Positions 1-64,000 of a stretch of DNA of 64,000 nucleotides are shown here, piece after piece. This DNA is from Rhodamnia argentea (lineage: Eukaryota; Streptophyta; Magnoliopsida; Myrtales; Myrtaceae). Below the pieces are notes generated by a model that saw nothing but the letters and a program-made list of their open reading frames with translations, did not search any database and was not told where the DNA came from. The stretch covers positions 3,292,001 through 3,356,000 of the forward strand of contig NC_063152.1 in the NCBI RefSeq assembly GCF_020921035.1, in the 5' to 3' direction. The first letter of the stretch is position 1. Each line of letters begins with the position of its first letter. Position numbers and translations under genes: made by a program.

Positions 1-70
1 AAGTCCAATCTTGGACTCGTTGACCGACTCTCTTATCCATGTTAAAGTCTGCAACCTTATCTTCTCTTCA

Positions 71-100
71 CACACACACACACACATATATATATATAGA
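71..100. repeat. (CA)n(TA)n microsatellite
   Basis: A run of CA dinucleotides passes directly into a run of TA dinucleotides. Confidence 0.85.
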
Positions 101-540
101 AAGCGTGGGTGGGTTTTTGGCAGAGTAATACTCAAGCCTTGAAGCACCGGTTTTGCGCAAGTGCTTGTGCCCAGAGTTGCAGAGGAGTTCTTTTTGCGAG
201 ATAATTGATTTCTCCGGAAGTTCCATGACGTTTGTGTTCTAGTCGATAAATTCTTGTGGTAAGAATTTATGTTTTAATTCCTTTGCAAGTTCGAGAGATT
301 GTTTCGCTAAGAATTGGGGGCTAAATATTGTGTGCGTTCTTGGATGTAATTGGGGCTGGAAATGTTTGAGTGACTCGAGTGTGATCCGTAATCTCCGTGT
401 ATCGCTTGATCTATAGTGGAATTCGTTGTTGCTCTTCCCGCGGACATAAGTCTCTATGACCGAACCACGTACATTTGGTATCCGATTTATTTTCTTGTTC
501 TATCTATTTTATTGTTCGATCGCTTGTTTCGCACAACTGA

Positions 541-674
541 TTCAAATCACCGAAGGTCTCTGTCATTGCTGCTGTTCACATTACATGTGGGCAGCATTGA
601 AACCCGTCGATTCAAATCACCTTTGTCATTGCTGCTGTTCACATTACATGTGGGCACCATTGAAACGCGTCGAA
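541..674. repeat. Two-copy tandem repeat, about 62-70 bp
   Basis: TTCAAATCACC begins at 541 and again at 611, each time followed by the same TGTCATTGCTGCTGTTCACA block and CATTGAAAC. The first unit has about 8-9 extra bases after the start phrase. A simple local duplication. Confidence 0.85.
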
Positions 675-2229
675 CGTGAGTCCCAACTGTTGGTCCCTCG
701 TGCCAAAACTTGGTCTGTCAATTTAGGCGCAAATTCATACTTGGAAAGGCAATCTTTGGGAAAAATATTATTTTTTTCCCTATTTGAGATTATTGCATAT
801 CTTGTCATATCTTGCATTGCATAAATGTGGGTATCTTTTAAAATACAGATTGATTAGGAAAATTTTCTTTCCTAGTCCACAACTTTCCATGCGATCGATA
901 ATGTCCATCTTTTAGATTATTGATAGAATACTCAATTAGACAAAGATTTGGGTTCAAGCGTTAATCGTAGTATTGCGAATCAAAGATTGGATAAAATATT
1001 CACGAAATATTTCAAAACTTGATTGATATATCCACTTTCTCGATTAGCATTGATTGGCATATTCACTTTCCTGATTTGATTTGAATTTTTTGATTGTCAT
1101 ATTTTTTAGAATATATCCGCCGCATGATGTAATCCAAAAAATTCTAAAATATTTGCATTCATTCACTTTCCATATTTGAAAATTGCATATCTTTTCAACA
1201 ATAGCATCACGTAGACAATTCCATCTAATCCTTTTTGTAAATAATTAGATTAGATTGCATTTTAGCATAGAAATTGCATGTTTAAATATTATTCTATGTC
1301 TAAAATAATCTATCTTTATATATTAGTGTTTAGGTCAATTTAAACTCTAAAATATGCAAGATAAATATTGTTTTGGCATAGTTCTATCTTAGGAAATTAA
1401 TTCATCCAAAAATATGAAAAATCATTCATCCTTGCCATGTCATCCATGCCATGTCATCTTGGTCACGTCATTATTTCTTGCCATGTCAAATTAGGTTGCA
1501 TTTTAGCTCAAATTGCATATTAGAATTGCATGTCTAGGTTTTAATTAATTTACACGTCACGTAGTTAATTTAATTAAACCATGGTCTCACTTGTACATTC
1601 ATTTAATTTAATTTGCATGTCATCTAGTTTAGTATGGCATTTAATTCATGACATTGCATCATTTAGAATAGGTTCATTCATTCATATAAAAGATTGAAAA
1701 TGAGAAAAAAAAATTATGTGGCACATGCTCCCTGGATTATATTGATTTCTGAATGTTTAATTAATTGATTATGCACATGCATGATAACTTTTGTTAGTAG
1801 CTTAGGTTAAAATCAATTAATGTTGCTTTTTCAAATGATTTTTCATGAAATAAAATGGTACCAAAAGCGCTTTAAAATAATCTAATATAATCAAGTCCCC
1901 GAACTCTTAATCTACGCTTCGTAAAAGTAATTTAGTTATCTCGCTAATTTACTTAGGTTTCTAATCGACCTACCAAAAAACGATTAATGGTGACTCTAAT
2001 TTAAAAATCTTTGCATGTTAATTAATTTGAACCATAAGTTGCGATTTGGTATGGACTTGGGAGAGTCCGAGCTGAGTTAGTTAAATAATTAACATAATAA
2101 TCTATTAGCCTGGAATTTTTCTAAATTTTATGTCGCGACAAGAGGTGTCATCTTTTTTTACTCCATCTTATTTTTGTAGTTTTTCATTTGTCACGAGCGG
2201 TGTTGCAATTGCTTTGCAGTAAGCAATCT

Positions 2230-5020
2230 TGAATTTCTTCAAAAGGTTTTCAACATATTTCTTCTATGGGATGAAAATTCCTCATTTTGGTTGACTTCAA
2301 TGCCAAGGAAGTAGTCCATCAAGCCAAGGTCTGTTATCTCGAATGTCTTCATCACTACTTCTTTGAATTCTTGAATCATCTTCTCATTGTCCCATGTATA
2401 CATGAGATCACCCACATATAGAGAGACAATAAGCATGTCAAATTTACCTTGGGTTTGATGTAGAGAGTTGGCTCATTCATTCTCCTCCCGAATCCTTATT
2501 GGGTGAAGCATTTTTCAATTCTGCTATACCACGAATGGTGTGCTTGTTTTAACCCATATAGAATCTTCTTGCGCTTTAGAACTTTTTCTTCTTGGCCTTT
2601 GATAATAAAGCCTTGAGGTTGTTCCACATATATCTCTTCTTGAAGATATCCATTTAGGAATGCTAACTTCACATCTAGTTGATGTATCTTCCATTCTTTT
2701 GTGTTGCTAGGACTATGAGCACTCAAATAGTATCTAGGCGAGCAATAGGAGCGAAGGTTTCAGTATATTTAATACTTGGTTGTTGTAATTAACCTTTCGC
2801 CATGAATCTTGGCTTATGCTTCTGAATAGATCCATCTACATTAAGCGTCGTCTTGTGGGCCCATTTGACGCCAATGATCCCTTTGGCTTCGTAGTGATCG
2901 ACTAGCTCCCAAGTTTTATTTTTCTCTATCACTTTGATTCCTTCCTCCATGGCTTTTATCCAAACTTCCTCTTTGGATGCCTCTTCTTTAGATTTTGGAG
3001 TAGATTCTTTTTGTGTCATGCAAGGAGAGGATGGTGGTGTTACGTAGGGAGCTGTGGAATCCGATGCTTCATCTTCTCCTTGTGTTGTTGACTCCCCACG
3101 TGCTGGTGGTATGTCCGGTAAGGTGACATATTTCTTCTTGATCTTCTCTTCCTCCTACTTAGAGGGGGTACTCTCGTTAAACTCAATGTCTCGACTGTTC
3201 TTGAGCATCTTAGTTCTTAGGTTGTAGACGCAATAGCCTTTTGATTGGTTGTTGTAGCTGAGGAATATTCTGTCCTCTTCATGTTTCAACCGCAATTTTA
3301 TTTTGGACGGCTTTAGTTGGTCACCTATTTAGATGTATACAGCAATGTAGACTACTTTTCTCGGAATGAGTTGGGAAGGCCTTTCTCTTTTGGCATGGAC
3401 CTTGCTATCTCCATGACGGTCTTTCTCAAAGAAAGTAGACTCACATAGGGGTGAGCGGTTCCAGGTTCCTTACAAGTTCCACCCGGAACCCGGAACCTAC
3501 CCGTCGGAACAGGTTCCTCATTTTTTGGAACCTAGAACCTACCCGTCACACCTTAGAACCCGGAACCTACCTCGTCACGGGTTCTAAGGGCGGTTCCACG
3601 GCACCCAAGAACCTATCAATTTCTTTTAATTTTTTATTGTTAGTTAAGCAAAATGAGAGTGAACACTACAACATCTAAGAAAAAGTAGATGTGAGTGATT
3701 TTAGGCTATGTACATGTTGCATTTAGAACCCGAAACCAATCCATTGGAACACGTTTATCTTTTTTTGGAACTTGAAACATAAAAAATTGTTTGGCTCCAA
3801 ATTATACACTCATCATCGGATGCCATAGAACATTGTATGATTGTGCAAAAATATATACCAAAAAAAATATAAAAATTTATTTCAGAATCTAGGGTCCGGG
3901 TTCTAGGTAGTGGAATCTGGAACCTATCCGTTGGAACAGGTTCCTCAATTTTTAGAACCTGGAACCTACCCACATATCTTGGAACCTGGAACCAAAGCGA
4001 ATCCTACGGGTTCCGGTTCCAAGTTCTCGGTTCTACCCTAGAACCATGCTCACCCCTAGACCCACATCATTCTTGTCTAGTCATCGATAAATAGGATGAA
4101 TTACTATTCTAATGAATGTGGGAGTCCTCATTGGACCACACACATCCGTACGAACTAGCTCCAATTGCTTTTTAGCTCTCCTTGCATCTCCAGATGAGAA
4201 GGATTGCCTTTGTTGTTTTCCAAGGAGACAATCTTCACAAAAATATGAAATTTCTAAAATGGGTAGAAAGTCTCTCATCATCTTTTTTTTTTTTTTTTAT
4301 GAAGAATTTTTAGCCCAGCAAAGGTGAAGTGATCAAATCTCCAGTGCGATAAACATGAATCATCTAGTTGAGCTTTCATTAGTATATCTCTACATATTCC
4401 CATCGAATAGGAAAATTCATGTTCTCCATCTTAACAGAGGCAGTGAAAATTTTCATGTTTATCATAGGTAATGTAGGCATCTCCTCTCAAGTATAGAGAA
4501 TACCCACTTTATATCATTTGGCCTAGGTTCGGTAGATTTTGTGTAAGACTGGGGACGAGATATAAATAATGAATATATTTGGGATCTTTATTTGTTCCGA
4601 TGACAATAATGTATTTTCCTTTCACATCGACTAATGCGTCGTTGCACAATTTCACTTGGGATTCCACTATCTGTATCGGTGAATATAGATTTGTCCCCTT
4701 GTCATATGATTGTTACACCACTATCAATGTACCATGTATCAGTTTTCTTATCATTTGCCTCTTGGTCCGCATAGAATGTGTTGTCTTTACTTTCTTTTTC
4801 TTCAATGTAGTTGGCTCAATAATTCCTTTTGTAGTGACAATCTTTTTCTACTTTGCCATATCTTTTACCAAAGCGGCATTGTGGTTTATTTCTTAACCAA
4901 CAATCTTTTTCCAAATGATTAGCTTCCTTGCAAATATTTCCTTTTGAGTAGTTTCTCCTCCTCTTTTATTTTTCCATGAGCCTCTTCCATCATTTTTAGA
5001 TTGATGAGACCATATATTTA
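2230..5020 (-). pseudogene. Decayed Ty1/copia retrotransposon gag-pol, minus strand
   Basis: Read right to left, pieces of a plant Ty1/copia polyprotein appear in the normal order. Near 4850-4950 there is a degenerate gag zinc knuckle, near 4660-4730 a protease segment with a WYIDSG-like motif, at 4130-4281 a GAG-pre-integrase segment (CLLGKQ) leading into integrase, at 3180-3330 the end of integrase (YNNQSKGY), and at 3019-2239 reverse transcriptase in three pieces (WELVDH, QLDVKLAFLNG, YVGDL). Reverse transcriptase normally has YVDD; here the first Asp is Gly. Stops and shifts occur throughout, RNase H is missing and no LTR pair was found, so the element is dead and truncated. It is interrupted by a younger TIR element at 3447-4057. 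Confidence 0.85.
3447..4057. mobile_element. Non-autonomous TIR element (MULE-like), 611 bp, inside the copia integrase
   Basis: The element starts AGGGGTGAGCGGTTCC and ends with the inverted AGGGGTGAGC and a GGTTC-type block. The flanks are AGACTCACAT (3437-3446) and AGACCCACAT (4058-4067), a 10-bp target duplication with one mismatch, which fits Mutator-like insertion. The interior is mostly short GGTTCC/GGAACC runs in both orientations with no open frame. Copia integrase reading resumes across the empty site, which confirms the borders. Confidence 0.8.
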
Positions 5021-5149
5021 TTTTAGATTGGAAGGTACTGTCCATTGAATCTTCATTGTGTGCCATTATTCTTTTTTGTATGCTTCTAAAGAGCTAATTA
5101 ATTCACTTACTACAAGGTTGTTGAATCCTTAGTTCCTTCTATAGTTGTG

Positions 5150-5460
5150 ACAATAGGAGAGCATGGGTGGCTCTCGCTTGAGGCCAACGGAGGTTGAGGC
5201 CGGGTGAGGGAGGGAAAAAAGGAAAGGGAAAAAGAAATACCTAAAAAGAAAATAATTAAATAAAATATTGTAAAAAATATTTTAAAAAAAATGTCTAGGT
5301 CGGCGCCGGTGATGACACATAGGACAATCGACGTTTACGTTAGCAATTTTTTTTTTTTTTATCAATAGGACTGAATTGGTAAAATGTGAAAAAGTTTAAG
5401 ACTGAATCTACAAATCTAAAAGTGTTAAATTTTTTTTGACAATTTTCCCAATTGTCCATG
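5150..5460. mobile_element. Relic of a 'TCAATTCAATC'-type TIR element
   Basis: The right part (ATAGGACTGAATTGGTAAAATGTG, then AAGACTGAATCTAC and GACAATTTTCCC) resembles the ends of the elements at 7662-8269 and 59772-60382, and the GC-rich GAGGCCGGGTGAGG core is also typical of them. No clean left end or target duplication was found. Confidence 0.4.
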
Positions 5461-5687
5461 TAAAAGGACATGAAAAAAAAAAGAGAATTGCTAGCACAAC
5501 AGTCTTTGGGCAGAGTAACAGCATCTAGTAAGCCACAAATTCTTGAAGAAGTGGACTCCACAATAATTTACAATTGATTATTATTTATTCTTTGCGGCCT
5601 ACAATAGACATTTATTCTCAGAGTAGATTAAGGACACCCATTTCCTCATCCCTCAAAAAAAAAAAAAAAAAACTAGACACTGCCTTC

Positions 5688-5694
5688 TATATAA
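5688..5694 (+). promoter_or_regulatory. Probable TATA box of the first CslE gene
   Basis: TATATAA lies 42 bases before the CslE start codon. It implies a very short leader, so the assignment is tentative. Confidence 0.45.
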
Positions 5695-5735
5695 CTGTTG
5701 CCTAATTGCTTCACTCGCTATAACAAAGAAAAAGA

Positions 5736-6012
5736 ATGGCAGAGAAGAGTAATCTTCCTCTCTTTGAAACAAAATTTTTCAAGAACCGCTTCATCTTCAG
5801 ATTATACACAATCTCCATCTTCATCAGCATCTGCTGCATCTTCTACTTTAGAATCCGTCACTTTCCAGAGTCCAAAGCAACTGAGAAATTGGCTTGGCTT
5901 GGAGCTTCCTTCTCCGAGCTCTGGTTCGCTTTCTACTGGTTTCTCACCATCGTCGTGAGATGGAACCCTTCCTATCGCCATACCTTCAAGGACAGGCTTT
6001 CTCAGAGGTGCG

Positions 6013-6055
<43 letters not shown>

Positions 6056-9000
6056 GCATATGTCTGTTGACCAGCTGGTTGTGATAAATGTTATGTGCTA
6101 ATCAACAACACCTTGATAATGTTTTCTTGGGATGCACTCTTTGAAAATATTGTTGAAATTTTCGGTATGGTCGAGTTTTGGCCTTCATCTCATATTTGCC
6201 ATCACAAGAACAGAACTTAGCCTGCAAAAACTGGTACGAGAAACTCTGTCCTTATAAAAGGGGACGTGGAAAGGAATTGTCTGAATTCCATCCCTACCGT
6301 GAGGTTGTTTGAATGAACTGTTTCAGGTACGGCGAGGTTCTGCCGGGAATAGACATATTTGTGTGCACGGCAGATCCTGCGATAGAGCCACCGACCATGG
6401 TGGTCAGCACCGTCTTATCAGTCATGGCGTACAATTACCCGCCGGAGAAGATGAGCATCTATCTCTCCGACGACGGCGGTTCGGACCTTACTTTCTATGC
6501 GTTACTCGAGGCTTCTCGATTCTCCAAGAAATGGCTTCCCTTTTGCCGGAAGTTCGACGTCGAGCCAAGATCACCGGAGGCCTATTTTAGAAAGGATATC
6601 GAGCCGCTGAATGATTCTCTGTGGTCCAAGGAGCGGTCCTCTATGAAAGTAAGCGCCGGTCTCTTTCTCTCTTAGTGTACCATCTTTTTTCAGAACCGGA
6701 CAAGAGCCTTATCCTAATTAACTACAACAACCAGTACCTTGAACCACGAGAGTGTTGAAAGCGTAGCAGAAACTCGATACCTTTACTCGGAAAGATCTTT
6801 GAGAGGGAGCTCAATCCTTCAACATATCTAGTTAGACCCACCTTTACTCAAAAGTTTAAGCCAATGATTTATAAATTAGCTAAATATATTAATTACTTAA
6901 TACCACATAAATTTTTTGATGTGTGATTTCTCTAACATAACTCATACGTGTATCTTAATATAAAGTTGGTTTATAGTTTTTTAAACCAGGAACTGAACAG
7001 GTCGACTTCGAAATTGACTTCGAATCAAAACGGTCAACCAAATTTTTTTTTTTTCTTTTTTCTTTATTTAGCAAATCAAGCAAATTCATTTTATATTTGT
7101 GATGTATAATATTTCCCATAAAAAATAAAAAAAAAAACCGTAAGACCGATAACTAGAAATGAAAGCAAAATGTACTTAAGAGATTTAGGGTGGGTTCTCG
7201 AGTAAGACCAAAGGTTCCTAGTGTAGAACCGGGAACCGAACCAATCAAGGCTGGTTTCCAAATTTTCCACGTTGGACTGAAATGATCCTCGTGTGAATCG
7301 GCCTGAAACCTGTCCGATAAGACTTTTGGTTCGGTTCTCGGATGGAACCAGCCTGATTGCTCGTATCAACATGTACTCTTAACCTACACAAAGCTCTCTC
7401 GCATTTTATATGATCGTAAAACTTAAATAATTGAGATCTTTTTTGTGGCAGTTTACTCCAAACCAGGTATGCCTCAGTTTCAAAGCCAAGCATTTGAATA
7501 TTTGAACACGTCTCCACCTAAAAGATTATTTTGACGATTCGTGAGAGTTTAGGGTATGTCGATACGTCAATGGCAGAAAACATCACATACGCTCAACACG
7601 TGCTTCATGTAGTTTTGTTAAAGCTCCCATTTTTAAATCCCAAGTGAAGGCAAAAAAAAATGGGAGAATTACTAAAGAAGCTAAACCTATTGTAATTGTA
7701 CCAATTCAATCCTAAAATTTTTTTGATCGATTCAGTCTTAAACTTTTTGCAATTGTACAAATTCAATCCATCCAATCAATTTTAGTTGCCCGACGTTAAC
7801 ATGAAAGCCGGCCGACGCCGATCGTCCAACAACAAAACATTTTAATTTTTTTAAATTCTTTTTCTTCCCTCTTCTCCAGCCTAGTAGCCACCGACGACCG
7901 GCCAGAGGCAATGGCTGGCCACTAGCGAGGTCGGCCTCATTAGGGATCGGCGAGGATGATCTTGCCCAGCCATAGCGAGGCTTGACCTTGCCATTGTTGG
8001 CCGAGGCCGGGCGAGGCACGACCGACCTCACCCGGTGATGGCCTCTCCAAATCTAGGCTAGTGAGGCTTAGCCTCGCGCAACCATGGCGGGGTGAGACTC
8101 ATCCAACATCGGCTAGAGTCCATATTAGCGCCGACCAGTCAAAATTGGACTAGATGGATTGAATTGGCACAATTTGCAAAATATTTAAGACCGAATCGAC
8201 CAAAAAAATAGTTTAAGATTGAATTGTCACAATTGCAATAATTTTTGAGTGTTTTATGGTAATTTTTCCGATGAGAAAATTATGGATGATATGCAAAGTT
8301 ATCTAGATCGGATCTACCTACATAGCTGATGAAATTAATGGCTCATATGACATCGGTTGACGTGGTCCATAAATCATGGAGAAAATTGTCCAAAAAGTAA
8401 TAAACATATTGCATTTTTGTCAATTCAATCTTAAATCTATTAATTTTGTCAATTGAATTTTAATCATTTTCACATTTTGTCAATTGAGACTGTCCGGCTA
8501 ATTTTTGCCCGAAATGGCTGACGTGAACCCCGGTTGTCTTACATGGCATGGCCGACATTGACATTGACAACTTTCTATAATTTCTATAAATTTTTAAATT
8601 TTTCTGTTTTTCCTTCTACTTGTTTTCTTTTCCCCTTTTTCCCTCCGTCAGGCCACCACCGGGCATTGTCAATGGCCCGCGGTCTCAGGCAAGGGACGCT
8701 CGGGCCTGAGCTGGCAGTGGCGGGGGTTGCCCTTTCTTTATGGAGATCTCGTCTTCTCAATTATCCAAAACGTTGAATGGTAGATATAGGAAAAAGCCTT
8801 TTTTTTTCTTCTCCGTCGTTCGATTCTTTTACAAGATTTGTCGAGAAATTGAGAGAGAGAAAAGCATTCCTTTTGCAGTTTCTCTTCGACGTTTTCACTG
8901 AGAACGATGTTTATGGTCCACTGTCTCCTACGTGAAACGAGGTTTTGTTCTTTTGACAAGTTCCACACTTCACTACAAAATGATGGTCGCACAGAATCTT

Positions 9001-12000
9001 TCGACCATTTCAGTCCATCCAGTTATCACCACTTAAATCAAGAATACCTTTCGTTTCAGTACTTTCACGTTTTTTTTTTCTAATCAAAACCTTCTACTTC
9101 CATAAATTTTCTATTAAGTCCCTCAGACTCTAAATCCTACTAAGATTCAGCTAATATGGATGGAGGACGATACCAAAATAGGACGCCGCTAAAAGATTGA
9201 TGTTGACAAATTTAGCCTGAGAAGTATGGTGCGAATAAAATTTAGCCAATACAGAAGTCCCCAATGGAAAAAAAATTGTCCGTGTCGAAGCATAACGCCA
9301 TCGAACAGTCACGTTACAACTGGATTTGGCAAGATTTAGTGTCCGACCCAGCTTCATTAGAAGAATTGTGGAAGCAAGAGGACTTGATTAGAAGAACAAA
9401 AGTCGAATTTCGAATATTTGAAATAGGAGAGAGATAATTGGCAACGATGAATGATCGAATTATAGGGACGGGAATTTTCAAATTAATGTCACTATGCGTG
9501 GTTCTATCAACTTGGTAACGTATTGCTCAGCATAGCCAATTTCAAGCCAAGGTGACTCGTTCCACCTTCCACGTAATTGTATGATATGAATGATATATAG
9601 CAAAACTTAAAAAGAACTTTGCCCTTTGGTTATGCTTATGACAGAACTCATACGAGGACATGAAGAAACGAATCAAAGAGGTAGCGGAGTTGGGACGGAT
9701 TCCAGATGACATTTGTGAGCAACACAAGGGATTTCTCGAATGGGACACCGTCTCGAGCCAGAGAGATCATCAAACAATTCTTCAGGTACCATACATCTAG
9801 ATTAATGTTCTAATCTTTCTGCCCCATCAATGGCATGTTTCTCCTGATTCTTCAGATAATAATTGATGGGAGGGATCCCATGGCCGTGGACAGTGAAGGA
9901 CAGCCTCTACCAACTCTGGTGTACTTGGCAAGAGAAAAGAGACCACAATACAACCACCATTTTAAAGCAGGAGCTATGAATGCTCTGGTAATCCTCAACA
10001 TACAGTATTCATACACATGATTCACCCAAAGCACACATTTTTCATATGAAAGAGAAGTGAAGAACATCAACTTGTACAGATTTCTCTATGTATGTAAGCC
10101 AGGATCTTGCTCTTGGATCGATTGAGGGCTTGAAATACGATCTTGGTGCTAATCTCTATGTTTTTTCATGGATCAAATAGATTAGGGTCTCATCAAGGAT
10201 CAGCAATGCGCCCATCATCCTTAATGTGGACTGCTACATGTACTCAAACAACTTTGACTCGGTGAGAGATGTGCTGTGCTTCTTCATGGACGAAGAGAAT
10301 AGTGATCGGATTGGTTTTGTACAGTTCCCGCAGAACTTCGATAACCTCACAACCAATGACCTGTACAGCAGTTCCTTGAACGTAATAAACAAGGTAAGCC
10401 ACTTCAAAGGGATGTCGACACAACACTGTCCCTAAACTTTTCTGTGATAACCCATTCAGCCTCTATATGTCAAATGTGCTCAATGCGCTCATTTAGCTGT
10501 TCTAGTCAATCGTTTCTACAGTTCTGTGAGAATATGCACACCAATGACTCATATTTGCTTAACTGCACTAAAATGTGTAACCACAACTCAAATTGAACTC
10601 GTGAAGTGAACTTGAAATCACAAGTCCCAAGTCAGCACATATCCATTGGCAACTCAGCAAATTCTAAAGGGTGAAGTAACATGAAGCTAATTAAAAGGAG
10701 GCCGATAGACTCTACCAGACAAATTAAATTGAAGGGACAGGACAAGTACACTGGGTGACTGAAGATATCATAATGACTTTAGTACACTCTATGATGATTG
10801 CAGGTGGAGCTCCATGGAATGGACACTAATGGTGGAGCTCCGTACATCGGCACTGGATGCTTTCATAGGAGAGAGGCACTGTGCGGGAGAAAGTATAGAC
10901 GAGGAAGTAAAAGTGAGTCCTTGAGGTGGGATCACCACCAGAGGATACAGGACAGTGCAAGTGTCTTAGAAGAAACATGTAAAACTCTAGCCAGCTGTGG
11001 TTACGAAGAGAACACTGAGTGGGGGAAGGAGGTTTCTCTCTCTGTCTCTCTACATTTGACTATCCTAACATGCACATATACATCATGAGAGCATATACGC
11101 ACGAGTACACATGCATAAGCTTGAGTCATCCTCATGACTAATTAAATCCAAGACCTTGGCTTGCTCAAAAACTAGTCAAAACATGTTAACCATATGGAGG
11201 TTTCACCTGCATTTTCGAGCCTTTTGAGTATTTTTCAAAATTATCTCTAGAGAAACTTAGTCAAAGAACGGAAATCGGGGAAGAAATCAGAGAAGGTTAA
11301 GCATTCTGCACCATATTCAGTGGATTACAAGGGAGCAGTGCTTTCTATAGTCTACAACTAACAAGCGAGAAGCAGTTTATAAGTTCATGTAAACCGAGCT
11401 TAGATGATAAACCTCTCATCTAAGACTCTCTATGTCGTTTTGATTAAGTGCAAAGAATAAAGAACAAAAGCAATTGAGTCTCCTATATCACTCCGGAGTT
11501 TGATGCAACCAAAGCTCCGCTTATATCATATTATTCAAAGACTGCACTGGGAAATTCAGCCGTTGGAACTGAAATAGACCACACAGAGCATGCTTTCGAG
11601 CAGTACAAATATGTTAACATACACATGCAAAAGCATCCGTGAAACAAGTCTTCTCTGTATTGCAGATGGGTCTAAAGTATGGATGCCCAGTGGAAGATGT
11701 CATTACCGGTTTTGCAATCCAATGCAGAGGTTGGAGATCGATCTATTTCAACCCTGAACTGAAAGGCTTTCTAGGAGTTGCTCCCACAACATTGTTGCAG
11801 TCCCTAGTTCAACATAAGAGATGGACTGAAGGTGACCTCCAAATCTTCCTGTCACAGTACTGTCCTCTGCTGTATGGACATGGCAAAATCCCCCTGAAGC
11901 TGCAACTCTCGTATTGTGTCTACTTGCTATGGGCAGCAAATTGCTTGGCTTCTCTGTACTATGTGACTATTCCATCTCTCTGTCTACTCAGAGGCATCTC

Positions 12001-12888
12001 CTTGTTCCCCAAGGTAATTAATTAGATGAGCCTTTTTTGGGAGAAAACTAAATTCGATGCCTCAACTTTCCACATGTATGAATATACACGTAAGGTTGGT
12101 CCTGGTGCTAAAATCTCAAAACACTCAAGTCATAAAACATTAGATAAATTCCAGCTATACGCCCTCCATTATAGCAGTATTAAACTGAAAAAGTGTCAAA
12201 ATCAAGCCCTAATAACTTGTGCTAGCCATTTGATCAACCCTGATTTGGCTACATGACAGTACAACCACTGGGCTATGATATAACATAGTACAGGGGCATC
12301 CACATCAAAATGTCATTTCCTAGAGCTAATAGTTTCTTGAACCATCAGGTTTCAAGCCAGTGGAGCTTCCCATTCATCTTTATCGTTATCACGACTAGTG
12401 CATACAGTGCTGGAGAATTCATATGGTGTGGAGGCACTCTTTGTGGTTGGTGGAATGACCAAAGAATGTGGGTCTATAAGAGAACAACTTCCTATTTCTT
12501 TGGCTTCTTGGACAACATTCTGAGGCTGCTGGGTATTACCAAGTCCGCCTTTGTCGTAACTACAAAAGTGGCAGACGACGATGTATCAAAGAGGTACGAG
12601 CAAGAGCTCATGGAGTTTGGTGCACCCTCTCCTATGTTCACAATCCTCACAACCCTTGCTTGGCTCAATGCATTAAGCTTCATTGGAGTTTTACTGAAGT
12701 TAGCAATGCAGGGTGAGTCTGTAGACCAGCTGGCTATGCAGATCATTTTGTGCAGTTTGCTAGTCTATGTCAACCAGCCTCTATATGAAGGGATGTTCTT
12801 TCGAAAAGACGAGGCGAGAATGCCTACCTTGGTGACATATAAATCCGCAGTCTTTGCTCTAGTAGCTTGTTCTTTAGCCTGTGTATAA
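5736..12888 (+). CDS. Cellulose synthase-like protein E (CslE), 8 exons, 731 aa
   Basis: A family-2 processive glycosyltransferase of Golgi/endomembranes; CslE products are not firmly known. Exons: 5736-6007, 6327-6648, 9645-9785, 9856-9987, 10181-10393, 10804-11031, 11666-12013, 12349-12888. All introns are GT-AG and phases join to 731 codons plus stop, the usual CslE length. The N-terminus FETKFFKNR is followed by two membrane segments (about 22-40 and 53-75), then TADP (105-108), SDDGGSD (138-144), PVED (444-447) and QHKRW (485-489), then a C-terminal group of membrane segments in exon 8. The second Asp of the usual DCD motif is Tyr308 ([10 protein letters not shown]), while the paralogue at 17717 keeps DCD. 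Intron 2 is 3.0 kb and holds transposon relics. Either a gene with changed catalysis or early decay; no other lesion was seen. Confidence 0.9.
6013..6055. repeat. (CT)n microsatellite at the start of CslE intron 1
   Basis: CT repeats with one TTT interruption begin just after the donor site of exon 1. Confidence 0.95.
6960..7380. mobile_element. GGTTCC-rich element relic in CslE intron 2
   Basis: Scattered GGTTC/GAACC blocks (GAACCGGGAACCGAACC near 7224, GGTTCGGTTCTCGG near 7327) resemble the interior of the element at 3447-4057. Terminal repeats and target duplication could not be set. Confidence 0.4.
7662..8269. mobile_element. TIR element with GC-rich core in CslE intron 2, about 608 bp
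   Basis: The left end (GGGAGAATTACTAAAG followed by CCAATTCAATCC) is an imperfect inverted copy of the right end (AAGATTGAATTGTCACAATT to GTAATTTTTCC), over about 55 bp. The core is GC-rich with repeated GAGGC/GGCCGG. The same family occurs at 59772-60382, where the target duplication is clear; here the flanks are too A-rich to judge. Confidence 0.6.
8385..8720. mobile_element. Left-half relic of the same TIR family
   Basis: TTGCATTTTTGTCAATTCAA near 8413 and GTCAATTGAATTTTAATC near 8446 match the left end of the neighbouring family, followed by GGCTGACGTG and a GC-rich core. No right end was found. The remaining intron to 9644 shows nothing further. Confidence 0.4.
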
Positions 12889-13491
12889 TCTTCCATTCCA
12901 CTGTATTGGCTAGAAGTGGCTGTAGCTTCATCAATATTTGAACCATACACTGGACATCACACAAAGTACGATGCCATCAGGACCTGATGAGAAAAACTTT
13001 CTGCTGCTGTTGCTGTATCCTATTTTGTGCAGTCTTTACATTCCTATTTTTGCTGATCTCAATGTTATTTGTTGTACGGTTCAACAAAAGCGAAAACGTT
13101 GAGACCTCATTCTTTTTACCTAACCAAACATGTATTACTTCGCCAGATACCATTCCTAGAAAAAAATAGACCAGTCACAGAAGTACCAGAATCCATAAAC
13201 TGCAAGGGGATGGTTTAACAGAGGTATTGACAGACTAAATATAGCTATGGAATGAAAAATCACCTCTTTAAGTTATTGATATTACCGAAAGGGAAAAAGA
13301 GCAACCTAATTCAATTTTAACACCTTTAGGTTGACATTATAAACACATGCTGCTCTGGTTCCACTTCCTTCACACTTTGACATATATAGAAGCAGCTGCC
13401 ATAGACAGTTGCTTTCTCAAAACTTGTTGACAGCAAACCCAACATAACTAACAGCAGCAGAGAAAAATGATTTATGTGCTTGGTGGCAGAG
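12889..13491. other. Convergent 3' region between CslE and ALKBH2
   Basis: It holds the 3' untranslated ends of two convergent genes. No further gene or transposon was recognised; the small open frame at 12987-13169 is a chance T-rich frame. Confidence 0.5.
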
Positions 13492-14923
<1,432 letters not shown>

Positions 14924-15174
14924 ATCTCGTCACCAAGCTTCTCCGTCGCCGCAAAAGTTCACGAAACTCGGAGAAAGTCGAGCTCTTTAGCCGGGGAATC
15001 AACAGCGAGACCCCGCCGAACGCCAATTCGCTTCACCGTGAAACCGCCATTGCCATTTCTTATTCTTGGGAAAATGCCCCATTTTCTTAAATAAGAATTT
15101 GAATTTTATTTTAAATAATAACTTAAAGTGACATCATTATCTAAAAAAAAGATCAAAAGTTACTATAATTATTT

Positions 15175-16095
15175 GAGAAAATTTCATTTAAGGGCCCGAA
15201 ATGCTCTCGATTTTTCAAATAAGGGCTCGAAGTAGACGTTATTTTAAATAAGGGCCTGGATATGGGTATTTTAATCATTTTCCCTTTTTTTAAACTTTTT
15301 CCTTTCTTTTTTTCTTTTTTCCTTTATTTTCGCCCTAGCTCACCATGGTCGGCCACCGGTGAGGGAGGTAGCGGCCCCGCTCGGGCGAGCCGAGGGCGAC
15401 CCTCGCCGAGGCGAGCAGAGGGCGGCCCTCGTCGGCTTCGCTTGGCCTCGACTCGCCAGAGCGAGGTCAAGGTCAGCCCTTGGCTCACCCGGGCGTGGCC
15501 AACGGGGGTGAGATCCGCCTCAACGCCTTCTTCATCGCGATGCTCGCATTCACGGCAAGGGCCGCCATGTTCAAGGCCGTTAGGCGGTGCTAGAGCCTCG
15601 ACTTGGGGAGCACGAAGTAGATTTGGTTTTGCATGAGCTCGTCCTCGTTGGCTAGGGCGGGATGAACTCCTCACAAGGAGTTGCGGATGAAGCCCGAAGA
15701 AGAAGACGTGGACAATGTGCTCTCGGATTTGAAATTTTCGTGAGGGCTAGAGGCCCTAGCTAATGGCCGGCGGGGTCGCAGCCCTTGCCGCCCCTGCCTA
15801 ACCTCCCACCAATGGTAGGCCAATGACCACAAGCGGGAGAGGTTGCCCTCTCGTTGTGTGGCTTTTTTTTTCCTTTTTTTTTAAATTAGAAAAAAAGGAA
15901 AAAATGAATAAAAATTTAAAAGTGAAATGACGAAAATACCTTTCAGGCTAGACACTTTTTTGAAATATTATAGCAACTTTAGGCCCTTAATTGAAACATA
16001 TTATGTCATTTCGGGCCTTTATTTGAAACAAGGTCCACTTAGGGCCCTTATTTGAAAAAACAAGAGGACTTCAAGCCATTTTTTGGATTTTTCCC
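15175..16095. mobile_element. Mutator-like TIR element, 921 bp, with a captured gene fragment
   Basis: It starts GAGAAAATTTCATTTAAGGG and ends GGATTTTTCCC; the arms repeat AAATAAGGGCC-type phrases in inverted order over about 110 bp. Flanking 9-mers are TAATTATTT (15166-15174) and TAGTTATTT (16096-16104), a 9-bp target duplication with one mismatch, the Mutator hallmark. There is no transposase. The interior holds a broken PADRE/DUF4228-like segment (15520-15730), so the element is of Pack-MULE type. Confidence 0.75.
15520..15730 (-). pseudogene. Captured fragment of a PADRE (DUF4228) gene
   Basis: On the minus strand, after a stop, one frame reads DELMQNQIYFVLPKSRL, then another stop, then ALNMAALAVNASIAMKKAL. 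The Q-IYF-LP-S-L core followed by the LAVNAS helix is the pattern of the C-terminal half of plant PADRE/DUF4228 stress proteins. At least two in-frame stops show it is not functional. It lies wholly inside the TIR element. The assignment rests on remembered family resemblance. Confidence 0.6.
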
Positions 16096-16705
16096 TAGTT
16101 ATTTTAAATAAGGGCCTCACCTTGCCGACCAATCAGCCAAATTTTTCAGCTAATAAAGGGCATTTTTTTAAAAAGTATAAATTAATATGATTTGTTGTTA
16201 AATTAAATTAAAAGAAAAAATAAAAACAAAAATTTTTTTTAAAAAAAGGAAAAAACATAGGTGGGAGGATTGACCCCTCGCTTGTGGTCGCCATCCCTCC
16301 CGTGGCCGTCGAGGTTGCCGACGACTGGGCGAGGGCTGGCGGCCCCGCCGACCAGGGGTGAGCGCCCGCTCCCCGGCCCTCTCTTTAGGTCGATGGGGTT
16401 GCTAGCTCTCATCGAGTTGTCTACTACCCCAATGGCTATAGCCGCCGTCCGCCTATGCGTTTATTTGTTTTTTTTTTTTTACTTTTTTTTAAATCTCTAA
16501 AACAAAAAGAAAAAGGAAAAAGTAAGTTAAAAATAGTAAATTACCAAAATGCCCCTTATAGGCACTCCATGCCCTTATTTGAAGCAATATGTACTTTGGG
16601 CCTTTTTTGACACAATGAGGGCATTTTTTTTTAACACAATGAGGGCATTTCATGCCATTATTTGAGAAAACGAAGGCACTTGGGGCCCTTTGTTGGAATT
16701 TTTGT

Positions 16706-16906
16706 CTTTTTTTTTTTTTTATAACCGAGATGTCCGGGTTAGCTTGCATGCACCTCGACTATTCCTCGAGGCGGACCAAGCACAGAACCCACCGCCATGG
16801 CCCCCTACTTAAATCACAAGTGCTCTGTTGGAGAATCGAACCTGGAACCAGTGCCCCTAACCACACAATCCCAAGTGCGTCATAACCAACCGAGCCACCC
16901 ATGGGT
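16706..16906 (-). mobile_element. tRNA-derived SINE, minus strand
   Basis: Read on the minus strand it begins with GGGTGGCTCGGTTGGTTA, a box-A-like phrase, followed by GGTTCCAGGTTCGATTCTCC, a good box B of a tRNA-type pol III promoter. The body continues about 100 bases and ends in a run of about 15 A (plus-strand T run at 16707-16721). This order is that of a plant SINE. No convincing target duplication was seen. Confidence 0.65.
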
Positions 16907-16955
16907 GGGTTCTTATTCTTTTATCTCTTTCTTTTCTAAAGTCTTTATTTTTCTA

Positions 16956-17322
16956 CATAGAATAAGTGCACCAAAAATCTTGAAACTTGTCGCGAAAGTG
17001 TAATCGGAGTCTTAAAAATCAATCGAGTGCTAAAACTTATCACTAAAGTACAATAGAGTTCTAAAATTTTCAAAAATGCAATTAAATCCTAAAACTTGTC
17101 ATGAAAATATAATCGAATCTTGAAATTTTCAAGAAGTGCAATCACTAAAAGGACTCGATTTCCTCAATTTGACAAGTTTTATGACTTGATTACACTTTTT
17201 GAAAGTTTTAGTACTTAATTGCACTTTCTGACAAGTTTTAACATTTGATTGTACATTTTGAAAGTTTTAGAGCTCGATTACATTTACGTAATAAATTTTA
17301 GGACTTTCAAGACATTTATCTC
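16956..17322. mobile_element. Inverted-repeat (MITE-like) element, 367 bp
   Basis: Both ends carry inverted versions of a phrase like AAACTTGTCGCGAAAGTGTAATCG; internal units alternate AAAACTTGTC and GACAAGTTTTA. Exact 11-bp direct repeats TTATTTTTCTA flank it (16945-16955 and 17323-17333). Because this 11-mer is low in complexity, it may be chance. Confidence 0.5.
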
Positions 17323-17636
17323 TTATTTTTCTATGTTGCGGTTGAAAAAAATCTTTAGAATTTTTGCTTTGAGGGCATGAAATATGTTTGAAGCGATTTT
17401 CATTTCCATGCATAGGACATAAGAAAATTACTTATCGCTTTTACTTTTTCTAATGGTTTTTTCCTCCCTAGAGAATTTAAAAATGCAAAAATTATTTCGA
17501 TATTTTATACTATATATATATGTGATTCTGAATGTCATCATTTAGATATTAAATGTTAATTGTGCATTATTTAGTGAGTCGATGAGCGCCAAACTTGTGC
17601 ATAAGCCAAGGTTTGCTACAGTTGCTTTGCTAATGC
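17323..17636. other. Intergenic, upstream of the CslE pseudogene
   Basis: AT-rich sequence without a recognised gene or repeat; it should hold the former CslE promoter. Confidence 0.4.
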
Positions 17637-17644
17637 TATAAATA
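17637..17644 (+). promoter_or_regulatory. TATA box of the second CslE copy
   Basis: TATAAATA, 73 bases before the CslE-type start codon, a typical plant spacing. Confidence 0.6.
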
Positions 17645-18404
17645 CAGCCTTATTCCTTCCGACATCGTTGCCACCAAATACAATAGAAAGAAGATTTGAA
17701 GAAGAATTAAGACCAGATGGTAGGGAAGAGTCCTGCTCCTTTGTTTGAAACAAAGCCAGCCAAGAACCTCTTCATCTTCAGATTGTCTGCAGTGTCCGTC
17801 TTCGCCGGCATCATCGTCATCTTCTACTACCGAGTTCATCACTCGCCGGAGCCAAACACAGCTGCGAAGTGGGCTTGGCTCGGAGCTCTCTTCTCCGAAC
17901 TCTGGTTCACTTTTTACTGGTTCGTCACTGTCGTCGTGAGATGGAACCCCGTGCATCGCCACACCTTCAAGGACAGGCTTTCTCAGAGGTGTGCTGTCCT
18001 GGTCTTTTCTCTAATATTTCGCTCGACACTTTGCGCCTGTTGTCGCAAAATTGAACAAGAAATAGTATTTCCATGGAAGTCATTGCACGCGACCATTCTG
18101 ATCACATGGTGACATTGTTTTCTTGATGTTTCAGATACGAGAAGGTTTAGCCTGGGGTAGACATATTCGTCTGCATGGCGTACAACTATCCGCTGGAGAA
18201 GATGAGCATCTATCTCTCCGATGACGGCTGTCTTGACCTTACTTTCTACGCATTGCTCGAAGCTTCTCAGTTCGCCAAGAAATGGCTTCACTTCTGCAGG
18301 AAGTTTAATGTCGAACTAAGGTCACCGGAGGCCTATTTCAAAACCGCCGCCGAATCTCTAGCTAAGTCTGTCAAGCACCAGGAGTGGCTGTCGGCTAAGG
18401 TAAG

Positions 18405-18405
<1 letters not shown>

Positions 18406-18452
<47 letters not shown>
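18406..18452. repeat. (CT)n microsatellite at the start of intron 2
   Basis: A pure CT tract from six bases after the exon 2 donor. A further CTCTCTC stands at 21413, on the far side of the LTR insertion. Confidence 0.95.
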
Positions 18453-18454
<2 letters not shown>

Positions 18455-20966
18455 GTCCCGACTCTCGAGCTCGCGACATTCCTACCTTACTCGCCTTAGG
18501 TCATGAATGATAGTGTCCCAGTTAGGCTATCGACCTATGAATTTACGGTGCAAGCGGAACGTGCAATTCTCCGGACAATCGATAACAACGGGATAGTACA
18601 GCAGGAAAATCAACATAGTCAATTTAACAAAAAAAAATTCATTAAATAGCCAGAGTATATGAAATTTAACCCTACCGAGCTACGGTAATTATATACAACC
18701 CCATATTAACCCTCTTGAGCTACGGTAATTATATACAACCCCATTCTTCGGGGAGGCTCACTAGGATCTCAAAAAGATACAAGGTTGGGTAAGGTTAAAC
18801 CTTCATCTACTCCCAAAAATCCTACAACAATACTCCGGGTTCAACGTCCATGGCCTCCATCACTGCCCGGAAATTGTTAACCACGACGTGATGAGAAATT
18901 AATCTCGGTGAGCCAACGCCTAAGCCCGGTTAGGACGTTGATTCGCTCGAACATCCTAAAAAGGCAATCACCTCAACACGGAACAAATATTCCAAACACA
19001 TGCAAACTTACTCTTCAGACCACACATAATGCAATGCGGACTCGACTCAACAGTCAACCAACCAAACCAATTCAACCCACTGCAAAGCATCACAACACTT
19101 GCATGCACATGACACCACACGTAGTCCATTTATTATCGGAATCGACATGTAGGTCCAGCACACTAGTCGGTTAGTGCTCTATTGGCGGGACCGGGCATCG
19201 TCCCTTACTTCCAAGAACGGCTTCTGATAGTCCATGTGACTCCACTCGACCAACCAAAAGACAATGATTGTCGACATGACATGGCACTAACGTAAATCCT
19301 TAAAAAGCTTTGGCCCATCACAAGTCGCGACCGGTAAACGAACAACCGTAAGACAATAGTTGATGCGCATCCAAGAACCGGAAGACAATGATTTCCAGAA
19401 CCAATCGACCAGAAGACAATGATTATCGGAATTATCCCATTATGTGACCACTCAAGCACTTCGACAACCACCCAGTTCATTTCTTGGAATTAGGTCGAAT
19501 GTTCATACTTGCATGTTCAAATACTTGGCCCAAGGTTGTTTACGTGCAAAACTATGCAATTTTATCTTATACATAGTCACATGAATGCGCAATTATATCG
19601 ACTAACGGACCAATCAATTTGGGGCGATTAACCTCTAATCGAACCCCCACGGCAATCAACAGTCAAATTGGCATTCACAACCAACAATTCATAAATCCAT
19701 TAATCAATTGCGGCCAATCGATTATTAATTCCAATTGATAGCCAATTGCACATTCGTCTCTAACCTATCGCTCACTCGTGATCAATCAACGTAATCAATC
19801 AAATCAACCAATTCTACTCACCAATTAGCCACGGATAACCTAGCTAATTGACTAATCTTAACTAATTACGGTCATTTAGCTTGAACCATATTTCTATCTA
19901 GCCCGACCGTAATTAATCTACCTAAACACCCTAATTAGCTAATTAATCTAATCCGAACGCAATTAGCGTCCTAACCAAGAGTTAGGGGCTAACTCACAAT
20001 TTAACTAGCTCGGGCGGTCTCAACTCGAGCGGCGGCGACACAAACTCGGCCCAACTCGACGACGATGACAACTCGCGCCCCAAAACAAACTTCGGGCTTC
20101 CAACTTGGTCAAAGGCAGTCCAAAGACTTGGCGACACCTCGAGACAGCGGCACGAGGCTCGGGGGTGGCGGTCGGTGGCCGGAGCCGGCCGGAACAGTCA
20201 CGGCCGACGGTGAACAGTAAATCACAGAACAGGGGCGCGGCTGGAAACAGGGGAAAAGGGGTTGATCGGAGGGGATTCGGGTGCTCCAAGGCTAGGGAAA
20301 AGCCCGGAGGTTGGGTGGTGTCCGGGGTGGTAGCAGGTGGGGGCGATGGCGCCAGCAGACGACCGGAGGCTGCGGTTCAAAGCTGCACAGAACCAGCACA
20401 GCAAAACAGGTGCGCGGGAGCAGAATAGGGGAGGTCCGGCGGGGGGTAATCGAGCTCCACAGACTTCAATCGGCCTCCGGTGACCTTGGGGAACGGTGAG
20501 GGATCGAAGGCCATCGCTGGGGGTGGTCTGGGGTGGCCGGAGTTGGGCGGAGGAGGTCGAAACAGATGTAAGACAATGGCTCAGCGAAAACAGAGCAGGT
20601 GGACTGAAGGGGCTGTTCCCGGGCTGATCGGCAGCTTTGAGGAGGCGCACCACGGTGGGTCGAAGTTTGGTAGTCAAAGGGAAGACGACAAGGTGGCTGG
20701 TGGCGGTCGGAAGGGGTGCGGGGGCGGCCGGGCAGCACACAAAGCCCACTGGACCCGAAACAGAGTAGGGGACGGGCGGGGCTGATTCCGAGGTCCGGCA
20801 GCGGCGAATGAAGACCGGGACGGTGGCGTCAAGGTGGCAGCAAGGCGGCAGTGTGGTGGTGATATCGCTCAAGGTTGGTGTCACACAAAGAGGGCCGGAG
20901 AAGGAGGAAAGTGCTCGGTTGGGGGGGTGTCCTTCGCGCGCGGAACAAAGGAGGAAGAAGACCAGC

Positions 20967-21011
<45 letters not shown>

Positions 21012-21412
21012 GACTGACTTTGACTGGGGTGGGCCGAAGATTTGACCAAAAGTGGGGCCCACGGGGCTCTTCCAATTAATGGTTTTCGTCCCACATGCAT
21101 AATATCCAAAGGTGAAACGGTCTTTTGATAATTCGGGACTGATTGGATTTTTGACTCAACCGATTGGGAATAAAATTTGGATTTTCACGGGCTAAGTTCG
21201 GTCTGGAAAAAGTCTAGGCGCAAGGATTAAAATCCTAAGTCACGGTGACTACGACTTCGAGACTCAATCGAAATCGAACAACAAATCGGGAACCATCCAA
21301 AATTAGTCACTTTCGTCCTTGCGATCCGAAATTTGCAATGACTGAAATTCAATTTTCTTTCTTTTTATTAAATTCGGGCAAATTACAAAATTCGAATTTC
21401 CCGGGCGTCACA
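18453..21412. mobile_element. Probable solo LTR of a long-LTR (Tekay/Del-like) gypsy element, about 2.96 kb
   Basis: The left end is TCACGTCCCGAC directly after the CT tract and the right end CCCGGGCGTCACA directly before CTCTCTC; together they resemble the TGTCACG...CGTCACA ends of long plant gypsy LTRs. The CT flank on both sides agrees with a target duplication inside the microsatellite, but cannot prove it. No gag or pol frame was recognised; the 295-residue minus frame at 20222-21109 is Ser/Pro/Leu-rich with a CT-encoded LS run and is not considered a gene. No internal second LTR was seen. Confidence 0.5.
20969..21009. repeat. (GA)n microsatellite inside the LTR
   Basis: About 20 GA units within the probable LTR. 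Confidence 0.95.
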
Positions 21413-21516
21413 CTCTCTCAATTGAACATCCTTGCCAAACCTCAACAAATTAATCTATGAATGAGTGATTTGATGGTTTTGACTTTTGTTGTTGGCTTAT
21501 AGCTAACTGAGGAACC

Positions 21517-22398
21517 TGTTGGGACTTTGGTTTCAAAGTCCCATAAGAAGTTGAATGAGAAATGAAGGATGGAAAGTCTCACATGGAAAAAAGAGTAGCT
21601 AGAAGATGGGTTTAAATATTGGAACCTTACAAATAGGTTTGGGCCCCAAGGAGCACTCCACTTTTGTGGAAGGAAGAGAACCTACGCAAAGCTAGGTCGG
21701 CCCACATGCGCGTGCGCCGCCGCCGCCGCCCGTCGGCTCGGTTCGGTTCGGGCCGGGCCCGGGTTCGCATTCCTATTTTTTTTATCTATCTATCTGTTTT
21801 ATTTATTCTATTCTTTTTAAACCGAATGGACATGTTCGAACGGGTATGTTCAGAAATTTTTTTATTTGAACGAACATGTTTGTTTGTTTGAATAAAGAGA
21901 GCTGTTCGGTTCGTGTTCTTTCATGAAGGTTCGTAACTCTTCATCAGAGCTGTTCGGTTCGTGTTCCTTCACGAAGGTTCGTAACCTTTCATCAACCGTA
22001 TAGATTTGTGACTCTTCGTCGACGTTCTCAACATTTCGTTCATGACTATTCGCATCATTGTCTATAAATAGAGCATTGACCGTCGCATTAGAAATAACTA
22101 TCATTTTTCGTCATTCATACTTCATTATTCATCAATTGTGCGATTATTCTACAAAGTGCGTTCGAAGGTTTCCTCCGAAGAAGTATCGCTTTGGAGGAAA
22201 AGGCAATCCATTCTATCCTGGGAGGCAATTGTCCAAGAACCTTGGGTACCAATTGAGGGAACAAATTTATCTTAAGGACACAACGTCATTTCGTTGGGCT
22301 CGGATCATTTCTCTACATTCGGATTACTCATTTCTATTTGAATTCAGGTTTGTCGATTAACGTTATTCTATATATACAAACATCTATAGGCGACAACA
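21517..22398 (+). mobile_element. Probable solo LTR, copia type, about 882 bp
   Basis: It starts TGTTGGGACTTTGG and ends GGCGACAACA, with TG...CA ends. The flanks are GAACC (21512-21516) and GAACA (22399-22403), a 5-bp target duplication with one mismatch. A TATA-like CTATAAATAGAGC is present at about 22060, as in an LTR promoter. No coding part follows, so a solo LTR is proposed. Confidence 0.5.
21899..21994. repeat. Two 48-bp tandem units
   Basis: GAGCTGTTCGGTTCGTGTTC begins at 21899 and again at 21947; the two 48-bp units differ at only a few bases. Confidence 0.9.
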
Positions 22399-25336
22399 GA
22401 ACAAAGGGAGGCTCTTTATGCCTACTTGATTTTCGATGCTAACTTATGAACAAACTAATTATTAAGGTTTTAAATCTCTCATTCTCGTGCTTGGGTAGTT
22501 ATCTATATTGCCTCCCGAATTTAAATATCCCTGCTCCTTATAGCATGGTTAATGTCCAGGAATGCAACATAAATAAGACAAAAGAAATCGATAATAATAG
22601 CCGTCGGCGTTTCGATGGAGAAACAACTGATTGGCAAACGACGACTGTCCAAGAAACTGACGTGCATGGCATCAACTAGGGTTTTAGCGACATCTACAAG
22701 ATGACAAAGGCGTAAATCCCATCGTGATGCATGGAAGGATAACCTTGCTGTTTCTACGGCGGAACTAGTAAAACCCGTTTCGATGTCGGTAATAACGAAA
22801 ATAGCCATTGAATAAGTAGAATACTGGACATTGTAAGACCTTGGCGAGAACACAGACTAAAAGCTAGAGGAAGAAGTAATCACATGAATTGCATGCAGAA
22901 ACATAGATTTGATGCGAGCCGATGATGTTTTGTTTACCATCTGCCAGTTTGAACATTCTGTGATTCATTCAACTTAAAGATTTGCATGAAAGATCTGGCA
23001 TATGAATAATTCACTGGCTCTTCAGTTTGTAAGAAATTGCATCTCTCAGAAGGTTTCATGTTCTTTGGTTCGTGGTAGAACATATACAAAGACATGAAGC
23101 GGCGCATCGAAGCAACGGCAGATCTGGGACATGTTCCGGACGACGTTCGGAAGCAACATAAAGGATTTCCCGAATGGGACTTCGTCTCTAGCCGAAGAGA
23201 TCATCAAACAATTCTTCAAGTACTACATACATGTACATATCTGCAGTGCTCTCTACAATTTCTACCAAAGTTATGATTCTCGAGCTTTTGCATCTATCCG
23301 AAATATTTTCACGCGATTTTCCAGATACTAATTGACAGGATGGACCCTACGGCTGTGGACGATGAAGGACAACCTCTTCCGACTCTCGTGTACCTAGCAA
23401 GAGAGAAGAGACCCCAATACCACCACAATTTCAAAGCAGGAGCGATGAATGCACTGGTAATATTATTATCAGCACATAAGAGTATATGTATTAGCCCTAA
23501 TTGCATTTCGACTCACTACCATTCTGAAAACTTGAAACATCTCCATCATGTTTAACTGAAAATCAACGTGTTCTGATCATAAGAAAAAAAATGAAGTACA
23601 TGGGATGAGATTTTACTAATGTTCAAGATCATATTTCCTTTTTTTCATTCTTTTTCTTCTGGTTTGATAGATTAGGGTCTCGTCGAAGATCAGCGATGCG
23701 CCCATCATCCTTAACGTGGACTGTGACATGTACTCGAACAACTCGGACTCGGTGAGAGACGCGCTTTGCTTCTTCCTGGACCAAGAGAACGGCCATGACT
23801 TTGCTTACATACAGTATCCACAGAACTTCGATAACCTCACGGCGAATGACTTATACAGCAGTTCCTTGGGGCTGATCAATCACGTACGCAACTCAAGAAC
23901 ATTGAATTTAGACTCCAAAGTGTGAAATGCAAATTGACCGAGTTTTTGCTACAATTTTTGTGACCGTTAGGTGGAGTTTCATGGACTCGACGGCAATGGT
24001 GGACCTATGTACATTGGCACTGGCTGCTTTCACCGCAGAGAGGCACTGTCCGGGGGAAAGTACACGCTGGAAGGCAAGACGGATTCCTCAATTAGGGACA
24101 TATGCAACCAGATACGAGACAGTGCTCGTGTTTTAGAGGAAACGTGCAAAAGACTGGCTGATTGTGAATATGATGTCAACACTGATTGGGGAAAGGGAGG
24201 TCTCCCTCTCTTTCTCTCTTCCATATTTACTTCCATCATAATGGTTACTCGTTTACCGGTATGGGCACCGCAGAAATTTTAGTTATATTGTAAAATTGCA
24301 GATGGGTTTGAAGTATGGATGCACGGTGGAAGATGTGCTTACCGGTTTATCAATGCAGTGCCGAGGTTGGAGATCGGTCTATTTCAAACCGGAAAGGAAG
24401 GGCTTCCTGGGAGTCGCTCCCACGACTTTGTTACAGTCCCTAGTGCAACTTAAGCGAAGGTCCGAGGGTGATTTCCAGATCACCCTGTCGAGGCACTGTC
24501 CTTTCATGTATGGACTCGACAAGATCCCTCTGAAGCTTCAACTTTGCTACTGCAACTACATGCTGTGGGCTGCGAATTCCTTGCCGAGTCTGTACTATGT
24601 GACCGTCCCGTCGCTCTGTCTCCTCCGAGGCATCTCCTTGTTCCCCAAGGTAATTTAGTTGAGAAACAATTCTGTGCACTGTAACATCTCCAGAAATTGA
24701 GGGAATCATATACTTATAGTATGTGATCACTCAAACATGTTAGTTCAAACTGGATATCCTGTCATGCTACTTGACAATTAACCGCTGCATCAGGTGTCGA
24801 GCCTTTGGGGTTTGCCTTTCATGTATGTCGTCGCAGCGACTGTGGTGTACAGCGCCGGAGAATTCATGTGGACGTGCCAAAGCACGCTACGGGGATGGTG
24901 GAATGGCCTAAGAATGGGGTTGTACCGGAGAACGACTTCCCATCTCTTTGGCTTCTTGGACAACATCCTGGGGCTGCTTGGTGTCACCAAGTCCGCCTTC
25001 GTCATCACGGAGAAAGTGGCGGGCGACGACGTCTCGAAGAGTTACGAGCAAGAGCTCATGGAGTTCGGCACACCCTCATCCATGGTCACAATTCTAACGA
25101 CCATCGCCCTGATCAACGCATCGTGCTTAATCAGCACAGCACTAAGGTTAGTGATGCACGGCCAGGCTCTAGACCGGCTCGCCATGCAGATTGGCTGGTG
25201 CGGTTCGCTGGTCTTGATAAACCTGCCTCTGCACAATGGGCTTTTCTTCCGAGAAGTCGAGGGGAGAATGCCCGCCGCGGTGACGTATAAGTCCGCCATA
25301 TTTGCTCTACTAGCTTTTGCCCTAGCCTTGGTGTGA

Positions 25337-26153
25337 TCTACCATTTCATTATGCTGGCTCGGGGCTACTGTAACTTCAGGAATAATTAGATCACGTCTTA
25401 GTACGTGAAATTAGTAATGAGGATCTATTACTCCCATGCTCACCACCACATTTGACTCATTAGCTTGATTTTAAAAAGACAAAACAAAGATTTGAAGAAA
25501 ACTAATTGCGCGGGAAAGAATTGCTCGAGCCGAAACTTTAAATATCTTGTTTGCTGATGATTCGGAATAAGAGCAGATATCCCATGAGCAGTGAGCACCC
25601 AAGCTGATCCACCGACAGTGATCTGATCGTCCATCTATGTCTAGATGAATATGTTATAACAGAGTATTCCTAAAGAATCACCTCTTACGGTGAAGGTTTA
25701 CCTTATGCTCCTGCAGATTGGCTACTAGGATAAGCTTTTATGGGTTATTCATGATGCTTATGAAAGCACCCTTTTTATGCACTTTGGATTTGATGGAAGA
25801 TGATGCCCTGGTTCGGATCAGGGTTTGTCCGAGGATCAAACAAGGGCTGAAATGTGGAGCGAGAGTCGGGAACCATGGTTGTCTTCCCTCGCTATAACTG
25901 TCTTTCAGTCGAAATTTTGAGGCACAACTATCTCAGTTTGGTGTTGACAAGTTGTGGAAGCCACAGGCCCGCATGGACTTTGATAGGTCCTGGCTGTGTG
26001 TTTCTTCATTATGAAGGTGAGGCCAACTTCGCCACCCCATCGCACGCATATGAGCTCAAAGCAACCTTATACACTATAGAGAGATTTCTACAGGATCCAC
26101 ACACATGGGGACTGAATTTCACTTCTTCCACTAAGTAGTTAGGAGTCTAGGCC
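25337..26153. other. Intergenic between the CslE pseudogene and the C2 gene
   Basis: The 3' flanks of two convergent loci. No further gene or clear repeat was recognised; the 94-codon frame at 25854-26138 has no family resemblance. Confidence 0.4.
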
Positions 26154-28296
26154 TTATCTCGTGCCCGCAACCGGAGTTTCTATCAGTTTCATCTTCAGTT
26201 GAATTTCTCCCGACTCGACCCCACAAAGCCTCAACCAAGCAACTTGTACGACCTCACCATCAACACAGGCAATGGAGCTTTCTCCAACAAGGCAGTTCTC
26301 GCTGTCGGGCACAACCTTTCTTAGCGTCGTCTCGCCAGAAGAAACCTTTAGGACCTTCCTCAATCTAGCAGCGGAGACCAATGGGTGGAGGCTGAAGTGG
26401 GCATGTCCCATTCTGTCATCAGTCTTGAAATAGTCCTTGTCAAACACTTCCTGCAGAAAGCACCACAAGTTCTTTCGAAGTTACTAGATCTCGCCGACAG
26501 AGCAGCAATTGAAAACTTTCTTTTTTTGTTTTGGTCGAACACTTGAAAACTCAACGACAGTGGAAAGAGATCGCTTTTCAGCACACTTGTTGATCTCAAA
26601 TCTAACTGCAAAGATTGACCGACTGCAGATATAGTTGAAATCTATAATGCAAGGAAGAAAGCGTAGTTTAGTTTGCTTATGTTTAAAGAGAATATTGGTC
26701 TGCTTCCAGTCTGCTGAAGATCAAAGGAAAAGTCCAAACAAAAATAGTAGGAAATAGAAAGGTGGAAATTGTGGAAGTTTTCCTGACGTGGTTGAGGCAA
26801 ATGAACACAGTTCAAGACAATCATGTTCGACATGGTTATAGTCATGAAAGCCATTACAAATTCTTTCACTTGAAATGTTGGAAGAATCCAATTTGCCATT
26901 CACAAACTAGGAAAAAGGAACATTCGCTGCCAAAGGCCCCGCACGGCTTGTGGCATAGTCAGATGAGCAGCAGATGGCATAACATTTCATTAGCAAAATG
27001 AGGCACCGTATAAGGGGCAGAAATCAGAAGCTTACCAAATTTAGAACTCCGACAGGTTCGGAGAGTGAAAAACATAGCTCTTCGTTCCAAACAGGATTGA
27101 GGCAACTGTTTATGACCTTGGTCTTTGCCACCTAGTGCAATTTAGTTTGGATGATGTCGACACAGAGGGTTAATTAAGTAACGTGAAACTCTGTAGACTC
27201 AGGAGCTAAAAATATCAGCATAAAGAGGATTTTGTATGGATGAGTATGGACTTAGGAAAGATTAAAAAGCGAGCGGGAAAGGACACGGAAGAAAGGAGAT
27301 GAACGTTCGCATTTTACGACCATTCCGGAGGACGGTCATACATAAACCGACTGTACAATTTGTGCACTGATTGACATTAGTTTTGATGTGGAAACCATGC
27401 CAATCAATGGCCCATATAAAACATTCGCATCGCCGCCTCTGTTTCTTAGCATTGCATGTCCAGAGTCACATCCCAATGCTTCAATGATCCAATTCAATGA
27501 GGAATGGGGAGGCCTTGAGATCACTTGCAACTTGTTCAAGACCCATTTGATAGTTTTGTGCTCTAGGTTTTGGCTAACGAAGCATATCCATTGGATAGAG
27601 CATATGCTCTGCTATCAAGAAGTAGATCTAAGTTGTTGGGCCAGTACAAATTGTCAGTAGAGGTTAATCTAAATGAGCGTGTGCTTGATGTGTGATTAAC
27701 TTGATATCAAGTGAGAAAAACTATCTATCCCAGATAAGTTAAAACTCAGATAGCAATAGAGACCCAAATTTCATCATCTAAAGAACAGAGCTCAACCCAG
27801 CCTCCCACCCTAAAGACATAAGTCCGTGCGGACATGCACAAGAATAGAAGGTCAAATTCGTCTACTCCTAGGAGTGGCAATGGCAAAACTACATGAATAG
27901 TGAACATGGCTTCAACAAAGCGACAATACGAGAGAAATCACCGACCTAAACTCAAATTTAACATGAAACAAACATGATTAGCTCGTTGGTATGTTTCAAT
28001 GACTCCTTGAAATCCAATTCTGCCTATAAAGCTATTTGAGCAATGACCCAAACTAGCCAAATACATAAACACATCAACACCCCATGAGTGGTCACCCTTA
28101 TGTCTCTTTTTTTCTGCACTGTAAGAACACCGAAAAAGGGAACTACACATGAACATGTGAGGAGTCATCAGAAAGCACAAATTACCTGACTGCCTAATTT
28201 GACAACAACATAAGGGTCACTGCTCTTGAAATCCCGGATCACCAATCTTTTCCCACGCACCACCGTCACCTTGAGCTGCCCCAAGTTTTCCCCCAT
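26154..28296 (-). CDS. CAR-like single C2-domain protein, 3 exons, 167 aa
   Basis: A small C2 protein of the plant CAR (C2-domain ABA-related) group, which bind membrane phospholipid in a calcium-dependent way and bring ABA receptors to the plasma membrane; the C2 part of AGD11-13 proteins is similar. Exons (minus): 28296-28186, 27131-27036, 26450-26154, each a whole number of codons. The N-terminus MGENLGQLKVTVVRGKRL leads into RDFKSSDPYVVVKLG, NPVWNEEL and FDKDYFKTDDRMGHA, holding the calcium-site Asp residues of both loops. The stretch at about residues 100-140 fits the CAR-specific insert. No ArfGAP zinc finger precedes it. Introns are 1.05 kb and 0.59 kb and show no clear transposon. Confidence 0.85.
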
Positions 28297-30781
28297 TTGC
28301 TCACTCCTACACTTCCTTTCCACTTGAAGAAATAAGAAAACCTCACAGAACCCAGACTCATCAACACAAACTCGGAGGAAAGGACCATAAGATGTTCTTG
28401 AATGAACTACAATTGATTATACAGGGAAAAGGGAATAGAAACATCTTTGACATTCTAATATCATCTTGGACCAGGTGACAGTAAATTTCATGCTGGAAGA
28501 AGTCGACAAAAAACGATTTTGCTCAACGTCAGAGAGAGAACCAACCTGCTTGGGGCGTGGGCGAAGAAGGACGACGAGGAGCAAAGCTTCAACGGGACAA
28601 TTTTGGGTTAAGAAGACGATATTGGAATTACCCAAAAAGCATGGTCATACTTCAAATCTACCGACATCAGGAAAAAGGATGTCTTTTTCATATTGAAAAG
28701 AGGCGCATGCAAACAAAGAGACGTGAACAATTCAGAAACAGAAAAGAGACAACGCGGGGTCAAAGCACTAAGGAGCAAGCGTCCCATCAGACAAAAACCT
28801 TTCTGTTGTTTGGTAATGAAGCGTCAGACAAACTCATGAGCACCCTCCCCCCTGGGAAGGGTCAATGTTTGTGCAAAATTAAGCAATAGGACAAGTGATT
28901 TGCCTGTGCTGTTGGGCTCTGCCTGATGCTTAGCTCGGCTGCCCCTGTATGTTTCTCTCTCCTCTTTCTTGTTTTTCATCAACCATCATCTACTCTCTCT
29001 TCTCCTTTTCTTGTTTGCACTCTTTTGATTTGGGCCATCATGGTTCATGCATGGAGCGCGGAGAGTAACCCTCACGCATGACCACGAGTCGTTTTGGTAT
29101 GGTGGGTCAAAGTTGGCAGACATAAATTCCAGTCAATGTTTGGTTGTTTTAAGACTTCTTAATGGGTTCCCATTCCAGTCAAAAAGTCCATATCTTGAAC
29201 AAGTTAGGTCATTACAGACTAAAAAATGACATTCTCCTGAAGTAATCGATTTAGTAAAAGATCTCATTTAACTATTTTCCTTCCTCCTTCGTCTGAATCC
29301 TCAAATACTCAAGAAACCGGTTCACTCTATCAGTATCAATTCAGATTGAATTGAATGTTGAATAGAACCTCCTGTTTTCCTATGAGATTAACATTAATGG
29401 TTCCAAATCAAACCAAATCATCGATTCAGGTTTCGGTGAAGTTATCAATAACACGTGAGCTGCACTCGGGTTGAGAAAGTTGGGTTGGTTTGAACACGGC
29501 TATTTACAAACACCATGATGTTCTATCTGAAAGAAAGACACATTTGGAAAGATCGTCTTTATAGTATAACGTGCCTTTTGTCCATCTCCTAGCAGAACGA
29601 ATTGGCAGTGGATGATCCCCAGAGAGAAATAGAAATCAAGACTGAGGTCCTCATAGATGATGCTCAACCAGGGAGCATTGATTGGCATGAGTGGACCTCC
29701 AGGGCAGTAGTACCATGCAACCTGTTGGCCATTGCATCTGCGGCTCTGTGGCTACTATTCGCTGCCTCGAGATTCTACTTGAACTGCCACTTGCTTTTGA
29801 CGGCCGTCGCGTCGGCAAAGGTATCTCATGCAACTCTTGTGATCTATGTTCATATCATACAAACATCTACGTTGGATTTTTGCGCTCCCCCCCACATTGC
29901 AGCCATTCATTGTGAACGCGTAGAGATTCCCAGTTCTATGGTTGTGAATTGATTTGCAATTTCTGGTCCGAAGTTTGGAATTAGCTGTCAAATAATCCGT
30001 GGATATTAGTCGTTAGAGATAATTAGGATATTTTATTCTTCTGGATGAAGAAGTGTTACAATGAGTAAAACATCAATAACAATGGCCAACTAAAGTATAG
30101 AACCTAATTGTTTGCTATAACATATAAATATACAATTTCAATGGAGTACTGGGTTTTCTCGAGGAAACACGTAAGAAAAAAAACACATCATTCATCTATT
30201 TTTATTTCCCTATTGCGTCCCATCGAATCAATGTAAAACAGGCCACTGAAATCCGAAACGAAGCTAAGGAAACCTCGAGAAAGCTACACTCATGAAAACG
30301 AGCTGTGTCATTGAAAAAGTTCCTCTAATGTATACTTATCATGTACAACTATCAAAATACACCATATGACCTAAAGAAGAATAGTAGATATGGGACCTAA
30401 CAAGCGTCGGCGAGCAGTAGTATCTGTCGGCGCTGTAGCGATTCAAACAATAAATCCACTATCATAAACATCTTCTGTACAAGAGACTAGCATTTGAACA
30501 ATCCCTAACTGCTAAGACAGCTTCTTCCACAAACACATGAATCATTGGTGAACATCCTATTGCTACAAGTATAGAGCATCAGTTGTATGATCATCTGTTA
30601 ACGTGGGAACGTCAGCAAGGGATATTCTACAGGTGCTCCGGTCTATCAAATCTTGCCGACGGAGTTGGATTCCATTCCCTCCCCTTTGTTGGTTGTGCTA
30701 GTTCCAATAGAGGCTTTATGATTTTGACACCTACAACTGCATAAAATTCTACAAAAGACTAGATGAAGCAAGAAAACTGAA
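28297..30781. other. Intergenic between the C2 gene and PDS5
   Basis: It should hold the C2 gene promoter and the PDS5 3' end. The only open frame of note is 29602-29952, listed separately. No clear transposon ends were found. Confidence 0.4.
29602..29820 (+). other. Unassigned open frame, possible exon remnant
   Basis: An open frame of about 73 codons reads MAVDDPQREIEIKTEVLIDD, then WHEWTSRAVV and a hydrophobic stretch of about 22 residues (LLAIASAALWLLFAASRFYL), ending ASAK just before a GTATCT donor-like site. An acceptor-like CTCCTAGCAG lies shortly upstream. I do not recognise the family. It could be one exon of a broken gene, a single-pass membrane peptide, or chance. Confidence 0.2.
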
Positions 30782-33700
30782 TCAGCCTACCCTCCTCGAG
30801 CTTGATTTCCCTACTCGACTCTTCCACAGTTTCTGCAATGTATCAGAAGATCGTATCAGAGGCCAAAAAGATTACCAAGGTCTCACGGAAATCTAAAATG
30901 ATCAGCAAAGCAAAGAAAGTACAAGAGGCTCATCATCGGGAATTTCCATCTGTGCAACCATGGATGCTTTTAAGGATTTACTATCCGATTTCTTTTTGCT
31001 TTTAGATTTGCTGCCAGCAGACTTCGTTTCCAAATCGTTCCCTTTACGAACTCTTTTAGCTGGAGGACCCTCTTCTTCATCAGATTCCTGATCATCTGCT
31101 CGGAAACTGTCCATATCGCTGTGTTCCTCCTCTTCATCACGAGCTTCAGCACTACTGGGGCTATTCTCCATTTCTTTAACCCATTTCCGTTTAGAAAATG
31201 AACGCATCTCTGTGTCAGATTCATCCCCCTGTATTTGTTTCCCATCAACTTCTTCGGCATCTGGATCTTCCGAGTTACCTAGAATACAATACATAATTCT
31301 TCATGTCCAAATACAGTTTAATAGATCATCCTAATTTCCTCCCCAGACCTACTTAACCTAATTAATAGTTTACTGCACTAGGTGGAGTCTGCAACATGAC
31401 TGAGCACTCACTAAACAGAAGCATTATACTCCAATTACATTTAACTATAATGACCATAGCAATAGATCGTCACTGCAGTACACTCTCAGAAGAAAATCAA
31501 GAATCTTTTAAATCCATAGACAACAAATCCATGTAATACAAGAGAATATTTGTTAATTGAGAAGTGACATATTCTTGTTAGAGAGTTCTACGTATAACAA
31601 TTAGAAAGGATGTAGAAAGGAAAATCGTAGCGTGTTGTATTATTATTCAATGAAATCAAATATTATACAAAATATGCCCTAAAGCTCCGGAGACTATTTT
31701 ACCCTTACGATACTTCGAACAAATATATAGCAAAGGTTGAGGATACTCTTTGAACCATGGGAACATAACTAAAAAACAGCTCTCAAACGGATCACATGGA
31801 GCTCCCACAGCAAATATGCATGCAAGAGCAAGTACAGTGACTAATGGGCAAAGGAGAACTAGAATATTTACCACATACTGCATTGCATCAACAAGATGAC
31901 ACTATCTCACCTGATTCAACATAATCTTTAGAAGTTGTGGGATCAGCATCTGATAGATCAGAGACCCCCTTTCCCTCAGCATCACCAAAGACAGTTTCTG
32001 ATGTACTTCGAGGGTTAGGCTTTTTCTTTGGAGTTCTTTTTCCTTTCACTCTACAAATGAAGAATTTTTTATTTAAATTTTGAAGAAAAAAGACATCTAA
32101 TTGCTGAACAGTCTAGTAAAATCCACTTACATCTTCACCGATTCTTTAATCCCCTTAGAACTGCCCGTAACCTTTTCTTTCTGACCAGTTGAACTGCAAA
32201 GAATACAAGGGATCATTATTCGCAGCACATGCCAAAAAGAAAAGAAGGCTTCCGACAGTTTGCTTGCACTTGTATAAGTCCAGATACATAATAATTTTAT
32301 GAAGTAGACTTCTAGGGAGACGGGACAAGGAAGACAAACTTCTAATCAAATGGTAACAGAAAGGACAAGGGGATAAACTTTATGCACATGGAGATAGATG
32401 CTTACACTTTCTTCGCAGAAGAGCCCTTCAACGATTTTAACTTCTGTTAGAGAGATTCAGAGAGAGAGTTAAACCTAAACTGGTTTGTAGAGAAAACAAT
32501 GAATGCATTGGTAAAGCATCGTAAGACAACTAGAAACATGGTACCCTGACCTTTGCAGGTTTACGCCCCTTGTCCATGAGTTCCCATCGCTCCTTTTCCA
32601 AGTTGAGTATTTCAACATCTCCATCATCATAAAGAACCTTGTCATGAAACATCCAGCAGTTTCGAATAAGAATGCACAATGAAACTAAAACTTAAGACTG
32701 TCCTGATAATTAAATATAAAAGCTTGAGGAAAGGTATTTTTCACTCACAACATGCTTCTTTTTTTCGGTGTCATATGACTTGATAGTACCTTGATAGAAC
32801 CTGTTTGACCAACAGCATATATCATGTAAAAAAGGCATGACTCAGTCGGAACAGGGAAAGCTCAGCAAAAAGAGCTGGATGAGAGGTGAGTTACAACGGA
32901 ACTGACATGCAAATGAAGAGGAAAAACGAAATTAATTTAAGAGAAAATGGTAGATAAAGGGATAACAAAGATCATGTCATTTGCCCCTATCTGCAAAAAA
33001 ACTGACAATGTACATAAATTATTTAAAGAAATACCATAACATCTGTTACCTACACTTCTAGAATTTGGCATCGTCAAAAGCAACTGACTGGATATTGTAT
33101 CGAACAACCTATATCCTAATTCCAGAATATTGTATTGACTTTAAGAGTTACCAGCACATAATCAGATAATTAGTCACTCACTTCTTATCCATTGGCCACC
33201 AAACTTTTATCTTGCATCCGATTAGGTCTTCAAGATCTCCAATATCCTTCAATGTGCACTGAAAGATAACAGCAACATAGGGAGTAACAGATTAAAAAAC
33301 ACAAATTGCAGCTACTGAATGGCAGGTTAAGCTAGACAGAGTCATCCACAAAGGCAAATGACAATCATGTTGAGGATTGAACAACATAACATCAACATAT
33401 AACATAACTGTTATTCCATATGATCAATGAACATAATGAAAAAAAGGCACAACTCATGAAACCCACTTATGCCAGTAGTCAATAAAATCATCACCGACTA
33501 ATCTTTACTACTTCAGAAGAACTGAAAATGAATAATGTCTTAGGAACTGAAAGCCCTTAGCATCCTGATCCTTGAAGCAACATTACACGTTTCACACACT
33601 ATTAACAAGGGTTAAATATGTGTCAAGTAAAAAGAAAGAAGTTACCCTCGCCAACCCAGCAATGCTTTTTCGTTTCCTCTTCTTGGATGAACCCCCAGGG

Positions 33701-36700
33701 GACTTTACATCATTTGTACTAGCCTTATCAGCCTCCAACTGAGAAAGAGAGGGATGGTGATGACGATGATTTTAATGAAAGAGAAAAGTACACACAAAAT
33801 GGAAAATCATCTAACGTGAAGGTATATCACCTTCAGATCATTGTCAAGAACTTCTCGACCTTCATGTGCCTCATCAGTATGACCTCTATCAGACCCTTTG
33901 ACAGAGTGCCCCATAGGGGAACTTCTTTTCTTGCGAAAGCTTGATACTAATAAGTCAGAATCAATCAAAGATGCTTTACTTTCCGACTCCTTAGCATTCT
34001 CTGCACTCATGAGAATAACTTCAATTAGTAACAATACTTGAAACTGAACAATAAAATGGACCTGATGAAGGGGATCTAGTTACATACTATTAGGTGATTT
34101 TACAGCACCATGTGCAGATGAAGACCTCTTGCGCTTAGGTATGGGACTTGCCGTAGCATCACTGCCTTCGCTTTTTTCACCATTTTGATATCTTAGTTGA
34201 GATTTTGTACCTTTCGTGTGACGATGTTCATGACCATTAACAGAATCCAACTTGGCAGACATGTCCATAGTGTCCAAATTTATTTGTCTAACCATATTCA
34301 AGACATCAATATCGTTTTCAGGCTTTCTTATTTCACTAGTCTTGCTTTTTGTCGCTTTTCTGCCCTTCTTTCCACGAGATTTCATATGTTTTGCAATTTT
34401 CTTTAGTGGGAGTTCGTTTCCATCTTGTTCATCAACCTTAGAATCCTCTTCCTCTGGATTTTCTGAAAGAACCTGATGTGCCCCAAAAAGAAACAGTAAG
34501 AAATAATGTAAAGCAAAAAGCAAGTCAATTTAAATTCACAGAAAACTGAAAATGCTATTCAGAACATACATTGCTAAATGTTTCCAATTTCAGTGACTCA
34601 AAGTGTGTCAAGATACTCTCATCAGCCAACCAAGTCTTTCCTTCATTTGCCTATCAGAGAAGTGAACGAATACACAAGTCAACATGATATGCTTTATATG
34701 GGCAACAAAACATGATAACCTTTTAATTTGGAAACATTAGAGGGCAAACAAATACAACAAATACATATAAGAGCATCTTGCATCAATCTTCAAACAGAAT
34801 ATGCCTGTTTTACGGAAACAAGTGGAAGAAGCCAAATAAAAGCTGCACGTCTTTAAAGGCTTCATCTGATTCTATCGTCTCTTTATCCTGACTGCATGGA
34901 CTTGCCGTTTGACCAAAAGATCCTATTCTCCTACTCACCTTCTCTTAGCTGATGGGGGGAGAAACTATTACTTTTTTAAAGAAACATATTAATACCATGA
35001 AAAACAGGCCAGACTAGCTTCTTAATACATGCTTACAGAAAATCCTATCGCTCACATTTAATTGCCAATGTTTCCTTTGTAGCTTAACTCTTTGAGATTA
35101 CACTATTCTCTCAGAATCAACAATCAGAACTTGGGTTCCCATATTAATCCTGTCCCCACAATCATAGCAGAAAGAGCCCGGTAGCAAATTACTATTTAGT
35201 AAATCAACATATAGCTCTCTCAAAACTGTTCAACAAACTTAGTATATACCCAATCTATCCACAATAAGTTTCTCACTTTTACCTGTAGGTATACGTCAAT
35301 TTTATTTTCAATCAGCAAATGAGATATGACCCTTTTAGGACAGAAAGCATGAAGAGCTATCGATAGGATTGCTATCAAATACAACGATAGAATGTAACAA
35401 GCCATAATACTACCATGCAAGGGCATGCATGAATTCCTTAGCGAAAGTGCCATAAATTTCCAGATCATGTAGGGACTTATTAACAGATATACAATAGAAT
35501 CAAGCCTGTCGAGCAAAAAATTACATATAAATCAAGCCTATGCATGAGCTGTGATCCAAATTTTTCACATAATTAGACAGAATATTCCAGTCATAGAATG
35601 AGGCCTATTGCAAATATTAAGATTGCAAATGCCTGTCAATAGAAATAAGGTTAGTCGTTGATCTTCAGACACTTGCCTCAGAGTTATCCCCTTCTTTAGT
35701 TTCATATGATTTGTAAAGCATCAGAGGGAGAGAAACTGATGGAGGCGTCACTTGCAAGCTGCTATCTGCTTGAGTCAACCTCTTCATAATTGACAGTCCA
35801 AGGTCACATATAGCATGTGCATTCTGATAATTACAAAGATGGAACAGATAAGATCATAACAATTAATTGTGAGTGTCTGATTGTAAAGTCTTACAAATAA
35901 ACTACTGCAGTTTTTACTATAGTGTCCTTAATTAGGCAACCATCAAGGTTTTCCATTTCTTTGTCCTTGCTAATGCTTCAAAAGGGAAAATAAGCCACAA
36001 TAAACTATTGTAGGAGGTAAAACCAGAAAAGAACGGGATAGATCTTTTACAACCTTTGTCTTTGCTGAATCAACAGCATCTTCTGAGCACTTGATATTCT
36101 GCAATATAGAAATTACCACAGGAACACTCTCCTTATCCTTTTTTGGGCCCGCTTCTGATTTGCCATCATCCTCTCCATTTACTAGAGTCGAAAGAAAAAA
36201 GTACAACAGCCTGAAACACAAAGACAATATCATGTGCCATAAGTACAGTCTGTTGTTAGCAACATGACAAATGTCCATAGCACCTTCACAAACAAACTCA
36301 TGGTAAACACAAGCTCTAAGGATAAAACATTGCGTAAATTCAAGCTCTTAGCCACAAGGAAGTTCTTATGTATCAATTGCATAAACTTCAGAATCAACTG
36401 TATGAGCTAATATTGGCCCCCTACATAGGTTTTCAGCATCAACACCCCAAACCAAAGTCAGCATGAGTTCAATCCTAATGCATCATTTCATATGCATAAG
36501 GATTCAAGATGCTTCATAAAAAAATGTAGCAAATATGGGAGCAACCCATTGGTAAGACTTTCTATGCAGGCAGTCTATCAATAGCAAGTGGCATACACGT
36601 TAACACAATTAAGAAAAAAAATTATGACAAGAAAAGAGAAGTAGAGGCAAATATGACTGCGGAAGAATTCACATCTAGCATTAGCTCCTGGATTAGCACA

Positions 36701-39700
36701 TTCTTAAATAGTCATGAGGATATTTTTTTTCTTTTGTTTGCATGTGTGTGGATTATATAAGCCTACTACCACGATCATGCAAATTTAGGACTAATACATT
36801 GACAACAGCCAAAGAAAGAACGCTACATGGGCCAAGCATTTAAAAGCAGAAATAAACAGAAAATACTAGAATCTATCCTGAATAACCCTTTCATGACAAG
36901 ATGATTTACCTATATATATCTTCATAGGCTTTAATGTCCTTGCAATCGTCAATGTTAGGACACGAATGATGAGCCAGAGCATGCACCAGGTATGTGAGAA
37001 TGTACTCCGGATAAGCAGTAACAGAGTTTGTATCACTTTGCATAGCTAGTTGCCTTGCCTTTAATTGATATTGAGTCTGTATGATATCAGCTAGATTCTG
37101 TTTTTCCTGTATATGTGAGCAAGACAATAATTATGCATCTTATCAAGATTTGGTTTCCATGTGGTAGGCATTATTTAGAGGAACATCATTTCATTTCAAA
37201 CAAGGCATCGTTAATCACCTCTTCAAACTCTGAGGTCTTCAAGCCAACTATCCCAAACAGGAAGGCACAAGCATATTTTGCATCAAGTACACGATCCTTT
37301 ATATATTGATGGATTTTGCTCAGGAATGTTTTCCTGGCTTTAGGGAAACCAATCTACAAATTTGAAAGTAATGAATATGGTCATCATTTACCACCACATA
37401 AACACCAGTAATAGCATAAATACTTTAGGTTTGTACCACTCCAGTAAGGCAAGGAAATACAAGATAAAAACAATGTAATTAAATAAAAATATCAACCTCT
37501 GACAACGCCCTTAGAGTCAAGTGGAATATGTCCACCGGGATCTTTTCGTCCCACTGTTTTGCCAGACGGATAATTGCCTTTGCAGCAGCCAGCTTCATAT
37601 GAGCCTTATCAACTGAACTGTGAGAGTCCAAAAAGCAAAGTCCTCGTAAAAAAATAAAAGGTAAAAACTTTAAGACACCAAAAGTGAGACAGGCATGTTT
37701 TACCTTGATTTGACATCTTCTGCCATTTCTCCAAACAAAAGAACGTTTTTAAGAGTTGCCAAGAGGCCGTCAATTCCAGGACGAAGATGAGCATCTTTGG
37801 CGGGCAAATAACTCTTGACCAGTGTCTTGATTCCATATATCTGCAAATGCAGAAATATGAGCACGGAAGACGGTTGCACTTGATATTCATCAAAGACACA
37901 AAATAAACAACGTGAGCAGCATGCATCCATATATCGTATCATTCCTAAAAAAGGAAAGGCCTTGCTTCTTCCAAATCTACTAACCTTCATCATACAAAGT
38001 TCACTTCTATCACCCCAGCTTGACTCTGTATTTTCATCCGCCTCCTGCAACAGTTGACAGATACTTTAGGAAACACAAATTGCCAAAATTCTATAAGGGA
38101 TGTAAGCCCACAAGTAAAAATCCAGCAGACATACGTCACTGCACATCAGAATCTTGCTTTTTATGAACTCTGTAATTTCATCTTCCCTAGTCTCAAAAAC
38201 TGGCATTGCAGTTTGAGCTATGCATCCTAGAGATTGGAGAACAGCCGGTAACTGCGTCTTATCCTCCAGCATATCCACCAGCCTCTGTACACAAATGAGA
38301 AAAATAGATGATTACACCTTAATCGTAAGCTGGGAGAACATGATCCTCTAATTGAAGGGTAGTGAACAAACCTTATACAATACAGATAGTGACTTCAGGC
38401 CGTCATCCTTTGTTATTGCTGCTAAAGCATGTACAGCATACTTAGCCTGTCTTCGACTACCTTGTAAGCATAACCTCTCCAATATAAGGTCCACCGAGCT
38501 GCAAAGTTAAACACAAACAAAATCAGTCAGACACCAGAATGTACTTGAGTAGATCCAAACTAAACAAAAAAAAAAAGGGAGATCTTACAACTATACCTTG
38601 AGGAAGTCGCAAGCTGTTCTCTTACGATACCACCAGCCTTCGCTAGAATGTGAAGGGCCCCCTCCTTAATTGTATCATTGTCTTCCTTGATAAAATTCAC
38701 TAGTTCTTCCTCAACCCCAACGAGCAGCGAGGGGCTGTACCGTGCAAGAAGCTGCAAAACAGAGAGCAAAGAGAATTCAGAAGCAAATATCCAGTTGGAG
38801 AGAAAAACCACAGCCCACGTACAAGGAAGAGTAAAAAAGCAAAGCAACAGCGTCCGCGTAGAAAGAAAGGAAGAGGATAATACAAGAACATCGGAAGAGG
38901 CCATTTGAGTGTGATGCCATTGCCATAAATAACAGAGGGGAAAACTAAAAATTCACATTTAGACAAAACAGAGGCAATATTCCATGAAAATAGAACTGTC
39001 AACACAAAAATAAGCCACTGAGATAGCAACTGGATAAAATGTGCAACAGCACGTCAAGCTACAAATGCAGGGAAAGGGTCAACCATGATCCCCGTAAAAG
39101 TACAGGCTTCTCAACTGACTGAATTGTCCAACACATGCAAAACATGTGAAGGGAAATTAATAAAGCAGTCAAACAACATGTACCTAAAACAATGGTCAAA
39201 CAAGTTTCTTTACCACTAAAGTATTCATGCAAGATGATATGAGAGGAGTATTTCCAGCACTTTTCTGAGTAGACACTTCGAGAATAATCTCCTTCACATG
39301 CTCCTTGCTGAACAGCAGATAAGAACACTTCACTGATAATGTGCCAAGAAATTCATAAAGTCGGTGTTTTTCACCAAGAATCTTCAGCAAATTATCCTGC
39401 AAATTAGAAAATAAAGCTATTGAAATATAATCGTGTAAAAACTCTCTCAAATTTTTTCCTTTCCTTGAGAGAGATTCATTGCTAGTTTTAGTGCAAACCT
39501 GATATAAACGAGACTCATCAAAACTAGTATCTGGATCTAGGAGACCCGCCAAAATCTTCCAGACATTAGTGTCCTTTAACTGATCGAGAATCTGAAAATT
39601 CTCCTCTGCTTTTGCTGGGTCGGGAAAGAACCGAGACATAATTTTGAAGCAGAATTGCACCTTCTTCTGGATTTCTGGAGCATCATCATTCTGCAGTTGG

Positions 39701-42700
39701 AGAAATCACTTGCTCAGGTTGCCATTTTCCTGTGTGTTTCTTGAAACCGATAAATATTCAGAGTTTGCAAACCTGATACGTCTGCCTTAAAGATAGATAC
39801 CTCTGCATCTCCTGTTGTAACCTGAAATTATGAATAATGGCAAATATAGCAAATTCCGTCAATAAATTACGAATAATTAATTCAAGATGACATGTAGTTT
39901 TGTGACAAACCTTTGCTTCTGCTCAAGCATCCGTTCAAGAGCTTTTACCTCAACCTTATCGAACGCCAAGAAGAATCTTACCCAATATTTGACTTTTTCT
40001 CTTATCGACGTCTCACTTGGATAAAGTGATTCATACAGGAAAGATTCGATTGTGTCAGATCTGTTCAGGTCGAAGTAAAACAATAAGAATTTTGCCTTTA
40101 TTAAGACAGATACATAAATAATTTAGAGTAGTAGTTACAGCTCCTGAATTGCAGCAAATTTGTGTTTAGCATGCCCATTATCCTCACCACAATGACTTCA
40201 TCTATAGAGAGAACCAGAAATTCTGAAAGCTGGGCTTTTGAAATGCACGCCCCAGTCACAATCAAACATTCAAGCAATTAAAGAGTGAATGCAGAAGCTC
40301 TCAAGCATTTCAAATTCACTTTCATATATGGTCCAATTCAATAACAAACCAGCCAGAGCATGCAAAGGCATCCATGAAGAAATCCTATTAGAGATTGACA
40401 ACAATAAATTTACCAGTTATATAAAATTCATACTATCTAAATACTATCTAATGCAACTGGATGAAAGATGGTAGAAAGAATGTTATAAGATACTTCAGAA
40501 GCAGTCATCACATTATAACCTAAACTATATGAAAAGAAGTTATTCTGACGAAAAGGCAAACAAGTTCATGATCTTTTTAGTAGACCAAACCAACCTTTAG
40601 ACCAAACAAAGATCAATCAGAAAGAGTTACATCATTTTTCTACCCCAGGCAACCTATTGTTAGCATCTTCTCTTTTATCTTGAGTTGGTTTGACATAATT
40701 TCATGAAAAAGAGAATGCATGCCAATCTAGATTAGCAAAGAAACCATACAGACAGCAAATTGAACACCAGTAGCATTTTCTATGAAAGCAAAATGTTCCT
40801 CCCTTTCAATGATTAGTAGAGAAAACGAAATATTATCTAGCCTGAACATGACATGGCCTCCCACTTGAAATAAGAGTTTAAAGGGCAAGCAGAATCGCTT
40901 TCATAAGGAAAGAATACTGAAAAACATTGAGGTAAGGGTACATGACAAAGTAAGATGCAATGTTATTGCAGAATGGGTTCATGGATTTCGGCTTCCAAGA
41001 TGTTAGAGATCCAGAAACGTCTTAAAGAAATGCAAAATGAGCTTTGTTGATACTAATTAATCCCAGAGCAAGGCAGTATAAATGATTTTGCTGACAGTCC
41101 ACAAAATGGGTGATATTGATTTCAGTGTCTTTCAAGACACCCAAAGAGGTTGCAAAAAACTACAGAATGAGTTTCAGTGGAACATCCAGAGTGCAGTCCC
41201 CAAAACACGAGAGGAAAAAAAGAGAATGGTAAAACTTAAGGTTATGTGGTTAGGAATAATTCACCATGTAAGTTTAAACAGACTTCATGGTCGCCTATGC
41301 ATGCCTACTGCCACTATTCTATAAGTAATTCAGCTTCAAAATACATCTGAAACGAGAACCCACTGAAACTCTGCATCAAAAGCTATGCAAACCAAAAATT
41401 TGGCTCTCCTTTCCTATAATGTAATTGACTAGTAGAAAGCATAAATAAGCAGTCCATTTTAGTTAAAAGCATCTCACCGAAAATCTCTGTCATAGAAGCA
41501 TCTCAAGATCTTTCCTGGTATCCAGTCAAATTCATTCCCACCAACTGACACGTCAGAGTTCGTGCAATGAATCTTAAATATGTCAGCTAGCTTCTCCATG
41601 GTGTATTTCTTGACCAGTGGCTGGGAGTTTGAGAAACAAGTATTAAAATTCATGCCATAGCACAGAATCTGGCAAACAATATCATATGCACAATGCAGCA
41701 GTAGGATAGGTAAATTACTGATTTATCTCGAAGACGATCTGCCACAAGTTTTATAGCGTCAGCTGGAACGGAGTTTGGAGAATTAGACGCGACATCACAA
41801 ATAACAGTGACAACTTGCTTTCGCACGTTCTCGTCATAGTCCAGCAGTCGGTCACATAAGGCAGCTAACAATCAAATGAAAACATGTCAACAAATTTTAA
41901 ACACAGATTGTCGTCTAAAATGCACCAGTCTCCGCTTACCAATTATTTGAGGAGATTCAGCTCTAGAAGGATTTGACAGAAGGAAGTTCTTGACATGCTC
42001 AAGGACAGACATTCTTATCTCAACCGCTCTATCAGTAAGCCTCTTCAAGAACTCTGAAAAGACTGGCTGGAAAGGCTCAGTAATAGCATGGCCTGGAATG
42101 GAAAACAAGTCTCCAACTAGACTCACTGCTTTCAAACGAACTTCTAGCTGATCCGTCTGCATATAAGAATGTTACAAACTGAGAAATGATCCTCAATTTC
42201 CCATAAGGCTAAACCTCCTGAGTCCAGAATATAATACATAGTACCACTCTTAAATGAAAATCATGCAAATAATGTTAGTCTACCGATAGTTCTTTTTTAA
42301 GCTGTCGAACAGAGTGTGCAGGTTCCTCTATAGGTGCAACGGATCCAAACATTCCAAAAGCATAGTGAAAAGTGACTACTTGAGCAGGTATCACAGGCAA
42401 TGGAACACTTGAATGAATTGATACGTGTACAGCAGGTTTCTAGCCAAAAAACCAGTATGTAAAGCACACAAACAAGCAAAAAGTCTTGCATTACCAGAAG
42501 CTCTCCAGTTAGATATGGGATGACTCCTGACAATATTTGAGGAGCACATTGATATACATCACATATAACCTCGTGGTAGTCAATTTGATTATTCAAAGGC
42601 TTGCTATCTCCAGACATCAATGAAACAAGAAGCTGCTTTATAGTTGGTTCAAGTTTTGCTTCACAGCTCTCTATAACCTTCATCGCAAGCTTCCTAGCAG

Positions 42701-45700
42701 CTCCGGAGACATCCTGACATTGGAAATTGCAAAAAAATCAATTCTCCCCAAAATAGACATGCTAGGAAGATGAAATGCAACAAGATGCTAAACAGCAATA
42801 CAGTCAGCTGCAGGTACTCACATTTCTGTTTCGACCTAACACAGACAGTAAAATCAGCACAAGATCCTCGTTGATATCCTCACTCTCTTCCAAAAGAACG
42901 GTCATGATTGTCTGCATTGATGTCAGAACACTTTCTGGATGCTCATCACTGCATGTATCATTGTTCCAATTGAGTGAGTTTCTCCTTACTGAAGAAAGGT
43001 TATAGTAGCATCAAGTACAGTAAAACCTGACCCCCGGCCAGGCATCTCAGAAAACATTCAATCTCATCGTTAAGGCTATAAGCATAGAAAAAACAAAGGT
43101 TCGTCAAATGCAGATGACATGAATAATATAAACAATTAGTAGATTACACAAATAGTTTAACTGCCCTGGCAATTCGCATGCACCGTTATTTTAATTGTTT
43201 CTCTTGAATCAACCAAAGTGAAGAATATCCGAAGTGCTTTGGCCTAAACACACAGGAAAAAACGAGAACTGCACATGTATCATTCTCAAAATGTGCTCAG
43301 ATTGTGTACACAGTCCACAAAGGAGGGAGGAGGACAGAGAGTAGAAAAGGCAATTTCTTAGGTACTTGTTGAACTTTCGAGACAAGCCTCTCCTGCATTT
43401 CTGTCCCGCATAATCACGTGCATTGGAACTATTTTATGTGGCAAAAGAAACTTTGAGAAAATTAGCAATCATTCATGTCCAGTTCCTGCATATGTCGATC
43501 AGAATACCAACTGACCATCTTCAGATGAAGCTGAAAATCCTAATCCAACCACTGATAGCATGGAAAATATGGCCAGCGCAGGAAGCTGGTAAATAACAGC
43601 TGAAAGTTCTAATCTAACCACACATACCATGGAACAAATTTGCCAGTGCAGAAAGCAGTTACGCAATATTGCATGAGAGCTAGTGTATAACAACAGCCTG
43701 CAAGAAAATAACAATGAAACTCACCTGGCAACAGCAAAGAATGTACTGAACATCTCATTCACCAGATCATCACATTCTAGATCCAGCATCACAACACATG
43801 ACCTATATTTGGCAACAGTCTCTAATATGACAACTCTTCTTCCAAATGATGGACCACTAGCATCTTTTAATCCACTGAAAGTGCTTACGATCAACTGGAA
43901 TATGTCCTGCAAAAAAAAATTTACGCAAAGGCTTGTAATAAAATACACAACCTTCAATCAAGATACCTATTTAACAATCATTAACTTCAGCGGGAGTAAC
44001 AAAAACCTTTAAAACATCATCATCGTAGGGGGCATTAGGAGCAGTGATTCGAGTTATCTCACAAACACAGGCTGCTACAAGAAGCTTGACATCTCTGTCT
44101 GGATGTTTTAGCAATTCTGGCTTGACAATTGCTTTGAAAAAAGGATCTAAAGATTCCAAAGTTGAAGCCGATGGCGATTGGTCCAGCTCCGATAGACATG
44201 TTGTAGCTTGCTGTAATGTTAATGAACGTTTTATAATCAGCATTTAATCATAACTCAAGAACTTACTAAGCACACCATATGCTTCAAAGAATGGACCCCA
44301 GATATCATCAATGGGAAGTAAAGTCATTGACTATGTTCGGACCAGCAGAATCTGAAACTTTCCCACATAGCATGCACATAGAGAACAAATAAGAAACAGT
44401 AAACTGCTTGGCAGTTCAAAAGTTTTGCACTAAGAAATCATCCCTAGATTGAAGAACGAAGAATTGCTGGTAACAGGAAATCAGGGCTTGGTGTTCAGAA
44501 CTTATTAGAAGGACAAGGTTTAATAACATCCATACCCAAGACAAGCCAATTGACACCAACATTGTCAAAACCAGAACTCTACTCTGGATCAATAGGGTGT
44601 TTTAAAGATTGAATTCACGATAACAACATCCTTGAAATTCCCCCCATAAACTTGTGTGCAAACAACTAATCATGATTTTGGCAAGACCAACTGAAGGAAG
44701 TGATATTATAAAGACCAATGTGATAACTCAAACCTAAAATCACAAAACAAGACAGAGAAATTCCAACTCTGAACTTGAATTGGTTGGGTTGGCAGAATCA
44801 CAACTATCCTAATAATTTATCGATCAGGATTGGAACTCTTTATTAGATCCTAACAAACTACGAGACAACTCCTTGTCCAGACTATTCTTTCAGTTGTTGG
44901 ATCCTAGAATCACAAGATTTTAAGATCTGGACAGGGTTCTCAACAACCATGCTTCAACCACAAGCTCAAAATTTTAGGGTTTCAAAACAGTTATAGGCCA
45001 GTCCATTCTCCACTATTACCTTCCGTTCATACATTTAAGCCAAGGCCTCGCGACTAACCATAACAACATGAAAGTTAAGCAAAAAACAGATGACATAGAA
45101 GACATCCTCAAGTCAACTATAAGTTTCAGATGTAAGACAATTTCAATTGATTGCTCATCATTAACATCCAGCCTGAGGGTTGTCACAGCTGCTGCTTCTT
45201 CAGCTCATACATAAAAAAGTCTCGTCCTACCTCAAAAACGTTGATCATAAGATTGTCAATGCAACTAATATTTTCAACCATAAAGGAAATTAATTCAACC
45301 CAATGACAAAAAATCTTAAGAAAATATCATAAAGCAGCTATCCATGCTGCTAGTTCAACATACTAAATGTAGTTGATTGCCACAGCATTCTGAGGCAGTT
45401 AAAATACTAAGTGCAGCCACTGAAAGAAGTACACCTCAGCAACACACCACACCTGATTCTAAGGAAATTAACTCTTGGGAGAATTAGCATCTCTCATGGC
45501 ATTCTCCTTCTTCGACAGCTTTTTATGCCCACACTCAAATGCAACAAGTTGGTTTGAACATTTTTCCCTATTCTCTTTCTTCAGAAGCGCTGCAATTCCC
45601 ATCGTCCTATCCTTTGGCATCAAACCATCCATCAAATGCCCTCAAACGCAATTCATCACGTGAAACCTTCCCAATGCCACATTCACACTTCCACTACTTC

Positions 45701-47265
45701 TGCCTTGTCACAGGCTGGCAACCAGATAAGGAACATTGTCTAGTTGTGAACAAATAAGCCCACTGATATTGGTCTTTTGTGGGTCCACCATGTACCTCCT
45801 ACCTTCCTAATCCTATCATCATGTCAAAATATACATCCGAGCAGACTGTTGCTAAAACTCAGTTTAAGAGTGCGATTTCACAACACGACTTGACCATGAA
45901 CTGACTTTTTCACCAAAGCACCCAGCGAAAAACTATAGATGACAAAATCTGGAGAGTGAATACAAAAAGGAGACCCAGAAACATATCGCATTAAAACTTT
46001 TATTGTCAATGAACGGCCTCGAGAACAAAATCGCAAAGCTCAATGCCATGGTCCTGGCTACTTGATTCTCACACTTTCAAGACTCAACGTGAAACCATGT
46101 GGGATCTGAATTCAAATGACACAGACATATGCATCACATTTTCAGCCCGAACAATCCAATAAAACTCTACTTCAAGAAATATGATTACCGGCCATAACTT
46201 GAAAATTCCTAGACAGCACAATTCAACTTATAATAGTGTAGACAAGAGAAATATTGTCATCAGTATCCTTCCTCGCCACACCCAAGCTAGTGTCTAAATT
46301 TCCATCCAATCACTTAAACACTTTACTGATAACCACTCAGAATGTATACAGAAGCTGCATCTGTGGATACTGATATAAAGAAGGTCTATATACTCTCCTG
46401 GTGGTTTCTCTCAAATGAGAATTTACCGTCAGTTCAGAAAGTTTCAGGACACATGACAAGGACAATTGTAAAGATTATGGACAATTGACACGGTGGAAAT
46501 CATTGATTCATTCTTTTGTTAATAAGACACAAAAGCAAACCCCTACTAAGAGGAATATGTGTAACAGCCAGCAATTTATGATAATGTTAATATGTTCATC
46601 ACCAAACCCGAAAAACCTACATGCATGAGATTCTTGCTTCACTTTCATCTTCCAAGAAGCGAGAAATTCAATCCTAGATCACCACCTACACAAATCTATC
46701 TGCATAAAGGCAAGGCACCCTCAGATGGCTGTTCACGGCTACTCAGTCCTAATTATGATAACCTCGCCAAGATTAGTCCTTGAACATTATTCACATCATA
46801 AGTTAGAGAGATTATCCTAGTTAAGGGATGCCACTCCTAGGCCAACCATATCGATTTTGCTAAACAATCCATTTACTCTCAGCAAAGGTGCAGAATTTAA
46901 AAACCCAAACTTCAAAACCACAAGGCGTCTAACCCTAACCAGAACAGGACAACCTGTACCACCAACCTTGTGGTTAATCTCCACGCTTCCTCACACCCCA
47001 AAATCGAGTCCCGCGAGCCCACAACCTCTCAAACGGAACCACACTACAAAATTCGCCACCACTATCTCCCTCCCCTCCCTCGGCAACCAAACAGGAGCTA
47101 ACCGAAATAACTACCCCAGACGGAAGGACGACAAAGCAAATCCCTTTACGCACAATTCGAAAGAATGCAGACCTTCAAGAGCTTGGCGAGCGCGTCCTTA
47201 GAGGGAGCATGAGACTCGAGCTTGGATCCGAGCTCCTTCAGCTGCTGCTCGAGCTTCTGACCCAT
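30782..47265 (-). CDS. PDS5: Sister chromatid cohesion protein PDS5 (A/B type), 34 exons, 1,627 aa
   Basis: Nuclear HEAT-repeat regulator of cohesin, with roles in cohesion, DNA repair and recombination. 34 exons on the minus strand join in phase to 4,884 nt: 47265-47173, 44210-44007, 43906-43725, 42948-42822, 42713-42495, 42156-41940, 41864-41719, 41620-41478, 40060-39911, 39821-39773, 39690-39499, 39396-39214, 38751-38597, 38498-38372, 38284-38135, 38044-37985, 37840-37704, 37617-37497, 37353-37219, 37106-36910, 36210-36054, 35823-35677, 34650-34570, 34472-34088, 34000-33831, 33738-33646, 33258-33182, 32800-32749, 32637-32551, 32443-32406, 32193-32131, 32050-31911, 31278-30923, 30832-30782. 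The N-terminus MGQKLEQQLKELGSKLE is conserved. HEAT repeats fill about 1-1100, and a Tudor-like domain spans about 1341-1412 (IKVWWPMDKKFYQG, LYDDGDVEIL, KERWEL). The tail is Lys/Ser/Glu-rich and ends WKSRVGKSSSRRVG. The length fits the long PDS5A/B class. Intron 1 is 2.96 kb. All introns are GT-AG except intron 22 (GC-AG). Confidence 0.93.
34651..35676 (-). other. GC-AG intron 22 of PDS5
   Basis: Exon 22 ends ...TCTGAG directly followed by GCAAGT, the usual form of a GC donor; the acceptor is ...GATAG before GCAAAT. Both neighbouring exons read in phase and match the family, so no GT donor nearby would serve as well. Confidence 0.75.
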
Positions 47266-48253
47266 TTTTCTCCGCCCGCAAATAGAAACGAGTGGCGGTC
47301 CGTCGTCCTAGGGCTTCGCGAGCTGGAGCTGGTTCATGGGGTTCTGAGCAAGAACGAGAAGTGAAACAACTGAAGGGAGAGCGCTCGCAGTCGTTAGTTG
47401 TCGTGTGCTCGTGTCCGAGGGCGTGACTCTCTCTCTCTCTCTCTCTAGGTGATTTTCGAACAGGGATGCGAAATGAGCTCGAGATGCAAGTGAAATTGAA
47501 AATCGCACGCATGTTTATCTCGGGGACTTTCCGATTCCCGTTTCTTGATGATTTGCTTAAGCGCCCCTCTATTTCCGCTAATTACCCTTGTGTCCCCGAA
47601 AATTTCTCTCCTTTCTCACTTATGTCCCTACCCAGTACCCATTTGACAAGTTGTTTTTGGCTCCGAGACTATTCATTTATATGTTAAATATTAAATAATC
47701 AGCATTCAATACCTATAGATGAGCAACCTAGATTGGTAATGCGGTTCGTACAAAAGAAGATATCAAATCAACCTCTACTTTGGCGAATTGAATATCCAAT
47801 TTGAGCAAATTCATGTACCGGAAAGTTAATAATAGCTAGCATCTAATAAATAATGTCGCATGGTAAATGGAAAGTTCTCCTCGCCTACTTCGGCGAATCG
47901 AAATTTGAAGTTTTGACTTATGTAGCTTTAACTTGTATCTCTTAAAAAAAATCCTGAAATTGCAAAGGAAGCTAGTTTCCTATTTATTCGTGAATTGTTG
48001 AACCCTTTGAGATAACGTAGCTAGCTGGTGCATTCGAGAAATTCTGGCCTCAGGGAGTCACCCTTTCAAATCTCATTAAATAAACCAAAATATGTATAGT
48101 TGAACTAATTCTCAGGCGATGTGTTCGAAAACCTTTTTTGAACGTGATAATAGACATCAAATGGAGCACAAGTTAATTGATGGCTATTCAATTTGCTTGC
48201 TTTCAACAGAAAATTCACAAATATGCGAAATAGATGAAAGTTGCAATAATCTA
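47266..48253. other. PDS5 5' leader and promoter region
   Basis: A (CT)n tract (about 47428-47448) lies about 165 bases before the PDS5 start codon, a common feature of plant leaders. No other gene was recognised. Confidence 0.5.
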
Positions 48254-48851
48254 GGCCTAATTCCCAAAAAAATTTCCAACTTTAGGTCAAGCCTCAAATT
48301 TGCCGTGAACTTTTTTTTGTCTAAGAAAAACATTCAACTTGAAGTTCAATCTCAAATCTTGCCCGAATTTTTTTGTCTTGAAAAAAATCGAAACTTTAGG
48401 TTCAGTCCCAAATCAACCCAAATTTTTTTTTCCTAAGAAAAAATCGTCAAGTTTTACTCTAGTATCAAATCTGCTCCATTAGCCATCTGTCCAAAAATCG
48501 CCTTTAGTCATTCCTAATTTTCATATCCTAGAGCGATTTCGGTTTGGAGAATTTCTTTATTGAGGTGAATTTAACATCCACGTGAAAATGCCACGTTGAT
48601 CCATACTTATCACCCCATCACTTTGCTAATGTAGGTTTTTTTATCGACATGAAAATTTCATGTCAAATTGGGACTATACCATGGGGTAGATTTGAGAATA
48701 TATTAAAAAATTTATGATTTTTCTAGACAAAAAAAGAGTTCAAAGATTTGAGACTATGCCTAAAGTTCAGGGTATTTTCGAAAATCAAAAAAAAGTTTGG
48801 GGTAAATTTGAAACTAAACGTAAAGTTTTGGATTTTTTAGGGAATTAGGCC
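48254..48851. mobile_element. TIR element, 598 bp, with perfect 10-bp target duplication
   Basis: It starts GGCCTAATTCCC and ends GGGAATTAGGCC, with imperfect inverted arms of over 60 bp (CCAACTTTAGGTCAAGCCTC against the inverse of the right arm). CAATAATCTA stands on both sides (48244-48253, 48852-48861). The interior repeats AAAAAATTT/CAAATTT phrases and holds no gene. Target size suggests a Mutator-like MITE. Confidence 0.75.
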
Positions 48852-49065
48852 CAATAATCTATATCTATATCTTCCTATTTCTATTTATCCAAAAGAACAA
48901 AAGGAGACTTTTGGAGAACACGTGTCACCCTCTCCCTCCCTTCCCTTTTTTTTTTTATCATCTCTCCTTTTTTTTCTCCTTTTTTTTTTATTGGTTTTTC
49001 CTCCTTAATTTATAAACTTTGCTTTTTTCCATTTTCTCAATTTTACTTTTAAGTGTCAAATTTTA

Positions 49066-50577
49066 GGGAAATTTTCAAAAAAGGGCCCCAAGTGCGTTGA
49101 GTTTCTCAAATAAGGGCTTGAAGTGGATCATGTTTCAAATAAGAGCCTGAAGTGTTCTATTTGTTTCAAAAAAGGGCCTAACCAAAGGTGTTTTTCGTCT
49201 TTTTATATTTTCTGACTTTTTCCTTCCCGTTTTCCCTTTTTTTTTCTCTTCCTCCCTGCTGTTTGCCTTCATGGTCGTCTTCTTCTTTTCTTCATCTTCT
49301 CTCTTCTTGAACCTTCAAACTTCCCTAAACCGTCTCTACCCCCTCGCTCCTCTAAAAATGACCATTGCCAGCCGGCCCCTTTGCCAGAAGCTGTCGAATT
49401 ACAGTCGTGCCCCGACTAAGTGGCCGCCGATGATCACCCTCTTTACGGTGGCTCTAAACGAGCAGTTCGAGCTCACTTGAAGCCGTCCACCAAGTGCAGG
49501 TAGGTCTTGAGGTTATCCAGCTAGTTCACGTCTCGCTTCAACGGCACATAGCACAAAAGTTTTCGTGGGTTCAGAACCACGAGCTACTCGGTGCCCGGGC
49601 AGTTGTTCCCATATGTTGATGGAATGAGTGAAGCCATTGTAAAGGCACCTACAGTTGGTCAGAACTCAGAAGTAGAGTTGACTTCCTAGTTAAGCTATTT
49701 TTTCCCCTGTTCATACACGGATCTCACTGAGGTACAGCGAGTCCCAGCTGCTGAGCCTCAGCTCCCTCTCCTCCTTAGCAAACTCCCATTGTGTCCACCA
49801 TGCGCCTCCGAATCCAGCTTGGCAAACGCAGCACCCGGATATCCCAGTCGCTGAGGACGCTGTCGCCGGCGTCGGCCCGGTCGATGACGTACTCGGGCGC
49901 TTTGTTTATCAGGTCATCTAAGTTGACGGTGCACAAAACCTTGATCGCTGCTCCTCAAGGCAACACCGAAAGCTTCAGTTGCCCATCCGTGGGGTCCCGA
50001 AGGAGGTGACAGTGACAAGTAGGGCCGCGCTCCCGAAGGCCGTCTTCAGGTATACGATGAGCACTGCCAGGGCCGCGCCCAAGCTGTGGCCAGCTCGTTG
50101 TCGTAGGACGGCAGGAGCCGCGAGGTCTCCTAGCACACCATCGCCGGTGAGCACGGGCAATTCGAGGCGTGCGACGTGCACAGGCTTTGGAACCCACTCT
50201 CCATCATGGGCGCTTCCAAGAGAGCGGGGATGGGAGCGAGCCGCTGGGTCGGAGGCGTGCTTTTTGTAATTCGACGACTTCCAGCGGGGGGCGGGTCGGC
50301 CATGGTCGTTTTTGTAAAGAGGAGCGAGGGGTAGAATGGAGTAACAGTTCAGAGAAGTCTGATGGTTCAAGAAAAGAAGGAAAGAAGAAGACAGCGATGA
50401 TGGTAACCAGCGGGGAGGAAGAGAGAAAAAAAAAGGGAAAAGAATGAAAAAAAAAATCCCAAAATGTAAAAAGACGAAAACACCGTTGATTAGGCCCCTT
50501 TTTTGAAATAAAAATGGCACTTTAGGCCCTTATTTGAGAAAGTCAAGGTACTTGGGGTCCTTTTTTGAATTTTTCCC
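49066..50577. mobile_element. Pack-MULE type element, 1,512 bp, carrying a lipase fragment
   Basis: Perfect 9-bp target duplication CAAATTTTA (49057-49065, 50578-50586). It starts GGGAAATTTTCAAAAAAGGG and ends TGAATTTTTCCC. The inverted arms are about 330 bp long: outer parts repeat CAAATAAGGGC phrases and inner parts the mirrored block CTTGAACC...AAACGACCATGGCC-like on each side. Between them lies a minus-strand lipase fragment. No transposase was seen, so it depends on a helper elsewhere. Confidence 0.82.
49470..50240 (-). pseudogene. Captured class-3 lipase (DAD1-like PLA1) fragment
   Basis: Minus-strand reading gives, in order, AGHSLGAALAVL with the lipase box GHSLG, VTVTSFGTPRMGN, then a stop, then after a shift KVLCTVNLDDLINKAPEYV (Asp region), ELRLSSWDSLYLSEIR and finally LDNLKTYLHLVDGF (catalytic His region). 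This is the order of the C-terminal half of chloroplast-type DAD1-like phospholipase A1 proteins. Several stops and frame changes show it is dead. The N-terminal half and transit peptide are missing. It lies wholly inside the TIR element. Confidence 0.75.
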
Positions 50578-50641
50578 CAAATTTTATTGACCCTCCATTG
50601 TTTGGCATTTTATGTGTTGGCGAACTGAATTAAATAACATA

Positions 50642-51310
50642 GAAAAAATTTCAAATAAGGACCTAAAATGCTTTCATTTTTTTCAAATAGAGGTCTGAAG
50701 TGAATCTTATTTCAAATAAAGGCCTAAAATGCCTTATTTGTTTCAAATATGGCCTGATGAAGGGCGTTTTTGTCATTTTTCTTTATTAACTTTCTTTTTC
50801 CTTTTTTTTCCTTTGTTTGAGCCTTTGAGGGTTGCCGCCCTCGCCGGCCAATGGGTGAGGCTAGCAAGCTAACCGCTAGCAACCCTTGTGCAAATATGGC
50901 GAGGCATTCCTCATGGCCACAAGGGTCGCTTGTGGCCATTAAGACGAGCCTTTGCAGGTCATAGTCGAGGTCGGCCCCAAGTGATGCCTCGCCAGATCTA
51001 GGCGAGGGTCGCTAACGGCCAGCCAAGTGTAGCAAACCTCAACGGCCGAAATAAAGGACAAAAAAAAGAAGGGAGAAAAAAAAAAGAAAATGAAATGACG
51101 AAAATGCCATTAGTCGGACCTTTCCTTGTTGCAAAGAGCAAACTATTTAAAAGAAGACCCATTTCGGATCCTTATCTGAAAAAATTAGAGCACTCCAGGC
51201 CATTCTTTGTTGCAAAAAGTCAACTTCATGCTCTTATTCGAAACAATGTTCGCTTTAGACCTTTATTTGAGAAAATGAGATCATTTCAAGCCATTATTTT
51301 GAACTTTCCC
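50642..51310. mobile_element. Mutator-like TIR element of the GGGCC family, 669 bp
   Basis: It starts GAAAAAATTTCAAATAAGG and ends TTTTGAACTTTCCC, with the same inverted CAAATAAGG/CTTTATTTG arms as 15175-16095 and 49066-50577. Flanks are AATAACATA (50633-50641) and AGTAACATA (51311-51319), a 9-bp target duplication with one mismatch. The core is GC-rich (GCCTCGCC, GGCGAGGG) and no host gene was recognised in it. Confidence 0.72.
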
Positions 51311-51319
51311 AGTAACATA

Positions 51320-53190
51320 TGGGATAATTATGATGTAATATGGATTATGCCTTCATTGACAAAGAAATTAAACGATCTTATTATTTTGGAACTTTTTTTT
51401 AATGTCAAATTAAATAAAATGTTAACACGATTTTCACGATAAAAGTTCATATCAATGAAGGGGAAGGCTGACATACTTTATAATAGTGTCTTTTTAGCTA
51501 TAGTCCCCTGTCCAAATCAGTCGAAAGTGAATTCGGGCCTCAAAATGGCATGGGCCAAACTAGGGCCAGGGCCATTGAGTTCGTAATCAGGTCTACCGTA
51601 CATATACTATTGAAAAGTTCATCTTCCTATAAGTTCAGCTATATATGATTTTTCTTACCAATCGAGCTTAAATGGTAATTAAATTTGGAAAGGCCAAATC
51701 GTAAAATTCAATCTGTTTTTTTTTTTTTTTTAACAAATGTCCTAAAGGCGCTCGTGAACGGTTTCCGAATAGACAATGGCAAATTTCACTTATCATATTC
51801 GATGCTATGACTATAATAGTTCGATCGAAACCTATTACTTGAAAGATGGCCAATGACGATGATGGCACGAAGGGTAGAGCGACTGGCTGCACATTAGTGT
51901 AGTGGGGAAAGAATTATGGAGGAGGAGGAAGACAAAGAAAAAGAAGAAGTTAAAAAAAGATTAATTTTTTTTAGCATTTCTTTATTCATAAAAAATGAAT
52001 TTATATTTTTCCTTGTAATTAATTTTTTTTCAAATTACTGGTAAGTGTAAAAAAAAAAAAATGAATTGCTTATTAGGAATTGCTTGGTCCACCCAATTGT
52101 TTTGAAAGTTCAGATAACTAAGTCCCCGTTTGGTTCTCAAAAAATGAACAATTTGAAAAAAACTTTCACTTAAAGCGGTCCCTTGTATCGCTTATAAAAA
52201 CAAATGAATGAAGAATACGTTCTTCATCCTTGAAAATATTGAGACATAAAATATTTAGTCGATAATAAAAATGTTTATAATTGACTAATTATTTTAATTG
52301 TTGTAAACTATCGTTTTTAGAAAAATACTTTTTAAAAGTATTTATTAGTTTTTTCGGCTAAGCACATGAAGGTAAGCAGGCAACTTTCTTACCAAGGCAT
52401 TGGGCAACATAATTCGAGAACAACGGATCCGCGAAGATTCACAGTACGTCTGCACCCAAGCGGTCAGCCTCTCTCCGGCAATACGTCGAACACCTAGGCG
52501 GCGCGAGCCCGGGCAGCCACCCCAAGAGCGCCCCCATTTTCTGGGTCAGCTAAGTTCTTGCTTACTTTCCTTCTATCTATTGCTAATGAGCTTTTTCGAT
52601 GTATCCCCTGAAAATTTTCAAAGAGTTGGTGTCCCGGGACTGGTGCTTTTGATCAATTCGTAAGGCGCATCTTTCTACTTTGTTTGTTCCCACCAGAGGG
52701 TCTCTTTTGTAACCTTGTGGTCGGTGCTGCAACCCCACATGCTTCCTGGGACTTTCTGTATCGAAACTTCCCAGAAATTTCGGTTCTTGTAGTTACGCAA
52801 TATTTTGCCACGATGTTAGAATGTCGAATTCTACTGGCAGTGAATGAAGGGTCCTGTGCATTTCAAGGTTTCATATAGCTGCATTTTGACTCCGGAGAGC
52901 ATACTTAGTGTAAAGTCTGTAGCTTCAAGTTGGAAGTGCTGGTTTTCACCCAAGTTTACACCCAATCATAGCCTGGGCGGTTGAGTTCTGTTCCTCTGTT
53001 CTGCTTCTTGGCAGATGGGTTTAAGGTGCATTCGAAAACGTCGCCCTCGGCGGACTTGTTTCGTCTACACTTGGTCCTTCTTCTCTTTTCTTTGGGTTGT
53101 TGATATGCATGACCTTATATTATCTTCGTGCTATTTAGATTCTTCGTCAAGGTTTTGATCGAATTGCGTTTGTTTCTCACATGCGATAGA
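51320..53190. other. Intergenic plus upstream/leader region of the ACP gene
   Basis: At 52120-52370 the phrase CCCCGTTTGGTT and the following AT-rich block resemble the end of a hAT-type MITE, without a clear partner end. From about 52430 base composition rises and the sequence probably holds the ACP promoter, leader and perhaps a leader intron; no coding frame there is supported. Confidence 0.4.
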
Positions 53191-53788
53191 ATGAACTGCA
53201 TAAAGCAGTCCGTCTTGAGGCATATCAGGTTTAGGGCCTCTGCCGGAACACGTGCTTTTGGTGCTGAGAATGGAAGCGTGATGAAGCAACTGACCCGGCT
53301 GCTCTGCACATCGGTGACTGATAGCCCGGATCAGATGGTTGATAGGGTGGTCAGACTTGTGAAGAAATTTGATAAGATTGATGCTAGTAAGGTTGTTATT
53401 TGTCTTTTTCATTCATTCTTTTTTGAGGTTTTTTGTTTCATTAGATAAGAGTGATTGCTCTTCAACTAGACTTTTTCGTGGATCACCAGGAAGCAGCACT
53501 GACTGAAGTGAAGATTTGGTCTTAATTGAAGTCCCCTCCCTTCAATTTGAGTTCATTTTGCTTTTTCGAGCTTGAATTTGTTAATACGATATTGTACAGG
53601 TCACTGAAACTGCCAATTTCCAGAAAGACTTGTCCCTGGATAGCTTAGACAAGGTGGAACTTGTTATGGCTCTCGAGCAGGAATTCTCCATCGAAATCCC
53701 TGAAGAGGAAGCAGACAAGCTCGCCTGCTGTGCCGATGTTGCTAGATTCATAGCTTCTGGTTCTGAAAAAGCTGCCGAGAACTTGTGA
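53191..53788 (+). CDS. Mitochondrial acyl carrier protein, 2 exons, 129 aa
   Basis: An ACP of the mitochondrial type 2 fatty acid synthase, which makes the octanoyl precursor of lipoate and also sits in complex I. Exons 53191-53391 and 53600-53788 join at a codon border. The N-terminus [20 protein letters not shown] is Arg-rich without acidic residues in its first 25, typical of a mitochondrial presequence. The ACP domain shows [20 protein letters not shown], then [20 protein letters not shown] with Ser82 of the DSL motif as the phosphopantetheine site, then [11 protein letters not shown]. It resembles the mtACP3 type more than plastid ACPs. The start is the first Met, and the length is normal. 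Confidence 0.9.
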
Positions 53789-54259
53789 GTTCATTTTCTG
53801 TAATGTCGGCGGACGGGTGTTTCGCTGATCTCTCTGCTTTATTCAACTGAATCGAAATTCAAAGTTTTATTAGTCGTTCTGATTCGGAGGAAGATGGAGA
53901 TTCTGTATGCAAGGATTGTGAATTGCTGTAGCAAGGAGAACTCCATTACCAGGTCTTGGTTCTGATTTATAATTTGCCTCAATGTTCAGCCTTTGTGTGA
54001 CTTAGGTCACCTTGGACATAGACAAGAACCTCTTTTGCCATTAATATATCGATTTATGCACATGCATACACACACACCAACGCCATATTCACACTCCCTC
54101 TGTTTCTTTGGGCCATGCATCTTCTGCAATCTTTCTTCTGGATCATTTTGGTTCACTGAGGTGTATTTTACAAGTGACTCTGTGAAGTTTGAAAAATCAC
54201 TAACTCAATACGTGACTGAAGCGCCATCGAATGAGCCATGTCCTTGGGTCTCGGTACTC

Positions 54260-55978
54260 TTAATTTACATAGCTTTCTCTGGGGCTGCTCGATATCTTCA
54301 TGCATTCTTCTGTAGGCTTGGTTGCCGAATGCAGAAGTCTTATTGTCCCCGCCTCGTAAGTTCGTATCCCGTTCCCGACCGATGAAAGCCTCACTCTCTT
54401 GTGCTTTCTGATATGTGCCGGTCGGCAGAGCGAGTGCCTCGGCATTCGAACGAGGTTAACCAAACATCTCTTGTCCAAGTTGGGGATGGCATGGAGCTCC
54501 GAAGGAAGATCGATGAAGAAATCCCCATTTTCATCTGTCACGCCGTGAGTTCGGCTAGATTTGCTTTCTTTATCATCGGTATGGCAATTGACGGCCACCG
54601 AAGCACCTGCGCAGATATCAGTCAAATGTTTGTTATGTAAGTATTATAATGGCGGTGCTCTGTCCCAATTGGACTATAGATTGAGTGCTCAAAGACAGAA
54701 TGAGATGTCTCTATGTTGTTGCGATTCTCATGATCTCTGTCTATTTCACGAAAAATTTTCTATCGGGAAACAGTGTCCTCATTTTCGGGTGTTTGGGAAT
54801 CACTTAGGAAAATGAATCAATGATTTTTTTTCATTGTTAATGAAAAATCTTCGACGCTTAAATTTAAAAAAATAACTAAAATCTGAAATCACATTTCAAA
54901 ATATGCCAAAATATTAGCAATTGGACCAGAGACATGGGTGCTTGGGCATGGGAACCTCGACGCCCTGCTTGGGTCGTCGACAAATAGGTTCGAGTCTCTT
55001 GAGGCAAGACAGCGACACCGGTGCCCGTGCTTGGTTCCTCGGCGGCCATGCCGGGTGTCCATGCCTTGAGCCCAAGTCCCCAACGCTCGGCCCAAATCTA
55101 TTGGGGCCGGGTCCGATTCCTCGGCAGCTAGGCCTGGGTCCACAAATGATGGGCTCAGGTCCCTCGAGGCCGGGCCCAAGATCTCTGAGTCTGACCCAAG
55201 ACCAGTTAAAGCCGAAGTCTTCGAAAGAAAAATAACTGAAGCATGAAGTGAATCTATCTGGGACTGCCTAAATCCATCAAGGCCAAGACAAGAACGAAAC
55301 GTGCGATTCAATGTATAGAAAGCTATAGCTTTGTAGCAGATGGACGTACAAGCTAATGGGAAAGAAAAAACAACACCGATATGAAACTCTTTTCGTTTCT
55401 TTTTTTCCCCCCCGAAAAATTCTGAAACACATAGAAATCAATCAGATTTTTATTCTAAAGGTTCATTGTTGCCATTCCGAGGGCAAAATAATTTCTACGA
55501 GTGATACTTATTACAGCCGAGCTGAACTGATTCGCTTCGACTTATGTCTATGTGATATGAGATAGGCCCGATTTCGAATGATCCTTTTTTAGACACCTCG
55601 TTTCGAATCCCCTGTTCTTCATGAAGATTGGGTAAGTTCGGACATACTAAAAAGGTTTTTGTAAGAAAGATTGAACGACAGCAATGTGATCATAGCGTCT
55701 CACGAACCTGACAATGGCCATGCACGAAGCTCTGAGTCACCACGCAAGCAACCCTCGCAAAGAACCGACCCGGTGACGAGGACCGTGGAGAGCTTCTCCT
55801 CGCCGTAGCCCGCCATCTCCACCATCTCGTCCCTCCTCGCCCACAGCTCAAGCAAGGGATCCTCCTCCACCGCTGCCCGCGCAGCCGATGGATTCGCCGC
55901 CATCACGAGCACGATGAAGAAGTTGGTAAAGACGACAAGCGTCCTCGCAAGATTGTGGCGCCCGTGGAAGCAGCTCAT
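54260..55978 (-). CDS. Pollen Ole e 1/extensin-family secreted protein, 2 exons, 205 aa
   Basis: A small secreted plant protein of the Pollen Ole e 1 allergen and extensin family; function in such members is mostly unknown. Exons (minus): 55978-55708 and 54606-54260, with split codon G|GT at the border and 206 codons in all. After a short basic start, FTNFFIVLVMAANPSAARA is a likely signal peptide. Then VLVTGSVLCEGC begins the Ole e 1 fold, followed by VAVNC, TDENGDFFIDLPSELHAIPN, SLCRPAHIRKHKR and LSSVGNGIRTYEAGTIRL, with the Cys residues of the family. The 1.1-kb intron carries a GC-rich imperfect repeat (54930-55200). Confidence 0.87.
54930..55200. repeat. GC-rich imperfect minisatellite-like block in the Ole e 1 intron
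   Basis: Phrases such as GGTTCCTCGGCGGCC, GATTCCTCGGCAGC and GGTCCCTCGAGGCCGGG recur at roughly 40-50 base spacing. The composition differs sharply from the AT-rich intron around it. No transposon ends were found. Confidence 0.5.
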
Positions 55979-56092
55979 CTTCTTTGCGCCTGGTTTTGGC
56001 TCAGGTTTGCTTAGTTTTTGATTGACGTGCGAAAGATGGATGGAGAGGAAGAAGGAAGCGGGGTCATGTAGAGAGGCTGGCTTGACGTTTGG

Positions 56093-56100
56093 TTTTTATA
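56093..56100 (-). promoter_or_regulatory. TATA box of the Ole e 1-family gene
   Basis: On the minus strand ACTATAAAAACC lies about 115 bases before the start codon, a fitting distance for a leader of about 80 bases. Confidence 0.6.
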
Positions 56101-57922
56101 GTGCGAGGCTTTGGGATTTAAATATAGAGTTGGCCTCTTTCAATATGGAATTTACAATCCTGACCTTGGACCGTCTAAAATAACTTTAATCATTTGAGTC
56201 AATGTTGCGGAAGGAAAATGTTCAAAGAATGCCCTAAAATATAGCATTTTTCATTAAGGGAAATGCTTCCCTAATGGTACAATCTCAATTATAGATTCAC
56301 ACACTATTATTAAGTATTTTGTATAAAACACTCATTAATTAAGAAATCATGTAGTCAGAAATAATTAACAATATTGTCGGGCTAATAGCTTTCTTTCATT
56401 AATGCGAAGTTATGGAAAATTTAATGTTTATGCACTTTCACCGACCAACTTAGGGTTTTACAAGCAAATAAGTGTTAGAATTTAGCATGTAATTTTCGCA
56501 AGTGCCCCGAACTGAAACCACTAATTTTAGTTGTTCTTGCAGCGTAAATTTAATGATGTACATGAATTACGCTTGATTTCTACTGAAGAAGAACTATTCA
56601 TGGATTATTCTTGTTAGAGCTTGGTGAAGTTCTTGAAGCGCAATACGATCGTTACATCACATTGTTTATAATAAAAAAGAACCCAAGTTGAGAATCGATA
56701 ATTTGAACATACCCAATGAAGCGAACGGATAATCGATGACTTGATACGTGATAATAGGTCGATGGGACATTCGAAAATAACCGCGCAATCACTTTAATTC
56801 TTATGTAGTTTTGAACGTGGGTTTCACTACTTTGATTATAAGTAAGTTATTGTACCTAGACGTGCACGTCGATTGACGACGCTGCGCACCACATTATACT
56901 CAAATTTCTCTCTCAAGCTCGACGCGTAAAATGGATGTGGATTTTCTTGAATGTTTTTTTCGCGATATAGCCTCCATCAAGGGGCAATCTTGCCTTTCCA
57001 TGTACATGTCTCGACAAGATCTTGAAATTGAGTTGAGACCGTGAAGTAAAAGGTAGGTAGGTTGCCTACTTGTGATGGCTACGTATGCTCTTTGTCCTTT
57101 CTATTCTGCGGACATTTTTAAGATCAGATCACCCGTTTACCAAGAAGCTCTTCTTCTTCCCATGCAATAAATCTCTCTCTTTCTCTTCTCTGTGTCTGAT
57201 ATATTCAAGCCTGCCCCAACTATATCCCTGTCTAAAACGATAGCTTTTGCGTTCTCTCAGACATCTACGTGGGTTGGTGAACTTGGGCAAGAATGTGAGA
57301 CAGTGGACACTCAACGATGAGCGGACACTTGGAGCCACATGAATGTGGAAGAGTGAAGTGGCGATACCAAGGTTGACGTTCTGGACCCACTTTCCCAACG
57401 CAGTTAGTCTCCCAAATCTGATCATCTAATCAAACCCCCCATCTTGTACGAGAAGCCCACCAAATTATGTTGGTCAATATCTCTATGCTTTCTTAGCTGA
57501 ATCGGTGGCTGAAGCTCCTACTGAAAGTAACCTCGAACGTCGAAGAAGGGTTCCCGTTATGTTCAGCATAAGCTCGATGCTGATAGAGACAAGGTTTAGA
57601 GAACTTACCGGGCTTCGCGAATAAGTGCGAATGCGAACGTGTTTGTACGCTTTTAGCCCGATTCATTTCGCCGAGGATGGTACATCCACTATGCTTGAGA
57701 GCTTTATGTTTATGTGATTTGGTCCTCCTCAACATCCACTATGATGATATGATCGTGCACCTGAATTAACTAGCACTTCGTTGAGGGAGGCTTTGTGGCT
57801 CCGGATTGTCTATTATTGTTCCATCGGCCAAAAAAGTCATGATGAGTTCTTAAGACATATATTTCTAGACCTTGAAGCACTCACCAAGGTCATGATCATT
57901 AGGGTTTCTTTAACTCCCTCCT
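56101..57922. other. Intergenic, no gene seen
   Basis: AT-rich sequence with short chance frames on both strands (for example 57129-57425 and 57493-57735, minus), none resembling a known family. No clear transposon ends were found. Confidence 0.4.
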
Positions 57923-58177
57923 AGGTTCCGTTTATTTCGAAAAAAATTGAATATTTTGAAATATATTTTCCTAAAAAAAAATCACTCATATTGTTTTAAA
58001 TAATTAGCCGATGAAAAAAAAATTTCATTGTCGGCAATAATTTATATTTAAACATTTTCGTGAACTATGAAACCGTTTTTTGTCAATTCATTTTTCTAAA
58101 CAATATAAGCGATCATTTTTTTGGAAAAAAAAAAAAGTTGTCTAAATCATTCACTTTCCATGAAACAAACGAAGCCT
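57923..58177. mobile_element. Small TIR element, about 255 bp, hAT-like ends
   Basis: It starts AGGTTCCGTTTATTTCG and ends with the inverse of AGGCTTCGTTTGTTTCATGG; 14 of the first 16 end bases match. The interior is AT-rich with inverted AAATTGAAT/ATTCATTTT phrases. No target duplication was recognised. Confidence 0.55.
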
Positions 58178-58916
58178 TAGTGAAGAAATCTATTTCTCTG
58201 TTCCTAGCAATCACAAGAGTAATTTCCTCTGTGAACATAAAATTGCAAGAGCCATATGTTGCCAAGTAGATGACATAACATGCATGCTCGGGCACAACCG
58301 CACGAGATAAACTATGCAAGTCTCGTGCCCGGAAATTATACGACGTCCCCGAATCAGGTCGGACTCCAAATAATAAGTTTTCCCATATTGTTTTCATACT
58401 GCGATTGGTTCTGTCCACCGCGATATGCATAAGATTAGTCTGTCTAACATATCTTTTTTTTTTTCTCTCTTTAGTTGCTAGGACTGCATCAACTATAATG
58501 AAAGTCATTAAGCTTTTTGATTGATCAAATGTGTGTAAGTAGGGGATTAGCACATCACCCAAAAAAAAAAAAAAAGAACAAAAACAGAGTCAAACATTAA
58601 AAATCTCCAGTTGTTTTCAAAGGGGCAGAGAAATGCTGGTAGTGTTCCACTTCAAGATGAAACTTGAAGTCAAGTCCCCAATTGCTTCATCATGATTGCC
58701 TAGAAAAGTTAGGTGCATTCACCATTCCATTTGCATATCATGCATTTTTCCTATTTAATAAAGCGGGAAGCGTGCAAAATGTTCCGAGTCTAGTCAAGAT
58801 ATTTAATTTGAGGTTGTATTTTGGTCTTGGTTCTTTCATTTCCCATCTTATTTAACCACGTAGGAAGTCCATTTTCCTAAATCGAAAGCTTTCACAAATC
58901 TCTCTATCTATATCTC

Positions 58917-58936
58917 TATATATATATATATATATA
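58917..58936. repeat. (TA)n microsatellite
   Basis: Ten TA units, preceded by TATCTC repeats. Confidence 0.95.
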
Positions 58937-58937
58937 G

Positions 58938-59712
58938 TGAAAACCAACAAAAATCTCAAACTGGTGCATCTATAATAAATTTATCAAAAATTTATCTTAG
59001 ATTAATTTTTGGGTTAATACCACGAAAAACCCCAAACTGGTACGCATGTGATAAATTTATCCTAAACTAATTTTTTTGACCACGAAAAACCCCAAACCGA
59101 TATACCTGTGACAAATTCACCTTTCATTAAATTGGGTTAATGCCATGAAAAATCCCAAATTGATATACCTATGACAAGCAAATGGTAAAAATTCTAAAGT
59201 GGTAGACCCATGAATTGCCACGTGTCATCTAACTCAGCAATTTGATGGTTAATTTATCAAAAACTAAGCGATGATAAATTTGTCACTAGTGTACCAGTTT
59301 AGGGTAAATTTGTCATAGGTATATCAGTTTAAAATTTTTGGTGGTAAAAAAATAGTTTGGGGTAAATTTGTCACAAAGGTATCAATTTTTTAACAACCAA
59401 AAAGCTCAAAGTGGTACACATGTGACAAATTTACTCTCCGTTAGTTTTCGTTAAATTAGGTTAATATCACGAAAAATCCCAAACCCTCTCGTAACAAACG
59501 GAGGTTAAAAATTCTAAATGTGTATATCCGTCAATTGTCACGTGTCATCTAACTTAGTTATTTGATAGTGAAATCTAACGGAAGCTGACGCGGGATAAAT
59601 TTGTCACGGATATACTAGTTTTGGATTTTTTGTAGTAAAAAAATAATTTAGGATAAATTTGTCACACATGTATACTAGTTTGGGGGTTTTTTTTAATGAT
59701 ATTAACCCTATA
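58938..59712. repeat. Fold-back type repeat built from CCCAAACTGGTA units
   Basis: The left part repeats ACGAAAAACCCCAAACTGG, then GTGATAAATTTATCC, several times; the right part carries the same units inverted (GGATAAATTTGTCACA, then ACTAGTTTGGGGG). The whole could fold into a long hairpin. There is no coding frame; it looks like a non-autonomous inverted-repeat element with amplified subunits. Confidence 0.6.
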
Positions 59713-59771
59713 TTATTACCAAACTTATGTCTCTCTAAAATCCCCAATTTATACCGTACTCAACTAATTAC

Positions 59772-60382
59772 CAGGAAAATTACCAAAAACGTTATAAACT
59801 TATTGCATTTATGTCAATTTAGTCCTAAAATTTTAATTTGGCCAATTTAGTCCTCAACCTTTTAATAATTTGCCATTATAGCCCATTCGACCAATTTTGG
59901 CCTAAAATCACCTACGTGGACAATTTTTTGTTGTCCTATGTGATACCACCAACACTAACATGGATAATTTTACAGATTTTATTGCAAATTATGTATTTTC
60001 CTTGTTGCGGCCGGAGAGGGTTAGCCGCTAGCAAGGGCGGCCGCTACCCTCACCGATAGCGGGAAAGGAGACCCTTGCCCTTTCCTCTCCGAGCATCCCA
60101 ACCATCTACAAAAGGGGGGGGGGGGCAAGGAAAAAAAAGGGGAGGGAAAACAAAGGAAAGATTTAGAAAAATTTCAAAAATTGTCCACGTTAACGACAAT
60201 ATGCCATATAGGACGGCCGATTTTGATTGGACCGCCACGTTAGCATTTTTCGATCGAAATTTGTCGTAATAACTACATTGGTAAATCCTTAAAAGGTTTG
60301 AGACCAAATTGGCATAATTAAAATATTTAAGATTGAATTATCATAAGTTCAACATATTTAGCACTTTTTGAGTACTTCTTCG
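59772..60382. mobile_element. Mutator-like TIR element, 611 bp, perfect 9-bp target duplication
   Basis: ACTAATTAC stands on both sides (59763-59771 and 60383-60391). The left arm (CAGGAAAATTACCAAAAACG, GTCAATTTAGTCC) is an imperfect inverse of the right arm (AAGATTGAATTATCATAAG to TACTTCTTCG). The GC-rich core (GCGGCCGGAGAGGG) and a G10 run are the only other features. Same family as 7662-8269. Confidence 0.72.
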
Positions 60383-60391
60383 ACTAATTAC

Positions 60392-61436
60392 ATTCGATCA
60401 AGTTCCTTTATCCATTGCACACTACCTATATTCACTTACAAAACGATCGAAGCTTTCTAGACCATGCGAAAAACGAAAACATCGATTCAATGTGTGTCAT
60501 TCTCTTGTGCTCGTTATGGTGGTGGGCAATCAAGCTCATTGAATCTTGAGCAACATCAAAATGAGAAAGCAAAAGGCATACCAAACCTCCGTGGCCACTA
60601 CCAAATCAACATCGCGTCACTAAACAGTGGAATTAACCACTGATAAATCAAATCATGCCTATCGCCACCATCTTTTTTTCTGAGGGGGGAAGTGGTGCTT
60701 CCCCGCATGGAGAGCCCTAGGGCCAATCTTCTTGCGGTAATATATACACATATCTCTCCACGCTTCGACGGGCACCACTAAACTTGATTCTTGGGTCCCT
60801 CCAACTCCAATACGGTGGCGTGGTGGCCACTAAGTGCCCACGTGGCACGCCCTCCAAGGCTGACGTGGACCGACAAGGCCCCGTTCGACGAGGATCGTGG
60901 CCGTCCGATGTGGGCGATTCACAACCTAAGAACGTATTGACCGCTGAAGTCAAGGGTGGATCCATTTGTTGGTCCGAGAATGGAATGGTGTTTCCTAGCT
61001 CTCTCTCGACTATGTACTTATGACATGAGGACATCATGCATTGCACTAATACATAGAAAAAACAAAACAAATGTTATTCTTCAATTTTTTTTTTCCTTTT
61101 TCGCAATAATAAGTGAAGCAAGAAATGGCCACTTCATGAGGAAAAAAGAAAGATAAAGGGGATGGACAAATCATCCTTGTTTAATCTGCTGGCTTACTCT
61201 CTATTGGGATCGTCTTCTCTTGAACGCACGCTTTCGTCTTCTACGTCGAACCAAAGGCTCTCTTATTTTATGAAAAAAAAAAAATTATTTCACGTGAAAA
61301 GAGAAGAGAACTGAAAATATTATACGTCACATAATCTTATAGCAAATCTAATTTGCCCTTTGAAAAATTAGGAGTTGTACAACTGAAACATCGTAACAAT
61401 GTTTTAATAGAATTTAGAAGGAGAAGCAACGCCAAT
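60392..61436. other. Intergenic, no gene seen
   Basis: The frames at 60717-61070 (minus) and 60784-61023 (plus) overlap on opposite strands in a GC-richer patch; neither resembles a known family. No transposon ends were identified. Confidence 0.4.
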
Positions 61437-61510
61437 GGCCCATTAGCCCAGTTGGCTAGAGCGTCGTGCTAATAACACGAAGGTCGCAGGTTCGAGACCT
61501 GCATGGGCCA
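61437..61510 (+). tRNA. tRNA-Ile (anticodon AAT)
   Basis: A 74-base cloverleaf without intron. The acceptor stem GGCCCAT pairs with ATGGGCC, followed by discriminator A. The anticodon arm is TCGTG-CTAATAA-CACGA with AAT at 61471-61473, and the T arm is GCAGG-TTCGAGA-CCTGC. The D stem GCCC/GAGC has one C12-A23 mismatch. Box A and box B are intact. A T run for pol III termination follows at about 61522. It is an isolated nuclear tRNA gene. Confidence 0.95.
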
Positions 61511-61521
61511 ACCTACGAGTT

Positions 61522-61530
61522 CTTTTTTTT
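61522..61530 (+). terminator. Pol III T-run terminator of tRNA-Ile
   Basis: A run of eight to nine T starts about 12 bases after the tRNA end. Confidence 0.75.
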
Positions 61531-62673
61531 CTCATTCTCTTCCTTCTTCCTTCCTTTTTCCCTTTTTTTTTTTTTTTTAATTTGGCGTTTAATTTCCTCT
61601 TTTTGCCCTTTTGGCTTGACATATATGATGTTTCTGGACTAGGGAAACACATGTCAGATCGATTCTGCTACGATCTCTGGGCTTTATCAGCTCATGTTCA
61701 TGTTTACAGACTCTCACAAGGAACCAGATTTAGATTTTGCAGAGCAACCGAGATCAGCAGCAGCGAATTGCATATCCAGCACTGATTCAATGTGCACAAA
61801 GAGCAGCAGGAATCCACCTGCACCGAGGTAGGAGACGTGAGGAGAAGGCTTTCAGTCACAAAAAATCCGTAGAGGAGAAGGAAGGTCTTTGGATGGTCCA
61901 GTGAAAAGAATTTTGAGTCCCGCGTCACAGGCGTTATCGATGCTGCTGTCGGCCGCCTGCTCAGAGGCGCAATCCAATCGACGCTTCATGGTGTTATCGA
62001 TGCCGCTGTCCGCCGCCTGCTCCGGATATGACACGAGGAGTTCGTTTGGTCAGGAAAGCTTGATGTTGTCGGTACTGGAGGGAATCTGGATTACTTCCTC
62101 TTCTTATTTGCCGGGCATATCGACTTTTTGGTTGAGTTACCGACCAAGGATGGCTAAGAACTGCTTTAGAGCGTATCCTTTTCCTGTTTGTAACGATGTA
62201 TATAGACGTTAAACTCCATCAATTCTACTTTGTGCTCCAGAGTGGCGTGACTGCACTTGCCATCTCGTACCTTCTCGAACGAGCGAGCAAATCGTCTTCG
62301 ACGTGTCCAAAGCTCCCATCTCTCGGCCTCCTCAAAATCACAATGCGGTTGGAGACGTGAAGATGAGGTTCAGTCATAAAGAAATCCGAAGGTTTCGGTA
62401 AGGCTTCGATATGCCCCCCCACAATGCAGCAGAGAGGAATTGCATCTTCAAATAACAAATTTTATCCATCAAGGGCTTCATCCTAACAAGAGACACTGTT
62501 ATATTCTACATATTATTCCCGTACGAAACGCAGTTACAGAGTCTCTCTGCTCATAAAACAGAGCAGTTTCAATAGAATGAATCAAGTCATAGTAAGTGCC
62601 ACCCATTCCGACATTGAATTGCGCCTATGAGTAAAAAAAAAAAAAATCTTTTTGAGGTATCAAATGCTACTAC
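61531..62673. other. Intergenic with diverged duplicated segments
   Basis: GGAGACGTGAGGAGAAGG near 61827 and GGAGACGTGAAGATGAGG near 62350 begin similar stretches of about 40 bases (each followed by TCAGTCA and AAATCCG). A second short duplication, TTATCGATGC-GCTGTC-GCCGCCTGCTC, occurs near 61934 and 61993. No coding frame is supported; these may be worn duplications of the 3' flank of the Nudix gene. Confidence 0.4.
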
Positions 62674-64000
62674 TTACTGCCTGCTCCCGAGATGGCTGTC
62701 CAAGTACAAGTAGCTCTTTTGGTCGGAGAAGCTCGTTGTTGTTGGTACTGGTGTGAATCCAGTATATTTCCCGTTCTTCTTCGCTGTGCACATCTCTATA
62801 ATGTACTTGACAAGCTCGTTTTTTTGGCAGAATGGCTGCGCTGCATATTCTTCGAACGGCATCCACTGAGGGCAACGAGAGAATTATCATATCGGACTAC
62901 ATTACAGAATTAGTGCGGCGCTTGTCCTCTTAGTATGCTTTACCTAAAGTATAAGTTGTGCTTATCTTGCTATAATGTAGGATTTCGTATGCAGTTTCAT
63001 CATTCATTTGCAGGATGCATTAAAAAATTCTTAGCTCGGAAAACCCCATTGTTTTGGTTGGATCGATAGTTAACAAAAATGTAAGCTTGGCAGGTCATAC
63101 AGTATGGCAAAAGCACACAAGACAATGCATGAAAAGGATAATTAATCAGTCGAGCAGGGAGGTAGTTAACAAGGTACCAAGACGATAAAGAAGAACGAAT
63201 CTGTGAAATAGCTATACCAGTAGTTCTATATCGGTTTACCTTAGCAACCTCTATCTCCACATCCTGCGTCTGGATATCAAAGGATATAGGTCGCACCAAG
63301 CAGACAAAAAATAAGTCCGACTTCTGAAAGAATGACTGATGACTTTGCCTGCGGATAGTCAGTCAAGAGTTAGGAAATTGGAGTATCTTGCTCAAAATCT
63401 GGTTAAAGACCCCGAAGTTTCAAGGATCTGACACACTCTTTACAAGATTAGCGACGTAATGTAACACACTTCTTTTTCCAGACAGGAACTAGAGGGTGAT
63501 ATGTGCAAATAACTAAATTTCAAGATGCCATTCAGCAATGGCCATGGTTTGGCTCCGACCCTCCACAAAAATGCAGGTCCAGTGTGTTATGTCTCGATAT
63601 ATAAAGTCTCACGGTTTCAAAGGAAGAAAGTTAGGAAGAAAAAGTAAGAATCTTATCCCAAGAATGTAAGCTTATGAGGTCTGAAACAAGGAGAAAAGGA
63701 GAAACGGACTTCATACCTAAATCCTAAAACTTCCACGAATTCAGCATCAATCTGCACGTGCAGAAACCACACAACATAAATCTTCATAGCATTTAAGCAG
63801 CTATTTGTATAATCACATAAATAGTACTCACTCCAGTCTCTTCTTTAACTTCTCTTACTGCAGCTGCACATATGTCTTCTCCCTGAAGATAGTGAAGCCA
63901 AAAGATGAATAATCAAGCAGAAGTTATGTTACTACATTTAAGTCTGCAGTGGAATCGTGACCTCATCAACAACACCTGTCGGGAACTTCCAAACACCAGT
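62674..64000 (-). CDS. Nudix hydrolase (NUDT2/7/10-like), 3' part; 5' end beyond window
   Basis: Nudix enzymes of this plant group split ADP-ribose, NADH and related diphosphates, mostly in the cytosol. Exons (minus): 64000(+)-63962, 63882-63832, 63751-63717, 63348-63240, 62865-62674, all in phase, giving the last 141 residues. The Nudix box is visible across two exons: WKFPTGVVDE, then GEDICAAAVREVKEETG, with the REVKEE metal-binding Glu residues. It goes on with IDAEFVEVLGFR, HQSFFQKSDLFFVCLVRP and the C-terminal EEYAAQPFCQKNEL ... GFTPVPTTTSFSDQKSYLYL typical of AtNUDT2/7/10. The N-terminal part lies past 64000. No lesion is visible. Confidence 0.88.

Follow-up and report, generated by a model that had tools for sequence, protein, structure and literature searches.

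Results

A 1,512-bp Mutator-like element carries pieces of two host genes

Positions 49066–50577 of the window, by which we mean the whole 64,000-nucleotide stretch analyzed, are occupied by a 1,512-bp non-autonomous Mutator-like element (MULE), which has CAAATTTTA on either side and the termini GGGAAATTTTCAAAAAAGG and GGGAAAAATTCAAAAAAGG. The perfect 9-bp target-site duplication (TSD) claimed in the original prediction was confirmed (9/9 positions; Table 1), and its length lies in the range of 9–11 bp given for MULEs in the accessible part of PMC3310237. The element also has long terminal inverted repeats (TIRs) of the 100–500 bp usual for MULEs, and these are common to a family. Inverted arms of about 330 bp had been predicted; they are real, with 88% identity across the outermost 52 aligned positions and 75% across 283 aligned positions further in, but their innermost ~60 bp are lipase sequence, which leaves at most about 290 bp for the MULE TIR itself. 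A 68-nt inverted pair of 85% identity, detected at the arm ends, takes in 8 bases of the TSD. Similarity to family members without the lipase/hydrolase cargo stops by about the first 200 bp of the TIR; the queries of the TIR family search were themselves just 200–207 bp long. Furthermore, no transposase was seen by eye in the element's listed frames, the longest of which is 181 aa (three frames were scanned with Pfam), in agreement with the earlier claim. The carriage of host-gene fragments without a visible transposase is a feature of Pack-MULEs.

Table 1. Features of the element in window coordinates; L040 and L050 are the lipase and hydrolase donor loci
Feature	Position	Strand	Evidence
Left TSD CAAATTTTA	49057..49065	.	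9/9 same as right copy
Left MULE TIR	49066..49353	+	Outer ~200 bp common to other family members; rest only in this cargo group
Lipase piece 1	49354..49513	-	81.6% over 174 aligned positions to L040 4422-4593
End of alpha/beta-hydrolase-like gene	49520..49712	+	85.5% over 193 aligned positions to L050 2218-2402
Lipase piece 2	49720..50217	-	75.9% over 523 aligned positions to L040 4613-5132
Pfam Lipase_3 (PF01764) match, GHSLG to FGTPRMGN	49978..50094	-	25.7 bits, cut-off 22
Second, inverted lipase 3' end (stop codon and 3' UTR), inner right arm	50266..50321	+	L040 4414-4472, 48/59 identical
Right MULE TIR	50322..50577	-	Arm alignment and TIR family search
Right TSD CAAATTTTA	50578..50586	.	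9/9 same as left copy

The captured lipase sequence covers the coding region in its 3' half together with the stop codon, and continues for up to about 55 bp into the 3' UTR. Piece 1 runs from the start of the 3' UTR through the stop codon into C-terminal codons, among them the YLHLVDGF region, and a 35-nt block in it, at HLVDGF, is identical to the donor; piece 2 spans the Asp motif region and GHSLG and reaches back to about VESGFQSL of the donor. The GHSLG, Asp, and His regions of the predicted minus-strand lipase fragment are all present and the PF01764 match is over its cut-off, but the Asp and His regions lie in frames other than that of GHSLG, and the fragment is not continuous, being split by a piece of a second gene. 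The frame of the Lipase_3 match is shifted by a 19-bp loss just upstream. As an explanation of the ~200-bp interruption in the lipase, a GT...AG intron on the lipase strand (by eye) was considered and rejected: the donor has no such interruption, and the interrupting sequence matches a hydrolase frame on contig 5.

This second piece, a patch of ~190 bp, consists of C-terminal codons, the stop codon, and the start of the 3' UTR of the alpha/beta-hydrolase-like gene, and it lies within the lipase fragment on the opposite strand. By eye in the alignment, about 11 bp of lipase are gone at the patch and a few filler bases stand at its edges.

Donor genes of the lipase and hydrolase pieces

Among the class-3 lipase loci taken from this genome, the closest to the cargo is a single-frame gene of 452 codons, which lies on the same contig as the window, some 23 Mb away at C3 26.697 Mb. 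It has a Lipase_3 domain (118.8 bits) and matches two plant phospholipase A1 (PLA1) structures, PDB 7x0d (E 1.5e-46) and 2yij (E 8.8e-45), the PLA1 match beginning at residue 73. The parent lipase gene was therefore found, and its one open frame supports the original prediction that the parent was intronless. For the DAD1-like, chloroplast-type identity also proposed there, the observations reach as far as plant PLA1 similarity. Elsewhere on C3, at 11.22–11.51 Mb, class-3 lipase matches are repeated in the manner of a tandem array, with recurring stops in the six-frame reading that may be introns read through.

The hydrolase donor is a frame at C5 4.798 Mb. Its last frame, the one scanned, scored 20.6 bits against PF12697 (E 8e-4), short of the cut-off of 26.3 bits, and so the Pfam Abhydrolase cut-off was not reached. 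No TIR match was found in 9 kb around the lipase donor or in 5 kb around the hydrolase donor. An identifiable donor gene that is not itself associated with a transposable element is a further Pack-MULE feature.

The lipase 3' end is present twice, in inverted orientation

As listed in Table 1, the inner right arm holds a second lipase 3' end, which is inverted relative to the first. Its local alignment to the donor scored 60, compared with a maximum of 26 for shuffled sequence. The right arms of all nine copies of the element (see below) hold 34–73 bp of this inverted 3' end, with scores of 37–70 against shuffled maxima of 20–26 (30 shuffles each), and in 6/9 the match starts at one and the same donor base, L040 4414. 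Donor matches were likewise obtained for eight of the nine left arms tested; two of these eight start at L040 4414 and the others 8–40 bases later, whereas the ninth arm belongs to one half of a split copy and is without the lipase 3' part. Since the innermost ~60 bp of both arms are lipase, the ~330-bp arms are composed of a MULE TIR and captured host sequence.

The same chimera occupies at least nine genomic sites

When the genome, 346.7 Mb in 74 contigs, was searched with the interior only, all 12 candidates were scored and gave 14 matches, which resolved into nine insertions (one of them split in two) and the two donors. The same lipase/hydrolase chimera therefore occurs at nine or more sites, while other members of the TIR family are without the lipase cargo. 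The original prediction had overlooked the hydrolase piece, the inverted lipase 3' end, this nine-member cargo group, and the wider TIR family. It had named lipase sequence running past the TIR borders in other copies as evidence that would speak against it; in the nine-copy alignment, where two copies are without a recognizable left end and ~60 bp of lipase lie inside the arms, none crosses the termini.

The TSD is perfect in four of the nine insertions (window, C11 7.83 Mb, C2 27.5 Mb, and C3 5.67/5.68 Mb). Two copies passed over by the automatic TSD finder were read by eye as 8/9 (C2 34.37 Mb) and 7/9 (C10 15.8 Mb), and three had no usable TSD: C3 26.43 Mb and the C5 copy (both without a recognizable left end), and C11 13.17 Mb (poly-A). 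Because copies with the same chimera have distinct TSDs, transposition must have followed capture, as is characteristic of Pack-MULEs. The C3 5.67/5.68 Mb copy is cut in two by inserted DNA that has TG/CA ends and is flanked by the 5-bp direct repeat GTCTT, as would be left by an LTR element; the small half of this copy (C3c) was left out of the tree, the arm test, and the hydrolase table. The 19-bp loss ahead of GHSLG is common to four copies (window, C11 7.83, C10, and C3 5.67), and an overlapping gap occurs in the C2 27.5 Mb copy. The hydrolase piece was detected in 9/9 copies, of which C11 13.17 Mb holds just 84 bp. The distance to the respective donor is 8.8–15.1% for the hydrolase pieces and 11.8–19.0% for the lipase pieces, which fits a later patch and equally a lower number of CpG sites.

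The captured sequence has diverged and decayed

The nine copies are monophyletic in the tree, with ultrafast bootstrap support of 90, and their neighbor is the lipase donor at C3 26.70 Mb. The donor tip is 0.023 long, and the copies are 0.142–0.253 from the donor. Pooled over 36 pairs, copy–copy divergence at codon positions 1, 2, and 3 was 974/6158, 1073/6170, and 1208/6160 (0.158, 0.174, and 0.196), and after donor CpG columns were dropped it was 611/4748, 803/5250, and 716/4549 (0.129, 0.153, and 0.157); the divergence is nearly even over the three positions, with the highest pooled value still at position 3. The corresponding values for the donor versus its paralogue L011 were 47/207, 31/205, and 84/205 (0.23, 0.15, and 0.41). 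Parent-frame stops occur in 8/9 copies, the exception being C2 34.37 Mb. Transitions outnumber transversions in every copy, with 10–30 CpG-type transitions in the nine long rows; the least decayed row is that of C2 34.37 Mb, with 10 CpG-type changes compared with 17–30 in the others. Thus, neither codon-position divergence nor parent-frame stops revealed coding constraint on the copies, and we read the cargo as apparently neutral and decayed.

Plant substitution rates are 7e-9 to 1.3e-8 per site and year. The copy branch, taken as the mean copy–donor distance minus the donor tip, is about 0.18, which at such general plant rates would mean roughly 14–26 million years; this is not a firm age, because the rates are not specific to this plant and CpG decay is strong.

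The TIRs belong to a large family with other gene-like cargo

With up to two mismatches, the TIR-end pattern GGGAAAWTTYCAAAAAAGGRCC matched 574 forward and 522 reverse sites in the genome (1,096 in total), compared with 1 and 0 for the reversed control. Among the first 100 matches listed, at least 18 TIR pairs face each other within 7 kb. Nine other members were read, namely eight of these 18 pairs and one further pair, and their TSDs were perfect in seven (9 or 10 bp), 8/9 in one, and in poly-A in one.

Gene-like cargo was recognized in eight of these nine members, in four by direct scan and in four by similarity to those. One carries a GH3 match over the cut-off (E 4.6e-10). Another has HIRAN-like cargo (E 1e-4, under the cut-off), and a second element is 94% identical to it. 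Patatin-like cargo was found in the C3 26.60 Mb member, which matched PDB 1oxw (E 6.4e-11) and had no Pfam match, and GH28-type cargo in one member, where a rhamnogalacturonidase model gave E 5e-7, far below its cut-off, and Pfam gave none; two further members are 82–83% identical to the latter. In the ninth member, nothing was recognized in the two frames scanned. The patatin-carrying member and a family element at C8 25.83 Mb are 95% identical over 1.3 kb, and the C8 copy is 4.3 kb long, apparently through extra interior DNA. This 4.3-kb TIR pair was considered as an autonomous partner and rejected, given the 1.3 kb that it has in common with the patatin-carrying element and no transposase-like frame detected by eye.

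At least 150 MULE-domain matches exist in the genome (150 of 474 candidates scored). One MULE transposase domain, at C3 8,705,881–8,706,177 in a 779-codon frame with one TAA, sits about 4.2 kb inside an exact TIR end at 8,710,395–8,710,416. It is possible that this frame and TIR at C3 8.71 Mb represent an autonomous partner; by a hand estimate from counts that are lower bounds, ~0.2 such pairs would be expected by chance. The window itself holds more of the family. A second element lies at 50642–51310, 55 bp from the right TSD of the first, and has the TSD AATAACATA/AGTAACATA (8/9) and an inverted repeat of its own in the interior. Another, at 15175–16095, has TIR similarity to the family and the TSD TAATTATTT/TAGTTATTT (8/9 by eye), with a solo end nearby at 16560–16702.

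Discussion

The TSD, the TIR family, the mobile copies, the donors found, and the lack of a visible transposase support the Pack-MULE call of the original prediction. We consider it very probable that the element is a non-autonomous Mutator-like Pack-MULE that captured parts of two host genes, presumably by repair, transposed repeatedly, and underwent coding decay.

From the joints, we infer capture by repair with template switching. During repair of a break or gap inside a shorter MULE, synthesis would have switched to the lipase gene just beyond the stop codon and proceeded through the 3' half of its coding region. The short hydrolase patch would have taken the place of ~11 bp of lipase, in the same event or at a later break; the patch could be younger than the lipase capture. 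The inverted 3' end may have arisen when one TIR arm and ~60 bp of the lipase next to it were copied to the opposite end of the element; two ends priming at one donor site would explain it equally well. Transposase supplied in trans would finally have spread the finished element. A plausible reading, to which we give somewhat less than an even chance, is that all joints go back to a single repair event in which the template was switched several times in series, including a switch from arm to arm by which host sequence was added to the TIR. If it is true, this plant Pack-MULE arose by gap filling, and the accessible parts of PMC8277862 and PMC3310237 leave open whether plant Pack-MULEs do so.

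The same Pack-MULE might instead have acquired its cargo when adjacent element insertions were mobilized together with the DNA between them. For DNA captured by plant TIR elements, such joint mobilization is the alternative found in the literature and, as far as the available text of PMC8903248 and PMC13317346 goes, it has been argued for Pack-CACTA and other Pack-TYPE elements. Here, however, the lack of a TIR match in the 9 kb and 5 kb around the two donors speaks against it, and a single event of this kind would not be expected to combine two unlinked donors with an inverted 3' end; we therefore regard it as improbable.

As to function, no positive evidence was found in the sequence comparisons made here, and most likely the element does nothing for the plant. 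A regulatory role is conceivable, in which transcription from the TIRs would give RNAs that are sense for one donor and antisense for the other, and small RNAs cut from these would lower the lipase and hydrolase genes. The two cargo genes are on opposite strands, so that either transcript would be antisense to one donor, and the accessible part of PMC8277862 mentions that Pack-MULE small RNAs have been observed. The window copy and its short flanks yield 1,551 21-mers. Perfect matches to the lipase donor number 15, rising to 31 when up to one mismatch is allowed and to 103 when up to two are; for the hydrolase donor, there are 0 exact matches and 26 with at most one mismatch. The 15 exact 21-mers and the 103 with at most two mismatches would make a small-RNA effect on the lipase donor physically possible. 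Nevertheless, the copies are well diverged from the donor (tree distance 0.142–0.253) and show no coding constraint, and the 35-nt perfect block may be due to chance at such identity, so a regulatory element appears quite unlikely.

About as unlikely, or slightly more so, is the idea that the C2 34.37 Mb copy (L046) is, or is becoming, a host gene for a shortened lipase that retains GHSLG and the Asp region and has no in-frame C-terminal His block. This copy has a 204-codon open frame with a lipase score of 95.1 bits, no parent-frame stops, and the shortest distance to the donor (0.142), but its frame stops in antisense hydrolase sequence ahead of the HLVDGF block, and its differences from the donor at codon positions 1, 2, and 3 (21/207, 17/207, and 35/205) show a mild skew that belongs partly to the donor's own branch.

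Finally, a segmental or processed lipase duplication that came to lie between repeats by chance, with no transposon involved, has a negligible probability: the donor is a single frame, so missing introns by themselves say nothing against retroposition, but nine sites carry the same two-gene chimera, 4/9 have perfect TSDs at the TIR termini, and 7/9 of the other TIR-family members read have perfect TSDs as well.

Read as a Pack-MULE, the element is of a well-known kind. It resembles the Pack-MULEs of rice, tomato, and other plants in its 9-bp TSD, long TIRs, host-gene fragments, multi-copy spread, and lack of a visible transposase, its size being 1.5 kb. Gene sequence acquired within extended TIRs is already known for Pack-MULEs from the accessible part of PMC3310237. 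Compared with the known elements described in the literature available, the present element differs in two respects: a hydrolase patch of opposite orientation interrupts the lipase fragment, and both arms carry the lipase 3' end as an inverted pair; no description of this lipase/hydrolase cargo was found in that Pack-MULE literature, in which lipase-related papers were compared at the level of titles. According to the excerpts of PMC3310237, the PM-ZIBP family of tomato likewise amplified a captured gene fragment whose parental gene was identified; it comprises 14 copies and has repetitive motifs inside the TIR, which we count as a likeness. Thirteen of the 14, however, have tandem TIRs, with one cargo gene, whereas the present element has single TIRs and two genes.

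In the parts of PMC8277862 at hand, animal Pack-TIRs explained by gap filling or FoSTeST are similar to the scenario proposed here in that repair or replication switches to templates at unlinked loci and transposition with distinct TSDs follows; they are mostly hAT and Tc/mariner elements, unlike the present plant MULE. The same excerpts report that gap filling has been proposed for Pack-MULEs and leave the validity of the models in plants open, and a 2026 review (PMC13317346, available in part) terms capture by DNA elements transduplication and allows that other mechanisms may remain undiscovered. Against this background, the joints of the present element are unusually readable. An intact lipase donor and the hydrolase donor still reside in the same genome as the copies, nine copies permit each joint to be read as ancestral or derived, and the TIR family offers hundreds of ends and several other kinds of gene-like cargo. 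With these donors, the nine copies, and the large TIR family, the genome is well suited to testing the ways in which Pack-MULEs acquire genes.
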